A program made the position numbers and the translations under genes. Source: a virus. Taken from it: a stretch of 64,000 bases of DNA. The notes under the pieces were generated by a model. The model searched no databases. It worked only from the letters and a program-made list of their open reading frames with translations, and had not been told where the DNA came from. Location of the stretch: positions 1 through 64,000 of the IMG/VR virus record IMGVR_UViG_3300036806_000217. One strand, given 5' to 3'. Below, one piece after another: positions 1 through 64,000 of this stretch; the first letter of the stretch is position 1; every line of letters begins with the position of its first letter.

Positions 1-2
1 TG

Positions 3-362
3 TGGCAGTTCACGGATGCCCGGTCGTTCCCCGGCATCTCGGGGAAGACGGACGCGTCGGTGTTCCACGGCACGACGGCGGAGCTGCTGGCGCACGTCAA
101 TCCGCCCACTCCTGCCCCGAAGCCCAAGCCTGCCCCGACTCCTGTTCCGCTGCCCGTGGAGGACACAGACATGATCATCGTTGCTGTTGACGAGAAGCCG
201 TACCCCAACCTCAAGGGCTGGCCGGGCGAGTTCCTGCTCTCTGAGGGCAAGCTCTCCCATATCGTCCACCCGGTCGACCTCGCTGCGTTCCAGGCGGCGG
301 GGATCAAGGGGCCGGTGACGATCAGCGTGGACCAGTACAACTCGCTGCTCGCAGGGAAGTAG
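3..362 (+). CDS. phage endolysin, C-terminal part (5' end outside window)
   Basis: The frame is open from base 3 with no start in view, so the N-terminus lies left of the window; 119 residues are visible. The first residues (WQFTDARSFPGI, then VFHGTTAELLAHV) look like the closing part of the catalytic barrel of actinophage cell-wall lysins, most like GH25 lysozymes. A proline/lysine linker follows (about visible residues 33-48), then a C-terminal module of about 68 residues that I do not recognise and that may bind the cell wall. Such enzymes cut peptidoglycan for host lysis. An amidase cannot be excluded without the N-terminus. The gene stands alone and is followed by a long non-coding gap, fitting the end of the late operon. 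Confidence 0.75.
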   Translation, partial: WQFTDARSFPGISGKTDASVFHGTTAELLAHVNPPTPAPKPKPAPTPVPLPVEDTDMIIVAVDEKPYPNLKGWPGEFLLSEGKLSHIVHPVDLAAFQAAGIKGPVTISVDQYNSLLAGK

Positions 363-738
363 GGGCCGCCGCCCGTATCCTGTTCCCGGGTGAGCTAGCC
401 CACCGCGTGGACGCAGCGCCTTGGCCGGGCATGCTGCGGGTGCAGCCTCCAAACGATCGGCCCGGGGTCCGCGCACCGGGTCGGTCATTCGCGTCCGAGG
501 AGGTCCGATGCCCCGCATGCTCGGCACCTGCCAGCGGCCGTTCTGCCCGGGTCTGCCATCATGGCCGTACCAAGGGCTGTAGCCCACGGTAGTGGGCCTG
601 GCAGCCATCCGGACGGTTGGTGAGCCGGGTTTCGCGTGTCCGGCCCCTGCTCCACCGGGGGCCGTTCTGCGTAGGATGGCGCTGGCTCTCCTCACTGAGT
701 TGCCACGCCGCGGTTCGCCTGTTGGCGCAGGCCCGCGT
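363..738. other. intergenic region without a convincing gene
   Basis: About 375 bases between the lysin stop and the first terminator-like hairpin. Open frames here (407-592 and 592-801) have arginine/proline-rich compositions typical of shadow frames. The only frame with a good ribosome binding site is the 24-codon ORF at 508-582, listed separately. No tRNA, repeat array or integrase core site was seen. Confidence 0.5.
508..582 (+). CDS. possible 24-residue ORF
   Basis: An ATG preceded by a strong GAGGAGG at a workable distance opens a 24-codon frame with two cysteines (TCQRPFC) and a proline/tryptophan-rich tail ending at TAG. Nothing else supports it. It may be a leader peptide or chance; no function is proposed. 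Confidence 0.25.
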   Translation: MPRMLGTCQRPFCPGLPSWPYQGL

Positions 739-775
739 CGGCCCGCCCCTGATCGTGGGGGCGGGCCGTTCTGCT
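739..775 (+). terminator. Rho-independent terminator-like hairpin
   Basis: A perfect 11-bp stem (CGGCCCGCCCC at 739-749 with GGGGCGGGCCG at 758-768) and an 8-base loop are followed by the T-rich stretch TTCTGCTGTT. It probably ends transcription coming from the lysin side. Confidence 0.7.
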
Positions 776-881
776 GTTCAGGTCCCCGCCCGTTCGCCTG
801 AATAGCCGCCGCTGTGTTCAGGTCGAGATCAGTGACCGTTTCCCCTTGGGCGGGCCACTGCGCGTAGTCCACGCTGGTCGT

Positions 882-1094
882 ATGACGATCAGTGACTTGA
901 ATGAGCGCCGCCGTGCTGCGGCGGGCGGCGGCTACGAGGGCATCGTGTGCCGGTGTGGCGAGGCGTGGTTCGAGCTGCGGCCCGGCCCGACTGCCCCGAC
1001 GGCTGCGGTCTGCCTCGGCGAGGACGGGGCGGTGACCGGCTATGCCGGGGTGCCGCACTGCGTGTCCTGCGGGATGGCGGTGACCGTAGCCTGA
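882..1094 (+). CDS. small zinc-ribbon-like protein
   Basis: 70 residues with two Cys pairs, CRC near residue 24 and CVSC near residue 61, the spacing of a small zinc ribbon. No family is recognised. The ATG at 882 lacks a clear Shine-Dalgarno sequence, so the mRNA may be leaderless. A longer TTG start at 846 only adds a non-conserved-looking N-terminus. The next gene begins 5 bases after the stop, so both are likely cotranscribed. Confidence 0.6.
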   Translation: MTISDLNERRRAAAGGGYEGIVCRCGEAWFELRPGPTAPTAAVCLGEDGAVTGYAGVPHCVSCGMAVTVA

Positions 1095-1098
1095 CCTC

Positions 1099-1575
1099 AT
1101 GGGCCTCAGCATCATCCTCGGCGGCGGTCCGGCTGACGGTCGCCGGGTCGAGATCCCGAACGAGCAGCCTCCGCCGTTGTTCCTGATCCCGATCGTCGCG
1201 CCGCTCAGCTTCTCGCTGCTCATGGACCCGTTCGAGGCGTCGCCGACCCGCGTCGCCGAGTACGAGCCGGTGTATGGCGTGGGCGGCTGGCCAAGTCGCT
1301 GCGATGACGGGGCGGTCCGCTACCGGCATCGGGGTACTCCGGAGCCGCTGCACCCGGGCCAGCGTCGTCCGTCGCCGACGCTGGACGAGTTGGCCGCGCT
1401 GCGTACCGATCCGCCGGTGACGTCGTACCCGTCCAATGAGGCGCATCTGCTGGCCTGCCGGACGCGGCACTCACTGTGGCGCGATGCGCGGCTGAACCCG
1501 GAGGAGTGGGCGGCTGCCCGCGAGGTGATCCTGGCCGACGTCATGGCCGCTCTGCGGGAGCGCCATATGCCGTAG
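1099..1575 (+). CDS. conserved phage protein with LGGGPADGRRV motif
   Basis: 158 residues opening with the GGPxDG motif (LGGGPADGRRVEI) seen at the start of many small actinophage proteins of unknown role. A central YRHRG segment is followed by a basic tail. There are no membrane segments or cysteine clusters. The ATG follows the previous stop by 5 bases, and the gene ends just before a strong terminator, so it closes a two-gene unit. Function unknown. Confidence 0.7.
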   Translation: MGLSIILGGGPADGRRVEIPNEQPPPLFLIPIVAPLSFSLLMDPFEASPTRVAEYEPVYGVGGWPSRCDDGAVRYRHRGTPEPLHPGQRRPSPTLDELAALRTDPPVTSYPSNEAHLLACRTRHSLWRDARLNPEEWAAAREVILADVMAALRERHMP

Positions 1576-1582
1576 TTCTACT

Positions 1583-1627
1583 GAAGCCCCCGTCTGGTCC
1601 TTCATGGACCGGGCGGGGGCTTCTTTG
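1583..1627 (+). terminator. strong Rho-independent terminator
   Basis: Outer stem GAAGCCCCCG (1583-1592) with CGGGGGCTTC (1614-1623), inner stem GGTCC/GGACC around TTCAT, then TTTG. It lies 8 bases after the preceding stop codon. Confidence 0.85.
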
Positions 1628-1648
1628 CGTTCCCGGGCGGGTCGCCGC

Positions 1649-1690
1649 CAACTACTAATCTGGGAGAAAGTGGGAGCAGATTAGTAGTTG
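1649..1690. repeat. perfect 14-bp AT-rich inverted repeat, likely operator
   Basis: CAACTACTAATCTG (1649-1662) is repeated inverted as CAGATTAGTAGTTG (1677-1690) around a 14-base spacer that contains GGGAG twice. It is much richer in A/T than its surroundings. It sits between a terminator and the ribosome binding site of the gene at 1705, where a promoter-operator would be expected. It could also be a recombination site or a hairpin in the 5' leader. Confidence 0.65.
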
Positions 1691-1704
1691 GGAGGGCGGA
1701 CCCT

Positions 1705-2052
1705 GTGGTGAACTACTGGCCCCGCTGGCGGGTTGCGCGTCTGGAGCGTCGTCTCGCCGCCGCGTTCGCCCAGTGGGTGCGGGATGGTCGTCCGCTGGTC
1801 GTCCTGCCGCCGGATCCGCCGTGCCCGACCGGGCATCTGGAGACCGTGACCATCCCCGACCTGCTCGGCGGCGACGGCATGATGACGGCGTGCGCGCACT
1901 GCAAGCTCATCCTCGACCAGCCGCCGCCCGTACCCGACTGCACGAACCCGACGGGCGGCCACCGGTTCCCGGCGTACAACATGCCCGGGGAGACCGCGCG
2001 CGGCGGACCGTGCATCCACTGCGACATGCCGTTCCCCAAGGAGACCCCTTGA
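1705..2052 (+). CDS. small protein with two cysteine pairs
   Basis: 115 residues. The N-terminal half is a basic amphipathic helix (RLERRLAAAFAQWV). The C-terminal half has CAHC and CIHC pairs about 40 residues apart, suggesting one zinc site. GTG at 1705 (or 1708) follows GGGAGGG at 1690-1696. The 3' end overlaps the start of the next gene. It lies directly downstream of the 14-bp inverted repeat, which probably controls it. Family not recognised. Confidence 0.7.
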   Translation: MVNYWPRWRVARLERRLAAAFAQWVRDGRPLVVLPPDPPCPTGHLETVTIPDLLGGDGMMTACAHCKLILDQPPPVPDCTNPTGGHRFPAYNMPGETARGGPCIHCDMPFPKETP

Positions 2053-2282
2053 CCGCGAGCGGCGAGTGGGACGTGGACGAGTTGCGGTCCCTGGTCGAGG
2101 GCAGCCGTGAACTCGGCGCGGAGCACCTGTCGGAGGCCCTCGGGGGCATCGGCGTGCCGGACGAGATTCTGCGCGAGCTGCTGCCGGAGCTGGGCCCGGA
2201 CTGGACGTTGTGCCCACGGCAGGCGGAGTGCGACCGGCTGGCACCCTCGCGGCGTCCGCGCGACTGCCACCTGCGCGGGTAG
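2049..2282 (+). CDS. small acidic hypothetical protein, TTG start
   Basis: 77 residues starting at a TTG that overlaps the previous stop (TTGA) and is preceded by a strong AAGGAG, so translation is coupled. The N-terminal 55 residues are helical and acidic (ELRSLVEGSRELGAEHL). The tail is basic with two cysteines. No known domain is seen. Confidence 0.65.
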   Translation: MTASGEWDVDELRSLVEGSRELGAEHLSEALGGIGVPDEILRELLPELGPDWTLCPRQAECDRLAPSRRPRDCHLRG

Positions 2283-2296
2283 CGGCGAGTCGCCGT

Positions 2297-2497
2297 TCAC
2301 GCCGCGACGGCCTCCCCATCCTCGGCAGCCTCCCTCTCCCGCGCCGCATGCCACCGCCGGTACAGCGCGTCCAGCTCCTCCCGGGCGTCCTGCGTCCACT
2401 CCCCCACACGCGCAGCCTCCGCCGCCAGGGACCGGATGGCCTCGTTGAGGGCATCGGGCGACGACAGGTCCGGGGCAGGAGTGGGAGTGTGGTGCAT
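2297..2497 (-). CDS. small helical hypothetical protein
   Basis: 66 residues, leftward, predicted nearly all helix after a proline-rich start (EAIRSLAAEAARVGEWTQDA, then EELDALYRRWHAAREREAAE). The ATG is not preceded by a good ribosome binding site. It sits downstream of the Nudix gene on the same strand with a 30-base gap, so it is probably the last gene of that leftward unit, facing the rightward unit that ends at 2282. Confidence 0.55.
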   Translation of the reverse strand: MHHTPTPAPDLSSPDALNEAIRSLAAEAARVGEWTQDAREELDALYRRWHAAREREAAEDGEAVAA

Positions 2498-2527
2498 TGA
2501 TCCATTGTCCCAGGCGGAAGGGCCCGT

Positions 2528-3082
2528 TCACGCACCCGGGCGGCACCGCATCTGGTGCAGCATCAGCAACCCCGCCACAGCGTTCGCCGACCGCACCGAG
2601 CCCTTCGCGACCAGCTCCGGCACCAGCGACAGCGGCACCCACTCCCGCCGCTCCGACTCGAAGTCGTCCTCCGGATGCCCCACATACTCCGCCGACTCCG
2701 ACCAGTACACGTGATGCAGAGCATCCGACAGGCCGTTCGACGGCTCCACCGTCAACAGGTGCTTCAGCGGGCCGGGCCGCCAGCCGGTCTCCTCCAGCAT
2801 CTCCCGCGCCGCCGCGGCCTCCAGCGACTCGCCGTCCTCGACGACACCGGCAGCGAGCTCCCAGCCCCAGGTGTCGGTGATGAACCGGTGCCGCCACAGC
2901 AGCAGCACCTCGTTGTCGTCGTTCACCGCGGTACACAGGGCCACGGGCCTCAGCCGCATCAGGTAGTGGTCCAGGTGGCGGCCGTCGGGCAGCTCGACGT
3001 CGGCGAGGTTGATCCGCAGCCACGGATTCGAGTAGACCTCGTGCTCGCCGAGGTTCTTCCATACCGACATTGCGCGCCCCAT
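2528..3082 (-). CDS. Nudix hydrolase
   Basis: 184 residues. A complete Nudix box spans residues 79-101: G79, E85, R93-E94, E97-E98, G100. Nudix enzymes hydrolyse nucleoside diphosphates linked to another group; the N-terminal strand pattern resembles ADP-ribose pyrophosphatases. The start is ATG 3082, with an in-frame ATG four codons on as an alternative. It is followed 47 bases upstream by the HTH-TPR regulator on the same strand. From family knowledge, the pSAM2 immunity factor Pif also carries a Nudix motif, so an entry-exclusion or immunity role is possible here (inference). Confidence 0.85.
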   Translation of the reverse strand: MGRAMSVWKNLGEHEVYSNPWLRINLADVELPDGRHLDHYLMRLRPVALCTAVNDDNEVLLLWRHRFITDTWGWELAAGVVEDGESLEAAAAREMLEETGWRPGPLKHLLTVEPSNGLSDALHHVYWSESAEYVGHPEDDFESERREWVPLSLVPELVAKGSVRSANAVAGLLMLHQMRCRPGA

Positions 3083-3129
3083 CTGTCGCCCCTGACTGGT
3101 GGGGTGACGCTATCGCAGCCGGCCCGCGA

Positions 3130-4464
3130 CTACAGGGGCACGGTCAGGGACTCGTCGATGCGCTCCACGGCATCCCGGGCGACGGTCGAACCGTGGCCGG
3201 CGAGTTTGAGGCGCAGGCTCACGAAGCGGTCGCGGAGCCGCTGGGACTCCATGCCGGCAGCGAGGTCGAGGGCGGCCATGGCGTTCGCGGCGGCCTGCTC
3301 CGGTTCGCCGCGCCCCAGGTCCACGGTGGTCAGCGTGGCCAGGCGGTGGACCCGGCCGCGGGCGTGGGCCTGGGTGCGGACGGCCTCCTCGGCGAACTCC
3401 CGGGCCGGGCTCCAGTCCTCCAGGCTGATGAGGGCCTCTGCGAGCTGGGCCTCGACGAGGCCGGGCTGCACGTAGCCGGTCTCCGGCGGCTCCTCGCCGC
3501 GCCGGATGCGCCCGGCCGCGTGCTCGGCGTGCCCCATGGCCTTGTGGGCGGCGGCGATGTCGCCCAGGCGGGCGAACGCCTTGGCCTGCATGGCGTGCAG
3601 GTCCGTGGCCAGCGCGGGGCTGATCTGGTCCCCGGCGGCGCGCAGCCCCGCTTCGGCGAACGCCACAGCCTGCCGGTAGTCCTTGAGGAACACGGCCTGG
3701 TTGACGAGGAGCGCGATGACGTAGCCGCCGAACGCCTTGTCGCCGGACGCCTTTGCCAGGCGCAGGGCGTGGTGGAAGTAGCGCTGCGCGAGGCCCTGGG
3801 CGTCGGAGTCGTAGGCGCAGATCCCGGCCACGGCGACCAGGCCCCCGGATGCGCGGTAGAGCTGCCGTCCGGTGGCGTCGTTGTAGGAGCCGCGCAGCAG
3901 CGGGGCGGTGTAGCCGGTGAGGAACCCGACGATCCTGCCGCGGGTGGCGACACCGCCGGACGCCCGGTACATCTGCTCGTAGCGGGTGCGGGCGGCGCGC
4001 AGCATGTCGACGTCGCCTGCGCCGACCCGGGGTGTGCCGGGGCGGGAGACGTCCTTGTCCTCGGGCGGGTTCTCCCAGTCCCACACGGGCATGACGGCCG
4101 CGGTGCCGACGACAGCTGGGGCGGCCTGGACGTCGGGGCGCTGCTGCTGGTCGGAGCGCCATAGGGCTGTGGCGCGTTCGACGAACCCGGCGAGTTCCGC
4201 GGGTTGTGTGACTGCCCCGGGTTTGCCCATGCCGATGTCGTCGAGGCTGAGCGGCCGGTGGAGGGCCGTGCTGAGGATGTCGCAGATCATGCCGGGGACG
4301 GCGCCGCGGGGGCGTTCGCCGCGGATCCAGCGGGTGACGGCGGTGTGGTCGTAGCGCAGTGGCTTGGGCAGGTTCGCCCCGGCGGTGTTGAGGCGGGCGA
4401 CGAGCCCGGCGTAGGACATGCCTGCTTCGTCGAGGAGCGCGTCGAGCAGGGTGTTGGGCTCCAT
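3130..4464 (-). CDS. HTH-TPR transcriptional regulator (Streptomyces NsdA-like type)
   Basis: 444 residues. The N-terminal ~80 residues form a helix-turn-helix (DHTAVTRWIRGERPRG). A linker of about 60 residues follows, then repeated helix pairs typical of tetratricopeptide repeats from about residue 150 to the end. This architecture is common in Streptomyces regulators of development and antibiotics and of mobile elements. Such regulators bind DNA and sense a ligand or partner through the TPR part. The ATG at 4464 is preceded by GGGACGG. It is the promoter-proximal gene of a leftward unit with the Nudix gene. Confidence 0.85.
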   Translation of the reverse strand: MEPNTLLDALLDEAGMSYAGLVARLNTAGANLPKPLRYDHTAVTRWIRGERPRGAVPGMICDILSTALHRPLSLDDIGMGKPGAVTQPAELAGFVERATALWRSDQQQRPDVQAAPAVVGTAAVMPVWDWENPPEDKDVSRPGTPRVGAGDVDMLRAARTRYEQMYRASGGVATRGRIVGFLTGYTAPLLRGSYNDATGRQLYRASGGLVAVAGICAYDSDAQGLAQRYFHHALRLAKASGDKAFGGYVIALLVNQAVFLKDYRQAVAFAEAGLRAAGDQISPALATDLHAMQAKAFARLGDIAAAHKAMGHAEHAAGRIRRGEEPPETGYVQPGLVEAQLAEALISLEDWSPAREFAEEAVRTQAHARGRVHRLATLTTVDLGRGEPEQAAANAMAALDLAAGMESQRLRDRFVSLRLKLAGHGSTVARDAVERIDESLTVPL

Positions 4465-4624
4465 GACTGCCGTCCCGTCAGTTCACTGTCTGTGCAATGA
4501 CGGTAGCGGAGCTCAATTCGCACGGGGTGTGAATCGAGCGCAGCGGTCGGTGTGTTTCACACGCTGTTGCTGGTGGCTGAAAGTGTCGACGCTTGATCCA
4601 TCGGTACTTTCGGGGAGTTGACCA

Positions 4625-4813
4625 GTGGAAACCACGGCACCGGAGCGCGAGCAGACCTCGCCCACCCGCGCTCAGAAGGACTGCAGGGCGTGCATCGACT
4701 GCGGCGGGACGGCCGGGCCGTTCGCCCCGGCAGGGCTCGTCTACACCCGCTGCGAGGGCGGCGGACGGCTGCCGTGGCCGGTTGTCGCCTGCGCGCTCGG
4801 ATGCCCGAAGTGA
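4625..4813 (+). CDS. small zinc-ribbon protein
   Basis: 62 residues starting at GTG 4625, 8 bases after GGGGA. Cysteines in CRACIDCGG and later TRC and CALGC suggest a compact zinc ribbon. It is divergent from the HTH-TPR regulator across 160 bases, and its stop overlaps the next start (4801). No family is recognised. Confidence 0.65.
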   Translation: METTAPEREQTSPTRAQKDCRACIDCGGTAGPFAPAGLVYTRCEGGGRLPWPVVACALGCPK

Positions 4814-5412
4814 CCGCCGCGTGGCCGCCGTGGCTCGGCCCGAAGCCGCCGGTGACGCCGGGTACGTCGACGGCGCTTCTGCCGATCGGCCCGGACCGGC
4901 CGGTGCTGCGGGTCCCGGACGTGCTGGGCATTCCCGTCGCGGGACGGCTGCTCGGCGACTGCGTTGACCGGCTGCTCGTCGGGGCGATCCTGCACCACCG
5001 GCTCGGCGGGGTCACGTACTGGTTCATCGCCCGCGGCGCCACCGACGAGTACCCGCCCGGATGCCGCCTCCTCACCGGCCGCGCCTATGTGGCTGTGCCC
5101 GCACCGGATACCGCGTACTGCACGGTCGCCCGCTGGCTGCACCTGCCCGCCGTCGGCCGCCTGACGTCGCCGCCGTGGCTCGCCCACGCCCTCAACGCCC
5201 AACACGCCACCACCCTTCGACCCGGAGCAGCAGCCATGACCCAGCCCATAGCGCCCGCGCGCTGCGAGATGTGCACCGAGCCCCCGAGTCGCAGCGGCCC
5301 CGTCATGGCCATCGGGCCGGACGGCAGGAACGTGGACATGGGCCACCCCATCTGCTTCGCCCGGGCCCGCCTCATGGCCACCGCCCCGGACCGGACGAGA
5401 GTGCGGGCATGA
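4801..5412 (+). CDS. two-part hypothetical protein with C-terminal zinc ribbon
   Basis: 203 residues from ATG 4801, which overlaps the end of the previous gene by 13 bases. Residues 1-135 form an unrecognised domain (LLVGAILHHRLGGVTYWFIA). The last 60 residues are a CEMC...C zinc-ribbon-like segment. An internal ATG at 5236 has its own GGAG eight bases upstream, so the C-terminal part may also be made separately or be a fused former neighbour. Its 3' end overlaps the next start (ATGA). Confidence 0.65.
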   Translation: MPEVTAAWPPWLGPKPPVTPGTSTALLPIGPDRPVLRVPDVLGIPVAGRLLGDCVDRLLVGAILHHRLGGVTYWFIARGATDEYPPGCRLLTGRAYVAVPAPDTAYCTVARWLHLPAVGRLTSPPWLAHALNAQHATTLRPGAAAMTQPIAPARCEMCTEPPSRSGPVMAIGPDGRNVDMGHPICFARARLMATAPDRTRVRA

Positions 5413-5606
5413 GCGAGCAGACAGAGCCGCAGCGGGGCCGGGCTCCGGGCGTGTGCACCTACTGCGACGAGTGGGTGCCCGACGGTGTGATCGTGGGCGA
5501 GATCGAGCGTGATGCCGGGGCCGCCTACACGCTGGTGCGGCACCTGGAGCACGTCGGACTACCGAAGCCCGCGTCTGCGAACCGGCCGCGAACGTGGACG
5601 GGGTGA
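5409..5606 (+). CDS. small CxxC protein
   Basis: 65 residues beginning at an ATGA overlap. One CTYC pair lies near residue 16, followed by a DEWVPDGVIVGEIE strand and RHLEH. It resembles the many short actinophage zinc-binding proteins of unknown function. Last gene of the 4625-5606 run. Confidence 0.6.
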   Translation: MSEQTEPQRGRAPGVCTYCDEWVPDGVIVGEIERDAGAAYTLVRHLEHVGLPKPASANRPRTWTG

Positions 5607-5713
5607 CGCTCCACCAGGGGGCGCACGGGGGCGCACTTGCCCGGCGTGTACCGCAACAAACAGGTCGTGAATTTGTCGGATGTTTGGCGAGTGCAACGGT
5701 TTTTTTGCTGCTC

Positions 5714-6052
5714 TTACCGTGCGTTCCCACGGTGTTCCATGGCGGGCGGCAGGGGCGGTTCGCCACCCCCCGCGCCACCCGGATTGCGCCACCCCGGACT
5801 GTGCCATTCGTCAGTGAGAAGCCAGGTCACCGGGACACGCAGAGCGTCGGCGAGGTCGAGGATGGCGTCGAGGGTGACGGTGCCGGCGTTGTTCTCCAGG
5901 TCGCTGATGCTGCGTCGGTCGAGGCCTTTGGCGGAGCACATCTCGCCGAGGCGCTGTTGCGAGAGGCCCTGGGCACGGCGCAAACTTCGGAGCCGATCAC
6001 CCACTTCGCCTCGGCGGCGGATGGTCGTCGGGCGGTCGGACACATAGGGCAT
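5714..6052 (-). CDS. XRE-family HTH repressor
   Basis: 112 residues with a typical lambda-repressor fold at residues 14-85: GDRLRSLRRAQGLSQQRLGEM, then RRSISDLENNAG and a third helix with LADALRVPVTWLL. The longer frame to 6190 adds a basic tail unlike the family, so ATG 6052 is chosen although its ribosome binding site is weak. The C-terminus is proline/glycine rich. It lies upstream of the integrase on the opposite strand and may control it or act as a superinfection immunity protein. Confidence 0.8.
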   Translation of the reverse strand: MPYVSDRPTTIRRRGEVGDRLRSLRRAQGLSQQRLGEMCSAKGLDRRSISDLENNAGTVTLDAILDLADALRVPVTWLLTDEWHSPGWRNPGGAGGGEPPLPPAMEHRGNAR

Positions 6053-6427
6053 CCCAACAACGCTGGAGTGAGCAAGATCAAATGTCTGTACAGTTAAGTT
6101 CCCATTTGGGGACTGGAGTGACTGGCGCGGTCTTGAGCGAAGCTCCCTTCGACGATAAGTTCGCACGCATGTTCGAGTTATAGACCACATCGAGACCCGC
6201 CCACGGCCAAGGCGGGGGCGCTAGAGGCCCAGACCCCGCCTCGCGCCTGCCCCCAGAACGCCCCACGGGAGCGCTCCAGACACACCCGCCACACACCGCC
6301 GCGTTTCCTGACACCACAGTGGTCAAACGTTCTACCGTCATATGCCGCAGTCACATCCCCCCGACCCCGGGATGCACCAGGCGCCCGCCGGCGCCAGTCA
6401 ACGCACCGTCCACCCCGGAGCACCAAC
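6053..6427. other. divergent regulatory gap before the integrase unit
   Basis: 375 bases without a convincing gene between the leftward XRE gene and the rightward gene at 6428. It contains CTGGAGTGA twice (6063-6071 and 6113-6121), the palindrome CTGTACAG (6087-6094), a LexA-box-like site (listed separately) and a GC hairpin AGGCGGGG/CCCCGCCT (6210-6241). The two open frames on the minus strand (6078-6341, 6178-6426) have unnatural compositions and were not called. Confidence 0.5.
6160..6176 (-). promoter_or_regulatory. LexA/SOS-box-like sequence
   Basis: Read on the minus strand the sequence is TCGAAC-ATGC-GTGCGA. It differs in one base from the actinobacterial SOS consensus TCGAAC-N4-GTTCGA. 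It lies about 110 bases upstream of the XRE gene at 5714-6052, on the side from which that gene would be transcribed. Control by host DNA damage is possible but rests only on this match. Confidence 0.3.
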
Positions 6428-6658
6428 GTGAACAGCAGTCAGCGCGACGAACGATCCACCGCCCGGCACAGAGGAGAGGCACGCCCCAGGTACTCTCACG
6501 CCGACCGTCTCGCCACCGCCCAAGCAGACCTCGCCGCAGCCGAAGAGGTCGACCTCGCCAGAGCCACCAGAGCAGAGATGGCACTCGCCTTCGAACGCCT
6601 CCGCGGCGGCCTCGCCGACGTCATCCGCATGGAACTGGAGCACCACCCCGAGCCCTGA
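6428..6658 (+). CDS. small helical protein upstream of integrase
   Basis: 76 residues from GTG 6428. After a basic, serine-rich start it is one long amphipathic helix (ADLAAAEEVDLARATRAEMA). It ends just before the integrase frame and is probably cotranscribed with it. Possible roles as a directionality factor or integrase partner are guesses; no domain is visible. Confidence 0.5.
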   Translation: MNSSQRDERSTARHRGEARPRYSHADRLATAQADLAAAEEVDLARATRAEMALAFERLRGGLADVIRMELEHHPEP

Positions 6659-6773
6659 GGCTTCCTGAGCAGCGGTGATTACGATCCCAATGGACCCTCT
6701 AATGGCAAGTCAGGAACCTGTTCTGCGCCAAAAGGGTCCCCCGCTCCGACCTTTGCTACTAGCCTCAGCAGGC

Positions 6774-8288
6774 ATGGCGGCACTCCCGGAAGGCACCCCC
6801 GCACCAGCATTGCGCGCCGGCCTCTACGGGCGCGCCTCCCACGATCCCAAGAAGCGCGGCCGGTCCGTAGCCGACCAGATGACCGACAATCGGCGTACCT
6901 GCGCGGAGCGCGGATACCTCATCGTCAACGAGTACGTGGACCTCGACCGCTCGGCCTCGCGCCATGCGCGCAGGGGGCGGGAGGACTACGAGCGGCTCGT
7001 CGCCGACATCACTGCCGGGCAACTCGACATCCTGGTGTCCTGGGAGTCATCACGCGTTAACCGCGACCTGGAGGCATACGTCAAGCTCCGCAACCTGTGC
7101 ATGGAGAGCAAAGTCCTGTGGTGCTACAACGGCACCGTCTACGACATGCGCAAGGGCTCCGACCGGACCGTTACCGGCTTCATGGCGATGATGGCCGAGG
7201 CCGAGGCCGACGGCATCCAAGAGCGGAACGCTCGCACTACACGGCTCGCCGCGGGCCGGGGAAGCCCGCACGGCAAGACGCCCTTCGGCTACACACGCAG
7301 ATACGACCCCACCGATGGCAGCCTCATCGGCCAGTTCCCCCATGACGAAAACGCAGATGTCGTCGCAGACCTCTTCGTCCGAGCCGCCGCACTCGAATCC
7401 CTGAGCAGCCTCGCCCGCCGCCTGTCGGACCACGTCCCCAAAACGACTGAAGCCGGCGTGCGCTACCTCCTCAAGAACCGGGCCTACATCGGCCTGCGCA
7501 GCCACTACGGCCAGGACGTCAAAGCGCTCTGGGACGGCATCGTCGACGAGGGTCTTTTCTGGCGGGTGCAGGAAGTCCTGGCGGATCCTGCCCGCCGAAC
7601 GAGTCGTGACGGCCGGGCAGTGCACCTCTTGTCTGGAATCGCCGACTGCGGCCTGTGCGACGAAAGCGAGCGGGCACGCTGGCTGCGGAGGATGAAGCCC
7701 ACCTACGGAGATCTCGAGCGCTATGGCTGCGGGCCCGCGGGGCACGTCTCGGTGGGCATGGAAAAGCTCAACGCCTATGTAGAGGCCGGATTGATGCACT
7801 GGCTCGCGTCCCCCGCTGCGGCGGCGGCTTTCGTGCCAGTCGCTCCGGGCGAGCTCGCTTCTGCCCGGTCTCGACTGGCTGCCCTGCGTGGGCAGTTGCA
7901 GGAGGCGCGCGAACTGGCCTCGAAGTTCGACCCGGTGACCTACATCCCGAAGCTGAGCGCGCTTTCGCTGGCGGACATGGAATCGAGGGTGCTCCCTCTC
8001 ATGGAGCAGGCGGAGGCGGATGTTCGCCGGCTGGCCTCGATCGGCGACCCCGTCGTGGATCGACTGCTCGGCGCCGACCCGGAACTGCGCGAGGGCGTGT
8101 GGGATGACCTGGAGATCGAGCAGCAGCGGCACGCCCTCAGGCGTCTTGTGCGGGTCACTCTGTTTCGGGCAGCCCGCATGGGCGACAGTCGGCTCGACTC
8201 GAAGCGCGTCCGGTTGCTGTTCGTGGGCCAGGCGGGCTTCGAACCTGCGGGTCGCCGCACTCGCGGGCTGTCGGCAGTCTCGGACTAG
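6774..8288 (+). CDS. int: large serine recombinase (phage integrase)
   Basis: 504 residues from ATG 6774. An N-terminal resolvase domain carries the YxRxS motif (YGRAS, catalytic Ser22), and VSWESSRVNRD supplies further active-site arginines. A recombinase domain follows around KTPFGYTRR, then a zinc-ribbon region (DCGLC, YGCGPAGH) and a coiled coil near residues 350-420. Such enzymes recombine attP with attB through a phosphoserine link. The frame is open to GTG 6675, but the added 33 residues do not look like protein from this family. Its stop shares the CTAG with the stop of the convergent gene at 8285. The last 20 codons contain a tRNA-like stretch (see findings). Confidence 0.92.
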   Translation: MAALPEGTPAPALRAGLYGRASHDPKKRGRSVADQMTDNRRTCAERGYLIVNEYVDLDRSASRHARRGREDYERLVADITAGQLDILVSWESSRVNRDLEAYVKLRNLCMESKVLWCYNGTVYDMRKGSDRTVTGFMAMMAEAEADGIQERNARTTRLAAGRGSPHGKTPFGYTRRYDPTDGSLIGQFPHDENADVVADLFVRAAALESLSSLARRLSDHVPKTTEAGVRYLLKNRAYIGLRSHYGQDVKALWDGIVDEGLFWRVQEVLADPARRTSRDGRAVHLLSGIADCGLCDESERARWLRRMKPTYGDLERYGCGPAGHVSVGMEKLNAYVEAGLMHWLASPAAAAAFVPVAPGELASARSRLAALRGQLQEARELASKFDPVTYIPKLSALSLADMESRVLPLMEQAEADVRRLASIGDPVVDRLLGADPELREGVWDDLEIEQQRHALRRLVRVTLFRAARMGDSRLDSKRVRLLFVGQAGFEPAGRRTRGLSAVSD

Positions 8289-8941
8289 TTCCCGCTCTCG
8301 GCGGCTTTTCCCTCGGCCGCCTGTCGCCGGTGGTCGTCGAGGCGGATGAGCTTGGGGTCTTCCGCGGCAGCGAGCATGTCGTCAACTTCGCCGTTGCGTT
8401 CGGCGAGGACCCCGTCCATGAACTGGTTGATCATGAGCGTGGCGCGCTCGTCTTCGAGTTCCTTGCGCACGTCGGCAATCTCGGCACTGGCCCGCATCTC
8501 TGCGGATGCCACTCCGTCGGCGAGCCTGCGCTCGTAGCGCTCCTCGCACTGCTGCTCGAAGGCGTGGGCGCGCATGGCCGCATTGACCTCCGCCTGGTCT
8601 GCGCGTTCGCGTTCGGCCTGGACCTTCCGGTCGGCGTCGATGCGCACTTCCTCGGCCAGTCGCCGGTCACGCTCACGCTCCGCGAGTTGGAGTGCGCGGC
8701 CGACCTGGGCCTGCGTTGACGCCTCCTCCGTATTGAGGGTGGCGTGCCGCAGGCGTTCCTTCTCGAAGCTGGTGTCAGTGATCCACTTTTTGACGAGGGA
8801 CAGGGCGTAGGCCGAGATGCCTGCGGCGAACAGGGCCTCGCCGAGGGTGCGCGCGTCGTCGGTGATGATGAGGATCACGAGGCCGGCGACGAGTCCGATG
8901 AGCGCGGGGACCGCCGTATACAACCAACGCTTCGCCTTCAT
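8285..8941 (-). CDS. membrane-anchored coiled-coil protein
   Basis: 218 residues. Two hydrophobic segments near the N-terminus (about residues 7-27 and 34-54) are followed by a charged coiled coil (LAERERDRRLAEEVRIDADR onward) rich in Glu/Arg. ATG 8941 has a strong GGGGGAGCG just upstream; the longer frame to 9064 was rejected. It lies downstream of the immunity repressor on the same strand. A membrane protein expressed in the lysogen and next to the repressor fits a superinfection-exclusion factor (inference only). Confidence 0.7.
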   Translation of the reverse strand: MKAKRWLYTAVPALIGLVAGLVILIITDDARTLGEALFAAGISAYALSLVKKWITDTSFEKERLRHATLNTEEASTQAQVGRALQLAERERDRRLAEEVRIDADRKVQAERERADQAEVNAAMRAHAFEQQCEERYERRLADGVASAEMRASAEIADVRKELEDERATLMINQFMDGVLAERNGEVDDMLAAAEDPKLIRLDDHRRQAAEGKAAESGN

Positions 8942-8955
8942 CGCTCCCCCATCGG

Positions 8956-9426
8956 TCAGCCGTGCGCTTCCTCTCTCCCTTCGTGGCCATCCTCGGTGGT
9001 CGGCTTGGGCTTCTTTCGAAGAATTTCGAGCATTGCCCGCACATCGGCCACGTCGACCTGCCACGAGTCTGCCGCCTCGTCAGGAGTGAGTGGACGTGAG
9101 CGTACTGACTCTTGCGCCCCTTGGGGTGCGGTTTGCGGTGGGTTGCTTTCGGATTCGGCAAGAAGCTTCTCGACCGTGGTCTCCAGGGCCTTCGCGAGTC
9201 GGGCGAACGGGCGCACATCGGGCATGCGTTCGCCCTTCAGGAGGCGGGTGAGCTGCCCGATGTCCATGCCGGAATCCTCTGCGAGGCGCTTGCGTCCGCC
9301 GGTGCGCCTGCCCGGGGTGATGTCGTACTTCAGGTTCCCACTGGCGTCCTTGACGAGCATTGCCTTGGCCGCGACCACGGCGGCCAACCGCTGAAGTTCT
9401 GACGTGCTCACGTCGTCACCATCCAT
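8956..9426 (-). CDS. XRE-type immunity repressor (CI-like)
   Basis: 156 residues. A helix-turn-helix at about 40-92 (RKRLAEDSGMDIGQLTRLLK, then LAKALETTVEKLL) is followed by a linker and a helical tail. There is no visible peptidase or LexA-type cleavage domain. It is transcribed away from the Cro-like gene at 9662, and the 235 bases between them hold four copies of one palindromic operator. This is the classic arrangement of a temperate-phage switch, so this is the best candidate for the lysogeny repressor. It probably binds TTGTC-N4-GACAA. Confidence 0.85.
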   Translation of the reverse strand: MDGDDVSTSELQRLAAVVAAKAMLVKDASGNLKYDITPGRRTGGRKRLAEDSGMDIGQLTRLLKGERMPDVRPFARLAKALETTVEKLLAESESNPPQTAPQGAQESVRSRPLTPDEAADSWQVDVADVRAMLEILRKKPKPTTEDGHEGREEAHG

Positions 9427-9468
9427 GTTTCTGATGCTAGCGATCTGACACGCCAGAACAGGCGGACT

Positions 9469-9482
9469 TTGTCAGCTGACAA
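9469..9482. promoter_or_regulatory. operator O1, TTGTCAGCTGACAA
   Basis: Perfect 14-bp palindrome 43 bases upstream of the repressor start. A TTGACC hexamer on the minus strand (9495-9490) suggests that it overlaps the leftward promoter and gives autoregulation. Confidence 0.75.
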
Positions 9483-9583
9483 GCATACAGGTCAAGCCAA
9501 TGTTGGCGCGGGGCACCCCGCAGTCCACACAACACCCCCCACCTTGAGCTTTTCCCTCGTCGCGCACAATGCCGCCCACTTAC

Positions 9584-9612
9584 TTGTCAGATGACATTTA
9601 GCGGTGTAGCTT
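9584..9612 (+). promoter_or_regulatory. rightward promoter overlapping operator O2
   Basis: TTGTCA (9584-9589), a 17-base spacer and TAGCTT (9607-9612) form a plausible sigma-70-type promoter for the Cro-like gene. The -35 box is part of operator O2 (TTGTCAGATGACAT, 9584-9597), so repressor bound here would block RNA polymerase. Confidence 0.7.
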
Positions 9613-9613
9613 C

Positions 9614-9644
9614 ATTGTCAGTCGACAAGTTGTCGACTGACAAT
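9614..9644. promoter_or_regulatory. tandem operators O3 and O4, 31-bp palindrome
   Basis: TTGTCAGTCGACAA (9615-9628) and TTGTCGACTGACAA (9630-9643) form a perfect 15-bp inverted repeat around a single G. They lie immediately downstream of the -10 box, over the expected transcription start, and upstream of the GGAGG at 9650. With O1 and O2 they share TTGTC-N4-GACA(A/T). Confidence 0.8.
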
Positions 9645-9661
9645 CATGAAGGAGGTGACCC

Positions 9662-9913
9662 ATGCCCATCACCTTTGACGTCGACCTTTTCCGCAGCGAG
9701 ACCATCGCCGCCGGCCACCAGACCATCGAGCAGATCAGCGAAGCAACCGGCCTCGACATCGCCGTACTCTCGCGACTCCTCAAGAAGCTGCGCCAGCCCA
9801 CCTTCGCCACCGCAGCCCGCTGCGCCAGGCCGTACACCAAGCCACTCGGCGACTACGTGCACTGGAGCGCGGACTCCGAGGCAGAGCTTGAGGTCGAAGA
9901 GGTGGCCGCGTGA
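9662..9913 (+). CDS. Cro-like HTH protein, first gene of the rightward operon
   Basis: 83 residues. QTIEQISEATGLDIAVLSRLLKK is read here as a helix-turn-helix (residues about 20-42); the tail is acidic. The ATG follows AAGGAGGTGACCC. It is the first gene after the operator-promoter cluster and divergent from the XRE repressor, the position of cro in lambdoid switches. It could also be an early activator. The stop overlaps the next start (GTGA). Confidence 0.75.
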   Translation: MPITFDVDLFRSETIAAGHQTIEQISEATGLDIAVLSRLLKKLRQPTFATAARCARPYTKPLGDYVHWSADSEAELEVEEVAA

Positions 9914-10095
9914 GCCCCGAACGGCGCCTGCAGATCCTCGGCGCGGAATGCGTGGCCGAAATCCACCGCATCGTTGACCAGGCCCCACCGCCGAGCCCCG
10001 AGGTCGTCGAGGAAATCCGGCAGATCTTCGCGCCGGCCGTCGAGCGCTACTACCGCCGCCACGGCACCAAGCAGAAGCAGGTCGCCGCCGCCTGA
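9910..10095 (+). CDS. small hypothetical protein
   Basis: 61 residues from a GTGA overlap with the Cro-like gene. A helical protein with PERRLQILGAECVAEIHRIV, a proline-rich turn and a basic C-terminus (YYRRHGTKQKQ). Possibly DNA-binding by charge; no known family. Confidence 0.6.
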   Translation: MSPERRLQILGAECVAEIHRIVDQAPPPSPEVVEEIRQIFAPAVERYYRRHGTKQKQVAAA

Positions 10096-10184
10096 AGCAA
10101 GTTCGGCCGCCGCCCGGGATGCACCCCAGGCAACGGCCAGCGAGACAACCCACCGCTACACAGATCAGAGAGGAGTGGGCGCTC

Positions 10185-10607
10185 ATGCTCATTCTGACAT
10201 CACCACCCGAGACCCTGACCCTCGCGGACGTCTTCCGCCGCGCCGCGCAGGTCATCACCCTGAACGGTCTGGCGAAGGGCGCGTTCGTTGCCCCGCCGGT
10301 CGTCCCGGACGCGCAGGACCGGGTGCACTGGCACGACGAGTCGCTGCGCCCGGTCGACATGGTCGGCGCGATCCGGATCGCGTGCGGCGAACTGCCGACG
10401 ACGTCCGGCGGCCGGCTGGCGATGGCCGCGGTCGAGTTCGCGTCGCTGCGGGTGCCGGGTCAGGCGCCGTGGACGGACGACCGGCCGGACCACATCGAGC
10501 ATTTGGCGGACTGGACGGATCTGACCGCGGTGGATGCGGCGGATGTCGCGAACAAGTTCGTCGACCTGGCCATGGACGCTGCGGCCGTGGGGCGGGTGTC
10601 GGCATGA
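10185..10607 (+). CDS. DUF6197-like phage protein
   Basis: 140 residues. ATG 10185 is preceded by AGAGGAG; the frame extends to 10119 but without a ribosome site. The pattern LADVFRRAAQVITLNGLAKG, later VGAIRIACGE, resembles the DUF6197 family (helical proteins beginning with LRRAAxLIxxRGW and a later AIRxA). Role unknown; this family is frequent near recombination genes in Streptomyces phages. It ends in an ATGA overlap with the next gene. Confidence 0.65.
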   Translation: MLILTSPPETLTLADVFRRAAQVITLNGLAKGAFVAPPVVPDAQDRVHWHDESLRPVDMVGAIRIACGELPTTSGGRLAMAAVEFASLRVPGQAPWTDDRPDHIEHLADWTDLTAVDAADVANKFVDLAMDAAAVGRVSA

Positions 10608-10849
10608 GCCTCCCCGAGATCGTTCGTTCCCGCGCCGCAGAGTTCGGCAAGGCGCACAAGTACGTGACCTCCGCCGAGGAGCGGGCCCGCGTCGGGGCCG
10701 CGGTGGAGCAGCTGCCTGAGGGCAGCCCGTACCGCGCGTACCTGGCGGATCTGCTGCCTGAGGACCCGGGCCCGTATGTGCCGACCGCGGTGAAGTTGGC
10801 CGCGCGGGTTGCCGAGCTGGAGCAGCAGTTGGCCGGGGTGTCGCGATGA
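10604..10849 (+). CDS. small hypothetical protein
   Basis: 81 residues starting at an ATGA overlap and ending in another. Contains EIVRSRAAEFGKAHKYVTS and ends with a short coiled coil (VKLAARVAELEQQLAG). No family recognised; part of the tightly coupled 10185-12733 run. Confidence 0.65.
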   Translation: MSLPEIVRSRAAEFGKAHKYVTSAEERARVGAAVEQLPEGSPYRAYLADLLPEDPGPYVPTAVKLAARVAELEQQLAGVSR

Positions 10850-11232
10850 GCCTGGACCTCTGGAGCCCCGCCGCGGGCTTGGACGAGCTGACGTACTACC
10901 GCACCGAGGACGACACCGTCTCCTGCCCCTCCGTGTTCTACGGCCACGCGACCGCGGGTGTCCTGTCGTGCATGTCCAGTCAGCCGGGTCACGTCGACCT
11001 GCCGGGCGGCGGCGACTGCGGCGCGCTGGTCGAGGGCTGGCACCTGTTCCGGTGGACGCCCGCGATGGCCGCGGAGTCACGGGCCGTGCTGCTGGAGGCG
11101 TTCGGCGGCTGGGAGTGCCCGTCCTGTGGCCGTCCGTGTTACCGGCAGGGCCGTCGGGGCTGCTGTTCGGCGGCGTGCGAGCTGGCCGAGTACCCGGTGG
11201 ACGACCGCGAGGACGCGGGGGTCGAGGCATGA
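10846..11232 (+). CDS. zinc-ribbon protein with C-terminal CPSC...C cluster
   Basis: 128 residues, ATGA overlaps at both ends. The C-terminal third has CPSCGRPC followed by CCSAAC, a cysteine arrangement like treble-clef zinc fingers that end in CSxxC. The N-terminal part has several single cysteines. Function unknown; by position, a recombination or replication accessory. Confidence 0.65.
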   Translation: MSLDLWSPAAGLDELTYYRTEDDTVSCPSVFYGHATAGVLSCMSSQPGHVDLPGGGDCGALVEGWHLFRWTPAMAAESRAVLLEAFGGWECPSCGRPCYRQGRRGCCSAACELAEYPVDDREDAGVEA

Positions 11233-11858
11233 CCCACGACCGTTACGGCGAGTGGCCGATCCTGCTGGAGTCGTGCGAGACGCGGCTGGTGTGGGTCGAG
11301 GCCGAGAGTCACGACGAGGCTCTCAAGTACGCCTCCCGCGACTGCTACGACATCTTCAGGAGCGGGGAGCCGACCGAGATAGGCGGCATCAACGCCGCCC
11401 TGCCCGACGAGTTCGACGACGACATGATCCGCGACTCCATTGGCAGGCAGGGCCCAGCGCCGCTGTGCCTGGTGTGCCGGGCGTACATCTGGAATGGCCC
11501 GGACGAGCACCACGACTTCGAGTGCCCGGTATACCGCGCCGGCGTCAAGAGGTACCCGACCAACCCGATCCCGAGGGTGGTTGAGGTGGTGGACCTGCTG
11601 CGGAGCCTCCTGGCGGGCCGTGACGCCGGGGTGGAGAACGACGGCACTCGGATCCGGGTGCAGGTTCGCCCGGAGTCGGTGGCGCAGTGGCAGGCGTGGT
11701 TGAAGCTCATGGCGGTGGACCCGAAGAAGGTCCGGACGCTGGCGACCTACGCGCACGGGATGGGCCGCCTGGGTGGCGACGCAATGTCGTCGGTCGACGT
11801 GATCCTCGTCGGCCTGGGCGTCCCGCAGCTCGACGTGGCCACCGGCGGTGCCTCGTGA
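11229..11858 (+). CDS. hypothetical protein, CxxC in the middle
   Basis: 209 residues between ATGA and GTGA overlaps. An N-terminal acidic domain, CLVC near residue 78 with a later HHDFECP that may complete a zinc site, and a C-terminal alpha/beta part (VEVVDLLRSLLAG, WQAWLKLMAVDPKKVRTL). Directly upstream of the RecE-like gene and translationally coupled to it. Not recognised. Confidence 0.65.
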   Translation: MTHDRYGEWPILLESCETRLVWVEAESHDEALKYASRDCYDIFRSGEPTEIGGINAALPDEFDDDMIRDSIGRQGPAPLCLVCRAYIWNGPDEHHDFECPVYRAGVKRYPTNPIPRVVEVVDLLRSLLAGRDAGVENDGTRIRVQVRPESVAQWQAWLKLMAVDPKKVRTLATYAHGMGRLGGDAMSSVDVILVGLGVPQLDVATGGAS

Positions 11859-12733
11859 CGCTCACTGTCGAGTCCCCGCTGCCGCTGGCCGCCGACCGCG
11901 AGCCCGGCGTGTACCCGGACATCCCCATCGAGGAGTACCACCGGGACCGCATGTCGCTGTCGGTGTCCGGCGCGAAGGAACTCCTCGCGTCCTGCCCGGC
12001 GAAGTTCCGCTACCTGCAGGACCACCCGCAGGCCCCAAGCCCCGCCATGGAGTTCGGCACGGCTCTGCACGCTCTCGTCCTCGGCAACGGGCCCGACATC
12101 GAGGTCTGCGACTACGCCAGCTGGAAGGGCGGCAAGGCCCAGGAGGAGAAGCTCATCGCCCTCGCGGACGGGAAAATCCCGGTGCTGGCGAAGGAGAAGG
12201 CCCAACTCGACGGCATGGCCGCCGCGGTCCGCAACCACCACACGGCCGGCCCCAGGTTCGCGCCCGGGTCCGGCGTGTCGGAGCAGTCGCTGTACCTGCG
12301 GCACCGCGACACCGGCGTGATGCGGCGGGCCCGCCCGGACTGGCTGCCGCACTTCACCGGCGAACGCCTCCTGGTCCCGGACCTGAAGTCCTGCGTCAAG
12401 GCGGACCTGGACTCGATCCAGAAGGACATCGCGAACTACCGCTACTTCATGCAGGGCCCCTGGTACCTGGACCTCATCAAGGGCCTCGGGCTGTGCGGCG
12501 ACGAGGAGCCGAAGTTCCTGTTCGTGTTCGTCGAGAAGTCCGCGCCGTACCTGGTCACCGTCGTCGAGCAGGACCAGACGTCGCTGGACGCGGGCCGCCG
12601 CGAGAACGCCACCGCGCTGCACACCTACGCCGACTGCCTGGCGTCGGGCACTTGGCCCGACTACATGGCGCCGTTCGCCCCCTACATCCCTCAGGTCGCT
12701 CTGCCCACGTGGCTTGAGCGCCAGTTCGTCTAG
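11855..12733 (+). CDS. RecE-like PD-(D/E)XK exonuclease
   Basis: 292 residues from a GTG overlapping the previous stop. Hallmarks of RecB/RecE-type nucleases: TALHALVL (His72), RPDW (Asp162), DLK (Asp176, Lys178) and QGPWYLD (Gln200, Tyr204). This resembles the DUF3799 group of phage exodeoxyribonuclease-VIII-like proteins, which resect one strand of dsDNA ends. The putative single-strand annealing protein starts 9 bases downstream, giving a two-component recombination system of the RecE/RecT type. Confidence 0.85.
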   Translation: MTLTVESPLPLAADREPGVYPDIPIEEYHRDRMSLSVSGAKELLASCPAKFRYLQDHPQAPSPAMEFGTALHALVLGNGPDIEVCDYASWKGGKAQEEKLIALADGKIPVLAKEKAQLDGMAAAVRNHHTAGPRFAPGSGVSEQSLYLRHRDTGVMRRARPDWLPHFTGERLLVPDLKSCVKADLDSIQKDIANYRYFMQGPWYLDLIKGLGLCGDEEPKFLFVFVEKSAPYLVTVVEQDQTSLDAGRRENATALHTYADCLASGTWPDYMAPFAPYIPQVALPTWLERQFV

Positions 12734-12741
12734 GAGTTTCG

Positions 12742-13845
12742 ATGGATCAGTCCCTTCAGATGCGCCCCGCGGTGCCGGCGACGAGCCAGGCGACGCGCAT
12801 CGAGCAGTCCCGGGCGGAGGCCGAGGTCCTGGCCGCGGTCATGGCCGCCCGCCAGTTCCCCCGCGATGTCGAGTCGGCGCGGGCGGAGATGCAGCGCGCC
12901 TGCCGGTCGATGAGCGTGGCGGAGACGGCGTTTTTCGACTTCAACCGCGGCGACGGCACGGTCCGCGGCGAGACCATTCATCTCGCGAAGGAGCTCGCGC
13001 TGATCTGGGGAAACCTGGACTTCGGCGTGATGGAGCTGTCGCGTGACGACGTGGCCAGGCGCTCGGAGGTCCTGGCGTTCGCGAAGGACCTGGAGCGCAA
13101 CACCCGCTCCTCGGCGATCTTCATCTCGCCGCATAAGCGGGACGTCAAGACCGGGGCGAAGGACCTGGCGAGCCTGCGGGACGTGTACGAGAACAACGCC
13201 AACATGGGCGCCCGGCGGCTGCGGGAGGCGATCTGGGCGGTGCTGCCGAACTGGTTCCGCGCCGAGGCGTCGGAGATCTGCCGTCAGACCCTGAGCCAGA
13301 CCAAGCCGGGCCAGACGTGGGAGCAGCGCGTCGAGTCGACGGTGGCGATGTACCTGGCGGTGGGTGTGCCGTTGGCGCTGCTGGAGGAGAAGGTCAAGCG
13401 GCCGCTCAAGAACTGGGGTGAGACCGAGGTCGTCGACCTGGAGATCACCTACCGGTCGGTGGCGCGCGGCGACATCAAGCGCGACGACGCGTTCCCGCCG
13501 CCGCGGGTCACGATCGAGGAGGCCGCGAAACCAGCGGTTACGCCGGAGCCGGGGGCGACCACTGCCGACGCTCCGGCCTCGGAGGAGCCTTCGGCGGCCA
13601 CCGTCCAGGCCGGGCCGCCCCTGGCTGCCGACGAGGGCGAGCCCGCAGCGCCGATCATGGCGGGCTGGCAGACGGCCTGGCGTGAGGTCGGCGGCATCGC
13701 CAGCGAACTGGGCTGGGACGAGGCGCGGGCCAAGGCGGAGTTCGCGGAGAAGAACCCGACGGTGCCGTTCGACAAGTCCAGCGTCGACGACCTGCGGTTC
13801 TTCGCTGACCACCTCCGGACGCTCACGCCGGCAGGTGTGGCATGA
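12742..13845 (+). CDS. probable RecT-like single-strand annealing protein
   Basis: 367 residues, ATG after AGGAG. The core (residues about 25-240) contains IHLAKELALIWGNLDFG and RRLREAIWAVLPNWFR, as in a conserved actinophage family that always accompanies a RecE-like nuclease. I assign RecT/ERF-type annealing mainly from that pairing. An alanine/proline-rich linker (about 250-300) separates a C-terminal helical domain that may bind SSB or the nuclease. Its stop overlaps the next start (ATGA). Confidence 0.65.
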   Translation: MDQSLQMRPAVPATSQATRIEQSRAEAEVLAAVMAARQFPRDVESARAEMQRACRSMSVAETAFFDFNRGDGTVRGETIHLAKELALIWGNLDFGVMELSRDDVARRSEVLAFAKDLERNTRSSAIFISPHKRDVKTGAKDLASLRDVYENNANMGARRLREAIWAVLPNWFRAEASEICRQTLSQTKPGQTWEQRVESTVAMYLAVGVPLALLEEKVKRPLKNWGETEVVDLEITYRSVARGDIKRDDAFPPPRVTIEEAAKPAVTPEPGATTADAPASEEPSAATVQAGPPLAADEGEPAAPIMAGWQTAWREVGGIASELGWDEARAKAEFAEKNPTVPFDKSSVDDLRFFADHLRTLTPAGVA

Positions 13846-14363
13846 GTGGCAACTCGGTGACGACCGACCAGTACATGGCCATGTCTCCGGCCGAGCAGTT
13901 CGCCTACCAGCGCAAGCGTTTCGGGGCGATGCGGCGCCTGGTCGCCGAGCACATCGCGCAGGAGATGCGTTCCGGCCAGCACGCCCGCCAGCAGGCGACG
14001 TGGGTGCTGGCCGAGGACCTGGACGACGCGGGCCTCGAACTGGACTACCTGATCCGCAGGTGCATCGAGGCAGCCGGCGCGAACTTCGAGCAGGTGTGGG
14101 TGCGCCCGCCGCAGCAGGACCCGTGGGCCACCGAGACGGCCGCTCGAACCGTGGACCACCTGCAGGCCGAACTCGCCCGCCACATCGCCGGAGCCTACGT
14201 GTCCGGCGGCGATGACCAGGTGGCGCGGGCCCGGGAGTTGGAGACGGCTCTCGACGCGCTCGGGATCAACGTCGACAAGCGGGTCGACGCCCTCGTCCTG
14301 GAGCAGATGCGCATCCCGCCGTCCTACCGCGGCACCAACGGCCGCGCCGACGTGCCGTTCTGA
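13842..14363 (+). CDS. hypothetical helical protein of the recombination block
   Basis: 173 residues, ATGA overlap with the RecT-like gene. Mostly helix: SPAEQFAYQRKRFGAMRRLV, a central EDLDDAGLELDYLIRRCIEA, and an acidic end. No cysteines or membrane segments. It is followed by a hairpin and a gap, so it closes the operon that starts at 9662. Unknown function. Confidence 0.65.
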   Translation: MSGNSVTTDQYMAMSPAEQFAYQRKRFGAMRRLVAEHIAQEMRSGQHARQQATWVLAEDLDDAGLELDYLIRRCIEAAGANFEQVWVRPPQQDPWATETAARTVDHLQAELARHIAGAYVSGGDDQVARARELETALDALGINVDKRVDALVLEQMRIPPSYRGTNGRADVPF

Positions 14364-14369
14364 CGCGCC

Positions 14370-14400
14370 GGTGGCCCGCTCCGGCGAGGAGCGGGCCACC
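14370..14400. terminator. 13-bp perfect hairpin, probable terminator
   Basis: GGTGGCCCGCTCC (14370-14382) and GGAGCGGGCCACC (14388-14400) around GGCGA, 6 bases after a stop codon. There is no T-run, as is usual in high-GC actinobacteria. Termination or mRNA 3' protection is likely. Confidence 0.7.
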
Positions 14401-14441
14401 CCGACCTACTGATCCACCTACCGCTCATGGAGGCGAACCGC

Positions 14442-15206
14442 ATGACCATCATCCCATCCCGCGACCAGTCGCCGTTCGACGCGATCCGCGAGATCGACGA
14501 CTGGGGCCTCGAAGTATGGCGCGCCCGGAGCCTGCAGCCGCTCATGGCCTACCCGCGCTGGCAGCACTTCGAGCCGGTCGTGAAGCGCGCCATGGCAGCT
14601 GCGGCCAACGTCCACGACGCCGAGGCAGTTTTCACGGTCGAGCGTAAAAACCCCGACGGCGGCGGTCGCCCGCTGCGGGACTACCGGCTCAGCCGCGCCG
14701 CCGCCTACTACGTAGCCATGAACGGCGACCCCGTCAAGCCCGAGGTTGCTGCGGCGCAGGCGTACTTCGTGCGGCAGACCCGCAAGGCCGAGATCGCCGA
14801 AGCCGAACGTCCCGCCCCGGAGCCGGCCACGACGATCTCGTGGGATCAGGCCGCGGCGATCGCCCGCCTTCAGTACGGCTTCGACATCGACACTGCGGGG
14901 CTGCGGGACTTGCTGTCGAAGGGCGGGATCCTCACGAAGGACCTGCGCCCGCACCGCAAGTGGGAGCACCTGTTCTGGCCGCTGGCGAACCGGTGGGAGA
15001 TCCACGCCTACGTCCTGCCGCAGCTGATCCGCTACGCGGTGACGGTGCGACGGCAGTTGGCGGCGGCGGAGGAGGACTTGCAGTTGTCGCTGCCGCTGCC
15101 CATGTCGGGGCTGCTGGTGGAGGCCCCGGCGCCGGTGCAGCGTCCGGCGCTGCTGGCCGACGTGCTTGACCTGCCGCGGCAGACCCGGGGTGGTGACGCT
15201 TCGTGA
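14442..15206 (+). CDS. DinD/BRO-type phage antirepressor
   Basis: 254 residues. FDAIREIDDWGLEVWRAR followed by LQPLMAYPRWQHFEPVVKRA, LSRAAAYYVAMNGDP and AAAQAYFVRQTRK match DNA-damage-inducible protein D and its phage antirepressor relatives. The C-terminal ~120 residues form a second, poorly conserved part. ATG 14442 (after CATGGAGGCG) is preferred to GTG 14427. Antirepressors of this family bind or titrate phage repressors to trigger lytic growth; the target here is probably one of the XRE repressors. It heads a new coupled run after a hairpin. Confidence 0.75.
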   Translation: MTIIPSRDQSPFDAIREIDDWGLEVWRARSLQPLMAYPRWQHFEPVVKRAMAAAANVHDAEAVFTVERKNPDGGGRPLRDYRLSRAAAYYVAMNGDPVKPEVAAAQAYFVRQTRKAEIAEAERPAPEPATTISWDQAAAIARLQYGFDIDTAGLRDLLSKGGILTKDLRPHRKWEHLFWPLANRWEIHAYVLPQLIRYAVTVRRQLAAAEEDLQLSLPLPMSGLLVEAPAPVQRPALLADVLDLPRQTRGGDAS

Positions 15207-15415
15207 GCTCCAACGACTTGTTCATCACCGGCTGCCTGGCCCTGTACGTGGCCGCGCTGGCGTTGTTCACCTACTACTCCTGCCAGAACTCGCAGCCGGC
15301 CCGCGCGGTCGCGGACCTGGTCGAGTCCCCCGCTGTCACTGCCGGCTGGCGCGAGTTGGCGGATGCGGTGTGCGGTCCGCGCCCGGAGGAGGTGTCCGAT
15401 GTCCGCGAAGGCTGA
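15203..15415 (+). CDS. small single-pass membrane protein
   Basis: 70 residues from a GTG overlapping the previous stop. One hydrophobic segment near the N-terminus (LFITGCLALYVAALALFTYY), then a soluble tail. It overlaps the next gene by 17 bases. No family assigned. Confidence 0.6.
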   Translation: MSSNDLFITGCLALYVAALALFTYYSCQNSQPARAVADLVESPAVTAGWRELADAVCGPRPEEVSDVREG

Positions 15416-15842
15416 CAACGAGCGCCTCGCCAAGGAGAACGAGGAGCTGCGCGCCAAGCTCGCCGAGGCTGAGGCCGACGCTGCGTCGCACCTGGCCAAC
15501 GTGGTGCGGCTGTCCCCGGAGGCCGCGCGCACGAAGGAGGCCGAGGCTGCCCTGGGTCGGGTCCATCAGGATCGTGAGGACGCCTGGGCGCAGGTCGTGG
15601 CCCGGGACACCGAGAACACGAAGCTCGCCAAGGAGCTGGAGGCCGCGATCGCCGCGCAGGGCTCCATGCCCGCCGATCTGATCGCCCTGAAGCGCATCGT
15701 CACGGATCACATCGTCGAGGCGATGACGGGTCCGACGTGGGGCATCGTGCTCGGTCGGCGCCTGCGGACGGAGATGGTCGAGGCGGGGTTCCCGGTGGCG
15801 ACCGAGGTCGAGATCCGCGCCCAGCTTGGCGGCTCCTCATGA
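15399..15842 (+). CDS. coiled-coil hypothetical protein
   Basis: 147 residues. ATG 15399 has a very strong GGAGGAGGT. The first 100 residues are a charged coiled coil (DNERLAKENEELRAKLAEAE). The last 45 residues are globular (WGIVLGRRLRTEMVEAGF). The stop overlaps the next start. Unknown role. Confidence 0.65.
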   Translation: MSAKADNERLAKENEELRAKLAEAEADAASHLANVVRLSPEAARTKEAEAALGRVHQDREDAWAQVVARDTENTKLAKELEAAIAAQGSMPADLIALKRIVTDHIVEAMTGPTWGIVLGRRLRTEMVEAGFPVATEVEIRAQLGGSS

Positions 15843-15985
15843 TCGCCGCTCTCCGCGCCTTCCTGCGCCCCACTCCCCCGCCTCCGCCGCAGCAGCCTTC
15901 GCCCCGCGGCCTGGTGCAGGCGCAGTGGCGGCGGCCGACCCACTCCCCGCCAGCCCGTACCGACCGCCTTGGAGGCGCGTCATGA
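15839..15985 (+). CDS. short proline-rich protein
   Basis: 48 residues between overlapping ATG junctions: a short hydrophobic start (MIAALRAFLRP), then proline/arginine rich. Called mainly because it bridges two coupled genes with ATGA-type overlaps. Could be only a translational relay. Confidence 0.45.
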   Translation: MIAALRAFLRPTPPPPPQQPSPRGLVQAQWRRPTHSPPARTDRLGGAS

Positions 15986-16794
15986 CCACTCTCCGGAGCT
16001 TCTCCTTTGGCGGCGGCGTCCAGTCAACTGCGGCTCTCGTCCTGGCCGCCCAGGGCCGCATCGACTTCCGCACGTTCCTGTTCTCCAACGTCGGCGACGA
16101 CTCGGAGGACCCGAAGACCCTGGTGTACGTCGAGGAGTACGCCCGCCCATTCGCTGCCGAGCACGGCATCGAGCTGACGACGCTTCACCGGATCATGCAG
16201 CGCACCGGGGAGAGCCGGACGCTGTTCGAGGATCTGACGCGCGACGGCTCGAAGTCGCTGAAGATCCCGGTGCGGATGTCGAACGGGGCCCCAGGCACGC
16301 GCTCCTGCACCGCCGACTACAAGATCGGCGTGATCGGCCGGGAGCTGAAGCGGCGCGGCGCGACGGCCCTGCATCCGGCGACGGTCGGGATCGGCATCAG
16401 TGTCGACGAGATCCACCGGGCCAACAACCGGCACTGCGAGCCGCACGAGCGCATCGAGTACCCGCTGCTGGACCTGGGGCTACGCCGCACGGACTGCATG
16501 CGCGTGATCCGCGACGCCGGGCTGCCGGTTCCGCCGAAGTCGAGCTGCTACTTCTGCCCGTTCAAGCGACCGGAGTCGTGGCACGAGCAGCGGCGATCCG
16601 AGCCGGAGCTGTTCGAGAAGGCGTGCCAGCTCGAAGAGCTGCTGAACCGCCGCCGGGACGAGCTGGGCAAGGACCACGTCTGGCTGACGCGCTTCAACAA
16701 GCCGCTGCGGGAGGCGATCCCCGACGGCGTCGACCTGCTCCCGATGTTCGACGAGTCCGACGGCAACTGCGACTCCGGCTGGTGCATGACCTGA
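15982..16794 (+). CDS. PAPS-reductase-like PP-loop (adenine nucleotide alpha-hydrolase) protein
   Basis: 270 residues with the PP-loop SFGGGVQSTAA at residues 7-17, CTADYK in the middle, and CYFCPFKRPE near residue 190, followed by a helical tail. The fold is that of PAPS reductases and related enzymes that adenylylate a substrate (DndC, QueC and tRNA thiolases share it). Phage members with CxFCPF are widespread and of unsettled function. Possibilities are DNA or tRNA modification, or sulfur metabolism. GGAGG precedes the ATG. Confidence 0.8.
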   Translation: MTTLRSFSFGGGVQSTAALVLAAQGRIDFRTFLFSNVGDDSEDPKTLVYVEEYARPFAAEHGIELTTLHRIMQRTGESRTLFEDLTRDGSKSLKIPVRMSNGAPGTRSCTADYKIGVIGRELKRRGATALHPATVGIGISVDEIHRANNRHCEPHERIEYPLLDLGLRRTDCMRVIRDAGLPVPPKSSCYFCPFKRPESWHEQRRSEPELFEKACQLEELLNRRRDELGKDHVWLTRFNKPLREAIPDGVDLLPMFDESDGNCDSGWCMT

Positions 16795-16892
16795 TGCCGC
16801 CGCTCGCCCCCTGACCACTCCCCCGCCCGCCTCCGACCCCGTCACGCCCCGAGCCGGGTCACACCGGCCGCACCCTCACCGAGGAGCACGCC

Positions 16893-17093
16893 ATGCCCAT
16901 CGCTCTCACGCCCCGCCGATCGTGTCGCCCCGTCCTGGACCTGCACCGCGCGGCACCGCACCCGCCGCAGCGCGACTGCCAGATGTGCCACGCCACCGTC
17001 GCCGGGACCTGGCACGGCGACACGTTCGTGTGCGACCGCGCCGGGCACGTCACCGAGCCACTCAGCACCGGACCCATCCGCACCTACGCCTAG
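16893..17093 (+). CDS. small zinc-binding protein
   Basis: 66 residues, ATG after CCGAGGAG. CQMC and a later H...C...H (WHGDTFVCDRAGH) suggest a single zinc site. Basic N-terminus. A separate small cistron between the PP-loop gene and the next; no family known. Confidence 0.6.
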   Translation: MPIALTPRRSCRPVLDLHRAAPHPPQRDCQMCHATVAGTWHGDTFVCDRAGHVTEPLSTGPIRTYA

Positions 17094-17117
17094 CCACCCG
17101 CACCCCTGGAGATCACC

Positions 17118-17750
17118 GTGATCCGCAACACCAGTGCCGACATGAACGACCCGATCAACGCCATGCTGCTCCTCGCCGAAGCCATGGGCCCCGGTGGCAC
17201 TGAGGGGGCCATCGTCGCCCAGGAGAGGCAGGGCCAGCGGGAGCTGGTCCACTCGGACCGGCTGCCGACCGACACCCGCAGCACTGACGCCGAGTTCGCC
17301 GCCCTCGGGTTCACGTTCGGCGAGCCTGACCAGCGCGACCCGATGTTCCGCCCGGCGACGCTGCCCGAGGGCTGGGTCAAGCAGGCCAGCGACCACGACA
17401 TGTGGTCCTACGTCGTGGACGTCCAGGGCCGCCGCCGCGTCAGCTGCTTCTACAAGGCGGCGTTCTACGATCGGTCGGCGTTCATGCGCCTGACCTCGGT
17501 CTACGAGTACGTGGGCCAGTGCGCCTGGGACGGCATCGACCCGATCAGCGACGGCCAGTGGGCCACCCCGGAGGCGCTCACCCGGGAGGCGCAGGCCGCG
17601 ATCGTGCGCTGCGACGAGGCCATCGAGATGTACAGCGGCGAGCGGTACAGCACGGACGACTTCGGCAAGCGGCACGCGGCCGAGCAGCGGGTCCACCGGG
17701 AGCGGTACGCGGCCATCGTCGCCCGCTTCGAGGCCGAGGCGGGTGCCTGA
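17118..17750 (+). CDS. conserved actinophage protein of unknown function
   Basis: 210 residues from GTG 17118 (GGAG upstream). The middle, FGEPDQRDPMFRPATLPEGW then DHDMWSYVVDVQGRRRVSCF, is a conserved actinophage pattern in my recollection. It reads like a beta-rich domain followed by a C-terminal helical part. TGATG joins it to the HU-like gene. No enzymatic motif seen. Confidence 0.7.
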   Translation: MIRNTSADMNDPINAMLLLAEAMGPGGTEGAIVAQERQGQRELVHSDRLPTDTRSTDAEFAALGFTFGEPDQRDPMFRPATLPEGWVKQASDHDMWSYVVDVQGRRRVSCFYKAAFYDRSAFMRLTSVYEYVGQCAWDGIDPISDGQWATPEALTREAQAAIVRCDEAIEMYSGERYSTDDFGKRHAAEQRVHRERYAAIVARFEAEAGA

Positions 17751-18184
17751 TGAACAAGCAGCAGTTGACCGAAGCCGTCGCGAAGACCCTCGGCGAGAAG
17801 GCCGCCCCCGCCGCGGTCGAGGCCGTGTTCGACGCCATCACCCGGGAGCTCGCCGACGGCGGCGAGGTCCTGGTGGTCGGCTTCGGAACGTTCCTCAGCA
17901 CGAGGACCGCGCCGCGTCCGGCCCGCAATCCGCGAAACGGCGACCTGGTCCACATCCCGGCCCGGACCCGGCCGAAGTTCCGCCCGGGCCAGAACCTGCT
18001 CGACCTCGTCAACGGCGACCGGCCGGTGCCGAAGGACGGGTCGGCGATCAGGAAGGCATCGAAGGGCACGCGCACCGTGGCGCCGCCCGTCGACGCCAGG
18101 GCGGCGCGTCTCGAGGCCGACCGCAAGGCCGCCGCTGCGGTCATCGCCGGGCGCCGCGTCGCGGGACAGGCCGGTGCCCGGTGA
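17750..18184 (+). CDS. HU/IHF-like DNA-binding protein
   Basis: 144 residues. The first 90 match the HU fold: NKQQLTEAVAKTLG, LADGGEVLVVGFGTF, and the beta-arm RTAPRPARNPRNGDLVHIPA, then a VPKDG linker. A basic Ala/Arg tail follows, as in actinobacterial HU variants. HU proteins bend and compact DNA; a phage copy may help replication, recombination or packaging. Flanked by TGATG and GTGA junctions. Confidence 0.88.
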   Translation: MNKQQLTEAVAKTLGEKAAPAAVEAVFDAITRELADGGEVLVVGFGTFLSTRTAPRPARNPRNGDLVHIPARTRPKFRPGQNLLDLVNGDRPVPKDGSAIRKASKGTRTVAPPVDARAARLEADRKAAAAVIAGRRVAGQAGAR

Positions 18185-18435
18185 GCGCCGAGACCGAGCA
18201 GCCGACCACGCCCGCCGAGGGCAAGTGCACCGCCTGCCAGCAGACCCGTCCCTTGTTCTGGTTCTCGTGGGTCCCGGCCGGCTGGCACGAGTTCAAGGAG
18301 GCGCAGTTGTGCGCCCGCTGCCACTCGGACGCCACCATCGCGGACGAGAACGAGCAGCCGATGCCGTGGATGGACCTGTTCCTGAACGGCACCGACGAGC
18401 AGCTGGCCGCCCTGGTGTCGAAGGGCGGTGCCTGA
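18181..18435 (+). CDS. small four-cysteine zinc protein
   Basis: 84 residues, GTG overlap. CTAC near residue 16 and CARC near residue 44 give a simple zinc ribbon, followed by an acidic tail. Coupled by TGATG to the next gene. Unknown function. Confidence 0.65.
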   Translation: MSAETEQPTTPAEGKCTACQQTRPLFWFSWVPAGWHEFKEAQLCARCHSDATIADENEQPMPWMDLFLNGTDEQLAALVSKGGA

Positions 18436-19223
18436 TGACCCGCACGAAGACCCGCCAGCGCCCCGCCCCGCGCCGCGCCCGCACGAGTCCGCGCGAGGTC
18501 CGCATGCCGGTCCCGGGCCATGCCCGCGGCAAGGACGCCTACCTGGTGATCCGCCGCCGGGGCAGCCGGTGGGCCGTCCTGGACAGCTTCCGGGGCGCCC
18601 CGGCCTACGTGGGCGCCGCCGAGTTGTGGCAGGAACTGGCCAAGGCCGAGTCGGACGGCGAGGTGTACCGCTGGTCCGAGGCGGACGCGCGCCGGCTGAT
18701 GGCGCGGTTCGTGGAACAGGCGGTGGAGATCCACCTCAACATGCTTGGCCGACTCCGCCGCATCGAATCCCTGGCGGCCGACATGGCGCCGCCGGAGGTC
18801 ATGCCGCAGGTGCTGACGCCGGAGCAGGTCCGGGAGCGGCTGCGTCAGGCGGAGGCTGAGGTCGCCGCCGCCAGGACCAAGCGGGCGGAGCCGGTCGAGG
18901 AGCGCGTCTTCAACGTCCCGGCCGCCCTGGACCGGCCCGACTGGCAGCCGCCGCGCCCCGACCCCGCGCCCGACCCGCGCCTGCTCTCGCTGAAGGCCAT
19001 GGGCATCCCGGCGAACTGCGAGGACGCCACCGTGGGCCTGCCGCTGCTGCGCGTCCACGGGCCCGACGTCACGGCCGTGCTGCCGGTTGTGGCGCAGTGG
19101 CCGCCGCTGCCTGACAAGCCGCCCACGGTGCACCTCAAGCACCTCACCGAGTCGGCCCCGTCGGCTGGCGAAGACGCCCGCGCCTCGGTCGCTGACGCCC
19201 TCGCACCCGACCTCGTCCACTAG
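18435..19223 (+). CDS. hypothetical protein
   Basis: 262 residues. Basic, disordered N-terminus (residues 1-30), then an alpha/beta part (AYLVIRRRGSRWAVLDSF) and helices (ARRLMARFVEQAVEIHLNML), a coiled stretch near residue 140, and an extended C-terminal half rich in proline. A DNA-binding role is possible from the charge pattern, but no family is recognised. Ends before a hairpin. Confidence 0.65.
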   Translation: MTRTKTRQRPAPRRARTSPREVRMPVPGHARGKDAYLVIRRRGSRWAVLDSFRGAPAYVGAAELWQELAKAESDGEVYRWSEADARRLMARFVEQAVEIHLNMLGRLRRIESLAADMAPPEVMPQVLTPEQVRERLRQAEAEVAAARTKRAEPVEERVFNVPAALDRPDWQPPRPDPAPDPRLLSLKAMGIPANCEDATVGLPLLRVHGPDVTAVLPVVAQWPPLPDKPPTVHLKHLTESAPSAGEDARASVADALAPDLVH

Positions 19224-19226
19224 CCA

Positions 19227-19251
19227 CCGGGCGCCACCTCCCGGCGCCCGG
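19227..19251. terminator. GC hairpin, probable terminator
   Basis: Perfect 9-bp stem CCGGGCGCC/GGCGCCCGG with a 7-base loop, 3 bases after a TAG stop and 16 bases before the ribosome site of the vWA gene. No T-run. Confidence 0.6.
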
Positions 19252-19277
19252 CACCAACCACCCTTGAAAGGCCCGAC

Positions 19278-19895
19278 ATGACCAACCCCGACCGCCGCCT
19301 CATCGCGATCGTCCTGGACCGCTCCGGCAGCATGATCAACGTCAAGACCGACACCGAAGGCGGACTGCGCGCGTTCCTCGCCGAGCAGGCCAAGGCGCCC
19401 GGCGAGACCACCGTGTCGCTGTACCAGTTCGACGACCAGTACGAAGCCGTCCACGAGAACACGCCGCTCGCCGACGTCCCCGACTTCGTTCTGCACCCGC
19501 GCGGCATGACCGCGCTCCTGGACGCCGTCGGCCGCACCGTCAACGCGGTCGGCTCCCAGCTCGCCGCGATGTACGAGCCGGAGCGCCCGGGTGAGGTCGT
19601 CGTCGTGATCCTCACCGACGGCTGCGAGAACGCCTCCCACGAGTTCACGCTGCCCATGGTCAAGGATCTGATCACCCGCCAGCAGGACGACTACGGCTGG
19701 AAGTTCGTGTTCCTCGGCGCGGACCAGGATGCGTTCGAGGCCGCCGGGGGGATGGGCATCGCCCGCGGCACGACTCTCTCCTACGCCTCCGCGAACACCA
19801 CCGACTCGATGACCAAGGCCGGTCACATGGTCGCCCGGGGTACCGCGTCGGGGCTCTACGCCTTCACCGACGACGAGCGCGACCAGACCAGCTGA
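19278..19895 (+). CDS. von Willebrand factor A domain protein
   Basis: 205 residues forming a single vWA domain. MIDAS residues are visible: DRSGS (Asp14, Ser16, Ser18), a threonine in RGMTALLDAV, and ILTDG. vWA domains bind a metal and mediate protein contacts, often with an AAA ATPase or a stress protein. Here none is adjacent and no signal peptide is seen, so it is cytosolic and its partner is unknown. The ATG follows GAAAGG. Confidence 0.82.
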   Translation: MTNPDRRLIAIVLDRSGSMINVKTDTEGGLRAFLAEQAKAPGETTVSLYQFDDQYEAVHENTPLADVPDFVLHPRGMTALLDAVGRTVNAVGSQLAAMYEPERPGEVVVVILTDGCENASHEFTLPMVKDLITRQQDDYGWKFVFLGADQDAFEAAGGMGIARGTTLSYASANTTDSMTKAGHMVARGTASGLYAFTDDERDQTS

Positions 19896-19970
19896 CCCGA
19901 CCGCTTCGACCGCGCGGCTCCAGCGTCGCCGCGCGGTCGGCCACCCGCCAACCAACCCCGGGGGAACCCC

Positions 19971-20090
19971 ATGCTGCTCTACCTCTTCACCACCCTGCAC
20001 CACCTCCCGCGACTCCTCGCCGGGCCGTTCACGGTCGCTGTCGCCCTGCTCCTCACCTACGGGCTCAGCGCCACCCGGGAGGAGTCGTGA
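19971..20090 (+). CDS. 39-residue membrane protein
   Basis: ATG 19971 after GGGGGAACCCC. The peptide is largely hydrophobic (LLAGPFTVAVALLLTYGL) with a charged end (ATREES). It is the first of five very short cistrons joined by GTGA or TGATG junctions up to the WhiB gene. Too short for the usual gene-length cutoffs; called on coupling and hydrophobicity. Confidence 0.5.
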   Translation: MLLYLFTTLHHLPRLLAGPFTVAVALLLTYGLSATREES

Positions 20091-20191
20091 ACCACCTCAT
20101 CACCCGCGCTGTCGGCATGCTCCTGGCCCTGCCGCTCGTCTGCGCCGAGATCGGACGCGGACTGCGGAAGCGGATCGGGGGTCAGCCGTGA
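20087..20191 (+). CDS. 34-residue hydrophobic peptide
   Basis: GTG overlaps the preceding TGA, and its own TGA overlaps the next GTG. AVGMLLALPLVCAEIG is hydrophobic; the tail is basic. Part of the tiny membrane cluster. Confidence 0.5.
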   Translation: MNHLITRAVGMLLALPLVCAEIGRGLRKRIGGQP

Positions 20192-20439
20192 TCGCCCTCG
20201 CCGCCGTGGTCGCACTCGCCGCAACCGTCGCCATCTGGCGTGCCCTGCGCCGCGCCAGCAGGCACGTCGACGCGCTCCGGTGGGAGGAGTCGACGCGCAG
20301 CACCCGCGCCGACTACACCGCCACCGGCTGGCTGGCCATCGACCACGCCGAAGCCGCCATCCGCGCCGCCTACCGGACCCTCGCCGCCAGCCCTGCACTC
20401 TGCGAACTCCTCGACCAGGCACAGGACGGAGACCAGTGA
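20188..20439 (+). CDS. small membrane-anchored protein
   Basis: 83 residues: N-terminal transmembrane helix (ALAAVVALAATVAIWRAL), then a soluble helical part with an acidic end. GTG start coupled on both sides. No family known. Confidence 0.6.
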   Translation: MIALAAVVALAATVAIWRALRRASRHVDALRWEESTRSTRADYTATGWLAIDHAEAAIRAAYRTLAASPALCELLDQAQDGDQ

Positions 20440-20543
20440 ACCTCCCCGAGAAACTCCTGCTCATCGCCGTCGTCTGGACCGCCCTGTCCGTCCCCGTCGG
20501 CCTGCTCATCGGCCGAGTCATCCGCCTCTGCGGGCGGCCGTGA
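20436..20543 (+). CDS. 35-residue membrane protein
   Basis: GTG start; a single hydrophobic helix LLLIAVVWTALSVPVGLLIG and a basic end. Coupled by GTGA upstream and TGATG downstream. Confidence 0.5.
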   Translation: MNLPEKLLLIAVVWTALSVPVGLLIGRVIRLCGRP

Positions 20544-20650
20544 TGACCCACCTCTCGTGGCCCGCGGTCTGCGCAGGCCTGGCGCTGCTCGAAGGGCTCC
20601 TCGGGCTGCTGCTCGCACCCATCTACCGTGACGAAAGGCAGGAACGATGA
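20543..20650 (+). CDS. 35-residue membrane protein
   Basis: ATG overlaps the previous TGA. Hydrophobic WPAVCAGLALLEGLLGLLLA and a charged tail that also encodes the ribosome site of the WhiB gene. Confidence 0.5.
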   Translation: MTHLSWPAVCAGLALLEGLLGLLLAPIYRDERQER

Positions 20651-20928
20651 CCACCGCCTGGAGAGCCCGCGCCGCCTGCCAAGGCATGGACGGCGACATC
20701 TGGTTCCCCGTCAGCTACGACAACCCGGCCGACGCCATGCAGGTCCAGGCCGCCGTCTCGATCTGCCACCAGTGCCCCGTCCGCGAGCAGTGCCTCACCG
20801 AGGCCCTCGCCGACGAAGCCGGCCGCAAGCTCTACGCCCGCTACGGCATCCGCGGCGGCTACACCCCCCAGGGCCGCTACAACCACTACCGCCGGTCCGT
20901 CCACAACCGTCCCCGGGTTGCGGCATGA
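20647..20928 (+). CDS. whiB-like: WhiB-family iron-sulfur regulator
   Basis: 93 residues with the four cluster-binding cysteines C11, C40, C43 and C49 (CxxC plus CxxxxxC) and a G-rich turn (GIRGG) before a basic tail. WhiB proteins occur only in actinobacteria and their phages; they bind a [4Fe-4S] cluster and the sigma factor to change transcription. Phage copies such as WhiB of mycobacteriophage TM4 can interfere with host WhiB2. AAAGG precedes the ATG, which overlaps the previous stop. Confidence 0.92.
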
Positions 20929-21527
20929 CCGGGCCCGTCGTGATCGGCCTCGACACCGCCATCGGCTCTGCCAGTTCCAGCGGCACCGGCATCGCCTCCT
21001 CCCTCGGCTGGTGCGAAAGCGTCGGCTACCCCGACCGCAAGAAGAAGGACCGGGCCTTCAGCGCACTCCCCCACCCCGAGCGCCTCGGCGAACTCACCCG
21101 CCTCGCCGCCCGGATCACCGAGACCATCGGCCGCCCCGACCTGGTCGTCATGGAACTCCCCGCACCCTCCCGCGCCGGCGGCGGCAGCCACGAACGGGCC
21201 TGGCTGTGGTGGGAGCTGTACCGGTGGCTGCACCGCCACGACATCCCCGTCGGCCTGCTGACGCCGAACCAGCGCGCCAAGTACGCCACCGGCCGCGGCA
21301 ACGCAGGCAAGCCGGCCGTCGTCGACGCCCAAGCCCGCCGCTGGCCCGCCTGGGAGACCGGCGGCGACGACAACCTCTGCGACGCGGTCGTGCTGATGGC
21401 CGCCGGCCGCGACTGGGCCGGCTGCCCGCTGGCCGCCGTCCCCAAGGCCCATCGGACCGCGGTCGACAACGCCCAGTGGCCCGAGGGCTTCACCTACACC
21501 CGCACTACTCACCTGAGGAGCGCCTAA
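20925..21527 (+). CDS. RuvC-like Holliday junction resolvase
   Basis: 200 residues with an RNase-H-like fold: GLDTAIGS (Asp10), VVMELP near residue 68, [16 protein letters not shown], and the C-terminal [11 protein letters not shown] with paired aspartates. This matches phage RuvC-type nucleases that cut four-way junctions. Coupled by ATGA to WhiB and followed by SSB, in keeping with replication and recombination. Confidence 0.82.
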
Positions 21528-21529
21528 CC

Positions 21530-22060
21530 ATGGCTGGAGAAACGCAGATCACCCTGGTCGGCAACGTCATCGCTGATCCCGAGTTGAGGTTCACCCCGTC
21601 GGGCGCGGCGGTCGCCAACTTCCGCATGGCGTCGACGCCGCGGACCTTCGACAAGCAGACGAACGAGTGGAAGGACGGCGAGGCGCTGTTCCTGACCGTG
21701 AACGTGTGGCGGCAGCAGGCCGAGCAGGTTGCCGAGTCGGTGACCAAGGGCGTGCGGGTGGTCGTCGTGGGCGCGCTGAAGTCCCGGACCTACGACACGA
21801 AGGAGGGCGAGAAGCGCACGGTCTTCGAGGTTGAGGCGGAGGACGTGGCGGTGTCGCTGAAGTTCGCGACCGCCAAGGTCACCCGGGCGCAGGGCGGTGG
21901 GGGCGGTGGCCAGCGCCAGCAGTCCGGCGGCCAGCAGCAGGGCGGCGGGTGGGGCTCGGCTCCGCCGCAGCAGCAGCGCCAGCCGCAGGGTGCGGGCGGC
22001 GGATGGGGTGCGCCGCAGGGGCAGCAGTCCGGCGGGTTCTCTGACGAGCCGCCGTTCTGA
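21530..22060 (+). CDS. ssb: single-stranded DNA-binding protein
   Basis: 176 residues: OB-fold at 4-110 ([34 protein letters not shown]), a long Gly/Gln-rich linker and the acidic tip SDEPPF, which docks partner enzymes. TGAGGAG precedes the ATG. A full-length, intact SSB. Confidence 0.95.
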
Positions 22061-22236
22061 CCCAGGTCTCCCGCCTGGACGGCCCGTGCACGTGGGGCTG
22101 TCCGGGCGGCCCGTGCGGGCGCGAGGACACGCGCCCGTATCCGGAGGGTCCGCGGTGCGGGGATCACGCGCCGTGGGCCCGCGCCGGCCGGCAAGAGCCA
22201 GGACGTGTCAGGGACCGAAAGGAGGATGCGCAGTGA
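22057..22236 (+). CDS. cysteine-rich 59-residue ORF without standard start
   Basis: The frame following SSB is open from 22045 to the TGA at 22234 and encodes a natural-looking peptide ([14 protein letters not shown], then [12 protein letters not shown]) but has no ATG, GTG or TTG. A CTG at 22057 overlaps the SSB stop (CTGA), as other genes here overlap with GTGA. It is either a CTG-started coupled gene or a relic. Confidence 0.4.
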
Positions 22237-22250
22237 TGGGGATGCGGAAG

Positions 22251-22433
22251 TCAGGAGTCGCTGGACGCCTCGGTGCGCTGCTTGCGCTGGAAGGCCGCGA
22301 CCTCGCGCTTGATGTACAGCCGCAGGTCGTCCGACCGCGAGATGCCCTTCGCCGCGCACACGTCGGCATACGCGTCCCACGTCTCGCTGTCGAGACGGAA
22401 GACGCGGTTCGGCATGGGGTCGCGGGTGGCCAT
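22251..22433 (-). CDS. ribbon-helix-helix-like protein, leftward
   Basis: 60 residues (54 if the second ATG at 22415 is used): MPNRVFRLDSETWDAYADVC then SRSDDLRLYIKREVAAF, the strand-helix-helix pattern of Arc/CopG-type DNA-binding proteins. A lone leftward gene inside the rightward block. Its upstream region has paired TTTTGCATA repeats and TACA-CGCA-TGTA, which are candidates for its binding sites. It may control replication genes at 22.7 kb onward. Confidence 0.7.
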   Translation of the reverse strand: MATRDPMPNRVFRLDSETWDAYADVCAAKGISRSDDLRLYIKREVAAFQRKQRTEASSDS

Positions 22434-22505
22434 GGCAAAAGGCTAGCCGATGTACACGCATGTAGTCGACAGGGCGACATGCCCCAACGGCCAGTTCTGC
22501 ACCCC

Positions 22506-22565
22506 TTTTGCATAGGCGTTTGTCGGCTCCAGCTGATAGCGTTTTGCATATGCGATTCGGCTCCA
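22506..22565. repeat. pair of imperfect direct repeats (TTTTGCATA...CGGCTCCA)
   Basis: The 26-base segment at 22506-22531 and the 24-base segment at 22542-22565 share TTTTGCATA, GCG and CGGCTCCA; 36 bases separate their starts. They are T-rich in a GC-rich genome and sit between a leftward RHH gene and the replication-type operon. They could be regulator sites, promoters or short iterons. Confidence 0.6.
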
Positions 22566-22669
22566 CTTGAGCCCGAGTCAGCCACCGCGCTGCCTAGGCG
22601 CAGCAGGGATCCGCCCCAGGTACGGGACTCACGCCGCCCTGCATAGCCCAACACCCCGAAAGGACCCCC

Positions 22670-23041
22670 GTGCTCAACAAGGCAACCGGCGAGATCGACG
22701 ACGTCATGGAAATCTCCGCCCTCCTCCTGGACCACCTCAACGGCCGCTCCCACGAAGAGATCAGCCACGAGTTCCACCAGCTCGTCGAAGCCGTCCAGGC
22801 CCACGGCAAAAAGGGCGCCCTGAACATCTCGTTCACCGTCGAGCCCCCCGCCTCCGGCATGGACGGCTCCCCGATCTCCATCTCCATCGAGTCCACCGTC
22901 AAGGCCCCCAAGGCCACCCCGCCCAAGGCCATCTACTTCGTCGACGGCGACGGCAACCCCTCCCGGCAGGACCCCCGCCAGATGTCGTTCGACCTGCGCG
23001 ACAACACCCCCGCCCCCACCAAGCTCAGGAACGAGAACTGA
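22670..23041 (+). CDS. conserved phage protein upstream of DUF2303 gene
   Basis: 123 residues from GTG 22670 (GAAAGG upstream). Helical N-terminus (DVMEISALLLDHLNGRSHEE), a beta-rich middle (ALNISFTVEPPASGM) and a polar tail. Coupled by TGATG to the DUF2303 gene. Unknown function; first gene after the direct repeats. Confidence 0.65.
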   Translation: MLNKATGEIDDVMEISALLLDHLNGRSHEEISHEFHQLVEAVQAHGKKGALNISFTVEPPASGMDGSPISISIESTVKAPKATPPKAIYFVDGDGNPSRQDPRQMSFDLRDNTPAPTKLRNEN

Positions 23042-23865
23042 TGACCGACATCGACAACGTCCAGGCCGTCATCGACACCGCCAAGCAGGCCAGCACCGCC
23101 CAGGAACTCCAGGTCGGGAAGATCTACACCGTCGCCCTCGGCGCCGGCTGCAGCAAGACCATCGACCTGACCGGCGACGAGTGGAAGGCCACGCCCAGCC
23201 GCAAGACCGGCAGCACCACCGTCCGCGACGTGCCCTCGTTCCTCGCCTACTACGGCAAGCACGCCGACGACAGCACCGAGGTGTACGCCGACGTCGACCG
23301 CCACACCGTCACCGCGGTCCTCGACGCCCACGCCGCCGACGCCGACGGCGCCCGCTGGGGCAGCCACCGCGTCGCCCTGGCCCTGCGCACCACCCAGTCG
23401 TGGAGGGACTGGACCGGCCACTCCGGAAAGCTCATGAGCCAGGACGAGTTCGCGGAGTTCCTCGAAGACCACGTCTCGGAGCTGGTGGCGCCCGCCGCCG
23501 CCGAGATGCTGGAGATCGCCCAGTCCCTCCAGGCAGCCACGAAGGTCGAGTTCAAGTCCGCGTCCCGGCTCGCCGACGGGCAGCGGCAGTTCGAGTTCGT
23601 GGAGACCGTCCAGGCCAAGGCCGGAACGAAGGGCCAGCTCACCATCCCGGAGAGCTTCAAGATCGGCGTGAAGGTCTTCGAGGGCGCCGAGGTCGGAGAC
23701 ACCGTCACCGCCCTGCTCCGGTACCGCATCAACGGCGACAAGCTGACCATCGGCTACAAGCTCCAGCAGCCCCAGGACGTCCTGACCATCGCGTTCCAGG
23801 ACGTCGTCACCGCGGTCGGCGAAGGCATCAACGGCGGCACCGTCCTGAACGGCACCCCGGCTTGA
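23041..23865 (+). CDS. DUF2303 family phage protein
   Basis: 274 residues. The central SFLAYYGKHADDSTEVYADV, later WGSHRVALALRTTQSWRDW and a C-terminal LRYRINGDKLTIGYKL match the DUF2303 family (YfdQ of E. coli prophages). It is common in early phage operons and has no known activity. Length is normal for the family. It lies immediately before the helicase block. Confidence 0.8.
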   Translation: MTDIDNVQAVIDTAKQASTAQELQVGKIYTVALGAGCSKTIDLTGDEWKATPSRKTGSTTVRDVPSFLAYYGKHADDSTEVYADVDRHTVTAVLDAHAADADGARWGSHRVALALRTTQSWRDWTGHSGKLMSQDEFAEFLEDHVSELVAPAAAEMLEIAQSLQAATKVEFKSASRLADGQRQFEFVETVQAKAGTKGQLTIPESFKIGVKVFEGAEVGDTVTALLRYRINGDKLTIGYKLQQPQDVLTIAFQDVVTAVGEGINGGTVLNGTPA

Positions 23866-24119
23866 TCCCCACGGGCAGCAACCGCAGCGCGGGCAGCAAC
23901 ATCCTCTGCCCGCGCTGCGGCGCGCCCGTGATCACCACCCCCGACGGCGAGCTCCTCAACCCCGAGACCGACCCCCTGGGCCTCCACCTGCCCGACGGCG
24001 GACGCCTCGACGCCACCCAGGCCCTGCCGATCCTCGCCGGACGCGCCCCGCCCCGCGGCCACCACCGACATGCCCCCGGTCCCTACGGCTGCAACCCAGC
24101 ACCTCTCACATTGTTCTGA
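23862..24119 (+). CDS. small CxxC protein, TTG start
   Basis: 85 residues. TTG overlaps the DUF2303 stop (TTGA). CPRCGAPV near residue 16 is a single knuckle; the rest is extended and proline-rich. Unknown function. Confidence 0.55.
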   Translation: MIPTGSNRSAGSNILCPRCGAPVITTPDGELLNPETDPLGLHLPDGGRLDATQALPILAGRAPPRGHHRHAPGPYGCNPAPLTLF

Positions 24120-24138
24120 GCACGAGGAGCACCACGAC

Positions 24139-25893
24139 GTGGACAACGTCCGCCACATCGACGACCCCCGCACCGGGGACGACGGCACCGGGCGGCCCCC
24201 CAGCCTCGACGACGACGCCGAGCAGTACCTCATGGCCGCCATCCTCGACAGCCCCCGCGGCTACCAGGAAGCCGCCGAGGTCGTGGACCGCGTCGACATC
24301 GAGAAGCCCGGCTACCGGCTGATCTGGGACGTCACCGGCCAGCTCGTCCAGGCCGGGCAGCCGTCCCACTTCATCGCCGTGCGCGCCGAGATCGAACGCC
24401 TCGGCCGGATGCGGGACATCGGGCACGGCAAGCTCATCGACGACCTGTCCGCGGTCAACATGCCCGCCGGGTCGGCCGGCTACTTCGCCGAGAAGATCGC
24501 CAAGAACGGGCGGGCCCACCGCGCCCGCACCGTAGCCCTGCGGCTGCGGAATGCCGCCGACGACCCGAACGCGGACGTCGACGTCTTCGACAAGATCCTC
24601 ACCGAGTACTGGACCTACGAGGCCCAGCGCGCGATGGGCACCAGCGGCCCAGCCAGCCGCGTCGACGCCCTCATCGCCGAGATGCTCGACACCAAGGCCC
24701 TGGACGACATGCCCGCCCTGGAGCCGCTCCTCGGGGACCTGCTGCACCTGGACACCCTCGCCCGCGTCATCGGCCCCTCCGGCCACATGAAGAGCTTCGC
24801 GGTCATCGACTTCGCCGGCCACATCGGCACCGGCCGCCGCTGGCACGGCCGCTACGTGCGCCAAGGCCTGGTGGTGTACCTCGTCGCCGAAGGCTCCGGC
24901 GGCATCCGCAAGCGCGTCCGCGCCTGGGAGCGGCACCACGGCGTCGCCATGGAGCACGTCCTGTTCCTGCCCCGCCCCGTCCAGGCCATGGACTCCGAGT
25001 GGCTCACCCTCATTGAGGCCTGCCGGCGCCTGGGCCCGGCGCTGGTCATCGTCGACACCCAGGCCCGCGTCTCGGTCGGGGTGGAGGAGAACTCGGCGAA
25101 GGAACTCGGCCTGGTCATCGACCGCATGGAGCAGCTGCGCGCCGCAACCCGCGCCTGCATCCTGCTGATCCACCACACCGGCCACGTCGGCGACCACGGC
25201 CGCGGCTCCACCTCCGCCAAGGGCGCCCTGCAGTCCGAGCTCCACGTCTCCAAGAAGGGCGACCGGGCCGCGAACACCATCGTCACGATCAAGACCGGCA
25301 AGCAGAAGGACGACGAGCAGGACGGCGACATCCAGTTCGGGCTGAAGGTCGTGAACCTGCCCGGCGAGGCGAAGCCCGACGGTCGGCCCGTCACCTCCGT
25401 GGTCCTGGTACCGCTCGGGGAGGCGTCACAGGCCTCCGGATTCGAGGCCCCAGAGGGCACCGTCGACTGGCTCGTGCAGAAACTCGACGCCGCGAAGGTC
25501 CCCGCGGACTGGGGCAATCGGCTCGTCAAAAAGTGGTTCATCGATCAAGGAGTCCCGGCCGGCAGCACGAAGGTCGAGGAGGTCGTGAGGCTGCGGAAGT
25601 CGCGTGTTTCAGACGTTCCCCCGCATGTTCCCTACCAGCCAGTAACAGAAATGTTCCCCCAAGCCGGGGAACACGAAGACGTTTCCGCAGGTCAGACGTT
25701 CCCCGGGAACGTCGGGGGAACACCGGGGACCCCCGTTCCCCCGCAGACGTTCCCCCGCCCTCCTTCTAGGGAGGGGGAACGCAAGGACGGCGACCCGATA
25801 TGCGCCTCCTGCGACAAGCCCATGGACCCCGCCTGGAAAGCCCGCGGATACGACACCCACGTCATCTGCGACACCACCGGAGAACCCGCATGA
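24139..25893 (+). CDS. replicative helicase: DnaB N-domain fused to RepA-like AAA ATPase
   Basis: 584 residues from GTG 24139 (GAGGAG nine bases upstream). Residues ~25-145 resemble the DnaB N-terminal domain. Residues 195-430 are a RecA-type hexameric helicase with Walker A GPSGHMKS (212-219) and Walker B LVIVDT (302-307), as in RSF1010 RepA and phage AAA_25 proteins. An extended linker holds several FP(G/Q)-rich motifs near residue 520, and the end has CASCDKP. It is the only obvious replication helicase in the window and suggests that replication starts nearby. Confidence 0.85.
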   Translation: MDNVRHIDDPRTGDDGTGRPPSLDDDAEQYLMAAILDSPRGYQEAAEVVDRVDIEKPGYRLIWDVTGQLVQAGQPSHFIAVRAEIERLGRMRDIGHGKLIDDLSAVNMPAGSAGYFAEKIAKNGRAHRARTVALRLRNAADDPNADVDVFDKILTEYWTYEAQRAMGTSGPASRVDALIAEMLDTKALDDMPALEPLLGDLLHLDTLARVIGPSGHMKSFAVIDFAGHIGTGRRWHGRYVRQGLVVYLVAEGSGGIRKRVRAWERHHGVAMEHVLFLPRPVQAMDSEWLTLIEACRRLGPALVIVDTQARVSVGVEENSAKELGLVIDRMEQLRAATRACILLIHHTGHVGDHGRGSTSAKGALQSELHVSKKGDRAANTIVTIKTGKQKDDEQDGDIQFGLKVVNLPGEAKPDGRPVTSVVLVPLGEASQASGFEAPEGTVDWLVQKLDAAKVPADWGNRLVKKWFIDQGVPAGSTKVEEVVRLRKSRVSDVPPHVPYQPVTEMFPQAGEHEDVSAGQTFPGNVGGTPGTPVPPQTFPRPPSREGERKDGDPICASCDKPMDPAWKARGYDTHVICDTTGEPA

Positions 25894-26111
25894 ACCACAC
25901 CCGCACCAACCGATCCGACCTCGCCGTCGGCCACCTCGACCCAGTCGCCATTGCTGCCGCCTACCAGTGCGGCCACTGCGACAGCGACCCGCCCACCCTC
26001 GACCTTGACCGCAACGGCGTCTGGCACATCCACATCGGCCACGACGACAGCTGTCCGGTCCTCGCCGGCACCCTCACCGGCGCACCCGACCTCGCCCGAA
26101 GTCTGCGCTGA
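25890..26111 (+). CDS. small hypothetical protein
   Basis: 73 residues, ATGA overlap with the helicase stop. CGHC plus HIHIGHDDSC could hold one zinc. It reads like a small alpha/beta module; no family. Confidence 0.6.
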   Translation: MNHTRTNRSDLAVGHLDPVAIAAAYQCGHCDSDPPTLDLDRNGVWHIHIGHDDSCPVLAGTLTGAPDLARSLR

Positions 26112-26199
26112 CCCGCCGTCAAGGACACATGCCGCCAGACAGCCGTTCCTGAGGCCCCAATGCCGTCCCACAAACGGCGCCGCATCCGAGGAGATGACC

Positions 26200-26508
26200 A
26201 TGCCAGCCCCCGTCTCGAAGGCCAGGATCGACCGCCTCGCCGAGAAGATCACCACACGATTGAAGCGCGGCTGCGGCGAGTACCAGCTGCGCTACGACGT
26301 CGAGGAGCTGCAGCACTTCGCCCGCTGGGCGGCCGAGGTTGCATTGCAGGATGCGCAGCGCGGCCAGCCCCAGGACGTCGCAGTATCGCCCGCGCCCGTC
26401 GTGGCCGCGCCTGGGGCCTGCGACCCCCCTGGGGCGGGCGCAGCGCCTCCGATCGTCTCCCAGGCCGTCACAGGGCCCTCTGAGGCCGTCGGGCAGGTGC
26501 AGCCGTGA
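26200..26508 (+). CDS. hypothetical protein with helical N-domain
   Basis: 102 residues. ATG 26200 has GAGGAG six bases upstream (26194 is an in-frame alternative). RIDRLAEKITTRLKRGCGEY, then HFARWAAEVALQDA, are two or three helices. The tail is Ala/Pro/Val-rich and disordered. GTGA overlap with the next gene. Confidence 0.6.
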   Translation: MPAPVSKARIDRLAEKITTRLKRGCGEYQLRYDVEELQHFARWAAEVALQDAQRGQPQDVAVSPAPVVAAPGACDPPGAGAAPPIVSQAVTGPSEAVGQVQP

Positions 26509-26927
26509 CCGCGCCGTTCTCCCCCGCCGATCTCGCCCTGGTCGCGCTCATCGCCGAAGGCCACGGCAACCGCGACATCGCCGCGAAGCTGGACCTGACC
26601 CTGGGCACACTCAAGTACCGCATCGAATGCCTGATCCGCAGCCGGCGCACCTGCAGCCGGGCAGCCCTCGTCGCCCAGGCCTGCCACGCCGGACAGCTCG
26701 GACCAGCGGCCAGCGAGCCGCTCGTGCTGCCGTGCCGGCTGCGGGAGATCCTGCCGGGCCTCGCCGCCGGATGGAGCAACCCACGGATCGGGAAGAGCCT
26801 GTTCCTGTCGGCGGACACCGTGAAGGGGCGCGAGGTGCAGCTGTTCGCGCTGCTCGGGGCCAACGGGCGGGCCAACGCGATCCTGCTGGCGTATCGGGCT
26901 GGACTGCTGCAGGAGGCGGGACGGTGA
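26505..26927 (+). CDS. tandem LuxR-type HTH protein
   Basis: 140 residues with two GerE/LuxR-like helix-turn-helix units: LVALIAEGHGNRDIAAKLDL (residues 12-32) followed by TLKYRI, and LPGLAAGWSNPRIGKSLFLS (82-102) followed by DTVKGR. No receiver or sensor domain is present. It may dimerise within one chain. A phage-encoded DNA-binding regulator or replication accessory. Confidence 0.7.
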   Translation: MTAPFSPADLALVALIAEGHGNRDIAAKLDLTLGTLKYRIECLIRSRRTCSRAALVAQACHAGQLGPAASEPLVLPCRLREILPGLAAGWSNPRIGKSLFLSADTVKGREVQLFALLGANGRANAILLAYRAGLLQEAGR

Positions 26928-27382
26928 CCGCCCTCCTGATCCTCGGCACCGGCTCCCGCCACCTGGGCCTGCACCAGTGGGCCAAGCCCGACCGCGCGCT
27001 GGTCGACGTGACGCTGATGGACTGCTGGCACGACGCCGTTCAGGACGGCTACGACGGCATCCGGCTGCTCCAGGGCGAGGCTGACGGCGCGGACACGCTC
27101 ATGCGGGAGTGGGCCGTGGGCTGCGGCGTGCCCGTGGAGGGCATGGCGGCCCGCTGGCAGGAGTGCGGGACGACGTGCCCCGAGGGGCATCTGATCACGC
27201 GTCGGGGCCGCACGTGGTGTCCGACGGCCGGGTTCCGCCGCAACCAGGCCATGGTCGACCGGCAGCCCGGATGGGTCGTCGCGTTCCTGATTGCGGGCAT
27301 GCCGTGCAAGGGCACCCGGGACTGCGCGACGCGGGCCGTGCGGGCCGGGATTCCGGTGCTGACCGTGGAGGCCGCACGGTGA
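26924..27382 (+). CDS. DUF2493/SLOG-type nucleotide-binding protein
   Basis: 152 residues, Rossmann-like: LLILGTGSR at the start, LLQGEADGADTLMREWA (48-64), AGFRRNQAMVD, WVVAFLIAG, GTRDCATRAVRAGIPV. These are the signatures of DUF2493 and the wider SLOG superfamily, which bind small nucleotides or act in phage conflict systems. GTGA overlap upstream. Substrate unknown. Confidence 0.78.
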   Translation: MTALLILGTGSRHLGLHQWAKPDRALVDVTLMDCWHDAVQDGYDGIRLLQGEADGADTLMREWAVGCGVPVEGMAARWQECGTTCPEGHLITRRGRTWCPTAGFRRNQAMVDRQPGWVVAFLIAGMPCKGTRDCATRAVRAGIPVLTVEAAR

Positions 27383-27444
27383 CCGCCCCCACGCAGCACG
27401 ACGGCCCGGTCGGCGACGCGGACCGGGCGGAGGAGACGGCGGGG

Positions 27445-27696
27445 CTACTCGGCGGCGGGGTCGGTGGGCTCGGCGGCTCGCTTGGCGTCGACCTCGTCGG
27501 CGAGCTTGCGCGCCCACTCGCGGCTGTAGGGCACGTGCTTCTCGATGGTGGTCAGCGGGACTCCGGCGTTGCGGGCGTCGGCGATGAGTTCGGAGAGGGC
27601 GTCCTTGGCGGCCTTGTGCTTGCCGCTGGCGGCTTCGAGTCTCCGCAGCCAGGCGGCCATTTCCTTGGGCGGGGGCTTGGGCGTCATGACTCGCAT
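27445..27696 (-). CDS. small leftward HTH-like regulator
   Basis: 83 residues. A helical protein with PKEMAAWLRRLEAASGKHKA, LSELIADARNAGVPLTTIEKH and SREWARKLADEV, resembling a helix-turn-helix for a one-domain repressor. The frame extends to TTG 27753, but that would place coding sequence across two AGTTGGCA-type repeats, so ATG 27696 is preferred. It faces the rightward gene at 27835 across a region with three of these repeats and probably regulates it. Confidence 0.6.
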   Translation of the reverse strand: MRVMTPKPPPKEMAAWLRRLEAASGKHKAAKDALSELIADARNAGVPLTTIEKHVPYSREWARKLADEVDAKRAAEPTDPAAE

Positions 27697-27710
27697 GGTC
27701 TCACGGGCGA

Positions 27711-27811
27711 GTGCCAACTGACTAGGCAATCCCGCTCCATGATTTATTGCCAACTATGTTGCGATCATGGGCGGCGTCACCCCATACTGAAAGTGCAAAG
27801 AAAGTTGGCAC
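27711..27811. promoter_or_regulatory. three AGTTGGCA operator-like repeats in a divergent promoter region
   Basis: GTGCCAACT (27711-27719), TTGCCAACT (27747-27755) and AGTTGGCAC (27803-27811). The first and last are exact inverted copies. TTGCGA and CATACT (spacing 18, around 27758-27787) could form the rightward promoter, with the third site just downstream. Confidence 0.55.
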
Positions 27812-27834
27812 TAAGTCAGCAGGGGGAAACCACC

Positions 27835-28245
27835 GTGAACGCCACCGCCCGCCGCTCCGTCACCCGCCGGATCGCCACCACCCTCACCGCCGTCCTCGCC
27901 CTCCCGAAGACGGCGCTCTTCCGCCTCCTCAACGGCGCCGAGATCCAGCGCATGCTCGACCAGGGCGACCTGATCACGGTGAACACGGTCCTGGACGGTC
28001 TCGGCGTCGGCGTCGACTTCAAGGACGGCTACCGCTCCTGGACCGGACGCCACATCGCCCAGGCGTACCGGGTCGCCAACCAGCGCCAGCCCCTCAAGGC
28101 GTGGGTGCAGCACCGCACCACCGGCCGGTGGATCTTCGTCTACTGCTACACCCCCGGCGACGAATCGATCACCGCCGGACTGCGGATGTACTCGCGGACC
28201 GCGCACCTCGTACCGGTCAGCGCCACCTTCTCGGAGGCCGCCTAG
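27835..28245 (+). CDS. hypothetical protein
   Basis: 136 residues from GTG 27835 (AGGGGGAAACC upstream). Basic N-terminus, a helical segment LFRLLNGAEIQRMLDQGDL, then a beta-rich part (WVQHRTTGRWIFVYCYTPGD). Starts a new rightward unit behind the AGTTGGCA sites. No family recognised. Confidence 0.65.
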   Translation: MNATARRSVTRRIATTLTAVLALPKTALFRLLNGAEIQRMLDQGDLITVNTVLDGLGVGVDFKDGYRSWTGRHIAQAYRVANQRQPLKAWVQHRTTGRWIFVYCYTPGDESITAGLRMYSRTAHLVPVSATFSEAA

Positions 28246-28273
28246 GACCGACTTCGCCGCCACCACCGCCACC

Positions 28274-28558
28274 GTGATCCTCGACGCCGCACCCCTGGTC
28301 GCCTCCGCAGTCGCGGACCTGCCCCACCCGGCCCTGGCCCGCTTCACCTACGCCCCCGACGGGGTCCGCCTGACCGTCGCCGACACCACCGCCCCCGAAC
28401 GCGACCTGATCTTCACGCGGGTGTGCTGCGCGTTCGACGCCGCCGACTGGGACATCAGCGCCCGCCTCGCCGACGGCATCCGCGTCGGCGTCACCTTCCA
28501 CCCGCCGTGGACCCGCACCCTCACCGGCGCACCCGACCTGCCGTTCCCGCCCCGCTGA
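28274..28558 (+). CDS. hypothetical protein
   Basis: 94 residues from GTG 28274; no convincing ribosome site, and no upstream alternative within the short gap. Alternating strands and helices (ARFTYAPDGVRLTVAD, VCCAFDAADWDISARLADG). It may have arisen as a companion of the next gene; unknown. Confidence 0.55.
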   Translation: MILDAAPLVASAVADLPHPALARFTYAPDGVRLTVADTTAPERDLIFTRVCCAFDAADWDISARLADGIRVGVTFHPPWTRTLTGAPDLPFPPR

Positions 28559-28574
28559 CCAAGGAGTCACCGCC

Positions 28575-29141
28575 ATGGACAAGATGACCCGCCGCACCCT
28601 CGCCCTGTGGCCCGACGCCCCGACCACACCCCTCGACGCCCTGCGCCACACGATCGCGATCGGCCACGACATCGCCGACGCCGACATGGCCGTCATGGTC
28701 ACCAGCGGCGTGTACGGCCCCGGCGTCCGGACCGGCCTCACGTGGGGCGACCTGCGGGCACTCGCCAGCCTGATCGACACCGAGGAACAGCCCCACAGCC
28801 CGGAGCCCGAACCGCCCGCCACCCCCGCCACCCCCGCCACGGTCCGGTTCCACAACGGCACCACCGCCGTCCTCGACGGCTGGTCCCTCACCGAGTTCGG
28901 CGCCACCTACTACGGCGACGTCTACACCCAGTTCTCCGGCTGGATCGACCGGAAGGACCCGGAGACCCCGGTGGTCGGCGCCGCGCAGATCCTGCACGCC
29001 GACCTCCCGGGCCGTGACCCGATCGTCGAGCAGGACGTGAACGTGGAGGTCACCGGCTACGGCGGGCCGCGCAAGTACATGAAGCTGCGCTGGCGTTCGG
29101 GCTACGACCGTGCCGCCGACCAGCGCATCAACCCCGCCTAG
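28575..29141 (+). CDS. hypothetical protein, two-part
   Basis: 188 residues, ATG after AAGGAG. N-terminal helical part to residue 75, a Pro/Ala/Thr linker (SPEPEPPATPATPAT), then a beta-rich C-terminal domain (FHNGTTAVLDGWSLTEFGAT). No catalytic motif seen. Confidence 0.65.
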   Translation: MDKMTRRTLALWPDAPTTPLDALRHTIAIGHDIADADMAVMVTSGVYGPGVRTGLTWGDLRALASLIDTEEQPHSPEPEPPATPATPATVRFHNGTTAVLDGWSLTEFGATYYGDVYTQFSGWIDRKDPETPVVGAAQILHADLPGRDPIVEQDVNVEVTGYGGPRKYMKLRWRSGYDRAADQRINPA

Positions 29142-29181
29142 CCCCCGCCGTCACCCGCCCCACCACCGCCAGGAGCCCGCC

Positions 29182-29592
29182 ATGCCGAAGCCCGAACTCG
29201 GACCCGTCGCCGTAGGTGACCACCTGCTCGTCCTGCCCCGCAGCTACGGACGCGGGACGCGCCCCGCACCGATCGACGCCGTAGTCACCACGGTCGGCCG
29301 GGTCTGGATCGACCTGGAGAGCACCGCAGCCCGGCCCGTCAATGCGTGCCCCCAAACCTGGCGGATGCGCCTCGACACCCAGTCCGACGCCGGGCCCAAG
29401 GCGCAGCAGCAGTACGCCACCACCTATGTGACCGCCGAGCAGTACGCCTGGAGACAGCGCAACGCGGCGGTTGAGGAGTACCTGCGGGAGGTCAAGGTGC
29501 GCCTGGACTACGAGTCGCCCTGGAACGAGCCGGAGCGCCGCATCGTCCTCGCCAACCTCCTTCGCGCCCACGACGGGCTCGACCCGCTCTGA
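29182..29592 (+). CDS. hypothetical protein with SH3-like N-part
   Basis: 136 residues, ATG after CAGGAG. VAVGDHLLVLPRSYGRGTRP and AVVTTVGRVWIDLES suggest a small beta barrel. A helix with YAWRQRNAAVEEYLREV follows, and a C-terminal EPERRIVLANLLRAHDGLDPL. Seen as separate cistrons in Streptomyces phages; role unknown. Confidence 0.65.
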   Translation: MPKPELGPVAVGDHLLVLPRSYGRGTRPAPIDAVVTTVGRVWIDLESTAARPVNACPQTWRMRLDTQSDAGPKAQQQYATTYVTAEQYAWRQRNAAVEEYLREVKVRLDYESPWNEPERRIVLANLLRAHDGLDPL

Positions 29593-29638
29593 CCCGCTCC
29601 TCCCCCACGCCCCGCCCCGCGACCGAAAGGCCAACACG

Positions 29639-30148
29639 ATGACCGCGCCCCTGACCGACCAGCAACTCGCCGAGATCACGGCCCGGCACGAGTACGGCGA
29701 TGAGGAGTTCATCCGCCACTGCGAAACCGACATGGCCGCAGTGCTCGCCGAAGTCGCCCGCCTCCGCGCCGACCTGACCCAAGCCCGCGCGGCAGCCCCG
29801 CTGCTGGTCGACCGCGAGGACCTGACCGAGCTGGCCGCGATCCTCGACGCCGAGCGCTACCGCCTAGACAAGGGCGACGGGAGTCCCGTGCCGCAGCCGC
29901 GCTGGGGTGCGAATGTCCGCGTCTCGCAGGCCGTCCAGGCGGCGCTTGCGGGCGAGGACCCGCCGCGCCCGAGCCCGGAGCACTCCGCGGTGTACATGGA
30001 CGGCGACCGGCAGGTGTGGTCCGAGTACAAGACCGTGCCCGAGAGCGATGCCGTGCTGTCGCTGGTGTGGGCCGCCGAGAAGACCAGCTCCCGCGCTGCC
30101 CTCGCCGATGAGGGCGTCGACCTGCGCGTCGTCGGGTGGATCCGCTAA
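29639..30148 (+). CDS. hypothetical protein with coiled-coil N-terminus
   Basis: 169 residues, ATG after GAAAGG. LTDQQLAEITARHEYGD and a short coiled coil (VLAEVARLRADLTQ), then helices and a beta part (VYMDGDRQVWSEYKTVPE). This N-terminal pattern is common in phage and plasmid proteins of Streptomyces. Unknown function. Confidence 0.65.
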   Translation: MTAPLTDQQLAEITARHEYGDEEFIRHCETDMAAVLAEVARLRADLTQARAAAPLLVDREDLTELAAILDAERYRLDKGDGSPVPQPRWGANVRVSQAVQAALAGEDPPRPSPEHSAVYMDGDRQVWSEYKTVPESDAVLSLVWAAEKTSSRAALADEGVDLRVVGWIR

Positions 30149-30203
30149 CCCCGCCTGCCCGTCGCTGTGGCACCCGCGGCGGCAACCAACGAAAGGACTG
30201 GTC

Positions 30204-30404
30204 GTGACCGCCGAGAAGCTCCACCGCCTCCGCTGCGACGCCAAGCGCGACGGGCGCAACAACCCGCCCTGCGGAACACCGTCCGAGACCTCCGGCGGCT
30301 TCATCTTTCTGCCCGACTTCCGCGCCCACCTCAAGACGCAGGGCTGGCACCGCAGCGGCAGCAAGGACATCTGCCCCGACTGCTGGACCGACGGCTACCG
30401 CTAA
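30204..30404 (+). CDS. small zinc-binding protein
   Basis: 66 residues from GTG 30204 (GAAAGGACT upstream). Cysteines at RCDAKRDG, PPCG and CPDC suggest one zinc site. Precedes the methyltransferase by 53 bases. Confidence 0.6.
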   Translation: MTAEKLHRLRCDAKRDGRNNPPCGTPSETSGGFIFLPDFRAHLKTQGWHRSGSKDICPDCWTDGYR

Positions 30405-30457
30405 CCCCCCGCCCCGTCTTCGCGTCTTCGGGCGCACCCCAACCCAGGAGCAGCACG

Positions 30458-32209
30458 ATGAGCAAGTCCGCGACCCGCAGCCGCACCGCCACGCACAGGC
30501 CGGCCACCAAGCGCCGCCGGTTCCGCCACGACGAGCTCGTCGCAGTCGACCTCTTCAGCGGCTTCGGCGGACTGACCAAGGGCATCGAGATCGCCGGATT
30601 CAACACGATCATGGCCGCGAACCACAACGCCTACAAAGTCGAGGTCCACGAGGCCAACCACCCCAACGCCGAGCACTGGATCGCAGACCTGGTCGACCCC
30701 GAAGCTGCCGACTACCACTCGGCGCGCGACCTTCCCGCAGCCGATCTCCTCGTCGCCGGGGTGTCCTGCGTCAACCACTCGAAAGCGAACACGCTCAAGG
30801 CCTACGCGCAGGGCCTGACGCTGTTCGAGCTTGAGGACCCCGAGTTCGACGCGCGGGTCACCCGGTCCGAACGGGACCGGGCAACCGCGAACTGCGTCCT
30901 GCACTACGCCGCCCAGCACCACCCGCGGCTGATCCTCATCGAGTGCACCACCGAGCTCACCTCATGGGGGCCCGCACTGCCGTCACGCCCGAAGGTCGGC
31001 GACGGCAGCACGTACCGGTGGTGGCTCAAGCAGTTCGACGTGATCGGCTACGACCACAAGGTGCTCTACCTGAACTCGATGTTCTTCGGCGTGCCGCAGT
31101 CGAGGAACCGCGCCTACTGGGCGTTCTGGGACAGGACCCTGGGCGCCCCCGACCTCGACCACAGGCCGGCGACGCACTGCCCCAGTTGCGACATGGACGT
31201 GGAGGCGGTGTGGTCCTGGCGGACCGGCGTCCCGCCGACTGGAACGGTGAGCTACGGCCTGCAGTACGACTACCGCTGCCCACGCTGCCGCCGCGAGGTC
31301 GTGCCGCCGATGACGCCGTCGCTGGTCGCTCTCGACCTGGCCAACCTGGGCACCCGCATCGGCGACAAGCCCGTCAAGACGTTCAAGGACGGATGGGTCG
31401 GACCGCTCGCCCGCACGACGATGGCACGCGCCGAACGGTGCCGGCAGAAGTTCGCCGACTTCCCGGCCGTGCTGATGCCGGCCAAGGCCGTGCACGGCTC
31501 GGAGCGGCACCCGTGGCAGCCTCTGTCGACGCAGACCAGCCAGCAGGAGACCGCCCTGATCTCTACTGGCTCGGTCGTTGCCGCGCACCGGCACAACGGC
31601 GACGGGCAGCACTTCACCCTGCCGATGGACACCGTCACGACAACGCAGGAGAAGGCCCTGCTGCTCGCCGTCGACAACTTCCAGGGCGCACCGCGGGGCG
31701 TCCATGACCCGCTGCCGACGCAGGTCGGTTCCGAGACGATGGCGATGCTGTCCACCGGCGTACTGCCGTTCCGCAAGCACACCACGCCGACGACGCACGG
31801 CGAGGCGATGCCGACGGTCACATCGGACCAGATCCCCGGGGTGCTGACCGCGGCCGGCGCAGTACACGCCGGCTGGTACAAGCAGAACGGCTCGGTCGGC
31901 AACGAGACCGCGCCGCACCCCATGACCGACCCGTTCGGCACCATCACTGCCCACGACACGACCGGGCTGCTCATGGCCGAGTGGCGTGCGCAGTTGTCCG
32001 ACCTGCCGTTGGAGGACTGCTACTTCCGCATGATGCGCGAGTACGAGATCGGTCGTGGCTGCGGCTTCGACGTCGACTTCCCCGACCACAAGGGCACCTT
32101 CATCGTCTGGGGGAGCGCTCGCGACCAGGTCGACGGCTACGGGAACGCCGTGTCCCCGCCGGTCGGCGCGTGGATCGGGGCTCGGCTGCGCGCCGTCCTT
32201 CATGCCTGA
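30458..32209 (+). CDS. C5-cytosine DNA methyltransferase-like protein
   Basis: 583 residues, longer than simple Dcm enzymes. Motif I DLFSGFGGLTKG (31-42), a motif-IV-like AGVSCVNHSKAN with the catalytic Cys104 after Ser instead of Pro, motif-VI-like IECTTELTSWG in place of ENV, motif VIII QSRNR (214-218), two CxxC pairs (CPSC, CPRC) inside an insertion, and a C-terminal GNAVSPPVGAW. It should methylate cytosine or carry out a related base modification to evade restriction. No cognate nuclease is adjacent, so it is an orphan. ATG after CCAGGAG. Confidence 0.85.
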   Translation: MSKSATRSRTATHRPATKRRRFRHDELVAVDLFSGFGGLTKGIEIAGFNTIMAANHNAYKVEVHEANHPNAEHWIADLVDPEAADYHSARDLPAADLLVAGVSCVNHSKANTLKAYAQGLTLFELEDPEFDARVTRSERDRATANCVLHYAAQHHPRLILIECTTELTSWGPALPSRPKVGDGSTYRWWLKQFDVIGYDHKVLYLNSMFFGVPQSRNRAYWAFWDRTLGAPDLDHRPATHCPSCDMDVEAVWSWRTGVPPTGTVSYGLQYDYRCPRCRREVVPPMTPSLVALDLANLGTRIGDKPVKTFKDGWVGPLARTTMARAERCRQKFADFPAVLMPAKAVHGSERHPWQPLSTQTSQQETALISTGSVVAAHRHNGDGQHFTLPMDTVTTTQEKALLLAVDNFQGAPRGVHDPLPTQVGSETMAMLSTGVLPFRKHTTPTTHGEAMPTVTSDQIPGVLTAAGAVHAGWYKQNGSVGNETAPHPMTDPFGTITAHDTTGLLMAEWRAQLSDLPLEDCYFRMMREYEIGRGCGFDVDFPDHKGTFIVWGSARDQVDGYGNAVSPPVGAWIGARLRAVLHA

Positions 32210-32263
32210 CCTCCGCCCCAACCCCGGTCGTGCCCGGCCGGGAGCAGCCCACCAAGGAGACCC

Positions 32264-32527
32264 ATGTCTGCTCGAAGTGATGTCGCCCGGATGATGACCA
32301 ACGGCCTCGGTGTCATGAGTGACGCCGAGGAGGCCACGCTGCTCGACGCGTTCGCCGCCGAGGTGCGTGCCGCCGCGCTCACTGGGGCCGCCGAGGAGGT
32401 TCGCCGCCGGGCGTCGGCATTGCAGGGCACCACGGCGCAGGTCACCGCCGAGGCCATCGCGTGCCTTCTCGCCGACATGGCCACCGAGGCCGCACCGATC
32501 ACCGCCGCCGCACCCTCCGCCCTGTGA
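32264..32527 (+). CDS. small helical hypothetical protein
   Basis: 87 residues, ATG after CAAGGAGACCC. All-helical and alanine-rich (EEATLLDAFAAEVRAAAL, VRRRASALQG). Unknown. Confidence 0.65.
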   Translation: MSARSDVARMMTNGLGVMSDAEEATLLDAFAAEVRAAALTGAAEEVRRRASALQGTTAQVTAEAIACLLADMATEAAPITAAAPSAL

Positions 32528-32574
32528 CCTCCGCCTGCCGGGGCCGATCGGCCCCAACCCACCGAAGGAGCCTG

Positions 32575-32757
32575 ATGCACGTCCGCGTGAACACCTACCC
32601 GAAGAAGTCGATCACGTTCACCAGTACTCAGGGCGTCGTCGTCACCATGCCGGTCGACGTGGAATGCACGGACCCGACGGAGGTCGAGTTCGACCTCCCC
32701 GCGCTGGCGTCGATCAGCATCGTCGGCGAGATCACCAGCGTCACCGGAGGCGAGTGA
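32575..32757 (+). CDS. small beta-rich hypothetical protein
   Basis: 60 residues, ATG after GAAGGAG. MHVRVNTYPKKSITFTSTQG and later VEFDLPALASISIVGEI suggest a small beta sheet. TGATG joins it to the next gene. Confidence 0.6.
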   Translation: MHVRVNTYPKKSITFTSTQGVVVTMPVDVECTDPTEVEFDLPALASISIVGEITSVTGGE

Positions 32758-33206
32758 TGACCAGCCCTGTCCGCACCAGCACCCCCGACCGGATCAACCC
32801 GGACGGCTCGACCACGATCGTCATGAAGCGGGCCTGCAACGGCTGCGGCGAGCGCCTCGGCGACGTCACCGAAGCCGAGATGTTCGCCGGGATGAACGGC
32901 ATCCCGCTGCCCGACGTGCGCCCCGAATGCCCCAACTGCCGTGCCGAGCACCCCGTTGCCGCATGCCGTCCGATGCGGATCTTCGCTGGCCCCGCCGAGT
33001 GCCTCAACGAGGAGTGCGAGGAGTACGCCACCGAAGAAGGCGACGACTCGGGCATCGACAGCTGCTCCCACATCCGCGAGGAGATCTGCTGCGCCGAGCA
33101 CTCGACGATCCACGAGGACGACGTGGACCCGGCCGAACCGTGGCCCTGCCAGTACGACACCGGCCGCGCCGCCGCTGCCCCGGTGGCGGAGGGCGGCCAG
33201 CGGTGA
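32757..33206 (+). CDS. multi-cysteine zinc protein
   Basis: 149 residues. CNGC (residues 23-26) and CPNC make one zinc ribbon. A second cluster (CLNEEC, CSH, CCAEH) lies in an acidic C-terminal half. A metal-binding protein of unknown role; start coupled by TGATG. Confidence 0.65.
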   Translation: MTSPVRTSTPDRINPDGSTTIVMKRACNGCGERLGDVTEAEMFAGMNGIPLPDVRPECPNCRAEHPVAACRPMRIFAGPAECLNEECEEYATEEGDDSGIDSCSHIREEICCAEHSTIHEDDVDPAEPWPCQYDTGRAAAAPVAEGGQR

Positions 33207-33295
33207 GCGCCCCAGCATCCCGCATTTTTGCGGGTTACTCGGGCCGCCCCACAGTTCGGCCCCACCCTGCTGCCAACCCACCTTGGAGGATCCCG

Positions 33296-33763
33296 ATGAT
33301 CAGCCCCGCCGCACGATTCGCTGCCGCCTACGCCGCCCTGACCGCCAGCCACGAGGTCGCCGATCATTGGGTCCAGGTCGACTCCTGTGCCGTCGCCAAG
33401 GGCACGCCGGGCCCGACCGGGGCGAAGGCCTGCGCGACCCACGTCGCGACCTACACCGCCACCCAGGCCGTCGCGCTGCTCGTCGCTGACCGGCTGCTCG
33501 GCCTCGGCCTGACCCCGCGCCGTACCGCCGCAGCCCTGGCGATCTCCGCCGTGACGCACTACGTCGCCGACCGTCAGGCTGGGCACTGGCGCGACGACCA
33601 CCCGCGCGGTGTCGCGTGGCTCGCCGCCGTGACCGGACATCGGGGCTGGCTGGAGCGCGACCCCGGCTCCCCGTACCTGATGGATCAGGCTTGGCACAAG
33701 GGCTGGATCGCCGTGGCCGCCCTTGCTGCTGCTGTGCCGGTGCCCGGGGACGGCGCGAGGTGA
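33296..33763 (+). CDS. predicted membrane protein (DUF3307-like)
   Basis: 155 residues, ATG after TTGGAGGATCCC. An HEVADHWVQ motif near residue 19, two central hydrophobic segments (TQAVALLVADRLLGLGL, AAALAISAVTHYVADRQ) and a third at the C-terminus. The HxxxD...HYxxD pattern recalls DUF3307 proteins. GTGA overlap with the next gene. Confidence 0.6.
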   Translation: MISPAARFAAAYAALTASHEVADHWVQVDSCAVAKGTPGPTGAKACATHVATYTATQAVALLVADRLLGLGLTPRRTAAALAISAVTHYVADRQAGHWRDDHPRGVAWLAAVTGHRGWLERDPGSPYLMDQAWHKGWIAVAALAAAVPVPGDGAR

Positions 33764-33975
33764 GCGCCCGGATCTGTCGGCATCCGCTGCGGATCGTCCC
33801 GCACCTGCCGCAGTGGCTCACCTGCGACCTCTGCTGCGCCGACTTCCTGCACCGGGAGGACTGCCCCGGCATCGGTAGTCCGGTGTGCGCGCAGCGGTGC
33901 ATGGGCGGGGCGACCGTCGACCCGCTGCTCCTGATGTGGATCCAGCCCGCCTGCGAGAGGACCGACCATGCCTGA
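33760..33975 (+). CDS. small cysteine-rich protein
   Basis: 71 residues from a GTG overlap. CRHPLRIVPHLPQWLTCDLCC, a later DCPG and CAQRC indicate zinc binding. The 3' end overlaps the next start by 8 bases. Confidence 0.6.
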   Translation: MSARICRHPLRIVPHLPQWLTCDLCCADFLHREDCPGIGSPVCAQRCMGGATVDPLLLMWIQPACERTDHA

Positions 33976-34171
33976 CCTTCCCCCCACCGACGAGCAGGTC
34001 CTCACCGCCGCCGCCAGCGGATACAACGCGCACACCATCGCCCGACTCCTCGGCGTCGAGGACACGGCCGTTCGCCGCACCATCGCCCGGATCCGGCGCC
34101 GCCTCGGGGCGACCAGCCTCGACCACGCCGTACAGATTCACCAGACCAGCAAGGAGCAGCCCGATGCCTGA
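33968..34171 (+). CDS. single-domain LuxR-type HTH protein
   Basis: 67 residues consisting of one GerE-like domain: LTAAASGYNAHTIARLLGVE (11-30), then AVRRTIARIRRRLGAT and DHAVQ. A free-standing DNA-binding module similar to each half of the protein at 26505. Coupled to both neighbours. Confidence 0.72.
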   Translation: MPDLPPTDEQVLTAAASGYNAHTIARLLGVEDTAVRRTIARIRRRLGATSLDHAVQIHQTSKEQPDA

Positions 34172-34505
34172 CCTCACGCCCGCCGACGAACTGAGGGCCG
34201 CAGCCGAGCGCTTGCGCCGCCTCGGGAACGCCGCCCTGATGGACGTCCTCACCAACAGCTTCTGGCACTCCGAGATCGTCCCCGCCGAGGACTCTGACGG
34301 CCGCTACGCCCACGGGATGCGCAGCGGGATGGGCGGTGAGGCCGGAGACCTGGGCGCGGTGTTTACGCCGGGCATGGTGACGCTGCTCGCGGAGTGGCTG
34401 GACACGGCCGCCGACTACGCCGAGCCGGGCGTCCACTTCCCCACGCACATCGGCCGCGCCTACGCCGTTGCGCGGGCCGTCAACACCCCGACCGAGGAGA
34501 CCTGA
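34164..34505 (+). CDS. hypothetical helical phage protein
   Basis: 113 residues, ATG after AAGGAG and overlapping the previous stop by 8 bases. DELRAAAERLRRLGNAALMD and later TLLAEWLDTAADYAE, with AVARAVNT at the end, match the layout of short Streptomyces phage proteins that start with AAxxLR. Unknown. Confidence 0.65.
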   Translation: MPDLTPADELRAAAERLRRLGNAALMDVLTNSFWHSEIVPAEDSDGRYAHGMRSGMGGEAGDLGAVFTPGMVTLLAEWLDTAADYAEPGVHFPTHIGRAYAVARAVNTPTEET

Positions 34506-34906
34506 TGGCCACCACCCTGCGCGACGAGATCAAGGCCGCCCTGTCCGAGGCGGGCGCGTTCTGCGGCGAGTGCGGATTCGAGCCCGGCGACACTGGCTGC
34601 CCCGACTGCCAGCGCTGCCACGACATGTACGCCACCGCCGTGCTCGCCGTGGTGCACCCGCTGCTCGACGCCCAGCGGGCCGAGGTCGACGCGGCCCACG
34701 CCCGCTGCGCCGACTGGGAGCAGGCCCACCGCAAGCTCGTGGCCCGCTGCGGGCAGCTGCGGTTCGCCATCCGGGTGGCCTCGGCCGCGCTGCGCGCCAC
34801 CGCCGACCGGCTCGACGACGGGGCCGTCGAACCCATCCAGGCCGAGACGCTGCGTCGCACCGCAGTGGACCTCGACGCCATGGCTGACACGAAGGAGCCA
34901 TCATGA
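34505..34906 (+). CDS. hypothetical protein with cysteine-rich N-part and helices
   Basis: 133 residues from a TGATG junction. CGECGFEPGDTGCPDCQRC is a dense cluster near residue 20 (zinc likely), followed by a long helical region (VVHPLLDAQRAEVDAAHARC). Unknown. Confidence 0.65.
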   Translation: MATTLRDEIKAALSEAGAFCGECGFEPGDTGCPDCQRCHDMYATAVLAVVHPLLDAQRAEVDAAHARCADWEQAHRKLVARCGQLRFAIRVASAALRATADRLDDGAVEPIQAETLRRTAVDLDAMADTKEPS

Positions 34907-35091
34907 TCGTCGCGACGTACACCGTGATCTGCACCGGCTGCGGGGCCCAAGGCCCGTCGAGCAGCACCTCGCCCGGCCGCGCCCGCGACGAGGCGAAGCG
35001 CGACGGCTGGACGCTGACACCCAACCCCGAACCGGGCCAGCGCGAACCTGTCGACCTGTGCTCGAACTGCGCCACCACGAAGGAGACCTGA
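34903..35091 (+). CDS. small zinc-ribbon protein
   Basis: 62 residues, ATGA overlap. CTGCGAQG near residue 10 and CSNC near residue 53 make a two-knuckle ribbon around a DEAKRDGW loop, a pattern frequent in actinophage small proteins. Confidence 0.65.
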   Translation: MIVATYTVICTGCGAQGPSSSTSPGRARDEAKRDGWTLTPNPEPGQREPVDLCSNCATTKET

Positions 35092-35092
35092 G

Positions 35093-35359
35093 ATGCCCGG
35101 CGACCCGGCGTCCGACCTGCGCGACGCCCTACTGGCCAACAGTGAGGCTGCTACTGAGCGGGCCCGGATGGTGCGGGCCCACCTCGCCGACCGGGAACGC
35201 ATGGTGTTCGCGCACCGGCGCCTGGCCGCCGTCATCACTGCCGCCCGCCGGCTGGCGCTCGCCTCGGACGGTGAGCCGTGGGCTGCGGACCTGCTGCGGG
35301 TCCTTGGGGACGCGGGGGTGTGCACGATCAGCGCGGAGGACAAGCGGGAGCAGCGGTGA
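35093..35359 (+). CDS. small helical protein, last of the rightward block
   Basis: 88 residues one base after the previous stop. All-helical (LLANSEAATERARMVRAHLA, RRLAAVITAARRLAL). It ends 5 bases before the strong terminator at 35365. Confidence 0.6.
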   Translation: MPGDPASDLRDALLANSEAATERARMVRAHLADRERMVFAHRRLAAVITAARRLALASDGEPWAADLLRVLGDAGVCTISAEDKREQR

Positions 35360-35364
35360 ACCGT

Positions 35365-35404
35365 CGAAGGCGGCCAGCCCCATTCCTCGGGCTGGCCGCC
35401 TTCG
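35365..35404. terminator. perfect 16-bp bidirectional terminator stem
   Basis: CGAAGGCGGCCAGCCC (35365-35380) pairs with GGGCTGGCCGCCTTCG (35389-35404) around CATTCCTC. It divides the rightward early block from the convergent leftward block. Confidence 0.85.
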
Positions 35405-35475
35405 TCGCGCCGTGTTCCCGGTCGCCCGCGAGCGGCCTGGTGCGCTGACACCGACGCTACGGCGAGGCACTGACA

Positions 35476-35685
35476 TCACAGGCGCCGGATGCCCTGCGCC
35501 CCCATCGCGGTCAGCGCGGACTCGACCTCGGTCAACTGCTCGCGCAGGTCCATCAGCCGCTGCGCCTCCACGGCGTGGGCGTCCAGGAGGGGCCGCAGGT
35601 CGTCGCCGAGGATGCCCGCGAAATGCCGGTTGGCCTCGCGGTGGCTCTCCCGCAGGCTCTCGACGAGCCGGTCGACGGCGAACAT
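35476..35685 (-). CDS. coiled-coil protein; true N-terminus uncertain (frame open to 35916)
   Basis: 69 residues from ATG 35685 (VESLRESHREANRHFAGILG, then LMDLREQLTEVESALTAMG), but protein-like sequence continues upstream in the same frame without any ATG, GTG or TTG to 35916: DPDLPVRVIAWIREIL, then ALRRRPWELVTQ. That frame meets a single TGA (35917-35919), beyond which the gene at 35917-36111 continues in the same frame. Either the two were one 211-codon gene now split by a nonsense codon, or this gene starts at an unusual codon. Confidence 0.55.
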   Translation of the reverse strand: MFAVDRLVESLRESHREANRHFAGILGDDLRPLLDAHAVEAQRLMDLREQLTEVESALTAMGAQGIRRL

Positions 35686-35916
35686 CGACTGGGTGACCAG
35701 TTCCCACGGCCGCCGGCGCAGGGCCTCGACACGCCACTCCTCGGACGGGAGGATCTCGCGGATCCAGGCGATGACACGGACGGGCAGGTCGGGATCATGT
35801 GGTGGCGGGAGTTGCCGGGGCCAGGTGTGCGGGGGTATCCCAGGGCGAGGGCGACGTTCGGGGATGCGTTCGATTGTGCATGCGCGGGGGCAGGCGGGCC
35901 AGTGGTGCGAGGCAGG

Positions 35917-36111
35917 TCACAGCCCCGGCAGGGCGTCCTGCTCGACGTCGTGCCGCCGCTCCCGGAAGTCCACATCACGGCAGCACGGGCCCATCCGCAG
36001 CATGCGCGACAGGCCGTCCGTGAGCAGCCGGCCACCGCAGCGGCCCTCGCAGTGCACAGCAGGACGCCCCCCGGATGGCGGTGCACCGGGGAGTGTCGCG
36101 GGCGCGGTCAT
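35917..36111 (-). CDS. small zinc protein (DUF6011-like), possibly N-terminal half of a split gene
   Basis: 64 residues: CEGRCGGRLLTDGLSRMLRM followed by GPCC resembles the C-x2-4-C, L-T-D-x2-SR, GPxC pattern of DUF6011-type Streptomyces proteins. The tail is DVEQDALPGL then TGA. ATG 36111 overlaps the previous stop (ATGA). The frame stays open after the TGA for another 146 codons (see 35476). Confidence 0.6.
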   Translation of the reverse strand: MTAPATLPGAPPSGGRPAVHCEGRCGGRLLTDGLSRMLRMGPCCRDVDFRERRHDVEQDALPGL

Positions 36112-36455
36112 GCATCTTCCGGTTCCGGGCGGCCGTGCCCGTCGATCTCCCCGCCGGGTGGCGGAAGCTCAGGTGGTGCAGTCGCCTGCGCGGCGATTCG
36201 CTCGGCCTCCAGGACGGCCCATGAGCGGCCGTGCTCGTCCCAGAGTGCATCCCAGGCCCGCCCGGCATGGCCGAGCAGACGGCTGCAGACGAGGATTGCC
36301 GCGGCGGCGAGGGCGAGGAACACGCCCAGGTAGATCGCCGTGGCGTGGCTGGGGTTGATCCAGGTGGCGAACCCGGCTGTGATCATGGCCACGCTCGTTG
36401 CGACGCCCGCAGAGAGCACGTTGATCATCCACATCGCATGGGACCGGGACGTCAC
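36108..36455 (-). CDS. two-pass membrane protein
   Basis: 115 residues. Two hydrophobic helices (VLSAGVATSVAMITAGFATW and AIYLGVFLALAAAAILVC), then a soluble helix and a proline-rich tail. GTG 36455 is preceded by GGGGGAG. Overlaps both neighbours. Unknown function. Confidence 0.7.
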   Translation of the reverse strand: MTSRSHAMWMINVLSAGVATSVAMITAGFATWINPSHATAIYLGVFLALAAAAILVCSRLLGHAGRAWDALWDEHGRSWAVLEAERIAAQATAPPELPPPGGEIDGHGRPEPEDA

Positions 36456-37012
36456 GGCTCCCCCGCAATGTCCGCCGCCCCGCCGCTGGTCACGGCTTTG
36501 TCCGGCGTTGTCCGGGACGCCGTTGCCTGGGCAGGCAATGGCGTGGCCTTGTCCAGCACGGGAGGCTCGTGCCGACAGACCGGGCAGGCGCAGACCTCGT
36601 CCGGCCCGTACTTACACGTCACGCGGCACTGGCCGTGCAGGCCATGCTGACAGGCTGTACTCAGGTAGAAGTGCGCCCCGTCGGCCGCTTCCCGGTATGC
36701 GTCGATGGCCGCTCCCAACTGCTCGGCCGCGTCGTGCACCCCGGCCTGTGACAGCTGGCTGGCGATGGCCTGTACAGCCTCAACGAGGACATCGGTGCGG
36801 CAGTAGTCGGCGTAGGAGCGCGTCAGCAGACTGGAGCAATTCAGGCAGCTTGTTTCCCACGTGATCGCCTGGTTCAGCTCGGCGAGTTGTCGGCGCAGTT
36901 GGTCGCGCTCGCGGAGCAGCCCGTCCACGGCGGTCACCGCGTCGGCGAGCGGGACGGTGTTGTACTCCGGGTGCAGGTTGCGGCGCAGCACCTCGCGCAG
37001 GTCCTCGGTCAC
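36452..37012 (-). CDS. hypothetical protein with coiled coil and cysteine pairs
   Basis: 186 residues from GTG 37012 (CGGGAGC upstream). DGLLRERDQLRRQLAELNQ is a short coiled coil. CLNC and then CQHGLHGQCRVTC with CACPVC give two metal-binding areas. The C-terminal 35 residues are disordered. The HGLHxxC pattern with CxCxxC recurs in several Streptomyces phage proteins. Confidence 0.65.
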   Translation of the reverse strand: MTEDLREVLRRNLHPEYNTVPLADAVTAVDGLLRERDQLRRQLAELNQAITWETSCLNCSSLLTRSYADYCRTDVLVEAVQAIASQLSQAGVHDAAEQLGAAIDAYREAADGAHFYLSTACQHGLHGQCRVTCKYGPDEVCACPVCRHEPPVLDKATPLPAQATASRTTPDKAVTSGGAADIAGEP

Positions 37013-37014
37013 CG

Positions 37015-37176
37015 TCAGCTCCCGCTCGATCCGGCGAGCTGCGACGAGGGCCGCGCCACCCGGTCGAGCATCTCGCCGGCTGCCTCGCCCGGCTCCCAGT
37101 CGCGCAGGTCGGTCAGGCTGGTGCCGGTCAGGTCCGGCAGCCACGTGGTCAGGTCGGCGGGCGCGGGGTTGTTCAC
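37015..37176 (-). CDS. 53-residue hypothetical protein
   Basis: GTG 37176 after CTGGAGACACC. Short acidic peptide (LTTWLPDLTGTSLTDLRDWE) with a helical middle and serine-rich end. Two bases separate it from the next gene; its start overlaps the previous stop. Confidence 0.5.
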   Translation of the reverse strand: MNNPAPADLTTWLPDLTGTSLTDLRDWEPGEAAGEMLDRVARPSSQLAGSSGS

Positions 37177-37406
37177 GGTGTCTCCAGGGGGTTGAGGCGG
37201 CCGACGGCGGCACGGATGCGGGTCGCGGCCATGCGAAAAGACGGCTGGTGGGTGATCGCGTCCAGGTTGGCGCACTCGGTGCGGATGGCGTCGAGGACCG
37301 CGTCGAGGAGGTCCTCGGCGGCGCGTGCCTGCTGCTCGGCGGCGAGGGCGCGCTGCTGCCAGTCCACGGCGGGGGCGAGGAGCGGGCGGGTGTCGACGGC
37401 GGTCAC
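37173..37406 (-). CDS. small helical hypothetical protein
   Basis: 77 residues from a GTGA overlap at 37406. Two helices (WQQRALAAEQQARAAEDLLD, and FRMAATRIRAAVGRL). Unknown. Confidence 0.6.
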   Translation of the reverse strand: MTAVDTRPLLAPAVDWQQRALAAEQQARAAEDLLDAVLDAIRTECANLDAITHQPSFRMAATRIRAAVGRLNPLETP

Positions 37407-37690
37407 CACGACCCACCGTGCCGCTCGGGGTGGCAGCAGGTGCTGCCGTCGCAGGTGCAGGCCTCGGTGTGGCTGCCGAAGGTGCAGCACAGGCAGGTGT
37501 CCTCGGGCGCTGCCTGCGGGCAGTCGGCGCGGCGCATGGCCGTCAGTTGGGCAATCCGGATGGTGAGGGCGTCGCGCTCGTCGAGGAGCTCCTCCACGTC
37601 GGCCCGGGGCCAGCCCTCATCCCGGTCAGCGGGGACAGCGGCCAGGTAGGCGCGGACCCGGGTGGCCGCCAGGGCGTCGATGCCGCTCAC
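37403..37690 (-). CDS. hypothetical protein with C-terminal cysteine cluster
   Basis: 95 residues from GTG 37690. Helical first half (WPRADVEELLDERDALTIRI). The last 30 residues hold seven cysteines (CLCC, ACTC, TCC) and three histidines, probably a zinc knuckle. Overlaps at both ends. Confidence 0.62.
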   Translation of the reverse strand: MSGIDALAATRVRAYLAAVPADRDEGWPRADVEELLDERDALTIRIAQLTAMRRADCPQAAPEDTCLCCTFGSHTEACTCDGSTCCHPERHGGSW

Positions 37691-38040
37691 CGGTTCCTCC
37701 TCACCGCGGCGGGTTCCTGCGCCCACCACCAGCCCGCACGTGTCCTGTGCCGATCCAGGTGCCCCGGGGCCAGGTTGCACGCTTCGGGCGGGTACGACGA
37801 CGGCACGAGGTGCGCGGGGCCGCCCATGTGCCCGCACTCTGGCTCGCCGTAGGCCGGGAACGGCATGAACCAGTCCGCATGGCCCAGGATGTTCTGCTCG
37901 TCGCGGTAGCACAGGTGTGTGAGGCAGCCGCCGCACATCTCGCACTCCACGCAGCGGTCCAGGTCCCACGGGTCGACCTGCAGGCCGAAGCGGGCCATGT
38001 AGCGGGCGTTGCCGCACGGCGTCGTCCAGGTGTAGGTCAT
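37687..38040 (-). CDS. cysteine-rich hypothetical protein
   Basis: 117 residues. ATG 38040 is chosen because GGGGAGGA lies at a proper distance; ATG 38046 is too close to it. CVECEMCGGC near residue 28, then aromatic-rich sequence and a second H/C group (CGH, CNL, H). Probable zinc protein of unknown role. Confidence 0.62.
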   Translation of the reverse strand: MTYTWTTPCGNARYMARFGLQVDPWDLDRCVECEMCGGCLTHLCYRDEQNILGHADWFMPFPAYGEPECGHMGGPAHLVPSSYPPEACNLAPGHLDRHRTRAGWWWAQEPAAVRRNR

Positions 38041-38351
38041 CCCCATTCCTCCCCGCGCGGTTCGCCGCAGCCGCGCAGCGTGATCTGGTCGGGGCGGACC
38101 CCGAACTCGGCGGCGACCCGGGCGCGTTCGGCTTCGTGCTGCTCGGCCTGTGCGTGTGCCTCTGCGAGCCGCTCCTCGACCTCGGCGTCGGTGAGTTGCG
38201 TCGCGTCGAGTCCGGCGCGGAGTGCGCCACCGTTGGCGACCAGCCACTGGCGGAAGGCGGCCAGGTCCAGGGTGGGCAGCGCGGCGATCTCGGCGTCCGT
38301 CGTCGGGCGGGGCGGGATGTCGAAGTCGTAGCGGTCCTCGGGCGCGGTCAC
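38037..38351 (-). CDS. hypothetical helical protein
   Basis: 104 residues from a GTGA overlap. Acidic, helical: PTTDAEIAALPTLDLAAFR then VEERLAEAHAQAEQHEAERA (coiled coil). No family recognised. Confidence 0.62.
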   Translation of the reverse strand: MTAPEDRYDFDIPPRPTTDAEIAALPTLDLAAFRQWLVANGGALRAGLDATQLTDAEVEERLAEAHAQAEQHEAERARVAAEFGVRPDQITLRGCGEPRGEEWG

Positions 38352-38875
38352 GGGGTTGCCACCTTGTCCAGGCTCGCGGCCCACTCGGTCAGCTGCTCAA
38401 AGTCGCCCGGCAGCAGCCCGAGTCGCGGGCTGACGGTCAGCAGCAGCGCCGGGCCGGGGTGGATGTCGGCGACGTACTCGCGGTCCGGGTCGCCGATCTC
38501 GTCGTCGATCCACGCGAACGGGCGGCCCTGGGCCCAGCGGACGACTTCCCACGTCTTGAAGTACGTGCCGTCCTTGCGGCTCGGCAGGCGGACTTCCTCG
38601 AACGGGACGTGGTCCAGGGTGGGCAGGCCGAGGTGCGGGCCGATCCAGTCGTTGGCCTCCGTCTGCCAGGTGGTGCACCAGACCAGTTCGAACGGCAGCG
38701 CCATCAGGGCCGGGCCGTGCTCGGGGTTGAGCCACACCCGCAGCGGTTTGACGTGCGGGCCGGTCCAGCCGGATGGGCGCATGCGGTGCGTCTCGTAGCC
38801 CTCGGGGCGGCGGGACGCCTTGGCGGCGTAGGGGTTGAGTGGGCCGTCGACGTCGATGAGGAGCAGCGGCTTCAT
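38348..38875 (-). CDS. HAD-like phosphatase (HAD_SAK_2 type)
   Basis: 175 residues. LLLIDVDGPLNP at residues 4-15 is HAD motif I with two aspartates; WCTTW carries the motif II threonine; IDDEIGDPD near residue 130 is motif IV. The DVDGPLN start is typical of the Swiss-army-knife RNA repair (SAK) HAD group in actinobacteria and their phages, thought to act on RNA or nucleotide termini (family inference). ATG 38875, coupled to both neighbours. Confidence 0.8.
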   Translation of the reverse strand: MKPLLLIDVDGPLNPYAAKASRRPEGYETHRMRPSGWTGPHVKPLRVWLNPEHGPALMALPFELVWCTTWQTEANDWIGPHLGLPTLDHVPFEEVRLPSRKDGTYFKTWEVVRWAQGRPFAWIDDEIGDPDREYVADIHPGPALLLTVSPRLGLLPGDFEQLTEWAASLDKVATP

Positions 38876-39150
38876 GATCCCGCCTCGACGGGCAGCCACT
38901 GGGTGACGGTGACCTCCCGCTGCTCCACGGCGGTCGCGGTCACTGGGTCGTCGTCGAAGTAGATGCCCTCCATGTCGTGGTGGCGGTAGTAGACCTCCCA
39001 CGTCTGGCCGTCGAGGTTGAAGACGAGGCGGTGCAGGGTCTTGCCCTCGTCGGCTTCGAGGATCTCGTCCAGGATGAGGTTCTCGCGGCGGTAGTTCACG
39101 CCTGAGTCGATCAGCTCGGCGGCGGTGAAGGTGCGGGTAATCGGGGCCAT
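38872..39150 (-). CDS. small beta-rich hypothetical protein
   Basis: 92 residues, ATG 39150 after AAAAGGATC. ITRTFTAAELIDSGVNYRRE, then VFNLDGQTWEVYYRHHDMEG, a small alpha/beta fold. It may start a subunit of the operon, because a 101-base gap precedes it. Unknown. Confidence 0.65.
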   Translation of the reverse strand: MAPITRTFTAAELIDSGVNYRRENLILDEILEADEGKTLHRLVFNLDGQTWEVYYRHHDMEGIYFDDDPVTATAVEQREVTVTQWLPVEAGS

Positions 39151-39251
39151 GAGGGTGATCCTTTTGTGATGGTTTGTGGCACTTCATTGTCTCAGGTCTG
39201 ACGCCCGCTCACATCGCCTTTCGCAGACCCGTTGCGCGGGCTTTGTGCAGG

Positions 39252-39644
39252 TCAGCCCGCATCCGTGGGCCGGACAGGCGGGTCGTGCTCCGCGTCGTAT
39301 GCGCAGCCGTGGCAGAAGACCGGCACGCCGTGGTCCGGGATGCACGGCGGTCCGGCTGAGAAGAACGCGCGGTGGAGCGCCTCGGCGTTGGCGGTGATCG
39401 TCGCAAGCAGCGCCGGATCCAGCGGGCCGCGTACCGCCAGCCGCTGCTCACGCCTGGCCTTCATGCGGGCCAGCATCTGCTCCCGCGTCGGCCGCTCCCA
39501 CTGGTGCGCACCGAGGCCGTGATGACCCTCCGGATGGCCGCAGCGCCTGCACCCGAACGGCGTCGGCACCGTGCCGTGAGGCCAGCGGATCGGGCCACGG
39601 CGCAGGCCCGTTGCTAGGTCGGAGGTTACGAGGGTTGGGCGCAT
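39252..39644 (-). CDS. small zinc protein with GHPEGHHG motif
   Basis: 130 residues. CRRCGHPEGHHG followed by HQWERPTREQMLARMKARR, then a helical part and FCHGCAYDA near the end. The N-terminal zinc motif plus PTxEQxxxRMxARR recurs in the gene at 43209, so the two are diverged paralogues. ATG 39644. Confidence 0.65.
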   Translation of the reverse strand: MRPTLVTSDLATGLRRGPIRWPHGTVPTPFGCRRCGHPEGHHGLGAHQWERPTREQMLARMKARREQRLAVRGPLDPALLATITANAEALHRAFFSAGPPCIPDHGVPVFCHGCAYDAEHDPPVRPTDAG

Positions 39645-39649
39645 GCGGG

Positions 39650-39898
39650 TCAGTCCTCGTCGGGCCACGCGTCGGCCAGCCCCTGCTCGGGCGTGACCTT
39701 CCCGGTGGCGATCTCGTGGATGGCGTTCGCCGCAGCCCAGTTGTCGCCGGGCAGCGAATCACCGAGCGCGTTGGCGATCGTGGCGATGGCGGCCAGGGCT
39801 TCGGCGATCACCGCGTCGATGAGCGGGTCGAGGCCGTCGGCGGTGACGGTGCGGGTGGAGGCGGCGTAGGCGATCAGGTTCTCGCGGGCAGTGGTCAT
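39650..39898 (-). CDS. small helical hypothetical protein
   Basis: 82 residues, ATG after CAAGGAGACC. Alanine-rich helices (LIDAVIAEALAAIATIANAL) and an acidic C-terminus. Unknown. Confidence 0.62.
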   Translation of the reverse strand: MTTARENLIAYAASTRTVTADGLDPLIDAVIAEALAAIATIANALGDSLPGDNWAAANAIHEIATGKVTPEQGLADAWPDED

Positions 39899-39946
39899 CA
39901 CGGTCTCCTTGCTGGGCCCGGCCAACGGCAGGACAGGCGGGGCGGG

Positions 39947-40423
39947 TCAGGGCTGGCGGGTGCAGCAGGCGTGCTCGGGGTCGCACGGCTTCGGGCTGGG
40001 CTGGCGGTCGAGGTGCTCACGCCACTCCGGGGTCAGCTCCGCGTCAGGGACGTCGGCCATATCCCGGACGCGCGGGACGGGCCGCTCCGGCGTGAATGGG
40101 TGCTTCCAGGACCGCTCCTCGTCGCCCGGGCAGGCGTTGCACGACTGCGGCGCCCACGACCCGTCGCGCTCGTCGCCGTGCTGGTCCTTGCGATGGCCGC
40201 AGCGGCACGGTGCCTCGGGCTGCGCGCTGGCAGCACGCTCGGCCTCACTGACCTGCCGGATCACGCCAGCGAGATCCGCGTGCCCGTACGGGTCGTCGTC
40301 CTGCATGAACCCGGCGTCGCACAGGGCCCGGCGGATGTCGTCGAGCTGGTGCTCCTTTGCGCGGCGGGCCTGGTGGGCGAGACGGAGACGATGCTCCAGG
40401 GCGGCGACGGTCGGATCGGTCAC
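39947..40423 (-). CDS. hypothetical protein with CRCGH zinc motif
   Basis: 158 residues from GTG 40423 (GAAGGAG upstream). Helical N-terminus (VAALEHRLRLAHQARRAKEH), then CRCGHRKDQH and CNACPGD, an arrangement repeated in many Streptomyces phage proteins that pair CxCGHxxxxH with C. The tail ends in a CDPEHACC motif. Confidence 0.65.
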   Translation of the reverse strand: MTDPTVAALEHRLRLAHQARRAKEHQLDDIRRALCDAGFMQDDDPYGHADLAGVIRQVSEAERAASAQPEAPCRCGHRKDQHGDERDGSWAPQSCNACPGDEERSWKHPFTPERPVPRVRDMADVPDAELTPEWREHLDRQPSPKPCDPEHACCTRQP

Positions 40424-40476
40424 AGCGGTTCTCCTTCGGGTTGGCTGCCCGGCCGGACAGCAGGGGTGGGGATGGG

Positions 40477-40584
40477 TCAGTACTGATTCCAGGCCTTGTT
40501 GCACCATCCGGCCGCGAGGGCGAACCAGTGCAGCGGTGAGAACCGCAGTCGCAGACAGCGGGGACACACGAGCTTCTCGATCAT
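40477..40584 (-). CDS. 35-residue CxxC peptide
   Basis: ATG overlaps the stop of the gene at 40581 (ATGA). EKLVCPRCLRLRFSPLHWFA ends in GWCNKAWNQY. Very short but coupled and natural in composition. Confidence 0.5.
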   Translation of the reverse strand: MIEKLVCPRCLRLRFSPLHWFALAAGWCNKAWNQY

Positions 40585-40805
40585 TCGCCCGTCTCCTTGC
40601 CGCCGAAGTGGGTCTTGAGCTTGGCGGCGATGTCGGCTTCGGTTCGGCCGCCGACGATCGCGATCCGCTGCGCCGGAAGGCCGACCTCCGCGAGGTCGAG
40701 GATGATCGGCTCGTCGGCCATGAGGCGGGTCATGTTCTCGCCCGACAGGCCGAGAATCACGATGGGCTGCGGGCTCTTGCCGTCGTAGGCAGTGGCCTTG
40801 ATCAC
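40581..40805 (-). CDS. small alpha/beta hypothetical protein
   Basis: 74 residues from GTG 40805 (CGGAGACCC upstream). PIVILGLSGENMTRLMADEP, then VGLPAQRIAIVGGRTEAD reads as a compact alpha/beta domain. It lies between the GT2 synthase and the tiny CxxC gene on the same transcript. Unknown. Confidence 0.62.
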   Translation of the reverse strand: MIKATAYDGKSPQPIVILGLSGENMTRLMADEPIILDLAEVGLPAQRIAIVGGRTEADIAAKLKTHFGGKETGE

Positions 40806-40822
40806 GCGGGTCTCCGATCGGG

Positions 40823-42232
40823 TCAGTGGGTGGTGAGCAGGTCGTCCAGGCGCACGACGTCCGAGACGGGCGGGCCGGCGGGACCGCCGAGGGCGACCTC
40901 GACGCCGTCGCCGCGGGTGCCCCAGTTGCCGATCTTGGCGAACGTGAACAGGGCGAAGAAGTACATGGGCTTGACCACGAACATGCGCCACACCCCGGCG
41001 ATCGGGGCGCAGGCCACCAGCAGGATGTGGAACCAGACGGACTCGTCCGAGCGCTTGACCATGAAGAAGCGCAGGGAGATCATCCAGTTCACGCCCGTAC
41101 CCACCAGCAGCGTCGACACCGCCAGCGAACCGGCGTGCGCCCGCGCCGACGGCTGCATCAGCAGCGCGACCGGGATGGCCACCGACAGGATCAGCTGGAT
41201 CAGCTCCAGCAGCGGCATCCAGAACACCGGCGACTGCACCTGGGCGTAGCGGAACCACCAGAACGTGCGCACGAACGTCCCACGCATCCATCTGAGCTGC
41301 TGGCGCCTGTAGTTCGACCAGGACTCCGGCACGAGGGTGTAGGCCACGCATGTGGGCTGGTGGACCGCGTCACCGTGCAGCAGCCCGTACAGGGTCAGCA
41401 TGCTGTCGTCGTTCATCTGCATCGGCCGGCCCCAGAACGTCTCATGGGCGTACACCCCGGCGTACTGCCGGATGACCTCACCGCGGTACAGGGCGAGGGT
41501 TCCCGAGTTGACCGTGACGCGCTTCAGCACCGACTGGGCGGAGCGGAACCCGCGGGTGAACGGCGTGTACAGCATCGCGGTGAGGAACGTCAGCCAGTTG
41601 CTCTTGGTGTTGAGCACCGCCACCAGGCCGGCGACGGAGGTGACCTTCGGGTCGGCGAACGGCTTCAGGCCCTCGGCGACCGCGGCGGCGTCCAGGATGC
41701 TGTCCGAGTCCAGGGTGACGATGATGTCGGAGTCGTCGTCGGCGAGGGCTTCCATCTGGGCGTGGCGCTTGCCCTGGTTCTCGGTGCGCTGCCACGTCGC
41801 GTCGATGCCCACCGCGGCGGCTGCGGCCACGAACCAGTCCCGGACGTGGGCCTGAGGGTCGGCGGAGCCGTCGTCGACGCACCGCACCCGGTCCGGCAGG
41901 CGGGTCTGGTCGAGGACGGACTGCAGGCAGGCCCGGAGCGCGGCCTCGTCCTCGTTGTAGATCGGGATCTGCACGACCACGACCAGGTCGTCCAGCTGCC
42001 GCTGCTGACGGTTGGTGACCTTGCGGGGCTTCTCGAACCACGACAGGGGCACCCACCACAGCAGCAGGAACGAGAACGCCCACGCGAGGGCGAGCCGGTT
42101 GCCGTGGCCGGCGAACGCCGCAGTGACCGTGACGGCGTGCCACACGGCCCAGGCGGTGAACCCGGCTATCGGGAGGGTGGCGAGCAGGACGGTGCGTCTG
42201 CGGTTGGCGTAGGTCGCCACCGGGGCGCGCAT
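40823..42232 (-). CDS. membrane glycosyltransferase, family 2 (hyaluronan/chitin-synthase-like)
   Basis: 469 residues. Two N-terminal transmembrane helices (about 15-40, 47-64), a GT2 domain with QIPIYNE, VDDGS (Asp120, Asp121), TLDSDS (DSD 175-177), NDDS and the processive-synthase motif QQLRW (311-315), then several C-terminal membrane helices. Enzymes of this type polymerise a UDP-sugar and export the chain. Its start overlaps the stop of a small membrane protein upstream, a likely partner. A phage-encoded synthase probably changes the host surface. Confidence 0.88.
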   Translation of the reverse strand: MRAPVATYANRRRTVLLATLPIAGFTAWAVWHAVTVTAAFAGHGNRLALAWAFSFLLLWWVPLSWFEKPRKVTNRQQRQLDDLVVVVQIPIYNEDEAALRACLQSVLDQTRLPDRVRCVDDGSADPQAHVRDWFVAAAAAVGIDATWQRTENQGKRHAQMEALADDDSDIIVTLDSDSILDAAAVAEGLKPFADPKVTSVAGLVAVLNTKSNWLTFLTAMLYTPFTRGFRSAQSVLKRVTVNSGTLALYRGEVIRQYAGVYAHETFWGRPMQMNDDSMLTLYGLLHGDAVHQPTCVAYTLVPESWSNYRRQQLRWMRGTFVRTFWWFRYAQVQSPVFWMPLLELIQLILSVAIPVALLMQPSARAHAGSLAVSTLLVGTGVNWMISLRFFMVKRSDESVWFHILLVACAPIAGVWRMFVVKPMYFFALFTFAKIGNWGTRGDGVEVALGGPAGPPVSDVVRLDDLLTTH

Positions 42233-42396
42233 CAGTGGTCCTGCGGGGTGCGTCCGCGGCGGAACCGGGCCCGGATGACGAGCGCGCCGACGCCGACGAT
42301 GGTGACGATTCCGGCGACGAGCCAGATCTGGCCGAACGCGATCCCGGCGAGGGAGAGCGTCGCGCCGGTGCCAGCGAGAGATCCATACGAGTGCAC
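42232..42396 (-). CDS. small membrane protein paired with the GT2 synthase
   Basis: 54 residues from GTG 42396 (CAAGGAACC upstream). Mostly hydrophobic (LSLAGIAFGQIWLVAGIVTI) with a basic C-terminal end. The stop overlaps the synthase ATG, so the two should be made together. It may be an accessory subunit. Confidence 0.65.
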   Translation of the reverse strand: MHSYGSLAGTGATLSLAGIAFGQIWLVAGIVTIVGVGALVIRARFRRGRTPQDH

Positions 42397-42442
42397 GAGG
42401 GTTCCTTGATCGGGTAGGTGAGTTGATGGTGCGGTACGTGCG

Positions 42443-42479
42443 GTGGCCCGATCCTTCCGCATGATCGCGATCGGGCCAC
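42443..42479 (-). terminator. 11-bp hairpin between leftward genes
   Basis: GTGGCCCGATC (42443-42453) pairs with GATCGGGCCAC (42469-42479). Just past the stop of the gene at 42490, so transcription of the synthase pair may be partly separated from the upstream genes. Confidence 0.6.
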
Positions 42480-42489
42480 GCGGGGCAGG

Positions 42490-42972
42490 TCAGACGTCGC
42501 GCAGGACCAGCGGACGCAGCCGGTACTCGGTCACGTCCCGCCGCCCGTCGACCTCGACATACAGCTGCTGCTCGTCGGGGTCGTCGTCGGCCCAGCCGCA
42601 CGCGATGCTCTTCGCGGCCGGGTAGCGCGCCGTGGCGAGGTCCTCGCACTGCTTCCGGGCGGCGGCCTCCGTCAGCCAGCGCCCGTCGGGCAGCGGCACG
42701 AAGTCTCGTTCGGCCTGGTAGAACACGACCTCGCCGGGCTCGTTGAGCAGGCCGAGGGCGTGGGCGTGGTTGTCGTGGCGTTCGGCGAGGGTGGCGACGA
42801 GCAGGGCGGTCTCGGCCATCTGTCGGGCGTAGCGGCCCTTGCGGTCGCCGGAGGGGATCTGCGCGGCGAACTTCGCGGCCTCGCCGACGAGCTGGCGGGC
42901 GTACTCGGTGAGCTCTTCGAGGGTGGCGTCCTGGTGGACCTGGAGGGTCTGGCGGGCGATCAGATCAGACAT
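42490..42972 (-). CDS. hypothetical phage protein
   Basis: 160 residues, ATG after CGAAGGAGC. Helical first half (TLEELTEYARQLVGEAAKFA, ARQMAETALLVATLAERHD), then a mixed second half with WLTEAAARKQCEDLATA and beta strands. Resembles accessory proteins of Streptomyces phages; unknown role. Confidence 0.65.
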   Translation of the reverse strand: MSDLIARQTLQVHQDATLEELTEYARQLVGEAAKFAAQIPSGDRKGRYARQMAETALLVATLAERHDNHAHALGLLNEPGEVVFYQAERDFVPLPDGRWLTEAAARKQCEDLATARYPAAKSIACGWADDDPDEQQLYVEVDGRRDVTEYRLRPLVLRDV

Positions 42973-43014
42973 GCGGTGTTGCTCCTTCGGGGTTGGCCGG
43001 GCGGGCGAGGACAA

Positions 43015-43212
43015 TCAGGCGGTGGTGCGGGCGCGCTGCTCCGCGAGTTGAGCGAGCAGTCCCGGCGACGGGATCAGCTCCGAGTACCAGCAGCGCGGGC
43101 CGGTGCACGTGTACCAGACGCCGCAGAACGCATGCTCCGGCGTCCCCGGCGGCTTCGGGGACATCGGGCCGTGCTGCGGGCAGGACGGGCGCACGGCCAG
43201 CTCGGTGCTCAC
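43015..43212 (-). CDS. small cysteine-containing protein
   Basis: 65 residues from a GTGA overlap. CPQHG and FCGVWYTCTGPRCWY suggest a zinc site; helical C-terminus. Unknown. Confidence 0.58.
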   Translation of the reverse strand: MSTELAVRPSCPQHGPMSPKPPGTPEHAFCGVWYTCTGPRCWYSELIPSPGLLAQLAEQRARTTA

Positions 43213-43922
43213 CACGCCACCCCTTCCGGCTCGACCTTCACCGCAGCGTCGTCGCGGGCGGCCCATCGGGCGGTGTCGGGCCAGCGGTCGCGCCACTTCG
43301 GCGGCACGGTCTTGGCCTCCCACAGGTTGGTGGTGGTCACCGTCCGGCCGTCGAGGAACTCGATGTCGAAGCGCCGGCCGCAGAACCCACGGAACCCGCT
43401 GCCACTCCGACCGTGCTCGGGGCCGATCTTGTAGACGGTGTGGTCGATGACGACCAACTCGTCCGGGCCGTCCATGGTGAAGCTGCCGCCCGGACCCCAC
43501 ACCCCGTCGAAGCTGTCCTCGGTGCGCTGCACGTCGACGGCGATCACGCCCGCCTGGAATGTCGCGGCGATGGCGTACTCGGTCGTCGTGCCGTCCTGGT
43601 TCCACAGGCCGTAGGTGCACGAGGCACTGGCGCCGTCGTCGGTGGGCGCGTAGTCGACGGCGGACCGAACGTTGCCCCGGTGGCCCTTGCCGAGGTCGTC
43701 GTGGATGACCTGCTGCATGCGCGCCCAGAGCCGGTCCTCGATGCGCTTGACCGCGGCCTGCTGGCGCACTGCGCGGCGGGCGAGCATCCGTTCCTTGATC
43801 TGCTCCTGGGTGGGCTCGGCGTGTGGATGCCACTTGGCCTCGGCGCTCCAGCGGCGGAAGTGCTCGCGCTTCGGCACACCGCAGTGACGGCACGCCGACG
43901 GCTCCGGGGTTCGGGTGGTCAT
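43209..43922 (-). CDS. hypothetical protein with N-terminal zinc motif
   Basis: 237 residues, ATG after TAAGGAGACC. CRHCGVPKREH, then HAEPTQEQIKERMLARR, as in the gene at 39252. The remaining 170 residues form a beta-rich domain (GTTTEYAIAATFQAGVIAVD, SFTMDGPDELVVIDHTVY). A longer paralogue with an extra domain of unknown function. Confidence 0.66.
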   Translation of the reverse strand: MTTRTPEPSACRHCGVPKREHFRRWSAEAKWHPHAEPTQEQIKERMLARRAVRQQAAVKRIEDRLWARMQQVIHDDLGKGHRGNVRSAVDYAPTDDGASASCTYGLWNQDGTTTEYAIAATFQAGVIAVDVQRTEDSFDGVWGPGGSFTMDGPDELVVIDHTVYKIGPEHGRSGSGFRGFCGRRFDIEFLDGRTVTTTNLWEAKTVPPKWRDRWPDTARWAARDDAAVKVEPEGVAW

Positions 43923-43964
43923 GCTGTCGGTCTCCTTAAGACGCTGACTGGGACGGAGCGGGGG

Positions 43965-44678
43965 CTAGGCGGCATCGTGCTCGAAGGGCGGTGGTTCGCC
44001 CATCACGTCGAGCAGCCGCTCGGGAAGCGAATTGGGGCCAAGCAGCGGGTTGACGCAGGCCACGTTGCCGTCCAGCCAGTTGAACGGCACCGCGCCGCCG
44101 ACCTCCAGCCACAGGGCGGTGTGCGACAGGTCGATAGCGACCGGGTCGATGTCCATGCCGTACACGCACTCGAACGTCACCATCGGCAGGACCAGCGCGA
44201 CCAACTCCGGCGGCGTGCTGCCGTCGACAGTCAGCCGCGACACATACGCCTCGGCGATCATGCGGGAGGCCTCGATCAGGAACACCCCGGCGCCACACGC
44301 CGGATCGACCGCCCGGATCCTCAGGATCTGCTCCGGATCGTCCGCCTTGAGCAACTGCTCGGTCTCGCGGATCTCGCGGAGGATCTGCTTGACGCGGGCC
44401 TTGAGCGCCTTCGCTTCGGGCTTGCGGGAGAGGAAGATCAGCTCCCAGATGCCGTCCTCGTAGATGACGTTGAGTTCCTGCAGGCCGCCGGGGGTACCCA
44501 CAATCTGGGTACCCTTCTCGTCCTCGCCGAGCAGGCGCGTCGCCTTCTCGGCGTCCCGGTGGCCCATGGCCTTCGCGAAGTCCGTGGCGGCCACCCACGG
44601 CGTTCCGTCCTCGGCCAGACCGAAGCGCATGCTCTCGCCGCCGAGGTCGAACGGCATGATTTCGCGCGGGTCGTTCAC
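43965..44678 (-). CDS. BRO-N antirepressor domain fused to a truncated N6-adenine methyltransferase
   Basis: 237 residues. Residues 9-105 are a BRO-N/antirepressor domain (WVAATDFAKAMGHRDAEKA, then YEDGIWELIFLSRKPEAKAL). Residues 112-216 match the first half of large adenine methyltransferases of the Eco57I/PglX kind: DPACGAGVFLIEA (125-137, SAM motif I), YGMDIDPVAIDLS (173-185), HTALWLEV and LDGNVACVNPLLG. The protein stops before the catalytic NPPY region, so it can probably bind SAM or a partner but not methylate. GTG start overlaps the stop of the XRE gene upstream. Confidence 0.75.
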   Translation of the reverse strand: MNDPREIMPFDLGGESMRFGLAEDGTPWVAATDFAKAMGHRDAEKATRLLGEDEKGTQIVGTPGGLQELNVIYEDGIWELIFLSRKPEAKALKARVKQILREIRETEQLLKADDPEQILRIRAVDPACGAGVFLIEASRMIAEAYVSRLTVDGSTPPELVALVLPMVTFECVYGMDIDPVAIDLSHTALWLEVGGAVPFNWLDGNVACVNPLLGPNSLPERLLDVMGEPPPFEHDAA

Positions 44679-44911
44679 GATGCCTCCGAGAGTTCGCTGT
44701 CGTCGATCTCCTGGAGGAGTTCTTCGATGGTGAGGTCGTAGAAGGTCATGAACCGCTTGAGGGTGGTGACGGTCGGTTCGACCAACTGGTTGGCGAGGCG
44801 GGACAGGGCTGAGGTGGAGATGCCCGTCCGCTTCATGATCTTGTAGTTGCTGGTGTCACCCCTTCTGGCTGCGGCTTCGCGCAGCCGGGCGACGTTCAGT
44901 CGGTAGGGCAT
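44675..44911 (-). CDS. XRE-type HTH protein coupled to the BRO/methyltransferase gene
   Basis: 78 residues, essentially one HTH domain: LREAAARRGDTSNYKIMKRT, then STSALSRLANQLVEPTVTTL and a final acidic helix LTIEELLQEI. First gene of the leftward block, divergent from another HTH regulator at 45126. The tight GTGA coupling with the following gene resembles regulator-effector or antitoxin-toxin pairs. Confidence 0.75.
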   Translation of the reverse strand: MPYRLNVARLREAAARRGDTSNYKIMKRTGISTSALSRLANQLVEPTVTTLKRFMTFYDLTIEELLQEIDDSELSEAS

Positions 44912-45125
44912 GACTCACCCGTTGATTCGAAGGAGGGGACTAGTTGCCTAGCAAGAACTACTGTACTCGGACGCCCGAACCACGTCCACTCTCGACAACT
45001 AATTTCATTCGTGAAACGCAGCGAAATGGGGGACCCGCCTTCAAACCCCCTAGTCCCCCATATGCAACTATTCCCATCGACCGACCAACCGCCGATACGC
45101 TGCCAACATGGGGAGCCCAGCAAGC
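44912..45125. promoter_or_regulatory. AT-richer divergent promoter region with 9-bp inverted repeat
   Basis: 214 bases between two divergent HTH genes, clearly poorer in G/C than its surroundings. ATGGGGGAC (45026-45034) and GTCCCCCAT (45053-45061) form an inverted repeat with an 18-base gap. CTAGTTGCCTAG (44940-44951) is a second partial symmetry. Operators for one or both flanking repressors are likely. Confidence 0.5.
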
Positions 45126-45677
45126 ATGAGCCGCCACCCACGCTTCGCCCAGTGGCTGGCCACCGCCATGCGCACAGCCGGCCTCGACATCGACAAGCAA
45201 CGCGGCGGCGGCCGAGCCGAACTCGCAGAACGCCTCAACGTCTCCCGCAGCACCATCACCCGCTGGCTCGAAGGCGGCAGCCTCCCCGGCCCCGAATACA
45301 TCGAGCCCCTCGCCGAAGCCCTCAACGTCTACGTCGACGACATGCTCATCAGCGGCGGCATCGTGTCGCCCGGCCGCATGACCCCGGCCGGCGCTGAACA
45401 GGCCGCCCGCAATGGCGGGATCTACGACTCCGGCGTCGAGCTCCCCGCGGACCTCGACCTGACCAAGCTCGCGGAACTCCTCGGCTACCTACCCGAAGAG
45501 CAAGAGATCTTCGTGGCCGTCGTCGAGACCACCATGGCCGCGCTCCGCGAACGCCGGATCAGAGCCATCGCGCCGCCCTTCGAGGTCACCGTCGCCGAGA
45601 GCGACAGCTTCCGCCAGTCCGGGGCGTCCCCGACGATGCAGATCGACGAGCCCACCACCGAGGACTACCCGCACTAG
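45126..45677 (+). CDS. HTH repressor with C-terminal helical domain
   Basis: 183 residues. AELAERLNVSRSTITRWLEGG (about 32-52), then IEPLAEALNVYVDDML, form an XRE-like HTH. The C-terminal half is acidic and helical and may dimerise. ATG 45126 (GGGGAG ten bases upstream) is preferred to ATG 45108. Divergent from the XRE/BRO-methyltransferase operon, so a second switch besides the one at 9.5 kb. Confidence 0.78.
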   Translation: MSRHPRFAQWLATAMRTAGLDIDKQRGGGRAELAERLNVSRSTITRWLEGGSLPGPEYIEPLAEALNVYVDDMLISGGIVSPGRMTPAGAEQAARNGGIYDSGVELPADLDLTKLAELLGYLPEEQEIFVAVVETTMAALRERRIRAIAPPFEVTVAESDSFRQSGASPTMQIDEPTTEDYPH

Positions 45678-45761
45678 CCGCCCCGCTAGCCTGCTCGTGG
45701 CGCGCGCCCAGCCGGCGAAGGGGGCAGGCGCGCGGCGGGCGGGATCGGGCATCCTGGGGCG

Positions 45762-46175
45762 ATGAGCGACACCACCGCAGCGGACCGCGCATACATCCAG
45801 CACGCCACCAGCGCAGCCCACGCCGCCGGACGCGCCGCAGCTCTACGCGGCATCACCCTCCCCCGCGACGTAGCCCAGCAGATCGCCGACGCCGTCCTCG
45901 GCCACGCCGACAACAAGTACAGCGTCCGCGTCAGCCTCGACCGGCGCGCCTGGCAGCACCCCGACGCCCATGAGCACGCGCTTCAGCAGCTGCGCCGCCA
46001 ACTCCTGGACGAGATCACCAGCCGAGAGCTACTGCCCGTCGCACTGCCCGCCCAGACGCTCACCTACGTGTCGTGGCGGTACGGATCCAACGAGCCCCTC
46101 GCCGCTTCCACTGCCGAGCCGGCCGACTGGGACTCGGTCGAGATCACCCTCACCGTGCCCGTGAGGACGCCATGA
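45762..46175 (+). CDS. hypothetical protein
   Basis: 137 residues. Helical N-half (AADRAYIQHATSAAHAAGRA, LPRDVAQQIADAVLGHADNK) and a beta-strand C-half with WRYGSN and VEITLTVP. Ends 4 bases into the next ATG. Unknown. Confidence 0.62.
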   Translation: MSDTTAADRAYIQHATSAAHAAGRAAALRGITLPRDVAQQIADAVLGHADNKYSVRVSLDRRAWQHPDAHEHALQQLRRQLLDEITSRELLPVALPAQTLTYVSWRYGSNEPLAASTAEPADWDSVEITLTVPVRTP

Positions 46176-46477
46176 CCCTGTACGACCGTGTCGCCGCCAC
46201 CCCCGACGGTGCCCGCGCCCTCGCCCAGGCCCGACTGCGGCACGAGACCCTGCACCTCCTCTGGGACGCCCAGGCCGCATCCGGGATGAGCGTCGAGCAG
46301 CTGGCGAAGGCGCTGGGCGTGCGGCGTAGGACCGTGCGCCGGGCCTTCGACGGCGACGGGAACCTGCCCGTCGGCACGCTTGCCCGCTACCTGCACGCCA
46401 TGGGGTACGAGGTCGAGCTGCGGGTGGTCGCGGCCGGGGAACCACGGCGGAAGATGATCGACGGGAAGGCATCGTGA
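46172..46477 (+). CDS. HTH protein
   Basis: 101 residues. HLLWDAQAASGMSVEQLAKA, then GVRRRTVRRAFDGDG and LARYLHAMGYEVELRVV form a clear helix-turn-helix like small XRE antitoxins. Coupled by ATGA and GTGA overlaps to its neighbours. Confidence 0.72.
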   Translation: MTLYDRVAATPDGARALAQARLRHETLHLLWDAQAASGMSVEQLAKALGVRRRTVRRAFDGDGNLPVGTLARYLHAMGYEVELRVVAAGEPRRKMIDGKAS

Positions 46478-46896
46478 CCGAGCAGTTCGACCCCCACATC
46501 CTGGCCTCCGTGGAGCAGTGGCGTGCCGAGCGCGCAGCAGACACCGCCTGGACCCGCCACCTCCCGCCCGAGGCCCGCGCCGAGATGGACACCGAGCTCG
46601 CCGCGCTGGACGGCGATGCGCGAGCCGTGGCCCTGATCGCCTGGCGCAACACCGCCGCCGTGTACGCCGACCCCGAGCTGCACGCCGCGCTCAGCCGGGA
46701 CGCGGACCGGCAGGCCACGCCCGACCGCGACGGCTACACGTTCGGCGTGTACCTGCCGCCCGGGGTCAGCGAGGAAGTCCGCGACCGGCTCGGGGACCGG
46801 ATCATGGACCTCGTTGCCGACGCCGTCCCCGACGCTGAGGTTGTCGGGCAGGCCGGGGATCCGCTCGGGGCTGTGGACGGGATCGCCCGGCCGTAG
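46474..46896 (+). CDS. hypothetical protein
   Basis: 140 residues from a GTGA overlap with the HTH gene. Helical N-part (WRAERAADTAWTRHLPPEAR), then YTFGVYLPPGVSEEVRDRLG and an acidic end. Partner of the HTH protein by position; toxin activity is not evident from sequence. Followed by a terminator. Confidence 0.6.
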   Translation: MTEQFDPHILASVEQWRAERAADTAWTRHLPPEARAEMDTELAALDGDARAVALIAWRNTAAVYADPELHAALSRDADRQATPDRDGYTFGVYLPPGVSEEVRDRLGDRIMDLVADAVPDAEVVGQAGDPLGAVDGIARP

Positions 46897-46988
46897 CCGC
46901 TACGCTCGGGGCGCGGTCGCTGACACCCGCAGTTCGGTAGTCCGGACGAGAACGACCCTGGCCGCTGCAAACGAGCCAGGACAACAGG

Positions 46989-47015
46989 GCGCCCCCGGCC
47001 GATGGTCGGGGGCGC
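46989..47015. terminator. GC-rich terminator between convergent genes
   Basis: GCGCCCCCG (46989-46997) with CGGGGGCGC (47007-47015), 9-base loop, between the stop at 46896 and the convergent stop at 47030. Confidence 0.7.
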
Positions 47016-47029
47016 GGCTGCGTGGTGGG

Positions 47030-47863
47030 CTACTCGGACGGCGGGGTGATGACGAACAGAGTGTGCGGCAGGCCCCGGCCGGACGCACCCGGACGCTTGC
47101 CGACCTCCGCAATCAGGCCCTGCTCAAGCAGTGCCCGGACGTTGAGCGCGATTCCAGGCGCGGAGAGCGGGCTGATCTCCGCAAGGTCCGCCCGTGAGAA
47201 GAACTCCGAGCCGAAGCGCTCCCGTGCGACGGCCAGCAGCTTGTGTCCACGCGTATCCGGCGCGTCCCGCCTGGCCAGGTCCGACCGCTGCCCCTGGCGG
47301 ACGTCCCGGCCCGCAAAGAAGGGTTCGATGAGCGGCCACGGGAAGAGCCACATGTTCGCGATGAAGCGCCACTGCTCGCGAGGAACGGGCCAATCCGGGT
47401 CGGACTGCGCGATCTGCATCACGCGGGCCCGGCTCAGGCCAACACGACGGCTGATCTCCGCCACGTTGACCCACTGCCCCTCGTAGGCGTGCCAGTCGAC
47501 GGTCGAGATCCCGACGGCGCCGCTGGCCGAGACGAGCATCGGCGACGGCGTTCGGGAGAGATTGTGCAGCGGTCCTTCCGTCGTGATCGCTTCGACCTCG
47601 GCCACCGCCGCATCCTCGCGGGCGTCGAACCACTCAACGCTGCGCTCGAACCTGAGCGGCCACCACGTCGCCGCCGTGGTTGCGTGCTGGCTCCAGCGCA
47701 GCTTGAGATTGTTCGTGATCCCGACGTACAGGAGCTGGCCAAAGACGTCGTAGAACCGGTACAGCGCGGTCGTTCCGGGCTTGTGCTCCGGGGCGGGTAA
47801 GCCGGTGGACTCCCGCTCGGTCTCGCTAGTCCTCGGGGCTTCCTGGGGCGTGCCCTGTTTCAT
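47030..47863 (-). CDS. GIY-YIG nuclease-like domain fused to winged-helix DNA-binding region
   Basis: 277 residues. Residues 31-110: ALYRFYDVFGQLLYVGITNN is a GIY-YIG-like core (YRFYD, YVGIT), with an arginine and a later glutamate. An HTH follows, NVAEISRRVGLSRARVMQIA (about 131-150), then a C-terminal winged helix with SRADLAEISPLSAPGIALNV. It could be a homing-type nuclease or a regulator that reuses a nuclease fold. The start overlaps the upstream gene by 38 bases. Confidence 0.75.
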   Translation of the reverse strand: MKQGTPQEAPRTSETERESTGLPAPEHKPGTTALYRFYDVFGQLLYVGITNNLKLRWSQHATTAATWWPLRFERSVEWFDAREDAAVAEVEAITTEGPLHNLSRTPSPMLVSASGAVGISTVDWHAYEGQWVNVAEISRRVGLSRARVMQIAQSDPDWPVPREQWRFIANMWLFPWPLIEPFFAGRDVRQGQRSDLARRDAPDTRGHKLLAVARERFGSEFFSRADLAEISPLSAPGIALNVRALLEQGLIAEVGKRPGASGRGLPHTLFVITPPSE

Positions 47864-48122
47864 CTGCGGTCTCTTCCTTACGCTCTTCCAGATCGGTCCG
47901 TCGCCCCTGCTTGAGCCCGGCCAAGCGCTGTTCCCAGTACGCCTCCAGGGAGGCGAGGGGGTAGCGAGGCACGGTGCTGCCCGGTGCCATGACTGCTTTC
48001 GGGAACGCCTGATCGGTGGCGGCCAGCCGATGGATGAGCTGTCGGCTGCGCTGTACGTGTGCGGCGAACTCGGTGACGGTCATCGGATCGGGTGGCCCCT
48101 CCTGGCCCGGGGTGGGCGACAT
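47826..48122 (-). CDS. excisionase/MerR-type HTH protein
   Basis: 98 residues. MTVTEFAAHVQRSRQLIHRL, then FPKAVMAPGSTVPRYPLASLEAYWEQRL is the HTH_17-like pattern of excisionases and small plasmid regulators (helix, wing with PRY, third helix). ATG 48122 after GAGAGGA; an inner ATG lies 13 codons on. Overlaps the GIY-YIG gene, so the two are coupled. Confidence 0.72.
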   Translation of the reverse strand: MSPTPGQEGPPDPMTVTEFAAHVQRSRQLIHRLAATDQAFPKAVMAPGSTVPRYPLASLEAYWEQRLAGLKQGRRTDLEERKEETADETGHAPGSPED

Positions 48123-48197
48123 ACGGACATCCTCTCAAGAAGGTGTTGCTGATGTAAAGGAAGTCGCGTAGCTTGGGACTCGCGACAACACGCAAAG

Positions 48198-48305
48198 GCC
48201 CCGACCGCTCGTGACAGATCGGCCGGGGCTGACAACGGGTCGTCCGGGCGGTGACACGCCCGGACGACCCTCAACCCCGACTCGGAGGTGACACTCCGGG
48301 TCGGG
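48198..48305. repeat. array of three hairpins with identical GTGACA loops
   Basis: Stem 1 48198-48210/48217-48229 (11 of 13 pairs), stem 2 48237-48250/48257-48270 (14 of 14), stem 3 48276-48287/48294-48305 (12 of 12 with one G-T). The loops at 48211, 48251 and 48288 are all GTGACA. The stems differ in sequence, so structure plus loop is conserved rather than a simple repeat. It lies in the leader of the gene at 48337, between divergent genes. Confidence 0.8.
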
Positions 48306-48336
48306 CATCCGCCACCTGATCTCACCAGGAGCGAAC

Positions 48337-48579
48337 ATGCTTGATCGTAGCCAGGAAGTTCCTGGTTCCGGCAGTCCCGCACCGGCCTCCACCCTCGGCG
48401 GCCCGGACACCATCACCGCCGCAGCCGCACGCACCCGACACCTGCGCACCCCCGGCGACCGGAACCAGACCGGGTACGACTTCGACGGCGACGGGCAGCT
48501 CGTGCTCCGCGACGGCTGGGACTCGCACCACGCTGACCGCGCCTTCGGGCAGGGACCGGACGGCGGTAGCGCGGCATGA
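48337..48579 (+). CDS. small hypothetical protein downstream of hairpin array
   Basis: 80 residues, ATG after CCAGGAGCG. Disordered N-terminus, then YDFDGDGQLVLRDGWDSHHA. First gene after the three-hairpin leader and coupled by ATGA to the next. Unknown. Confidence 0.6.
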   Translation: MLDRSQEVPGSGSPAPASTLGGPDTITAAAARTRHLRTPGDRNQTGYDFDGDGQLVLRDGWDSHHADRAFGQGPDGGSAA

Positions 48580-48989
48580 GCGCCGCCGACCCGGACGCCA
48601 ACCCCCGCCTCAAAGCGATCATCGCCCGCCACACCAACGACATCGCATTCCTCGTCCCCGGATGCCCGACCGACGGCAACACCAGCATCGACGGCGTCAC
48701 CCTCGGCGAACTCCTCGCCGACGCCCGCGACCACCTGGAGGCCATCGACGCCGACAACGCCAGCATCCTCAACGCCGCCCTCATCTACCTCGCCGACGCC
48801 CTCGACGCCGACAACGACACCGCCCAAGACGTGCTCCTCAGCTACGTCGACCACTACCTCACCGGCAGCGAAGATTCGGACGGCTTCATGGACGGCGTCG
48901 AAGACATGGCCCGCAAACTCGCCGCCGAGTACGGCCTCAGCTACCCCGACGGCGCCGTGCTCCACGACCAGGCGGCAGGTGCACGATGA
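48576..48989 (+). CDS. acidic hypothetical protein
   Basis: 137 residues, strongly acidic and helical (LGELLADARDHLEAIDADNA, YLADALDADNDTAQDVLLSY). Acidity and length recall phage DNA-mimic or anti-restriction proteins, but no family match is claimed. ATGA overlaps at both ends. Confidence 0.62.
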   Translation: MSAADPDANPRLKAIIARHTNDIAFLVPGCPTDGNTSIDGVTLGELLADARDHLEAIDADNASILNAALIYLADALDADNDTAQDVLLSYVDHYLTGSEDSDGFMDGVEDMARKLAAEYGLSYPDGAVLHDQAAGAR

Positions 48990-49309
48990 CCCGCCCCACG
49001 ATCCACGGCGACGGACCCGCCCGCCCCGCCACCGACGCCGAGATCAAAGCCGTCCTCGACCAATACACCGCCGCGGACGGCGCCGTCGACTTCCACGCGC
49101 TCTGGCTCGACGCGCAAGCCAAGGACCGGCAGGACGCGATCGACTACGCCGTCCTCCGCGTCAACCAACTCCTCCAGGCCCTCGCCGACGACACCGGCGA
49201 CTACGCCCAGCGCAACGCCACCGTCGACGACTTCCGCACCGCCGTCCGCCACCTCCGCACGCTCAACAGCGGACACCTGCCCCAGCTCACCGCACGCCAG
49301 GAGGCCTGA
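48986..49309 (+). CDS. hypothetical helical protein
   Basis: 107 residues from an ATGA overlap. DAEIKAVLDQYTAADGAVDF and DYAVLRVNQLLQALADDTGD are helices. One base separates it from the next gene. Unknown. Confidence 0.62.
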   Translation: MTRPTIHGDGPARPATDAEIKAVLDQYTAADGAVDFHALWLDAQAKDRQDAIDYAVLRVNQLLQALADDTGDYAQRNATVDDFRTAVRHLRTLNSGHLPQLTARQEA

Positions 49310-49310
49310 C

Positions 49311-49514
49311 ATGGCCACCGCCGCACCCGACGTCGCCACCGAACTCGACCTCGTCCGTGCCGACGGCATCCGCCACTACTGGCGGGCCGTGGCACTCCTC
49401 GCCGAAGCCGAAGGGCTCCGCGACAGCGACTACAAACACGACCTCATGGAGCGCTGCCAGCGCCACACCGAACTCGCCAAAACCGCAGCACTGCTCACCG
49501 GCAGCAGCAGCTGA
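49311..49514 (+). CDS. small helical protein
   Basis: 67 residues, ATG after CAGGAGGCCTGAC. IRHYWRAVALLAEAEGLRDS and LMERCQRHTELAKTAALL. Unknown. Confidence 0.58.
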   Translation: MATAAPDVATELDLVRADGIRHYWRAVALLAEAEGLRDSDYKHDLMERCQRHTELAKTAALLTGSSS

Positions 49515-49552
49515 CCCACCCCCCGGGCAACGACACCACGGAGGACCGACCC

Positions 49553-49777
49553 ATGCCATGGAACCCGTTCGCACCCAAGGCGCCCGCCGTCGACACCCGC
49601 TACCACGACGCCGAGCAGCGCCGCCAGGAAGACGCCGCCCACAAACGCCAGGTCGCCGCCGACGCAGCCGCCCGCCAGGAGGCATCCGACGCCTACTACG
49701 CCGAGATCATGCCCCAGCGCCGGGCCCGCCGCGCCGCCTGCACCATGTCCAACCACGACCGCTGCCTCAGCCACTGA
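49553..49777 (+). CDS. small basic/helical protein
   Basis: 74 residues, ATG after ACGGAGGACC. Long charged helix (HDAEQRRQEDAAHKRQVAAD) followed by RRARRAACTMSNH. Last gene before the double terminator that separates it from the transfer module. Confidence 0.55.
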   Translation: MPWNPFAPKAPAVDTRYHDAEQRRQEDAAHKRQVAADAAARQEASDAYYAEIMPQRRARRAACTMSNHDRCLSH

Positions 49778-49790
49778 GCAGCCCCCGAGC

Positions 49791-49866
49791 GCGGCCGACC
49801 CGACCCCCCGCGCGGGTCGGCCGCACAGCCGGCGCCCGCCCCGCACCCCCGGGCGGGACGGGCGCC
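49791..49866 (+). terminator. two tandem terminator hairpins
   Basis: GCGGCCGACCC (49791-49801)/GGGTCGGCCGC (49814-49824), then GGCGCCCGCCCCGC (49831-49844)/GCGGGACGGGCGCC (49853-49866) with one mismatch. This insulates the transfer genes from upstream transcription. Confidence 0.8.
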
Positions 49867-49909
49867 ACCACCGACCGAGCACGACGACCTGAATGGAAGC
49901 CGACCAGCC

Positions 49910-50806
49910 GTGGCCAAGACCGACGATCACCCGATCCACCCCTACGAGCGCGAGCTCAACATCGCGCTCGCGGTGATGTGCTGGGCCTCGGTAGCGATGG
50001 CCATCGGCTTCGAGGCAACTACGGCACTCCCCCTCGTCGCCAGTGAGCGAGTCCCGGCCGACGTGAGGATCAGCGATCTGATCGCCACGGGTGCCGTGGT
50101 GGCCATGGCCGCCTACGCCCTCCTGCTGGAGTGGGTCAACCGTCACCACCCGTCCCGCCGCCGGGCCTGGCGCCGGTCAGGCTGGTCCTGCCAGGGAGTG
50201 CTACTGGCGATGTGTACCGCCGGCGCCATAGAGAAGCACCACTACCTGGCGCTCCCTTGGATTGCCACGACGGCCGTCATGGGCCTGGGCAGTTGGAACC
50301 TCTGGATGCGTGGCCAACTACTGCCAGCCGAGGACCAGAAGGTCATCAACGAGCTGATCGCAGACAAGGAGCGCCGCGAAAGAGACGCAATCCGCGCCGC
50401 CGAACACCGCCGCCGCGAGACCCGCTTTCAGAAAGTCGCCGCCTCCTACCAGCCGGCCGGAGCCGCACCCCTGAGCGTTCCTGCCCTGAAGCCCGAAGTC
50501 GATCCGAAGCCCTGGCTCATCCCGGATGGAAAGCACAGCCCGGTCGTGTACTTCATCCAGAACGGCGACCGCGTCAAGATCGGCACGACGACGAACCTGC
50601 GCTCCCGGATCAGCGCCCTTTCGTTGCGGCCCACCGACATCGTGCTGCTCGTCAACGGCGGACGACCGTTCGAGCAGGCACTCCACAAGCGCTTCGCCAG
50701 CGTGCGAGTCGGCAACACCGAGTGGTTCGCCAATTCCGGGCCGGTCGCCGAGTACATCGTCATCGAGGCTGCGCGGGCCCGAGCTATCGCCAAGTCGAAG
50801 GGATGA
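49910..50806 (+). CDS. membrane protein with C-terminal T5orf172/GIY-YIG-like domain
   Basis: 298 residues from GTG 49910. About four transmembrane helices fill the first 140 residues (NIALAVMCWASVAMAIGF, LIATGAVVAMAAYALLLEW, and two more). A charged linker follows, then from residue ~209 VVYFIQNGDRVKIGTTTNLR and FEQALHKRFASVRVGNTEWF, the signature of the T5orf172/Mug113 branch of GIY-YIG proteins. It would display a nuclease-like domain at the membrane. First gene of the transfer module, ATGA-coupled to the DUF2637 gene. Confidence 0.78.
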   Translation: MAKTDDHPIHPYERELNIALAVMCWASVAMAIGFEATTALPLVASERVPADVRISDLIATGAVVAMAAYALLLEWVNRHHPSRRRAWRRSGWSCQGVLLAMCTAGAIEKHHYLALPWIATTAVMGLGSWNLWMRGQLLPAEDQKVINELIADKERRERDAIRAAEHRRRETRFQKVAASYQPAGAAPLSVPALKPEVDPKPWLIPDGKHSPVVYFIQNGDRVKIGTTTNLRSRISALSLRPTDIVLLVNGGRPFEQALHKRFASVRVGNTEWFANSGPVAEYIVIEAARARAIAKSKG

Positions 50807-51720
50807 CCATGGACGAGATCGACGACGCCCCCGTCGCCTCGCCGGAGACCATCCGGCGCCTCATGCTGTTCGCGGTCATCCTGTCCATCGCCTCGACCGC
50901 CACAGCGTTCTGGCTCTCCTACGAGCACCTCCACGACGTCGCCAGCGGCCATGGCCTCAGCGCAGCCCGCGCCTGGGCATGGCCCGGCACGGTCGACACC
51001 TTCATCATCATCGGCGAGGTGATGATCCTCGTCGCCAACCTTCTCCGCAGGACCGACGGGTGGGCCATCTGCGTAACCGTCATCGGCTCCGTGGGCTCCG
51101 TCGCCCTGAACGTCGCTGGCGTCGGAGCGCACGCGGCGATCATGACGTATATCGTCGCGGCGGTGCCGCCCTGCGGCGCGCTCATGTCCTTCGCGATTCT
51201 CATGCGGCAGATCAAGAAGGTCCTCACTCCACGACGGGACGAGGCGGAGCCGTCGGCGGATGCAACGACGGATCAGCCCATCGCCGACGACGGAGCAGCC
51301 GACGGAAGCCGGCCACCCGTCGTCGGGAAGACCGTCGACCCGACGCCTCCCGACGCGACGGAAGCGGCTCGATCCGTCGTCGAGTCGACGCCTTCCGTCG
51401 ACCTTCCCGACGCTTCCCCCGTCGCTGCATCCGTCGTCGAGAGGCCAGCCCAGCCGCCGACGACTCGTCGGCCGAAGGCGACCCGATCCGCCACCGGGAA
51501 GCGTCCGCCCCGTCGGTCTCTCGACGAGTGGGTGGAGATCGCCGGGCCGATCTTCCACGCCGAGTTCCAGCGCCTCCGCAGGAAGCCGACCGCCAATGAG
51601 TTTGCTCAGGCGATCGACCGGGCCGGCTTCGGCCTGCCCTCGGACACGGTGGCGAAGACGATCCGTTCGGAGATTCTCGACCGCGCGGACGTCCCGGCTC
51701 TGAGTGAGGAGGGGCAATGA
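50803..51720 (+). CDS. DUF2637 membrane protein, plasmid-transfer associated
   Basis: 305 residues from the ATGA overlap (an ATG two codons on is an alternative). About four transmembrane helices in residues 18-140 (RLMLFAVILSIASTATAFWL, TFIIIGEVMILVANLL, AAIMTYIVAAVPPCGALM) form DUF2637. A 90-residue disordered linker rich in Val/Pro/Ser/Thr follows, then a C-terminal helical DNA-binding-like domain (FQRLRRKPTANEFAQAIDRA). DUF2637 proteins accompany TraB-type transfer genes on Streptomyces plasmids and ICEs. Confidence 0.82.
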   Translation: MTMDEIDDAPVASPETIRRLMLFAVILSIASTATAFWLSYEHLHDVASGHGLSAARAWAWPGTVDTFIIIGEVMILVANLLRRTDGWAICVTVIGSVGSVALNVAGVGAHAAIMTYIVAAVPPCGALMSFAILMRQIKKVLTPRRDEAEPSADATTDQPIADDGAADGSRPPVVGKTVDPTPPDATEAARSVVESTPSVDLPDASPVAASVVERPAQPPTTRRPKATRSATGKRPPRRSLDEWVEIAGPIFHAEFQRLRRKPTANEFAQAIDRAGFGLPSDTVAKTIRSEILDRADVPALSEEGQ

Positions 51721-51846
51721 CGCCTGGCTAGGTGATCTACGACGACGACAGCGACGACGTACCCCTGGGGTACCCCCCGTAGGCCCCTGACCTGACCCTA
51801 TCCCCTCACGACGACAGCGACGACGACGCACCTCGAAGGAGACCCC
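51721..51846. repeat. non-coding gap with 18-bp CGACG-type direct repeats and a palindrome
   Basis: ACGACGACAGCGACGACG occurs at 51742-51759 and 51808-51825. Between them GTACCCCTGGGGTAC (51759-51773) is a palindrome. The gap lies between transfer genes and ends with the ribosome site of the next gene. Repeats next to a TraB-type translocase gene suggest a cis transfer locus (clt) or a promoter-operator. Confidence 0.6.
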
Positions 51847-53325
51847 GTGGCGGACACTCAGGCGCCGCCCGCGCCCGCACCGCAGACCGTGTACGTTCCC
51901 GTGCCCCAGCCGCCAGCCGTAACGGCGGGCTGGGCGGTTCCGGCTGGGCAGGCCCCGGCGAAGGAGCCGTCCGAGCGGAAGGGTCGCGGCCGCGGGATCC
52001 CGGCAGCGCCGGCATTGGCGGCCGCGGGCAACGCGACGGCGCTCGGCGTCACCTCGGCCTACGCCGCGGGCGGCTGGCCCGGCATGGCCGCAGCGGGCGG
52101 CGCTGCCGTGCTCGCCGCGGGCGGGGCGGTGGTGCACCGGCGCCGAGCGGTGAAGCGCAGCGCGGACATTCGCAAGGCACTGCGGGCCGCGGGCCTCGGC
52201 GGCGGCTCGCTCGGTTCCGGTGGCGGCCGCGGATTCGGCCTCGGTGGCGGGTCGTCTTCGCGCCGTGGCGGGTTGTTCGGTGGCGGGTCGGGTGGCGGCC
52301 GGAAGTCGGCGGCCGCGGGCTCGTCTCGTGGCGCCTCGGGTTCGCGTTCTGGTGGCGGGTCGACGGCTCCGTCCCGTGGCGGCCGCGCGGGTGGGTCGAA
52401 CTCGCCGCGTGCCGGCAAGTCCGGGGCGGGCGCCAGCACCGGTTCGTCCGGTCGCCTGGGTCGGGCCCTGGACCGGATGCTCGGCGGCAGTGGCCAGAAG
52501 GCCGGCGTCGACAAGGCGGCCCGGAAGTCCGCGAGCGAGACCGCTGCGGCGGCGAAGAGCGTCAAGGCGGCGCGGAAGGCGGCGAAGGCCGCGGCGAAGC
52601 AGGCCCGCAAGGATCTCGGCCTGCCGTCCCGCAGCAGCCGGCTCGCCGCGGCGTCCAAGCGCGGCGCCGGCCGTGCCTGGTCCAAGACGGCCAGTCCGCG
52701 GGCGGCTGCCCGTCGCCTCGCCGCCCGGAGCGTGCGGAAGGCCCGCGGCCTCACCGCCGACGGGCTTCGCTCGCTGCGCGCCGGGGTGTGGGGCCTGCTC
52801 AAGCACATGTCCTGGAAGAAGGGCGGCAAGCGGGCCCTGGCCGCGTGGAAGGCGCACCGCGCCAAGCGCAAGACCACCACGCCCGCCGCGCCGCCCACCC
52901 CGCCGATCGCGTCCACCGTCCGCCGACCCGCCAGTACGACCCCCATCCGATCCTCTGGAGGACCCGGCATGTCCGGCTACCACTTCGTCGCACCCGCCAC
53001 GGAAGGCGTCCGCGCCGCCGCGAACTACAACCCCACCGGCATGCTGCAGGTCATCGAGGACTTCGCCGGGCTCTCCGAAGCCCTGGAGCTCCACGCCCAG
53101 GCCATGCGCGTGACCGTCGAGAACGCCGACGCGAAGTTCCCGCTGGCCCCGCAGGTCATCGACGTCATGCGGCAGGTCCACAACCTGCAGCTGAAGGCCG
53201 CCGAGCTCGCCAAGGAGCTCCAGCCCGCATCCCGCAAGCTCCACGAGGCCGACCTCGCCCGCCACTCCAGCCCCCGCAAGGGCCCGCAGGGCGAGCGCAT
53301 GTGGGACATCGCCTCCAACAGCTAG
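51847..53325 (+). CDS. Gly/Ser-rich membrane protein of the transfer module
   Basis: 492 residues from GTG 51847 (CGAAGGAGACCCC upstream). Proline-rich start, a hydrophobic stretch near residues 55-95, a long Gly/Ser/Arg-rich disordered region (to ~205), a basic Ala/Lys/Arg region (~215-355), then a globular C-terminal domain beginning MSGYHFVAPATEGVRAAANY. The last part has its own ATG (52969) after TGGAGGACCC, so it may also be a separate 118-residue protein. Similar proteins accompany Streptomyces plasmid spread genes. Confidence 0.68.
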   Translation: MADTQAPPAPAPQTVYVPVPQPPAVTAGWAVPAGQAPAKEPSERKGRGRGIPAAPALAAAGNATALGVTSAYAAGGWPGMAAAGGAAVLAAGGAVVHRRRAVKRSADIRKALRAAGLGGGSLGSGGGRGFGLGGGSSSRRGGLFGGGSGGGRKSAAAGSSRGASGSRSGGGSTAPSRGGRAGGSNSPRAGKSGAGASTGSSGRLGRALDRMLGGSGQKAGVDKAARKSASETAAAAKSVKAARKAAKAAAKQARKDLGLPSRSSRLAAASKRGAGRAWSKTASPRAAARRLAARSVRKARGLTADGLRSLRAGVWGLLKHMSWKKGGKRALAAWKAHRAKRKTTTPAAPPTPPIASTVRRPASTTPIRSSGGPGMSGYHFVAPATEGVRAAANYNPTGMLQVIEDFAGLSEALELHAQAMRVTVENADAKFPLAPQVIDVMRQVHNLQLKAAELAKELQPASRKLHEADLARHSSPRKGPQGERMWDIASNS

Positions 53326-53354
53326 TCCGCCGTCGCGCGGAGAAAGGCACGATC

Positions 53355-55475
53355 GTGGATCTCGACTGGGACGCCAAGCACGGAGCCGTCACCGGCTCCC
53401 TCAACACAGCCGGTGCCGCACTGGCCTTGGCGTCGATCGAACACGTCGCCCACCTGCCGCTGTGGTCCGCCACCGCGGTAGCCGGCGCCGGACTGGTGGG
53501 CACCCACCTGGCCGGGGTCCGCAAGAAGGTCACCGGTGCGACCCTCGCGCTGCGCGCGGCGTCCTGGATGGCCGTTGGCGGCTGGTGCTCCTGGGCCGCG
53601 GTCGAAGGTCCGTGGACGCGTGACGTCCTCGTGGCCCTCGCCGCCGGCGCCGTCGGACTGGGCGGCGCCATGGCCGGTGCGCACCACGTCGAGGAGAAGA
53701 AGGCGGAGGAGCAGGCCAAGGCCGAGGCCGCAGCGAACCTCGCCAGTCTGGACGGCAAGCGGCGGAAGGTCGCCGAGGAGTGGCAGGAGCGCATCGCGAA
53801 GGTGTGCACCGGTTCCACCGTCCAGATCACCGGCGTGGAGGAGTGGCCGTCCGGCGGCGGCTTCACCCTGGATGGCAACTGCCTGCACGGCACCAAGTGG
53901 CGCGACCTCAAGACCCACGAGGACGCGCTGGCCGCCGAGGCCCAGCTCCCGGAGGGCTGCGGCGTCGAGGTCAAGAAGGGCGCTCACCGCGGCGCTGTCC
54001 TCATGGACGTGGCCACCGTCAACGCCCTCATCGACGACTGCCCCTATCCGTCGGACTACTCGCCGCTGTCCATCAACGACCCGGTGTCTCAGGGCGTGTT
54101 CCGCGACGGCTCCAAGGCCGAGGTCCTCCTCCGCGAACTTACCGGCCTGATCGCGGCCCGCCGCGGCGCCGGCAAGACCAACCTGATGAACGTGGGCATC
54201 GCCAACGGCGTGCGGATGGTCGACAACCTGGACTGGGTCATCGACCTCAACGGCGGCGGCCTGGCCCTGCCGTGGCTGCACGCCTGGGAGGCGGCGGGCC
54301 GTCCGGGTCGGCCGCCGATCGACTGGGTTGCCGACACCCCGGCGAAGGCCCTGGCCATGGCGCAGGCCGCACTGCGGATCGCGAAGGCCCGCAAGCCCGG
54401 CTACAAGAAGCGGGAGATCGCGGCGAACGACGACAAGCTGCCCGTCGGCTCGGACGTCCCGGCGGTGACGATCAGGTGCGACGAGATCGCGGAGATCTTC
54501 TCGCCGCGCGCCCGCAAGAACGAGGTACTGAAGAGGACCGGGGACATCCTCATCCAGATCGTCGAGATCGCCCGCGCTGTCGCCATCAACGAGATCCTGG
54601 CGGCGCTGCGCGTCACCCAGGACGTGCTCGCCGAGCCGCAGGTCCTCAAGCAGTCCGGCCTGAAGATCGGCATGCAGTCCGACGAGGCCGAACTCGCCTA
54701 CCTCTGCGGCTGGGGCGACAAGGTCTCCCCGGAGGACATCCCCTATCCGGGCTGCGGCGTCATGAAGATCGGCGAGGAGCCCGCACGCCCGTTCAAGGCG
54801 TACCGGCTCAAGCCCGCACAGATCGCCGACATCGTCGTCGCTACCAGCGGCCTGCGCCCCGAGCTCGACGAACTGTCCCGCCGCGCAGCCGGCCCGGCCT
54901 ACGAAACCCGGTGGGACGGCATGGACCACATATTCGGCATCGGCGACCTGCCCGAACGCGCAGGCGATGAGGACGGCGACGAAGACGGGGACGGCGAGGG
55001 CACCGAGGACTTCGCTGCGCCCCGCGGCTCCGGCGTCACCGCGAACTGGGGCACCGAGCCGCCGCGCGTCGACACCCAGGCCGCCCTCGACCAGGCCGAC
55101 GCCGCCCGCGACGCCATCCGCAAGGCAGCCGACGAGGCAACCAGCCGCGACGACGACCTCGACGCACAGTTCCAGGCCGTCCTCGAAAGCGGCGGCGCCC
55201 TGTGGAAGCCGCCAGCCGACGTGCCGACCCGCACGGGCCAGCCCATGCCCACCCCGGGCATCAGTGACGACGCCCGCTGGGCCGCCGTGTTCTCCATCGT
55301 CGCGAAGGCCGGTCCGGCCGGGATCAGCCCCACGGCGATCCGCGAGTTCTTCACCCAGATCAGCCCCGGCCTCGAGGCACCGCACCGGGCGACGATCACG
55401 ACATGGGTCCAGGCCGAGCCGCAGATTCACCAGCCCGTCAAGGGCAAGTACGCCCTGCGCCCCGAGGAGAAGTGA
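53355..55475 (+). CDS. traB-like: TraB-like FtsK/SpoIIIE-family conjugative DNA translocase
   Basis: 706 residues from GTG 53355 (GAAAGG upstream). An N-terminal membrane region (three hydrophobic segments within residues 18-108), a charged linker, and a RecA-like motor with Walker A ARRGAGKT (268-275) and Walker B VTIRCDE (371-377). A Glu/Asp-rich linker near 545 precedes a C-terminal winged helix (ISPTAIREFFTQISPG). This is the layout of Streptomyces TraB/TraSA proteins, which move double-stranded plasmid DNA between mycelia as a ring, unlike relaxase systems. No relaxase gene was seen in the window. Confidence 0.88.
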   Translation: MDLDWDAKHGAVTGSLNTAGAALALASIEHVAHLPLWSATAVAGAGLVGTHLAGVRKKVTGATLALRAASWMAVGGWCSWAAVEGPWTRDVLVALAAGAVGLGGAMAGAHHVEEKKAEEQAKAEAAANLASLDGKRRKVAEEWQERIAKVCTGSTVQITGVEEWPSGGGFTLDGNCLHGTKWRDLKTHEDALAAEAQLPEGCGVEVKKGAHRGAVLMDVATVNALIDDCPYPSDYSPLSINDPVSQGVFRDGSKAEVLLRELTGLIAARRGAGKTNLMNVGIANGVRMVDNLDWVIDLNGGGLALPWLHAWEAAGRPGRPPIDWVADTPAKALAMAQAALRIAKARKPGYKKREIAANDDKLPVGSDVPAVTIRCDEIAEIFSPRARKNEVLKRTGDILIQIVEIARAVAINEILAALRVTQDVLAEPQVLKQSGLKIGMQSDEAELAYLCGWGDKVSPEDIPYPGCGVMKIGEEPARPFKAYRLKPAQIADIVVATSGLRPELDELSRRAAGPAYETRWDGMDHIFGIGDLPERAGDEDGDEDGDGEGTEDFAAPRGSGVTANWGTEPPRVDTQAALDQADAARDAIRKAADEATSRDDDLDAQFQAVLESGGALWKPPADVPTRTGQPMPTPGISDDARWAAVFSIVAKAGPAGISPTAIREFFTQISPGLEAPHRATITTWVQAEPQIHQPVKGKYALRPEEK

Positions 55476-55476
55476 G

Positions 55477-55941
55477 ATGTCCGAACGTCCGTGGTACCGC
55501 GAGCCGTCGGCGTTCTTCGCCGAGGCCGCGTTCGAGGAGCAGCCGGTCGCCCACGCCGAGGTGGCCGTCCGGCCGACCATCCACCCGCCGAACTACATGC
55601 CCGGTGCCGTACTCCCCGAGGTGCGCATGGGCCGCGACGGCGTCCCGCAGTACGCCTACATGCCCACTCCGGTTCCGCAGGGCCTGGACGTGAGGTCGCA
55701 GCGGATGGTCGGCTGCGGCGTGATGGCGTTCGGCGTCGGCGCGGGCACCGCCCTGGTCGAGGTCGGCTCCTACGTGATGTTCGCGGGGATGGCTTTGGCC
55801 ACGCACGCGATCATCGGGGTGGCGGCGATGTTCGCGTTCGCGGCGATCAGCGTCGTCGTGCTCCGGACTTCCGGGGGCGTGCGGATCGGCCACTTCCACC
55901 AGGGCGACAACTCCAGCTTCAGCGCCGGGAATCAGCGATGA
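55477..55941 (+). CDS. Spd-like two-pass membrane protein
   Basis: 154 residues, ATG one base after the translocase stop. Soluble N-part (residues 1-70), two transmembrane helices (MVGCGVMAFGVGAGTALV and MFAGMALATHAIIGVAAMFA) and a short tail GHFHQGDNSSFSAGNQR. Similar small membrane proteins follow traB in Streptomyces plasmids and aid intramycelial spread. Confidence 0.7.
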   Translation: MSERPWYREPSAFFAEAAFEEQPVAHAEVAVRPTIHPPNYMPGAVLPEVRMGRDGVPQYAYMPTPVPQGLDVRSQRMVGCGVMAFGVGAGTALVEVGSYVMFAGMALATHAIIGVAAMFAFAAISVVVLRTSGGVRIGHFHQGDNSSFSAGNQR

Positions 55942-56633
55942 CCCGCCCGCGGCGCCGACCCGCCCCTACGATGCGCAGACCACGACCTGGGGGGAACCGG
56001 AAGATGGCCACGAAGAGACGCACCAAGAAGCAGCGCGAGCAGGAACAGGTAGCGAAGCTGCTGCTCGGCGTCGTCGGGATCGGCGTCGTGCTCATCCTGG
56101 TGGTGGCCGCGGTCCAGGAGTTCGAACTCCACCCCGTCGCCGGGGCCCTGCTGCTGTTCACCGCGGTCGCGGCCACGGTCCTCGCCGTCGCGGACCGGCG
56201 CCGCAAGGCCCAGGAGCGGCGCAGGCTCGCGGACCTCAGGTCGCGGGAGATCGGCCGCTACCACGTCATGAACCCCAAGGAGTTCGAGCACGCGCTGGCG
56301 TTCCTGTGCACCCGGGACGGCTGCACCAGCGTCACGGTCGTCGGCGGCGCCGGTGACCTCGCCGCGGATGTGCTGGCGACCGCCCCGGACGGCAGGCGGA
56401 TCCTGATCCAGGCCAAGCGCTACCAGCGCGGCAACAACGTCGGCTCCCCCGACGTGCAGAAAGTCGGCGGGACGTACCAGGTCGTGCACCGGGCGCAGCT
56501 CGCCGCGGTCGTCACCACCGCCGGGTACACCGCGCAGGCCCGCGCCTATGCGGCAACCGCCGGGATCCGCCTGTTCGACGAGCACGCCCTGGCCGGCTGG
56601 GCGTCGCGCACCGGCCCCGCACCGTGGCACTGA
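55938..56633 (+). CDS. membrane-anchored Mrr-like restriction endonuclease
   Basis: 231 residues. Basic N-terminus, two transmembrane helices (39-58 and 66-84), then an Mrr_cat domain: MNPKEFEHALAFLCTRDGCT, GDLAADVLA (Asp144) and ILIQAKRY (Gln158, Lys160), a PD-(D/E)xK site. Mrr nucleases cut modified DNA. A membrane-tethered form coexpressed with the translocase by ATGA overlap may act on DNA at the transfer site or exclude incoming DNA. Confidence 0.82.
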   Translation: MTRPRRRPAPTMRRPRPGGNRKMATKRRTKKQREQEQVAKLLLGVVGIGVVLILVVAAVQEFELHPVAGALLLFTAVAATVLAVADRRRKAQERRRLADLRSREIGRYHVMNPKEFEHALAFLCTRDGCTSVTVVGGAGDLAADVLATAPDGRRILIQAKRYQRGNNVGSPDVQKVGGTYQVVHRAQLAAVVTTAGYTAQARAYAATAGIRLFDEHALAGWASRTGPAPWH

Positions 56634-56681
56634 CGCCGCGTCCGCCGGACAGTGGCACCCCGAACGCGAGAGGATGACGGC

Positions 56682-56975
56682 ATGACCCGTATCACCGTGT
56701 CCCAGCAGGCCAAGTTCGGCGAGGTCTTCGCGCCGGGCTGCTTCGATTCCTCCGTCGGCAAGCACGTCCCGTTCAAGGTCGACGGCCAGTCGGTGACGAC
56801 CTGCGAGCTGCTCGCGGCCGAGGTCGCCGAGGACGGCCTGTCCGTGCAGTTGACGCTGGAGACGCCGGACGATGAGCCGTCGATCGTGGCTGACCTCGTG
56901 GTGGAGCATCCGAACAGCGCCTCGTTCGGCTTCGCCAGCGACCGGCCGCCGTACTCGATCGGAGGCCAGCCGTGA
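56682..56975 (+). CDS. hypothetical protein
   Basis: 97 residues, ATG 56682 after GAGAGGATGACG. Beta-rich (TVSQQAKFGEVFAPGCFDSS, VADLVVEHPNSASFGFA). Starts the string of small genes after the transfer module; GTGA overlap with the next. Confidence 0.6.
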   Translation: MTRITVSQQAKFGEVFAPGCFDSSVGKHVPFKVDGQSVTTCELLAAEVAEDGLSVQLTLETPDDEPSIVADLVVEHPNSASFGFASDRPPYSIGGQP

Positions 56976-57196
56976 CCCTCATTGCCCGCGCGGCCGTCGC
57001 CTACTGGCGGTGGAACGAGCGCGTCTGGCTCCAGCTCCGGCGCTTCGACAACGCCCTGATGGCCCTCGCCGTCGGCGGCGCCATCGCGGCGTGGATCGTC
57101 GGCGTCAGCATCGGCAACATGCCGCTGATGTGGGCCCCGGCTATCCTCGGCGCGATCTACTGGGGTGCGGTCGCCCTGGACGAGAGGCGATCGTGA
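56972..57196 (+). CDS. small two-pass membrane protein
   Basis: 74 residues from a GTGA overlap. Two hydrophobic segments (ALMALAVGGAIAAWIVGVSI and MWAPAILGAIYWGAVAL) with a basic N-terminus. Could belong to the transfer complex or be a phage membrane protein. Confidence 0.62.
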   Translation: MTLIARAAVAYWRWNERVWLQLRRFDNALMALAVGGAIAAWIVGVSIGNMPLMWAPAILGAIYWGAVALDERRS

Positions 57197-57528
57197 GCGC
57201 CCCCGGCTACATCCACCCCGCCTCCGGCCGCGAGTACCGCGAGGACGATCCCGCAGCCCGCCTCGCAAGCCTCACCCAGGCTTTCGCCAGGCAGTGCGAG
57301 CAGTACCTGGTCCACTACGAGCGGCAGCTACAGGGCACCGACTACATGGACCAGTACCGCACCTGGCCCGGCGACCCCGACCGGATCACCCGCACGATGG
57401 TCCGCACCGCCGAAGCGATCGACAAGGCGTATACCGACGTCACCGCCGACCGGACGCTGCACGAGTACGGCCTGGGCAAGCGGGACGCGGAGTGGGAGCG
57501 GAAGTACGGGAAGGTCGAGAAGCCGTGA
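57193..57528 (+). CDS. hypothetical protein
   Basis: 111 residues from a GTGA overlap. Helical (ARLASLTQAFARQCEQYLVH, RTAEAIDKAYTDVTADRTLH) with a basic end. Unknown. Confidence 0.6.
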   Translation: MSAPGYIHPASGREYREDDPAARLASLTQAFARQCEQYLVHYERQLQGTDYMDQYRTWPGDPDRITRTMVRTAEAIDKAYTDVTADRTLHEYGLGKRDAEWERKYGKVEKP

Positions 57529-57728
57529 CCCGCCGCCCGAACGTGGCCCGTGCCTGTCACCAGTTGGAGCGGCACGGAAGCGGGACGCCCAACGACGTGG
57601 CGCAGCCGCTGACATGGGCCGAGAACCTGGCCAACTTCAAGGCCGCGACGAGCATCACCATGGCCGAGGCTGGCCGGAGCATCGTGGCGTGGCAGGAATA
57701 CCTGCGCGGCAAGCGGGAGGCGGCGTGA
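57525..57728 (+). CDS. small helical hypothetical protein
   Basis: 67 residues between GTGA overlaps. ENLANFKAATSITMAEAGRS is the main helix. Unknown. Confidence 0.55.
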   Translation: MTRRPNVARACHQLERHGSGTPNDVAQPLTWAENLANFKAATSITMAEAGRSIVAWQEYLRGKREAA

Positions 57729-57955
57729 CCGCCTCCGGCTTCACTGCGCCCGTCTCCGGCTACTACCTGTTCCTGCCGGGCCAGCCGCCGCGCCTGCTCA
57801 CCGAGGAGGAGGCCGCGATGCCGTTCGCCGAGGTGGCCGACCGGTACGGCAGACCGCTGCATCTCTGGGAGGGCGACCGGCTGATGAACTCCGGCGGGAG
57901 CATCGCGGACGAGTCGACGGGGCCAGTGCTGACGATGGATTGGAAGTACGGGTGA
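57725..57955 (+). CDS. small hypothetical protein
   Basis: 76 residues between GTGA overlaps. Strand-rich start (VSGYYLFLPGQPPRLLTEEE) and helical middle. Unknown. Confidence 0.55.
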   Translation: MTASGFTAPVSGYYLFLPGQPPRLLTEEEAAMPFAEVADRYGRPLHLWEGDRLMNSGGSIADESTGPVLTMDWKYG

Positions 57956-58260
57956 CCGGGCAGCAGCGCGGCCAGCAGTCGCCCCAGGGTGCGGTCAAAC
58001 CGCCGATCCTGGCCGGTGTTCCGGCGACGCCACCGCAACCGTCAGGCGCGCCCCGGCTGCCGCTCAGCGTTCGCGAAGGCTCCGTCTGGTGCTGGGAGCC
58101 ACTGAAGCCCCACGCCGCCGAATGCACCGTCACCGCGACCCGGTGGAACGGCGAGGAGTGGTGGATCGAGTTGGAGACGGGACGGGACCGGGCGCGCCAC
58201 TGGAACGAGCTGGACCGGTTCGTTGAGGCGGCCGTCCTCGTCAGGCCCGGACCGCAGTAG
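57952..58260 (+). CDS. hypothetical protein
   Basis: 102 residues from a GTGA overlap. Disordered N-terminal 40 residues, then a small beta domain (VREGSVWCWEPLKPHAAECT, EEWWIELETGRDRARHW). Last gene before the terminator at 58322. Confidence 0.58.
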   Translation: MTGQQRGQQSPQGAVKPPILAGVPATPPQPSGAPRLPLSVREGSVWCWEPLKPHAAECTVTATRWNGEEWWIELETGRDRARHWNELDRFVEAAVLVRPGPQ

Positions 58261-58321
58261 CGACGGAGGTTCCCCCGATCCGCCTGCGCCCGTGCCGCCC
58301 CGGGTGCACACTCGAAGGACC

Positions 58322-58351
58322 GGCCCCGTCGCATCCCCCGTCGACGGGGCC
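58322..58351. terminator. terminator between convergent genes
   Basis: GGCCCCGTCG (58322-58331) with CGACGGGGCC (58342-58351) and a 10-base loop, between the stop at 58260 and the convergent stop at 58360. Confidence 0.75.
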
Positions 58352-58359
58352 GCTGCATG

Positions 58360-58557
58360 TCAGCCCTCCGGCCGCTCGCCCCACACCTCGGGCGGCTTCT
58401 CGGCCCGCGCCATCCACCGGTTGCGCCCCGGCAACGCCATCGCCCGGCCCGCCGCCAACGGCAGCAGCCCCTCGGCAGCACACAGACGCGCGAGCTCGGC
58501 CTCAGCCTCAGCCTGCGAATCCGCCTGCACCGTCACCGTCGTGGCCATGAACATCAT
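58360..58557 (-). CDS. small leftward hypothetical protein
   Basis: 65 residues (62 from the inner ATG at 58548). TTVTVQADSQAEAEAELARL, then helical and proline-rich. A lone leftward gene; its start is next to a 15-bp palindrome at 58559 that could be its operator. Unknown function. Confidence 0.55.
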   Translation of the reverse strand: MMFMATTVTVQADSQAEAEAELARLCAAEGLLPLAAGRAMALPGRNRWMARAEKPPEVWGERPEG

Positions 58558-58558
58558 G

Positions 58559-58573
58559 GTGACGCCGCGTCAC
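58559..58573. promoter_or_regulatory. 15-bp palindrome GTGACGCCGCGTCAC
   Basis: GTGACGC-C-GCGTCAC, immediately upstream of the leftward start codon at 58557 and 115 bases before the rightward gene at 58688; a candidate operator for the divergent pair. Confidence 0.45.
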
Positions 58574-58687
58574 GGCGAGCGCACCCGAAACAGCACGATC
58601 CGCCACAAGCAGATGACCACGTCAGGGAAGCCACTGGCGCATACTCAAGGCAGCCCCTGCCACTCCTGACCCTTCGGGAGCTGTGAC

Positions 58688-59389
58688 GTGCCCACCATCT
58701 GTCCTGGTCGATGCAACTCCGCTTGGCGCCGCGCCGAAGAACTCGGCCGGCAACACACCCTCGAACCCGTCCCCGGCGAACCCGTGCACTGCTGGGCCTG
58801 CTACGCCGGAGCCCACACTCAACTCCACCAGCTCCCCGCCCTGTTCGACGCGATCTACCTCGAAGGCGAGGAAGGCACCCTCGCGAAGTTGGTCGGCACC
58901 ATCGGCCGTGTCGGACTCCAGGCACCGCCGTGGCCCGGGCAGCACGCCCGCCTGTTCGCCGACGGCCTCGGGGAGGGCATCCTCATCCTCGCCAACGACG
59001 TCCGCGAGCACATGGACGAACCCTGGATGAACCCCGGCACCGGTACCGCCACCATCAACCGCGCCATCGGCACCCTCATCCGGCACCTGCGCTGGCTGCT
59101 GGCCGAACACCCCTGCGCCACCGACTCCCACGGCGGACGCTCCGGCAACCCCGCCTGGCAGATCTACAGTTGGCACCGCTCCGCTGAAGTGTTCTGCAAG
59201 CAGGACGAACAGCGGCCGGTCGATCGGATCGCCGCCTGTCCGCGCTGCCGGGACCCGTGGATGCGATCGCGGAACGGCGTCGTCGAGTGCACCAACATGG
59301 ACTGCCAAAATGTCATGTCCAACGACGAGTACGCCGTCCACGTCCAGCGGCTCCACGACGCGGCGAAGTTCGCGGGCATCGCCGCTTGA
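58688..59389 (+). CDS. zinc-binding phage protein (DUF7341-like)
   Basis: 233 residues from GTG 58688 (CGGGAGCTGTGAC upstream). CPGRCNSAWRRAEEL, then HCWACYAGAHTQLHQLPALF at the N-terminus, an all-helical middle (TINRAIGTLIRHLRWLLAEH) and a C-terminal ribbon CPRC...CTNMDC. This two-ribbon arrangement is widespread in actinophages without a known job. A DNA-binding role is plausible. Confidence 0.75.
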   Translation: MPTICPGRCNSAWRRAEELGRQHTLEPVPGEPVHCWACYAGAHTQLHQLPALFDAIYLEGEEGTLAKLVGTIGRVGLQAPPWPGQHARLFADGLGEGILILANDVREHMDEPWMNPGTGTATINRAIGTLIRHLRWLLAEHPCATDSHGGRSGNPAWQIYSWHRSAEVFCKQDEQRPVDRIAACPRCRDPWMRSRNGVVECTNMDCQNVMSNDEYAVHVQRLHDAAKFAGIAA

Positions 59390-59450
59390 CGAAAATTGCC
59401 ATCATGCATGATCCTGATCGCACGAGCGGCATGTCCGCTTGTTGATCTCG

Positions 59451-59480
59451 GGCCCCGACGCTTCCCAGCGCGGGGCCTTT
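59451..59480 (+). terminator. Rho-independent terminator
   Basis: GGCCCCG (59451-59457) pairs with CGGGGCC (59471-59477), extended by CGCT/AGCG past one bulged A, then TTT. It separates the gene ending at 59389 from the HTH gene at 59503. Confidence 0.72.
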
Positions 59481-59502
59481 CTGCATGTCCAGGAGGTGCC
59501 CT

Positions 59503-59730
59503 GTGGTGGATCTGAGTGTTGATCTGACCGCCACTCTGTGGACCGTCGAGCAGGCCGCCGAAGCAGCACAGGTCAAGCCGAACACGGTCCGCAACTGGAA
59601 GTACCGGGGCCGACTGGAGCAGGCCGGCACGGACTGGCGGGGTCGCCCCGTGTTCCGCGCGGTCGATGTGATTCGCGCCGAGCGGGCGACCCGCGAGAAG
59701 GCCCGCAGGGTGTACCCGGTCGCTGCCTGA
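59503..59730 (+). CDS. excisionase-type HTH protein
   Basis: 75 residues. GTG 59503 after AGGAGGTGCC; ATG 59485 would overlap the terminator region. LWTVEQAAEAAQVKPNTVRN then WKYRGRLEQ and RPVFRAVDVIRAERA is the MerR/excisionase helix-turn-helix with wing. It is a candidate directionality factor for the integrase, or a regulator of the following genes. Confidence 0.75.
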   Translation: MVDLSVDLTATLWTVEQAAEAAQVKPNTVRNWKYRGRLEQAGTDWRGRPVFRAVDVIRAERATREKARRVYPVAA

Positions 59731-59873
59731 CTCCCGCCGCCTTCCCCCCACGGCGGGGTCCCGCGCCCGCGCCCCGTTTCGAGGGTGACGTGACGCGGGT
59801 TAGTCGCGCGTCTCGGCGCCCCCCGAGGCGCGCGACGCCAACCAGCACAACCAACACCACCAAGAGGATCACC

Positions 59874-60251
59874 ATGAGCATCCCCCTGAACGGGTACATC
59901 GTCATCACCGAGACGGGCGAGAGCGTCGACACCGGCCAGCGGGTCCCCGTCAGCCACCGCATCGACGCCGCCTACTACAAGGCCGAGGGCAGTTTCACCA
60001 CCTTCAAGGACGCCGACCACAAGGACGTCTTCACCGTCCGCAACGATCTCCTCGCGTCGGTCAGCCGCGTCGCTGTCGAAATCGACGCGCTCACGCTCAC
60101 CGTGCAGGGTCTCCTCGACGCCGCCGACAAGCACGACAGGGCGGTCGGCTCGCACAGTCGCCGCGAGGAACTGCCTGACGGTCGGGCGACCGTGACGGAC
60201 TACGAGATCACGGTCAAGGCCGTCGGTGCGTCCGCCGACTCGCCTGAGTGA
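59874..60251 (+). CDS. hypothetical beta-rich protein
   Basis: 125 residues, ATG after AGAGGATCACC, 143 bases after the HTH gene. Strand-rich (LNGYIVITETGESVDTGQRV, RATVTDYEITVKAVGA) around a helix VRNDLLASVSRVAVEIDALT. Similar in outline to phage proteins with a KDADHKDVFTVR-type motif. Unknown. Confidence 0.62.
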   Translation: MSIPLNGYIVITETGESVDTGQRVPVSHRIDAAYYKAEGSFTTFKDADHKDVFTVRNDLLASVSRVAVEIDALTLTVQGLLDAADKHDRAVGSHSRREELPDGRATVTDYEITVKAVGASADSPE

Positions 60252-60373
60252 TCGTCCGCTTCTGGTGCCACCTGGATTCCTGGTGGCACCGCCTGCGCCT
60301 CCCGGGCGGCTGGGTGTGCGACCGCTACGACCTGGCGCTCGGGCTGACGCGTGCCGAGCTGACGAGGCGGTGA
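60248..60373 (+). CDS. 41-residue tryptophan-rich protein
   Basis: GTG overlaps the previous stop (GTGA). FWCHLDSWWHRLRLPGGWVC then DRYDLALGLTRAELTRR. Called on coupling and natural composition. Unknown. Confidence 0.5.
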   Translation: MIVRFWCHLDSWWHRLRLPGGWVCDRYDLALGLTRAELTRR

Positions 60374-60375
60374 CG

Positions 60376-60522
60376 ATGCCCGCCTCCGACGCTCTGCGCT
60401 GGTGTTCCTGCGCCCACGTGTACGACAAGCACGCCGATGGCGGCACCTGCCGGGACCGGTCGCTGGACGGCTGGCCGTGTGAGTGCGAGCAGTTCGACGG
60501 CGACGACGAAGGCGAGGCGTGA
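60376..60522 (+). CDS. small zinc protein
   Basis: 48 residues, ATG with GAGG eight bases upstream (GTG 60370 is an overlap alternative). CSCAHVYDKH, then GTCRDR and PCECEQF give the CxCxHxxxxH plus C pattern seen elsewhere in this window. Confidence 0.55.
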   Translation: MPASDALRWCSCAHVYDKHADGGTCRDRSLDGWPCECEQFDGDDEGEA

Positions 60523-60701
60523 TGGCCAGCCTCGACCCGATCACCGTGATCTGCCCGGAGTGCGACGTCCCCATCGTCATCCCAGTGAGTGCAACGCCGG
60601 GCGACTGGGTCGGGCTGCGCACCGTTGAGGTCCACGTCGGCATCGATCGCGAGCCGATCACCGCACACATCGCCAAGCACCAGACGGAGCCCACGGCTTG
60701 A
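60522..60701 (+). CDS. small zinc-ribbon protein
   Basis: 59 residues from a TGATG junction. CPECDVPIVIPVSATPGDW, then paired beta strands and HIAKH; half of a classic zinc ribbon closed by histidines. Unknown. Confidence 0.58.
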   Translation: MASLDPITVICPECDVPIVIPVSATPGDWVGLRTVEVHVGIDREPITAHIAKHQTEPTA

Positions 60702-60889
60702 CCGAGGACGATCCTGCCCGCGCCCGCCTCGCCCCGTTCACCCACCCGTCCGACGTCGACGCCCGCTTCGGCAGCTGCTCGCGCTGCGGCGCTGACGCCA
60801 TCGAGATCAACGGCCGCTGGTCGCACGACGCGATCTCCTGCACGCCCCGGTACGGGGTGGCCGCCGAGTTCGTGCCCGACGACGACTGA
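60698..60889 (+). CDS. small zinc-ribbon protein, TTG start
   Basis: 63 residues from a TTGA overlap. CSRCGADAIEINGRW, then a final C; short ribbon with an acidic tail. Unknown. Confidence 0.55.
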   Translation: MTEDDPARARLAPFTHPSDVDARFGSCSRCGADAIEINGRWSHDAISCTPRYGVAAEFVPDDD

Positions 60890-60935
60890 CCCACCCTCAG
60901 CTACCCGGAGCGCCAGCCGCTGCCGGGTGTTTCGC

Positions 60936-60999
60936 GTGCGCGCGGTCCCCGGTTGGGGAACTGCGGCGACCGCGCGCACCAGTTCCCCCGCAGTTCCCC
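60936..60999 (+). promoter_or_regulatory. interlocked inverted repeats (A-B-A'-B') in the leader of the 61014 gene
   Basis: A GTGCGCGCGGTC (60936-60947), B GGGGAACTGCGG (60955-60966), A' GACCGCGCGCAC (60968-60979), B' CCGCAGTTCCCC (60988-60999); both stems are perfect 12-bp. CAGTTCCCC at 60980-60988 is a second partner for the first part of B. The order allows a pseudoknot or two exclusive hairpins. The GGAG of the next gene starts 4 bases after B'. Confidence 0.7.
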
Positions 61000-61013
61000 G
61001 AAGGAGATCACCC

Positions 61014-61493
61014 ATGCTCGCCACCCTCACCCGCTCCGAGCGCCGCGCCGCTTCACGCGACGACGCCCGCGCCCACCCGGTCCCGGCCCGCGAGCCGTCG
61101 CACGGCCTCGTCGGCGAAATCGTCCACCAGCGGCACGGCGGACGCGTCCCGTACCAGGGCACCTGCTCCGGCCAGCGCCGCGTCAACGCCAAGCGCAACG
61201 CCCGCGCCGAGCTGTGGCGCACCGTCACGGTCCGCGTCAGCGACGAGATCGAGCCGTACTTCCGCCGGAGCATTCACCTGCTCGGCGACGGAGCCCGCGT
61301 CCAGGGCCGATCCATTCCCCTGGACTGGTTCGGCGTCGACCTCGCCGTGCACATCCCCGGCGCGCCCGCGACGGCAGTCCGAGCCATGCCCGCCTACCGC
61401 AGCGTCTGGCGCGGCGACCGCTACGAGCCTGAGCTCGACAGCGTGACGTGGATCGACGCCGACGGGCGGCACTTCGAAGCCGAGGCCAACTGA
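61014..61493 (+). CDS. hypothetical protein behind the structured leader
   Basis: 159 residues, ATG 61014 after GAAGGAGATCACC. Basic N-terminal half (RSERRAASRDDARAHP, YQGTCSGQRRVNAKRNAR), then a beta-rich part with DWFGVDLAVHIPGAPATAVR. No known family. Its translation probably depends on the interlocked leader. Confidence 0.62.
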   Translation: MLATLTRSERRAASRDDARAHPVPAREPSHGLVGEIVHQRHGGRVPYQGTCSGQRRVNAKRNARAELWRTVTVRVSDEIEPYFRRSIHLLGDGARVQGRSIPLDWFGVDLAVHIPGAPATAVRAMPAYRSVWRGDRYEPELDSVTWIDADGRHFEAEAN

Positions 61494-61807
61494 TGGCCAT
61501 CCCGCCCTCGGAGACCTTCGCAGGCCGTCTGATCATCGTCTGGCCCAAGCCAGGCGGACCCGCTGTCCACGGCAACCTCGTCGCCTTCATCGACGCCGAC
61601 AGCGGCGACCCGATCGTGACGATCACAGACCTCACCGTCCACGTCGACCTCTACGCACCCGCCGTCGCCGAGGTCGCGATGTACGCCGACGCCGACGGCA
61701 AGCCACTGCTCGGCGCGCACGCCATGCCAGTTCGCGCCGCCGACGGCAAGGCCTACCGCACCGGCACGTTCCGGTGGCTCGTCGCCGAGATGCGAGTCGC
61801 GACATGA
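61493..61807 (+). CDS. hypothetical beta-rich protein
   Basis: 104 residues from a TGATG junction. FAGRLIIVWPKPGGPAVHGN, DSGDPIVTITDLTVHVDLYA and GTFRWLVAEMRV read as a beta sandwich. Could be a minor virion component given its position before tail genes. Unknown. Confidence 0.6.
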   Translation: MAIPPSETFAGRLIIVWPKPGGPAVHGNLVAFIDADSGDPIVTITDLTVHVDLYAPAVAEVAMYADADGKPLLGAHAMPVRAADGKAYRTGTFRWLVAEMRVAT

Positions 61808-62088
61808 GCGGCGGCTCCTACGACTATCTGTGCTTCAAGGCCGACGACCTCTCCGGTCGTCGCGGCACGGTCGAGGAGATGGCGCAGCGCCTGGAAGGAC
61901 TCCCCTACGCCTCCCCGGCAGCCGCCGACACCCGACGCGTCCTCGCCCTGCTCGACGAAGCGCGCGCCCTCGCTGAACGGCTGTCCGACGTGTGGCACGC
62001 CGTCGAGTGGTGGGACTCCGGCGACTACGGCGAGGACGACGCCCGAGAGGCCATCGCCAAGTACCGCGACATCAGCACCACAACCTGA
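61804..62088 (+). CDS. small hypothetical protein
   Basis: 94 residues from an ATGA overlap. Begins SGGSYDYLCFKADDLSG, a start pattern I recall from many bacterial and phage proteins of unknown role. The rest is helical (TRRVLALLDEARALAERLSD). Confidence 0.65.
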   Translation: MSGGSYDYLCFKADDLSGRRGTVEEMAQRLEGLPYASPAAADTRRVLALLDEARALAERLSDVWHAVEWWDSGDYGEDDAREAIAKYRDISTTT

Positions 62089-62113
62089 CCCACCCTCACC
62101 CCTGGAGTCCCGC

Positions 62114-62413
62114 ATGTCTGCTCTCACCGACGAGTTCCACGCCCTGGTCACCGCGCTGGAGAACGAGGGCCACGCCCTCGCCGCCCGCTTCCGCGCCCTG
62201 CTCGGCCACGCCCCCGCCCTGGAGGCCGAGGCGGTCGCCGACGCCAAGCAGGTCGAAGCCGACGCCGTCGCTGCGGCCGAGCCCGTCATCGCCGAAGCCG
62301 AGGGCGACGTCAAGCAGCTCGCCGCCGAGGCCGTCGCCGACGTCGAAGGTGCCACCGCCCCGCAGACCGCCCCCGACGTCGCACCCGCCGGGCCCGCAGC
62401 ACCCACCGTCTGA
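62114..62413 (+). CDS. alanine-rich helical phage protein
   Basis: 99 residues, ATG after CTGGAGTCCCGC. LTDEFHALVTALENEGHALA, then a long Ala/Glu/Val helix and a proline-rich end. Short Ala-rich proteins like this lie just before tail-fibre genes in several Streptomyces phages. A structural or scaffolding role is possible. Confidence 0.62.
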   Translation: MSALTDEFHALVTALENEGHALAARFRALLGHAPALEAEAVADAKQVEADAVAAAEPVIAEAEGDVKQLAAEAVADVEGATAPQTAPDVAPAGPAAPTV

Positions 62414-62439
62414 CCCGCCCGCCACCCGAGGGAGGCCGC

Positions 62440-62553
62440 ATGCCTCAGCAGCACACCGTCGTGATGACCGTCGAGGCATCCGGCACAGTCACCCCCGCCC
62501 CGCAGCCCGACGCCGCCGAGGCCACCGACGTGAAGGAGCCCACCGATGGCTGA
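62440..62553 (+). CDS. 37-residue hypothetical peptide
   Basis: ATG after GAGGGAGGCCGC. PQQHTVVMTVEASGTVTPAP and an acidic end that also encodes the AAGGAG for the next gene. The 3' end overlaps the next ATG. Confidence 0.48.
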   Translation: MPQQHTVVMTVEASGTVTPAPQPDAAEATDVKEPTDG

Positions 62554-62944
62554 AGGCCTGTCCACCACCACGGTCTCCGGCCTGCTGAACGCCCTCAGGT
62601 CTACGGGTGCCGCATACGGGCCGCCCGCCGGGAACTACATCCAGCTGCACACCGCCAACCCCGGTGCGGCGGGCACCACGGCGATCAGCGTCGGCTCCAC
62701 GACCCGGCTCGCCGCCACACTCAACGCCTCCTCCGGCGGATCCGCACTGGCCCTGTCCAGCTCCGTCGGCCCGTGGACCAACGGCGGCACCACGGAGACC
62801 ATCACCGACATCTCCGTGTGGACCGCCAGCAGCGCCGGAACATTCCTGTGGTCGGTGGCGCTGACGGTCAGTCAGCCTTGGATCTCCGGCAACTCGTTCA
62901 CGCTGAATTCGCTTTCGGTGGCCCTAACCCCGCAGGCGGCGTGA
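62546..62944 (+). CDS. tail-associated phage protein
   Basis: 132 residues. LSTTTVSGLLNALRSTGAAY, then NYIQLHTANPGAAGTTAISV and beta-strand-rich remainder ending LNSLSVALTPQ. This matches a family of small actinophage proteins located beside tail-fibre genes (YVQLHTGDPGAAGT-type). Probably a virion protein of the tail tip. ATG after GAAGGAGCCC. Confidence 0.75.
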   Translation: MAEGLSTTTVSGLLNALRSTGAAYGPPAGNYIQLHTANPGAAGTTAISVGSTTRLAATLNASSGGSALALSSSVGPWTNGGTTETITDISVWTASSAGTFLWSVALTVSQPWISGNSFTLNSLSVALTPQAA

Positions 62945-62981
62945 CCCCGCAGGCAGCGTGACGCCCTGACGGGGAGGGCCC

Positions 62982-64000
62982 ATGGCGACCTTCACCGACA
63001 ACTTCAACAGGGCCGACGGCGCAGTCGGAGCCAACTGGGTCCAGGTCTCCGGCACCTGGACCGTCTCCTCCAACCAGCTCAGCTCGGGCACGACCGGCAC
63101 CGGCCTCGTTCTGCGCTGCGCCACCGCCATGTCCACCAACGACAACTCGGCGCAGATCACCATCGCGACGACGGCGGTCGCCAGCCACGGCGTCTGGTGC
63201 AGGGGCAATGCGGGCATCACGCAGGGCTACCTGTGGCGCAACGACGGCACATCGTGGGTGCTTTTCAGCGTCGTCGGCGGCTCGTTCACCAGTATCGGCA
63301 CCTACGCCGCAGCAGCCGCAAACGGCGACATTGCACTGATCACCGCCGTCGGCACCACGATCAAGGGCTACGTCAACGGCGTCGCCAGGGTCACCGTCAC
63401 CAGCACCACCGTCACGACCGGCCTCAACGTCGGCGTCCGCTCCGACGGCGTGTCCGCACTCCGCTTCGACGACTTCACCGGCGCCGACGTCACCTCCGGC
63501 ATCACCGGCGACGCGGCACAGGCCAGCACAGCAGCACTGACCGCCGCAGGTCTGCGGGCCGCAACCGGGAACACCGCACTGGCCGCCACCGCAGGGCTCA
63601 CCGCCGGCGCAGTCCTGGCCGGCAACGGCGCCGCAGCCCTGGCCCCTACTGCCGCACTGACGGCTGGTGGAATCCGGGCCGCGGCCGGGGACGCCAGCAT
63701 CGCCCCCACGGCCGGTCTCACAGCCAGCGGGGTGCTGGGTACCGCGGGCGACACCGCCCTGTCCTCCGCGGCGAGCCTGACCGCAGCCGGGGTACGGGCC
63801 GCAACGGGCGACGCGGCCGTGGCTGCTTCTGCGAGCCTGACTGCGGACGGCGTCCGGGCCGCGGCCGGAGCGGCCAGCCTCGCCGCATCGGCCACCGTGA
63901 CCGCCACCGGCACGCTCGGCGCCAACGCTTCTGCCAGCTCGGCAGTCACCGCCGGGCTGCCCGCTACCGGCCTGGTCGACCACCCCGGACAGGCGGCACT
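62982..64000 (+). CDS. tail-fibre-like protein with lectin-like N-domain (3' end outside window)
   Basis: At least 339 residues, open to the edge. ATG 62982 after GGGGAGGGCC. Residues 1-160 form a beta-sandwich domain (FTDNFNRADGAVGANWVQVS, YLWRNDGTSWVLFSVVGG, VGVRSDGVSALRFDDF) like concanavalin-A/LamG modules in phage receptor-binding proteins. From residue 176 it runs into eight near-exact 20-residue units. Such proteins contact the host cell wall. It marks the start of the structural region to the right. Confidence 0.78.
   Translation, partial: MATFTDNFNRADGAVGANWVQVSGTWTVSSNQLSSGTTGTGLVLRCATAMSTNDNSAQITIATTAVASHGVWCRGNAGITQGYLWRNDGTSWVLFSVVGGSFTSIGTYAAAAANGDIALITAVGTTIKGYVNGVARVTVTSTTVTTGLNVGVRSDGVSALRFDDFTGADVTSGITGDAAQASTAALTAAGLRAATGNTALAATAGLTAGAVLAGNGAAALAPTAALTAGGIRAAAGDASIAPTAGLTASGVLGTAGDTALSSAASLTAAGVRAATGDAAVAASASLTADGVRAAAGAASLAASATVTATGTLGANASASSAVTAGLPATGLVDHPGQAA
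63507..63986 (+). repeat. eight 20-residue (60-bp) tandem repeats in the tail-fibre gene
   Basis: Units start at 63507 and every 60 bases. Consensus G-(D/N/A)-x-A-x-A-x-(T/S)-A-x-(L/V)-T-A-x-G-(V/L)-(R/L)-A-A-x. The first seven fit well; the eighth (ASASSAVTAGLPATG) has decayed. DNA identity between units is moderate, so they are old rather than recent duplications. They may continue past the window. Confidence 0.8.

Follow-up and report, generated by a model that had tools for sequence, protein, structure and literature searches.

In phage lambda the genes for the repressor CI and for Cro are divergent, and an operator lies over the early promoter (excerpts of PMC6550527 and PMC4557955). In mycobacteriophage BPs the full site of the repressor, gp33, is formed by paired 12-bp palindromes, one of which may be degenerate. 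Of its operators, named OR and ORep, the repressor-side and cro-side ones are 113 bp apart, and a loop between them, which the authors do not exclude, would in their opinion need bending help; attP is located inside the repressor gene (for all these features, the parts of PMC4557955 covered here). As far as the available sections tell, binding sites are dispersed over the BPs genome, and the integrase is of the tyrosine type (PMC12243558). Immunity of P22 is bipartite, one part being C2 and the other immI, where Mnt and Ant belong (excerpt of PMC6550527). The module of the Streptomyces phage Tubberson has been annotated by synteny with BPs (PMC12243558, in part), and repressors of the R4 type, associated with stoperators, are treated in the portion of PMC10276819 considered. 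The TTTCA and TTGTC operators reported below are not described in the parts covered of PMC12243558 and PMC10276819, nor was a description of them found in the accessible portions of the top-ranked open-access literature.

The DNA analysed here (the window, a stretch of 64,000 nucleotides) belongs to a viral record of 87,340 bases, which is perhaps incomplete. The region 9401-9662 is read as a switch by which a temperate actinophage controls lysogeny, a reading to which a probability of about 0.83 is given. The immunity switch proposed in the initial annotation is right in kind but incomplete, a second locus being plausible; that annotation had noted neither the leaderless start pattern of the repressor nor the second switch, nor which operator code is used by known relatives. 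In the proposed scheme the HTH protein encoded at the locus, repressor A, would bind the palindrome TTGTC-N4-GACAA. The repressor would cover the -35 of an early lytic promoter when bound at site O2, and the start point of that promoter when bound at O3/O4, so that cro and the operon behind it would be shut off. The Cro-like protein would be expected to act through these sites as well, turning the repressor off. O1, placed in front of the repressor promoter, may serve for self-activation or for a contact with O2, and a second switch (switch B), with a Cro-like/Bro-N pair alongside, may act on the first (switch A).

Switch A shares with lambda the divergent repressor and Cro genes and the operator over the early promoter. 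It differs in spacing, and also in the repressor, a protein of 156 aa in which no C-terminal S24 peptidase domain, as known from self-cleaving repressors of the LexA kind, was found in Pfam (to E 1) and NCBIfam (to E 0.1). The likeness to BPs, as described in the sections covered, includes the divergent repressor/Cro-like pair, the paired palindromes, and the distance of 113 bp, to be compared with 114-115 bp here. In contrast with the dispersed sites of BPs, no site is found outside the switch at 0-1 mismatch, and the integrase (6675-8288, plus strand, convergent with the repressor genes) is a serine recombinase and not a BPs-type tyrosine enzyme.

Operator sites and the cro promoter of switch A

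The gap separating the repressor gene (8956-9426, minus strand) from the gene of the Cro-like protein (9662-9913, plus strand) measures 235 bp. Four TTGTC-N4-GACA(A/T) sites had been placed in it by the initial annotation, and all four can be read directly from the DNA exactly where they had been placed, in a number far above chance. O1 (TTGTCAGCTGACAA, 9469-9482) is a perfect 14-bp palindrome, centred at -49.5 relative to the predicted leaderless start of the repressor. O2 (TTGTCAGATGACAT, 9584-9597) extends over the cro promoter's -35, and O3 (TTGTCAGTCGACAA, 9615-9628) and O4 (TTGTCGACTGACAA, 9630-9643) correspond to the left and right half, respectively, of a large palindrome. Allowing at most one mismatch, 4 matches are found in the 64 kb versus 0.75 expected, a figure reached in 1 of 100 shuffles. 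TTGTCN4GACA gives 7 strand-matches versus 0.28 expected (0 of 100 shuffles), and the shorter TGTCN4GACA is found four times in the gap, versus a mean of 0.003 and a maximum of 1 in 200,000 shuffles of the gap. Throughout the 87,340-base record, TTGTC-N4-GACA(A/T) occurs at three places exactly and at one with a single mismatch, all in the gap; the other 19 of 23 places carry two mismatches, and a backwards control pattern is found at 11 places. Sites with one mismatch at most are thus confined to the repressor/Cro gap. A motif frequent throughout the genome would have spoken against the proposed switch, and the record shows no such abundance. Stoperators of the R4 and L5 type, in which many sites are scattered genome-wide, were rejected on the same ground, no further site with 0-1 mismatch being present in the 87,340 bases.

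As a signature of an immunity group, the four-site grammar together with the repressor fits what was proposed, but the short motif alone is not specific. TGTCN4GACAN3TGTCN4GACA matched 27 stretches of viral contigs. Among these, only L011 (the record of L005, see below) is a relative also found by protein search, and L004 was missed. The short motif was hence rejected as a signature, several of the 27 stretches being 15-bp arrays in unrelated contigs. Five viral contigs (L015, L020, L029, L030 and L031), in which no relative of repressor A was found, host arrays of TGTC-N4-GACA palindromes with a period of 15 bp, the same as the O3-O4 spacing.

Two viral relatives of the locus, L004 and L005, encode repressors 69% and 58% identical to repressor A. 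In the aligned gaps of L004, L005 and the window, O1 and O2 are conserved together with the large palindrome, the Shine-Dalgarno and a -10 that fits TAGSTT, and much else is changed. Distances between site starts are 115, 31 and 15 bp in the window, and 114, 31 and 15 bp in both L005 and L004, the degenerate O2-O4 of the latter being located from the alignment. The layout is kept in both relatives, with degenerate sites in L004, where O2 matches the consensus at 7 of 10 positions, and O3 and O4 at fewer than 7. The confinement of the sites to the gap and the maintenance of their layout in L004 and L005 despite a changed spacer both argue for a switch. The gaps measure 235, 235 and 233 bp in the three loci, and the constancy of the O1-O2 spacing may be a mere by-product of this constant length. 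The TTGTC grammar is known from these three loci only. A profile scan of genome contigs gave 69 pattern stretches and 0 relatives, and hence no host prophages with a TTGTC switch; a scan of genome contigs with the DNA grammar gave 19 stretches, none of which is titled as an actinobacterium. By tblastn, P0002 (the Cro-like protein) had no match in phages, and P0001 (repressor A) had one record in plasmids, 31% identical.

Cro-like protein A (P0002, 83 aa) and the repressor have related HTHs (41% over 34 aa). The cro gene is preceded by the Shine-Dalgarno AAGGAGGTGA (9649-9658, plus strand), and followed by a small conserved ORF (9910-10095, plus strand; 75% and 70% over 44 aa in L004 and L005, respectively). 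The candidate cro promoter (9584-9612, plus strand) is made up of a -35 TTGTCA (9584-9589), a 17-bp spacer and a -10 TAGCTT (9607-9612). The hexamers, and O2 on the -35, are as the initial annotation had them; the -10, however, matches TATAAT at 3 of 6 positions, and the promoter was not listed by a consensus promoter scan. The scan pointed to TTGTCA-18-GACAAT within the palindrome, on both strands (2 found versus 0.2 expected), but this was set aside as the cro promoter because its hexamers are not conserved in L004 and L005. The 31-bp palindrome (9614-9644, plus strand) has 15-bp arms and a central G. It had been described as lying over the start region of cro; it spans the predicted +1 (9619) and the leader but not the start codon, as it ends 17 bp before the ATG at 9662. 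The predicted cro transcript would begin with a 9-bp hairpin. That the palindrome results from two operators agrees with the half-sites of the window and of L005, but not with those of L004, in which the inner ones are lost.

Repressor A and its predicted leaderless start

Repressor A (P0001) has an HTH_3 domain, with the HTH at residues 46-87, and matches the phrog_3949 profile of transcriptional repressors (E 1.7e-10). A PDB sequence search gave no match, and a fold modelled from three sequences (mean pLDDT 61.7, pTM 0.49) can be trusted in no part but the N-terminal half with the HTH. The candidate -10 of its promoter, TAGCAT (9434-9439, minus strand), lies 7 nt before the ATG, and no Shine-Dalgarno is found in between; a -35 was not recognised by eye in any of the three TTGTC-type loci. 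A TANNNT motif ending 6-7 nt before the repressor start is present in all of 14 family loci, namely three TTGTC-type loci, repressor B, nine SV1- or Toasty-type phages and one plasmid. Alderaan, in which the repressor is unannotated, and Bioscum, near-identical here to Ididsumtinwong, were left out of the count, and for ToastyFinz and PapayaSalad start codons other than the annotated ones were used. As background, the same spacing is found in 5 of 117 crude ORF picks of the record, and repressors A and B are among those five. No Shine-Dalgarno-like word precedes the repressor in 12 loci searched by script, nor, by eye, in those of repressor B and ToastyFinz. On account of the TANNNT spacing and of the missing Shine-Dalgarno, the repressor mRNA is predicted to be leaderless.

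The end of O1 and the repressor -10 are 29 bp apart in the window, and also in L004 and L005. Since O1 is found upstream of the place of the -35, no -35 is recognisable and the start appears to be leaderless, a role of O1 in self-activation, or in a contact with O2, is somewhat likelier than simple blocking. The leaderless start and the fixed distance of O1 make self-activation versus self-repression directly testable. A conserved block, TACAGGTC-N2-GCCA (9486-9499), adjoins O1. The DNA of the first repressor codons (9401-9426, minus strand), which holds GACGTGCTCACGTC, is identical in all three relatives. Identity covers codons 1-9, in repressors that are 58-69% identical, and has a probability of about 0.003 by chance, as judged from codon identity elsewhere in the gene. 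GACGTGCTCACGTC spans a possible GTG start of the repressor. The sequence has no exact copy elsewhere in the window, and with up to 3 mismatches is found at 14 places versus 17.9 expected.

Directly downstream of the repressor gene is the gene for P0004 (8285-8941, minus strand), a protein with a hydrophobic N-terminus (by eye), which is probably co-transcribed with the repressor. P0004 is 83% and 40% identical in the relatives, and is a candidate for an exclusion protein expressed in the lysogen.

SV1-type phages, operator classes and alternative readings

A tblastn search of 50,697 phage records retrieved 17 records, all from Streptomyces phages and several being duplicate entries. Because the nearest phages are Streptomyces phages, the host is probably found among Streptomyces-like soil bacteria. 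Genes for integrase, a small or membrane protein, the repressor and a divergent Cro are found in SV1, Darolandstone, ToastyFinz, Tubberson, Raleigh, SoJo, Ididsumtinwong, PapayaSalad and Bioscum; Cro is annotated in all these modules except ToastyFinz, where it was read from the DNA. No integrase was found in Austintatious and Alderaan within the stretch examined. The module of SV1, Raleigh and Ididsumtinwong, to which also Tubberson (cluster BC) belongs, has in common with switch A the phrog_3949 repressor, the serine integrase, the small or membrane protein, the leaderless start pattern, the divergent Cro and a small ORF. In both, an operator lies over the cro -35, and operators are found only at the switch. 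The two differ in operator sequence and number, as two TTTCA-N4-TGAAA operators were found in SV1-type phages and four TTGTC-N4-GACAA sites in switch A. SV1-type repressors are about 30% identical to repressor A, their repressor-side operator lies over the repressor promoter or first codons, unlike in switch A, and integrase is transcribed in the direction of the repressor, and not against it as here. Of the traits of the phrog_3949 family, switch A thus features the profile match, the divergent Cro-like gene and the nearby serine integrase, but not the TTTCA operator.

The TTTCA-N4-TGAAA sites of SV1-type phages lie near or over the first codons on the repressor side, and over the -35 on the cro side. 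TTTCAN4TGAAA, at one mismatch at most, is found exactly twice, between the first repressor codons and cro, in 7 of 8 records, and a backwards control gave 0 matches in them. SoJo, counted in addition to these 7, has a cro-side site with one mismatch. The ToastyFinz record has no TTTCA site; two copies of GCATATGC, looked for only within the 8,255-base locus of this phage, are found in the gap instead. Operators and recognition helices mostly change together. The helix fits GQ(L/I)(S/T)R in 3 of 3 repressors associated with TTGTC sites, and (S/T)T(V/I)xR in repressor B and in all 8 SV1-type (TTTCA-type) phages analysed (Austintatious, SV1, Darolandstone, Tubberson, Raleigh, SoJo, Ididsumtinwong and PapayaSalad), several of which are near-identical, and count as fewer independent cases. 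The ToastyFinz helix is ASISR. The plasmid repressor L039 has a (S/T)T(V/I)xR helix, yet no TTTCA-N4-TGAAA was seen by eye in its gap, and the helix class therefore does not fix the operator. Likely operators of actinophage repressors may in this way be read from sequence, being confined to their own switch and mostly tracking the recognition helix, and the immunity groups of Streptomyces-type phages become predictable and testable.

The 31-bp palindrome could be mainly a 5' hairpin of the cro mRNA, or the site of another protein, O1 and O2 being the only true operators; this is rather unlikely. Stems beginning at +1 to +3 are found in the predicted cro leaders of 5 of 6 leader groups, with unrelated sequences, and a stem also opens the cro-B leader; PapayaSalad and L004 have a G-T position of the kind tolerated in an RNA stem. 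By a hand count, L004 retains 13 of 14 pairs of the palindrome, with four double changes relative to the window, while losing the inner GACAA half-sites. The leader stem is reached by a fraction of shuffles equal to 0.0012 in the window, 0.0008 in L004, 0.0047 in both Darolandstone and ToastyFinz, 0.028 in Austintatious and 0.051 in Tubberson; but the stem of L005 is not unusual (0.12), SV1 is without one (0.18), and the best leader fold of PapayaSalad is a different one. Whole-leader z-scores (-2.2 to +1.0), like the statistics of the single leaders, are modest, and the idea of a leader hairpin was formed post hoc. In the window and L005, moreover, inner and outer half-sites both match the operator. 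The outermost pair is T-A, G-C and A-T across the three relatives; it varies and yet pairs upstream of the predicted +1, as though the symmetry of the DNA itself were kept. The palindrome may either be one composite operator, as in BPs, or a 5' hairpin also conserved, or both.

Doubtful, too, is a role of O1 in plain autorepression, in which the repressor would also be read from an upstream promoter (for example TATGCT by O1) whose start O1 would cover. Read on the minus strand, the conserved block beside O1 gives TA(T/G)G(C/G)T in each of the three relatives, and SV1-type phages have an operator over the repressor promoter or start codon; on the other side stand the repressor devoid of a Shine-Dalgarno, the family-wide leaderless pattern, and the failure to see by eye a -35 for the alternative promoter. 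It is highly improbable that the four sites serve another HTH regulator, of the host or of a phage, and that repressor A binds elsewhere. Further HTH proteins are encoded in the record (5714-6190, 45108-45677, 46073-46477), and the plasmid repressor is the one exception to the link of helix and operator, but in the phages examined the class of the sites changes together with the helix of the neighbouring repressor, and SV1-type sites, too, occur nowhere but at the switch of their own repressor. The reading of switch A as a lysogeny switch bound by repressor A is made slightly less certain by the exceptional plasmid repressor and by the outcome of the promoter scan.

A putative second switch

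A profile search of the record revealed a second phrog_3949 protein at 45,108-45,677. Repressor B (P0009, 189 aa; plus strand; E 5e-10) is closest to SV1-type repressors, and shows the leaderless start pattern, TACGCT-6-ATG. In a tree it falls on the SV1-type side, on a long branch and with moderate support (88/94). Cro-like protein B (P0010, 78 aa; 44675-44911, minus strand) is a paralogue of P0002. The candidate operator B (TTTCATTCGTGAAA, 45003-45016) is the sole match to TTTCAN4TGAAA in the record at up to 2 mismatches, and is one base off O2 of Austintatious; base composition would lead one to expect about 0.003 exact matches. The predicted start of cro-B follows about 56 bp downstream of the site, which does not lie on the cro-B -35. 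The candidate -10 of cro-B is TACAGT (44960-44965, minus strand), and a 5-bp hairpin is predicted at the beginning of the leader. P0011 (43965-44678, minus strand) overlaps cro-B by 4 bases, and consists of Bro-N followed by a methyltransferase-like stretch (DPACGAGVFLIEA). Its best PHROG matches are anti-repressors (Bro-N/phrog_130), the methyltransferase-like part making up the second half. Having a second repressor locus in the same record, the P0009/P0010 pair with its own site, the phage resembles P22, as described in the excerpt cited above: two loci, a repressor at each, and an anti-repressor-like gene at the second. Unlike P22, both repressors stem here from one family, and Bro-N is joined in P0011 to a methyltransferase-like stretch.

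Switch B is not found in the relatives. No TTTCA-N4-TGAAA site at up to 1 mismatch is present in the L004 and L005 records, a search with repressor B retrieved only their A repressors, and no relatives of repressor B were found in viral contigs. Bro-N gives a single match in the record of the window, at switch B. In the L004 record a Bro-N/anti-repressor match is found directly behind cro-A, with a second, weaker one about 9 kb away, and in the L005 record a match is found on the strand of cro-A, about 5 kb further downstream; 8 SV1-type records searched gave no match. Since Bro-N is found only at switch B here, and behind switch A, as a candidate counterpart, in L004 and L005, and with P22 immI as a model, it is tentatively proposed that one actinophage genome may host two paralogous repressor/Cro switches with separate codes (TTGTC-N4-GACAA and TTTCA-N4-TGAAA), in which B would guard the Bro-N anti-repressor and time the release of A, an arrangement similar to P22 but derived from one repressor family. 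Two operator codes per genome represent a natural test of how related repressors stay apart.

The record is unlikely to be a composite. Selected proteins include serine integrase, exonuclease and a primase/helicase-like protein, and among 20 record proteins analysed there is a single match each to terminase, portal, major head and tape measure; the assignment to a single phage rests on these selected proteins and on a partial annotation of the record. Two further ORFs were noticed. The one at 40823-42649 encodes a 608-aa glycosyltransferase of family 2 that matches no PHROG to E 0.01, and that at 52788-55475 encodes an FtsK/SpoIIIE-like protein (phrog_31069), here hosted by a phage genome.
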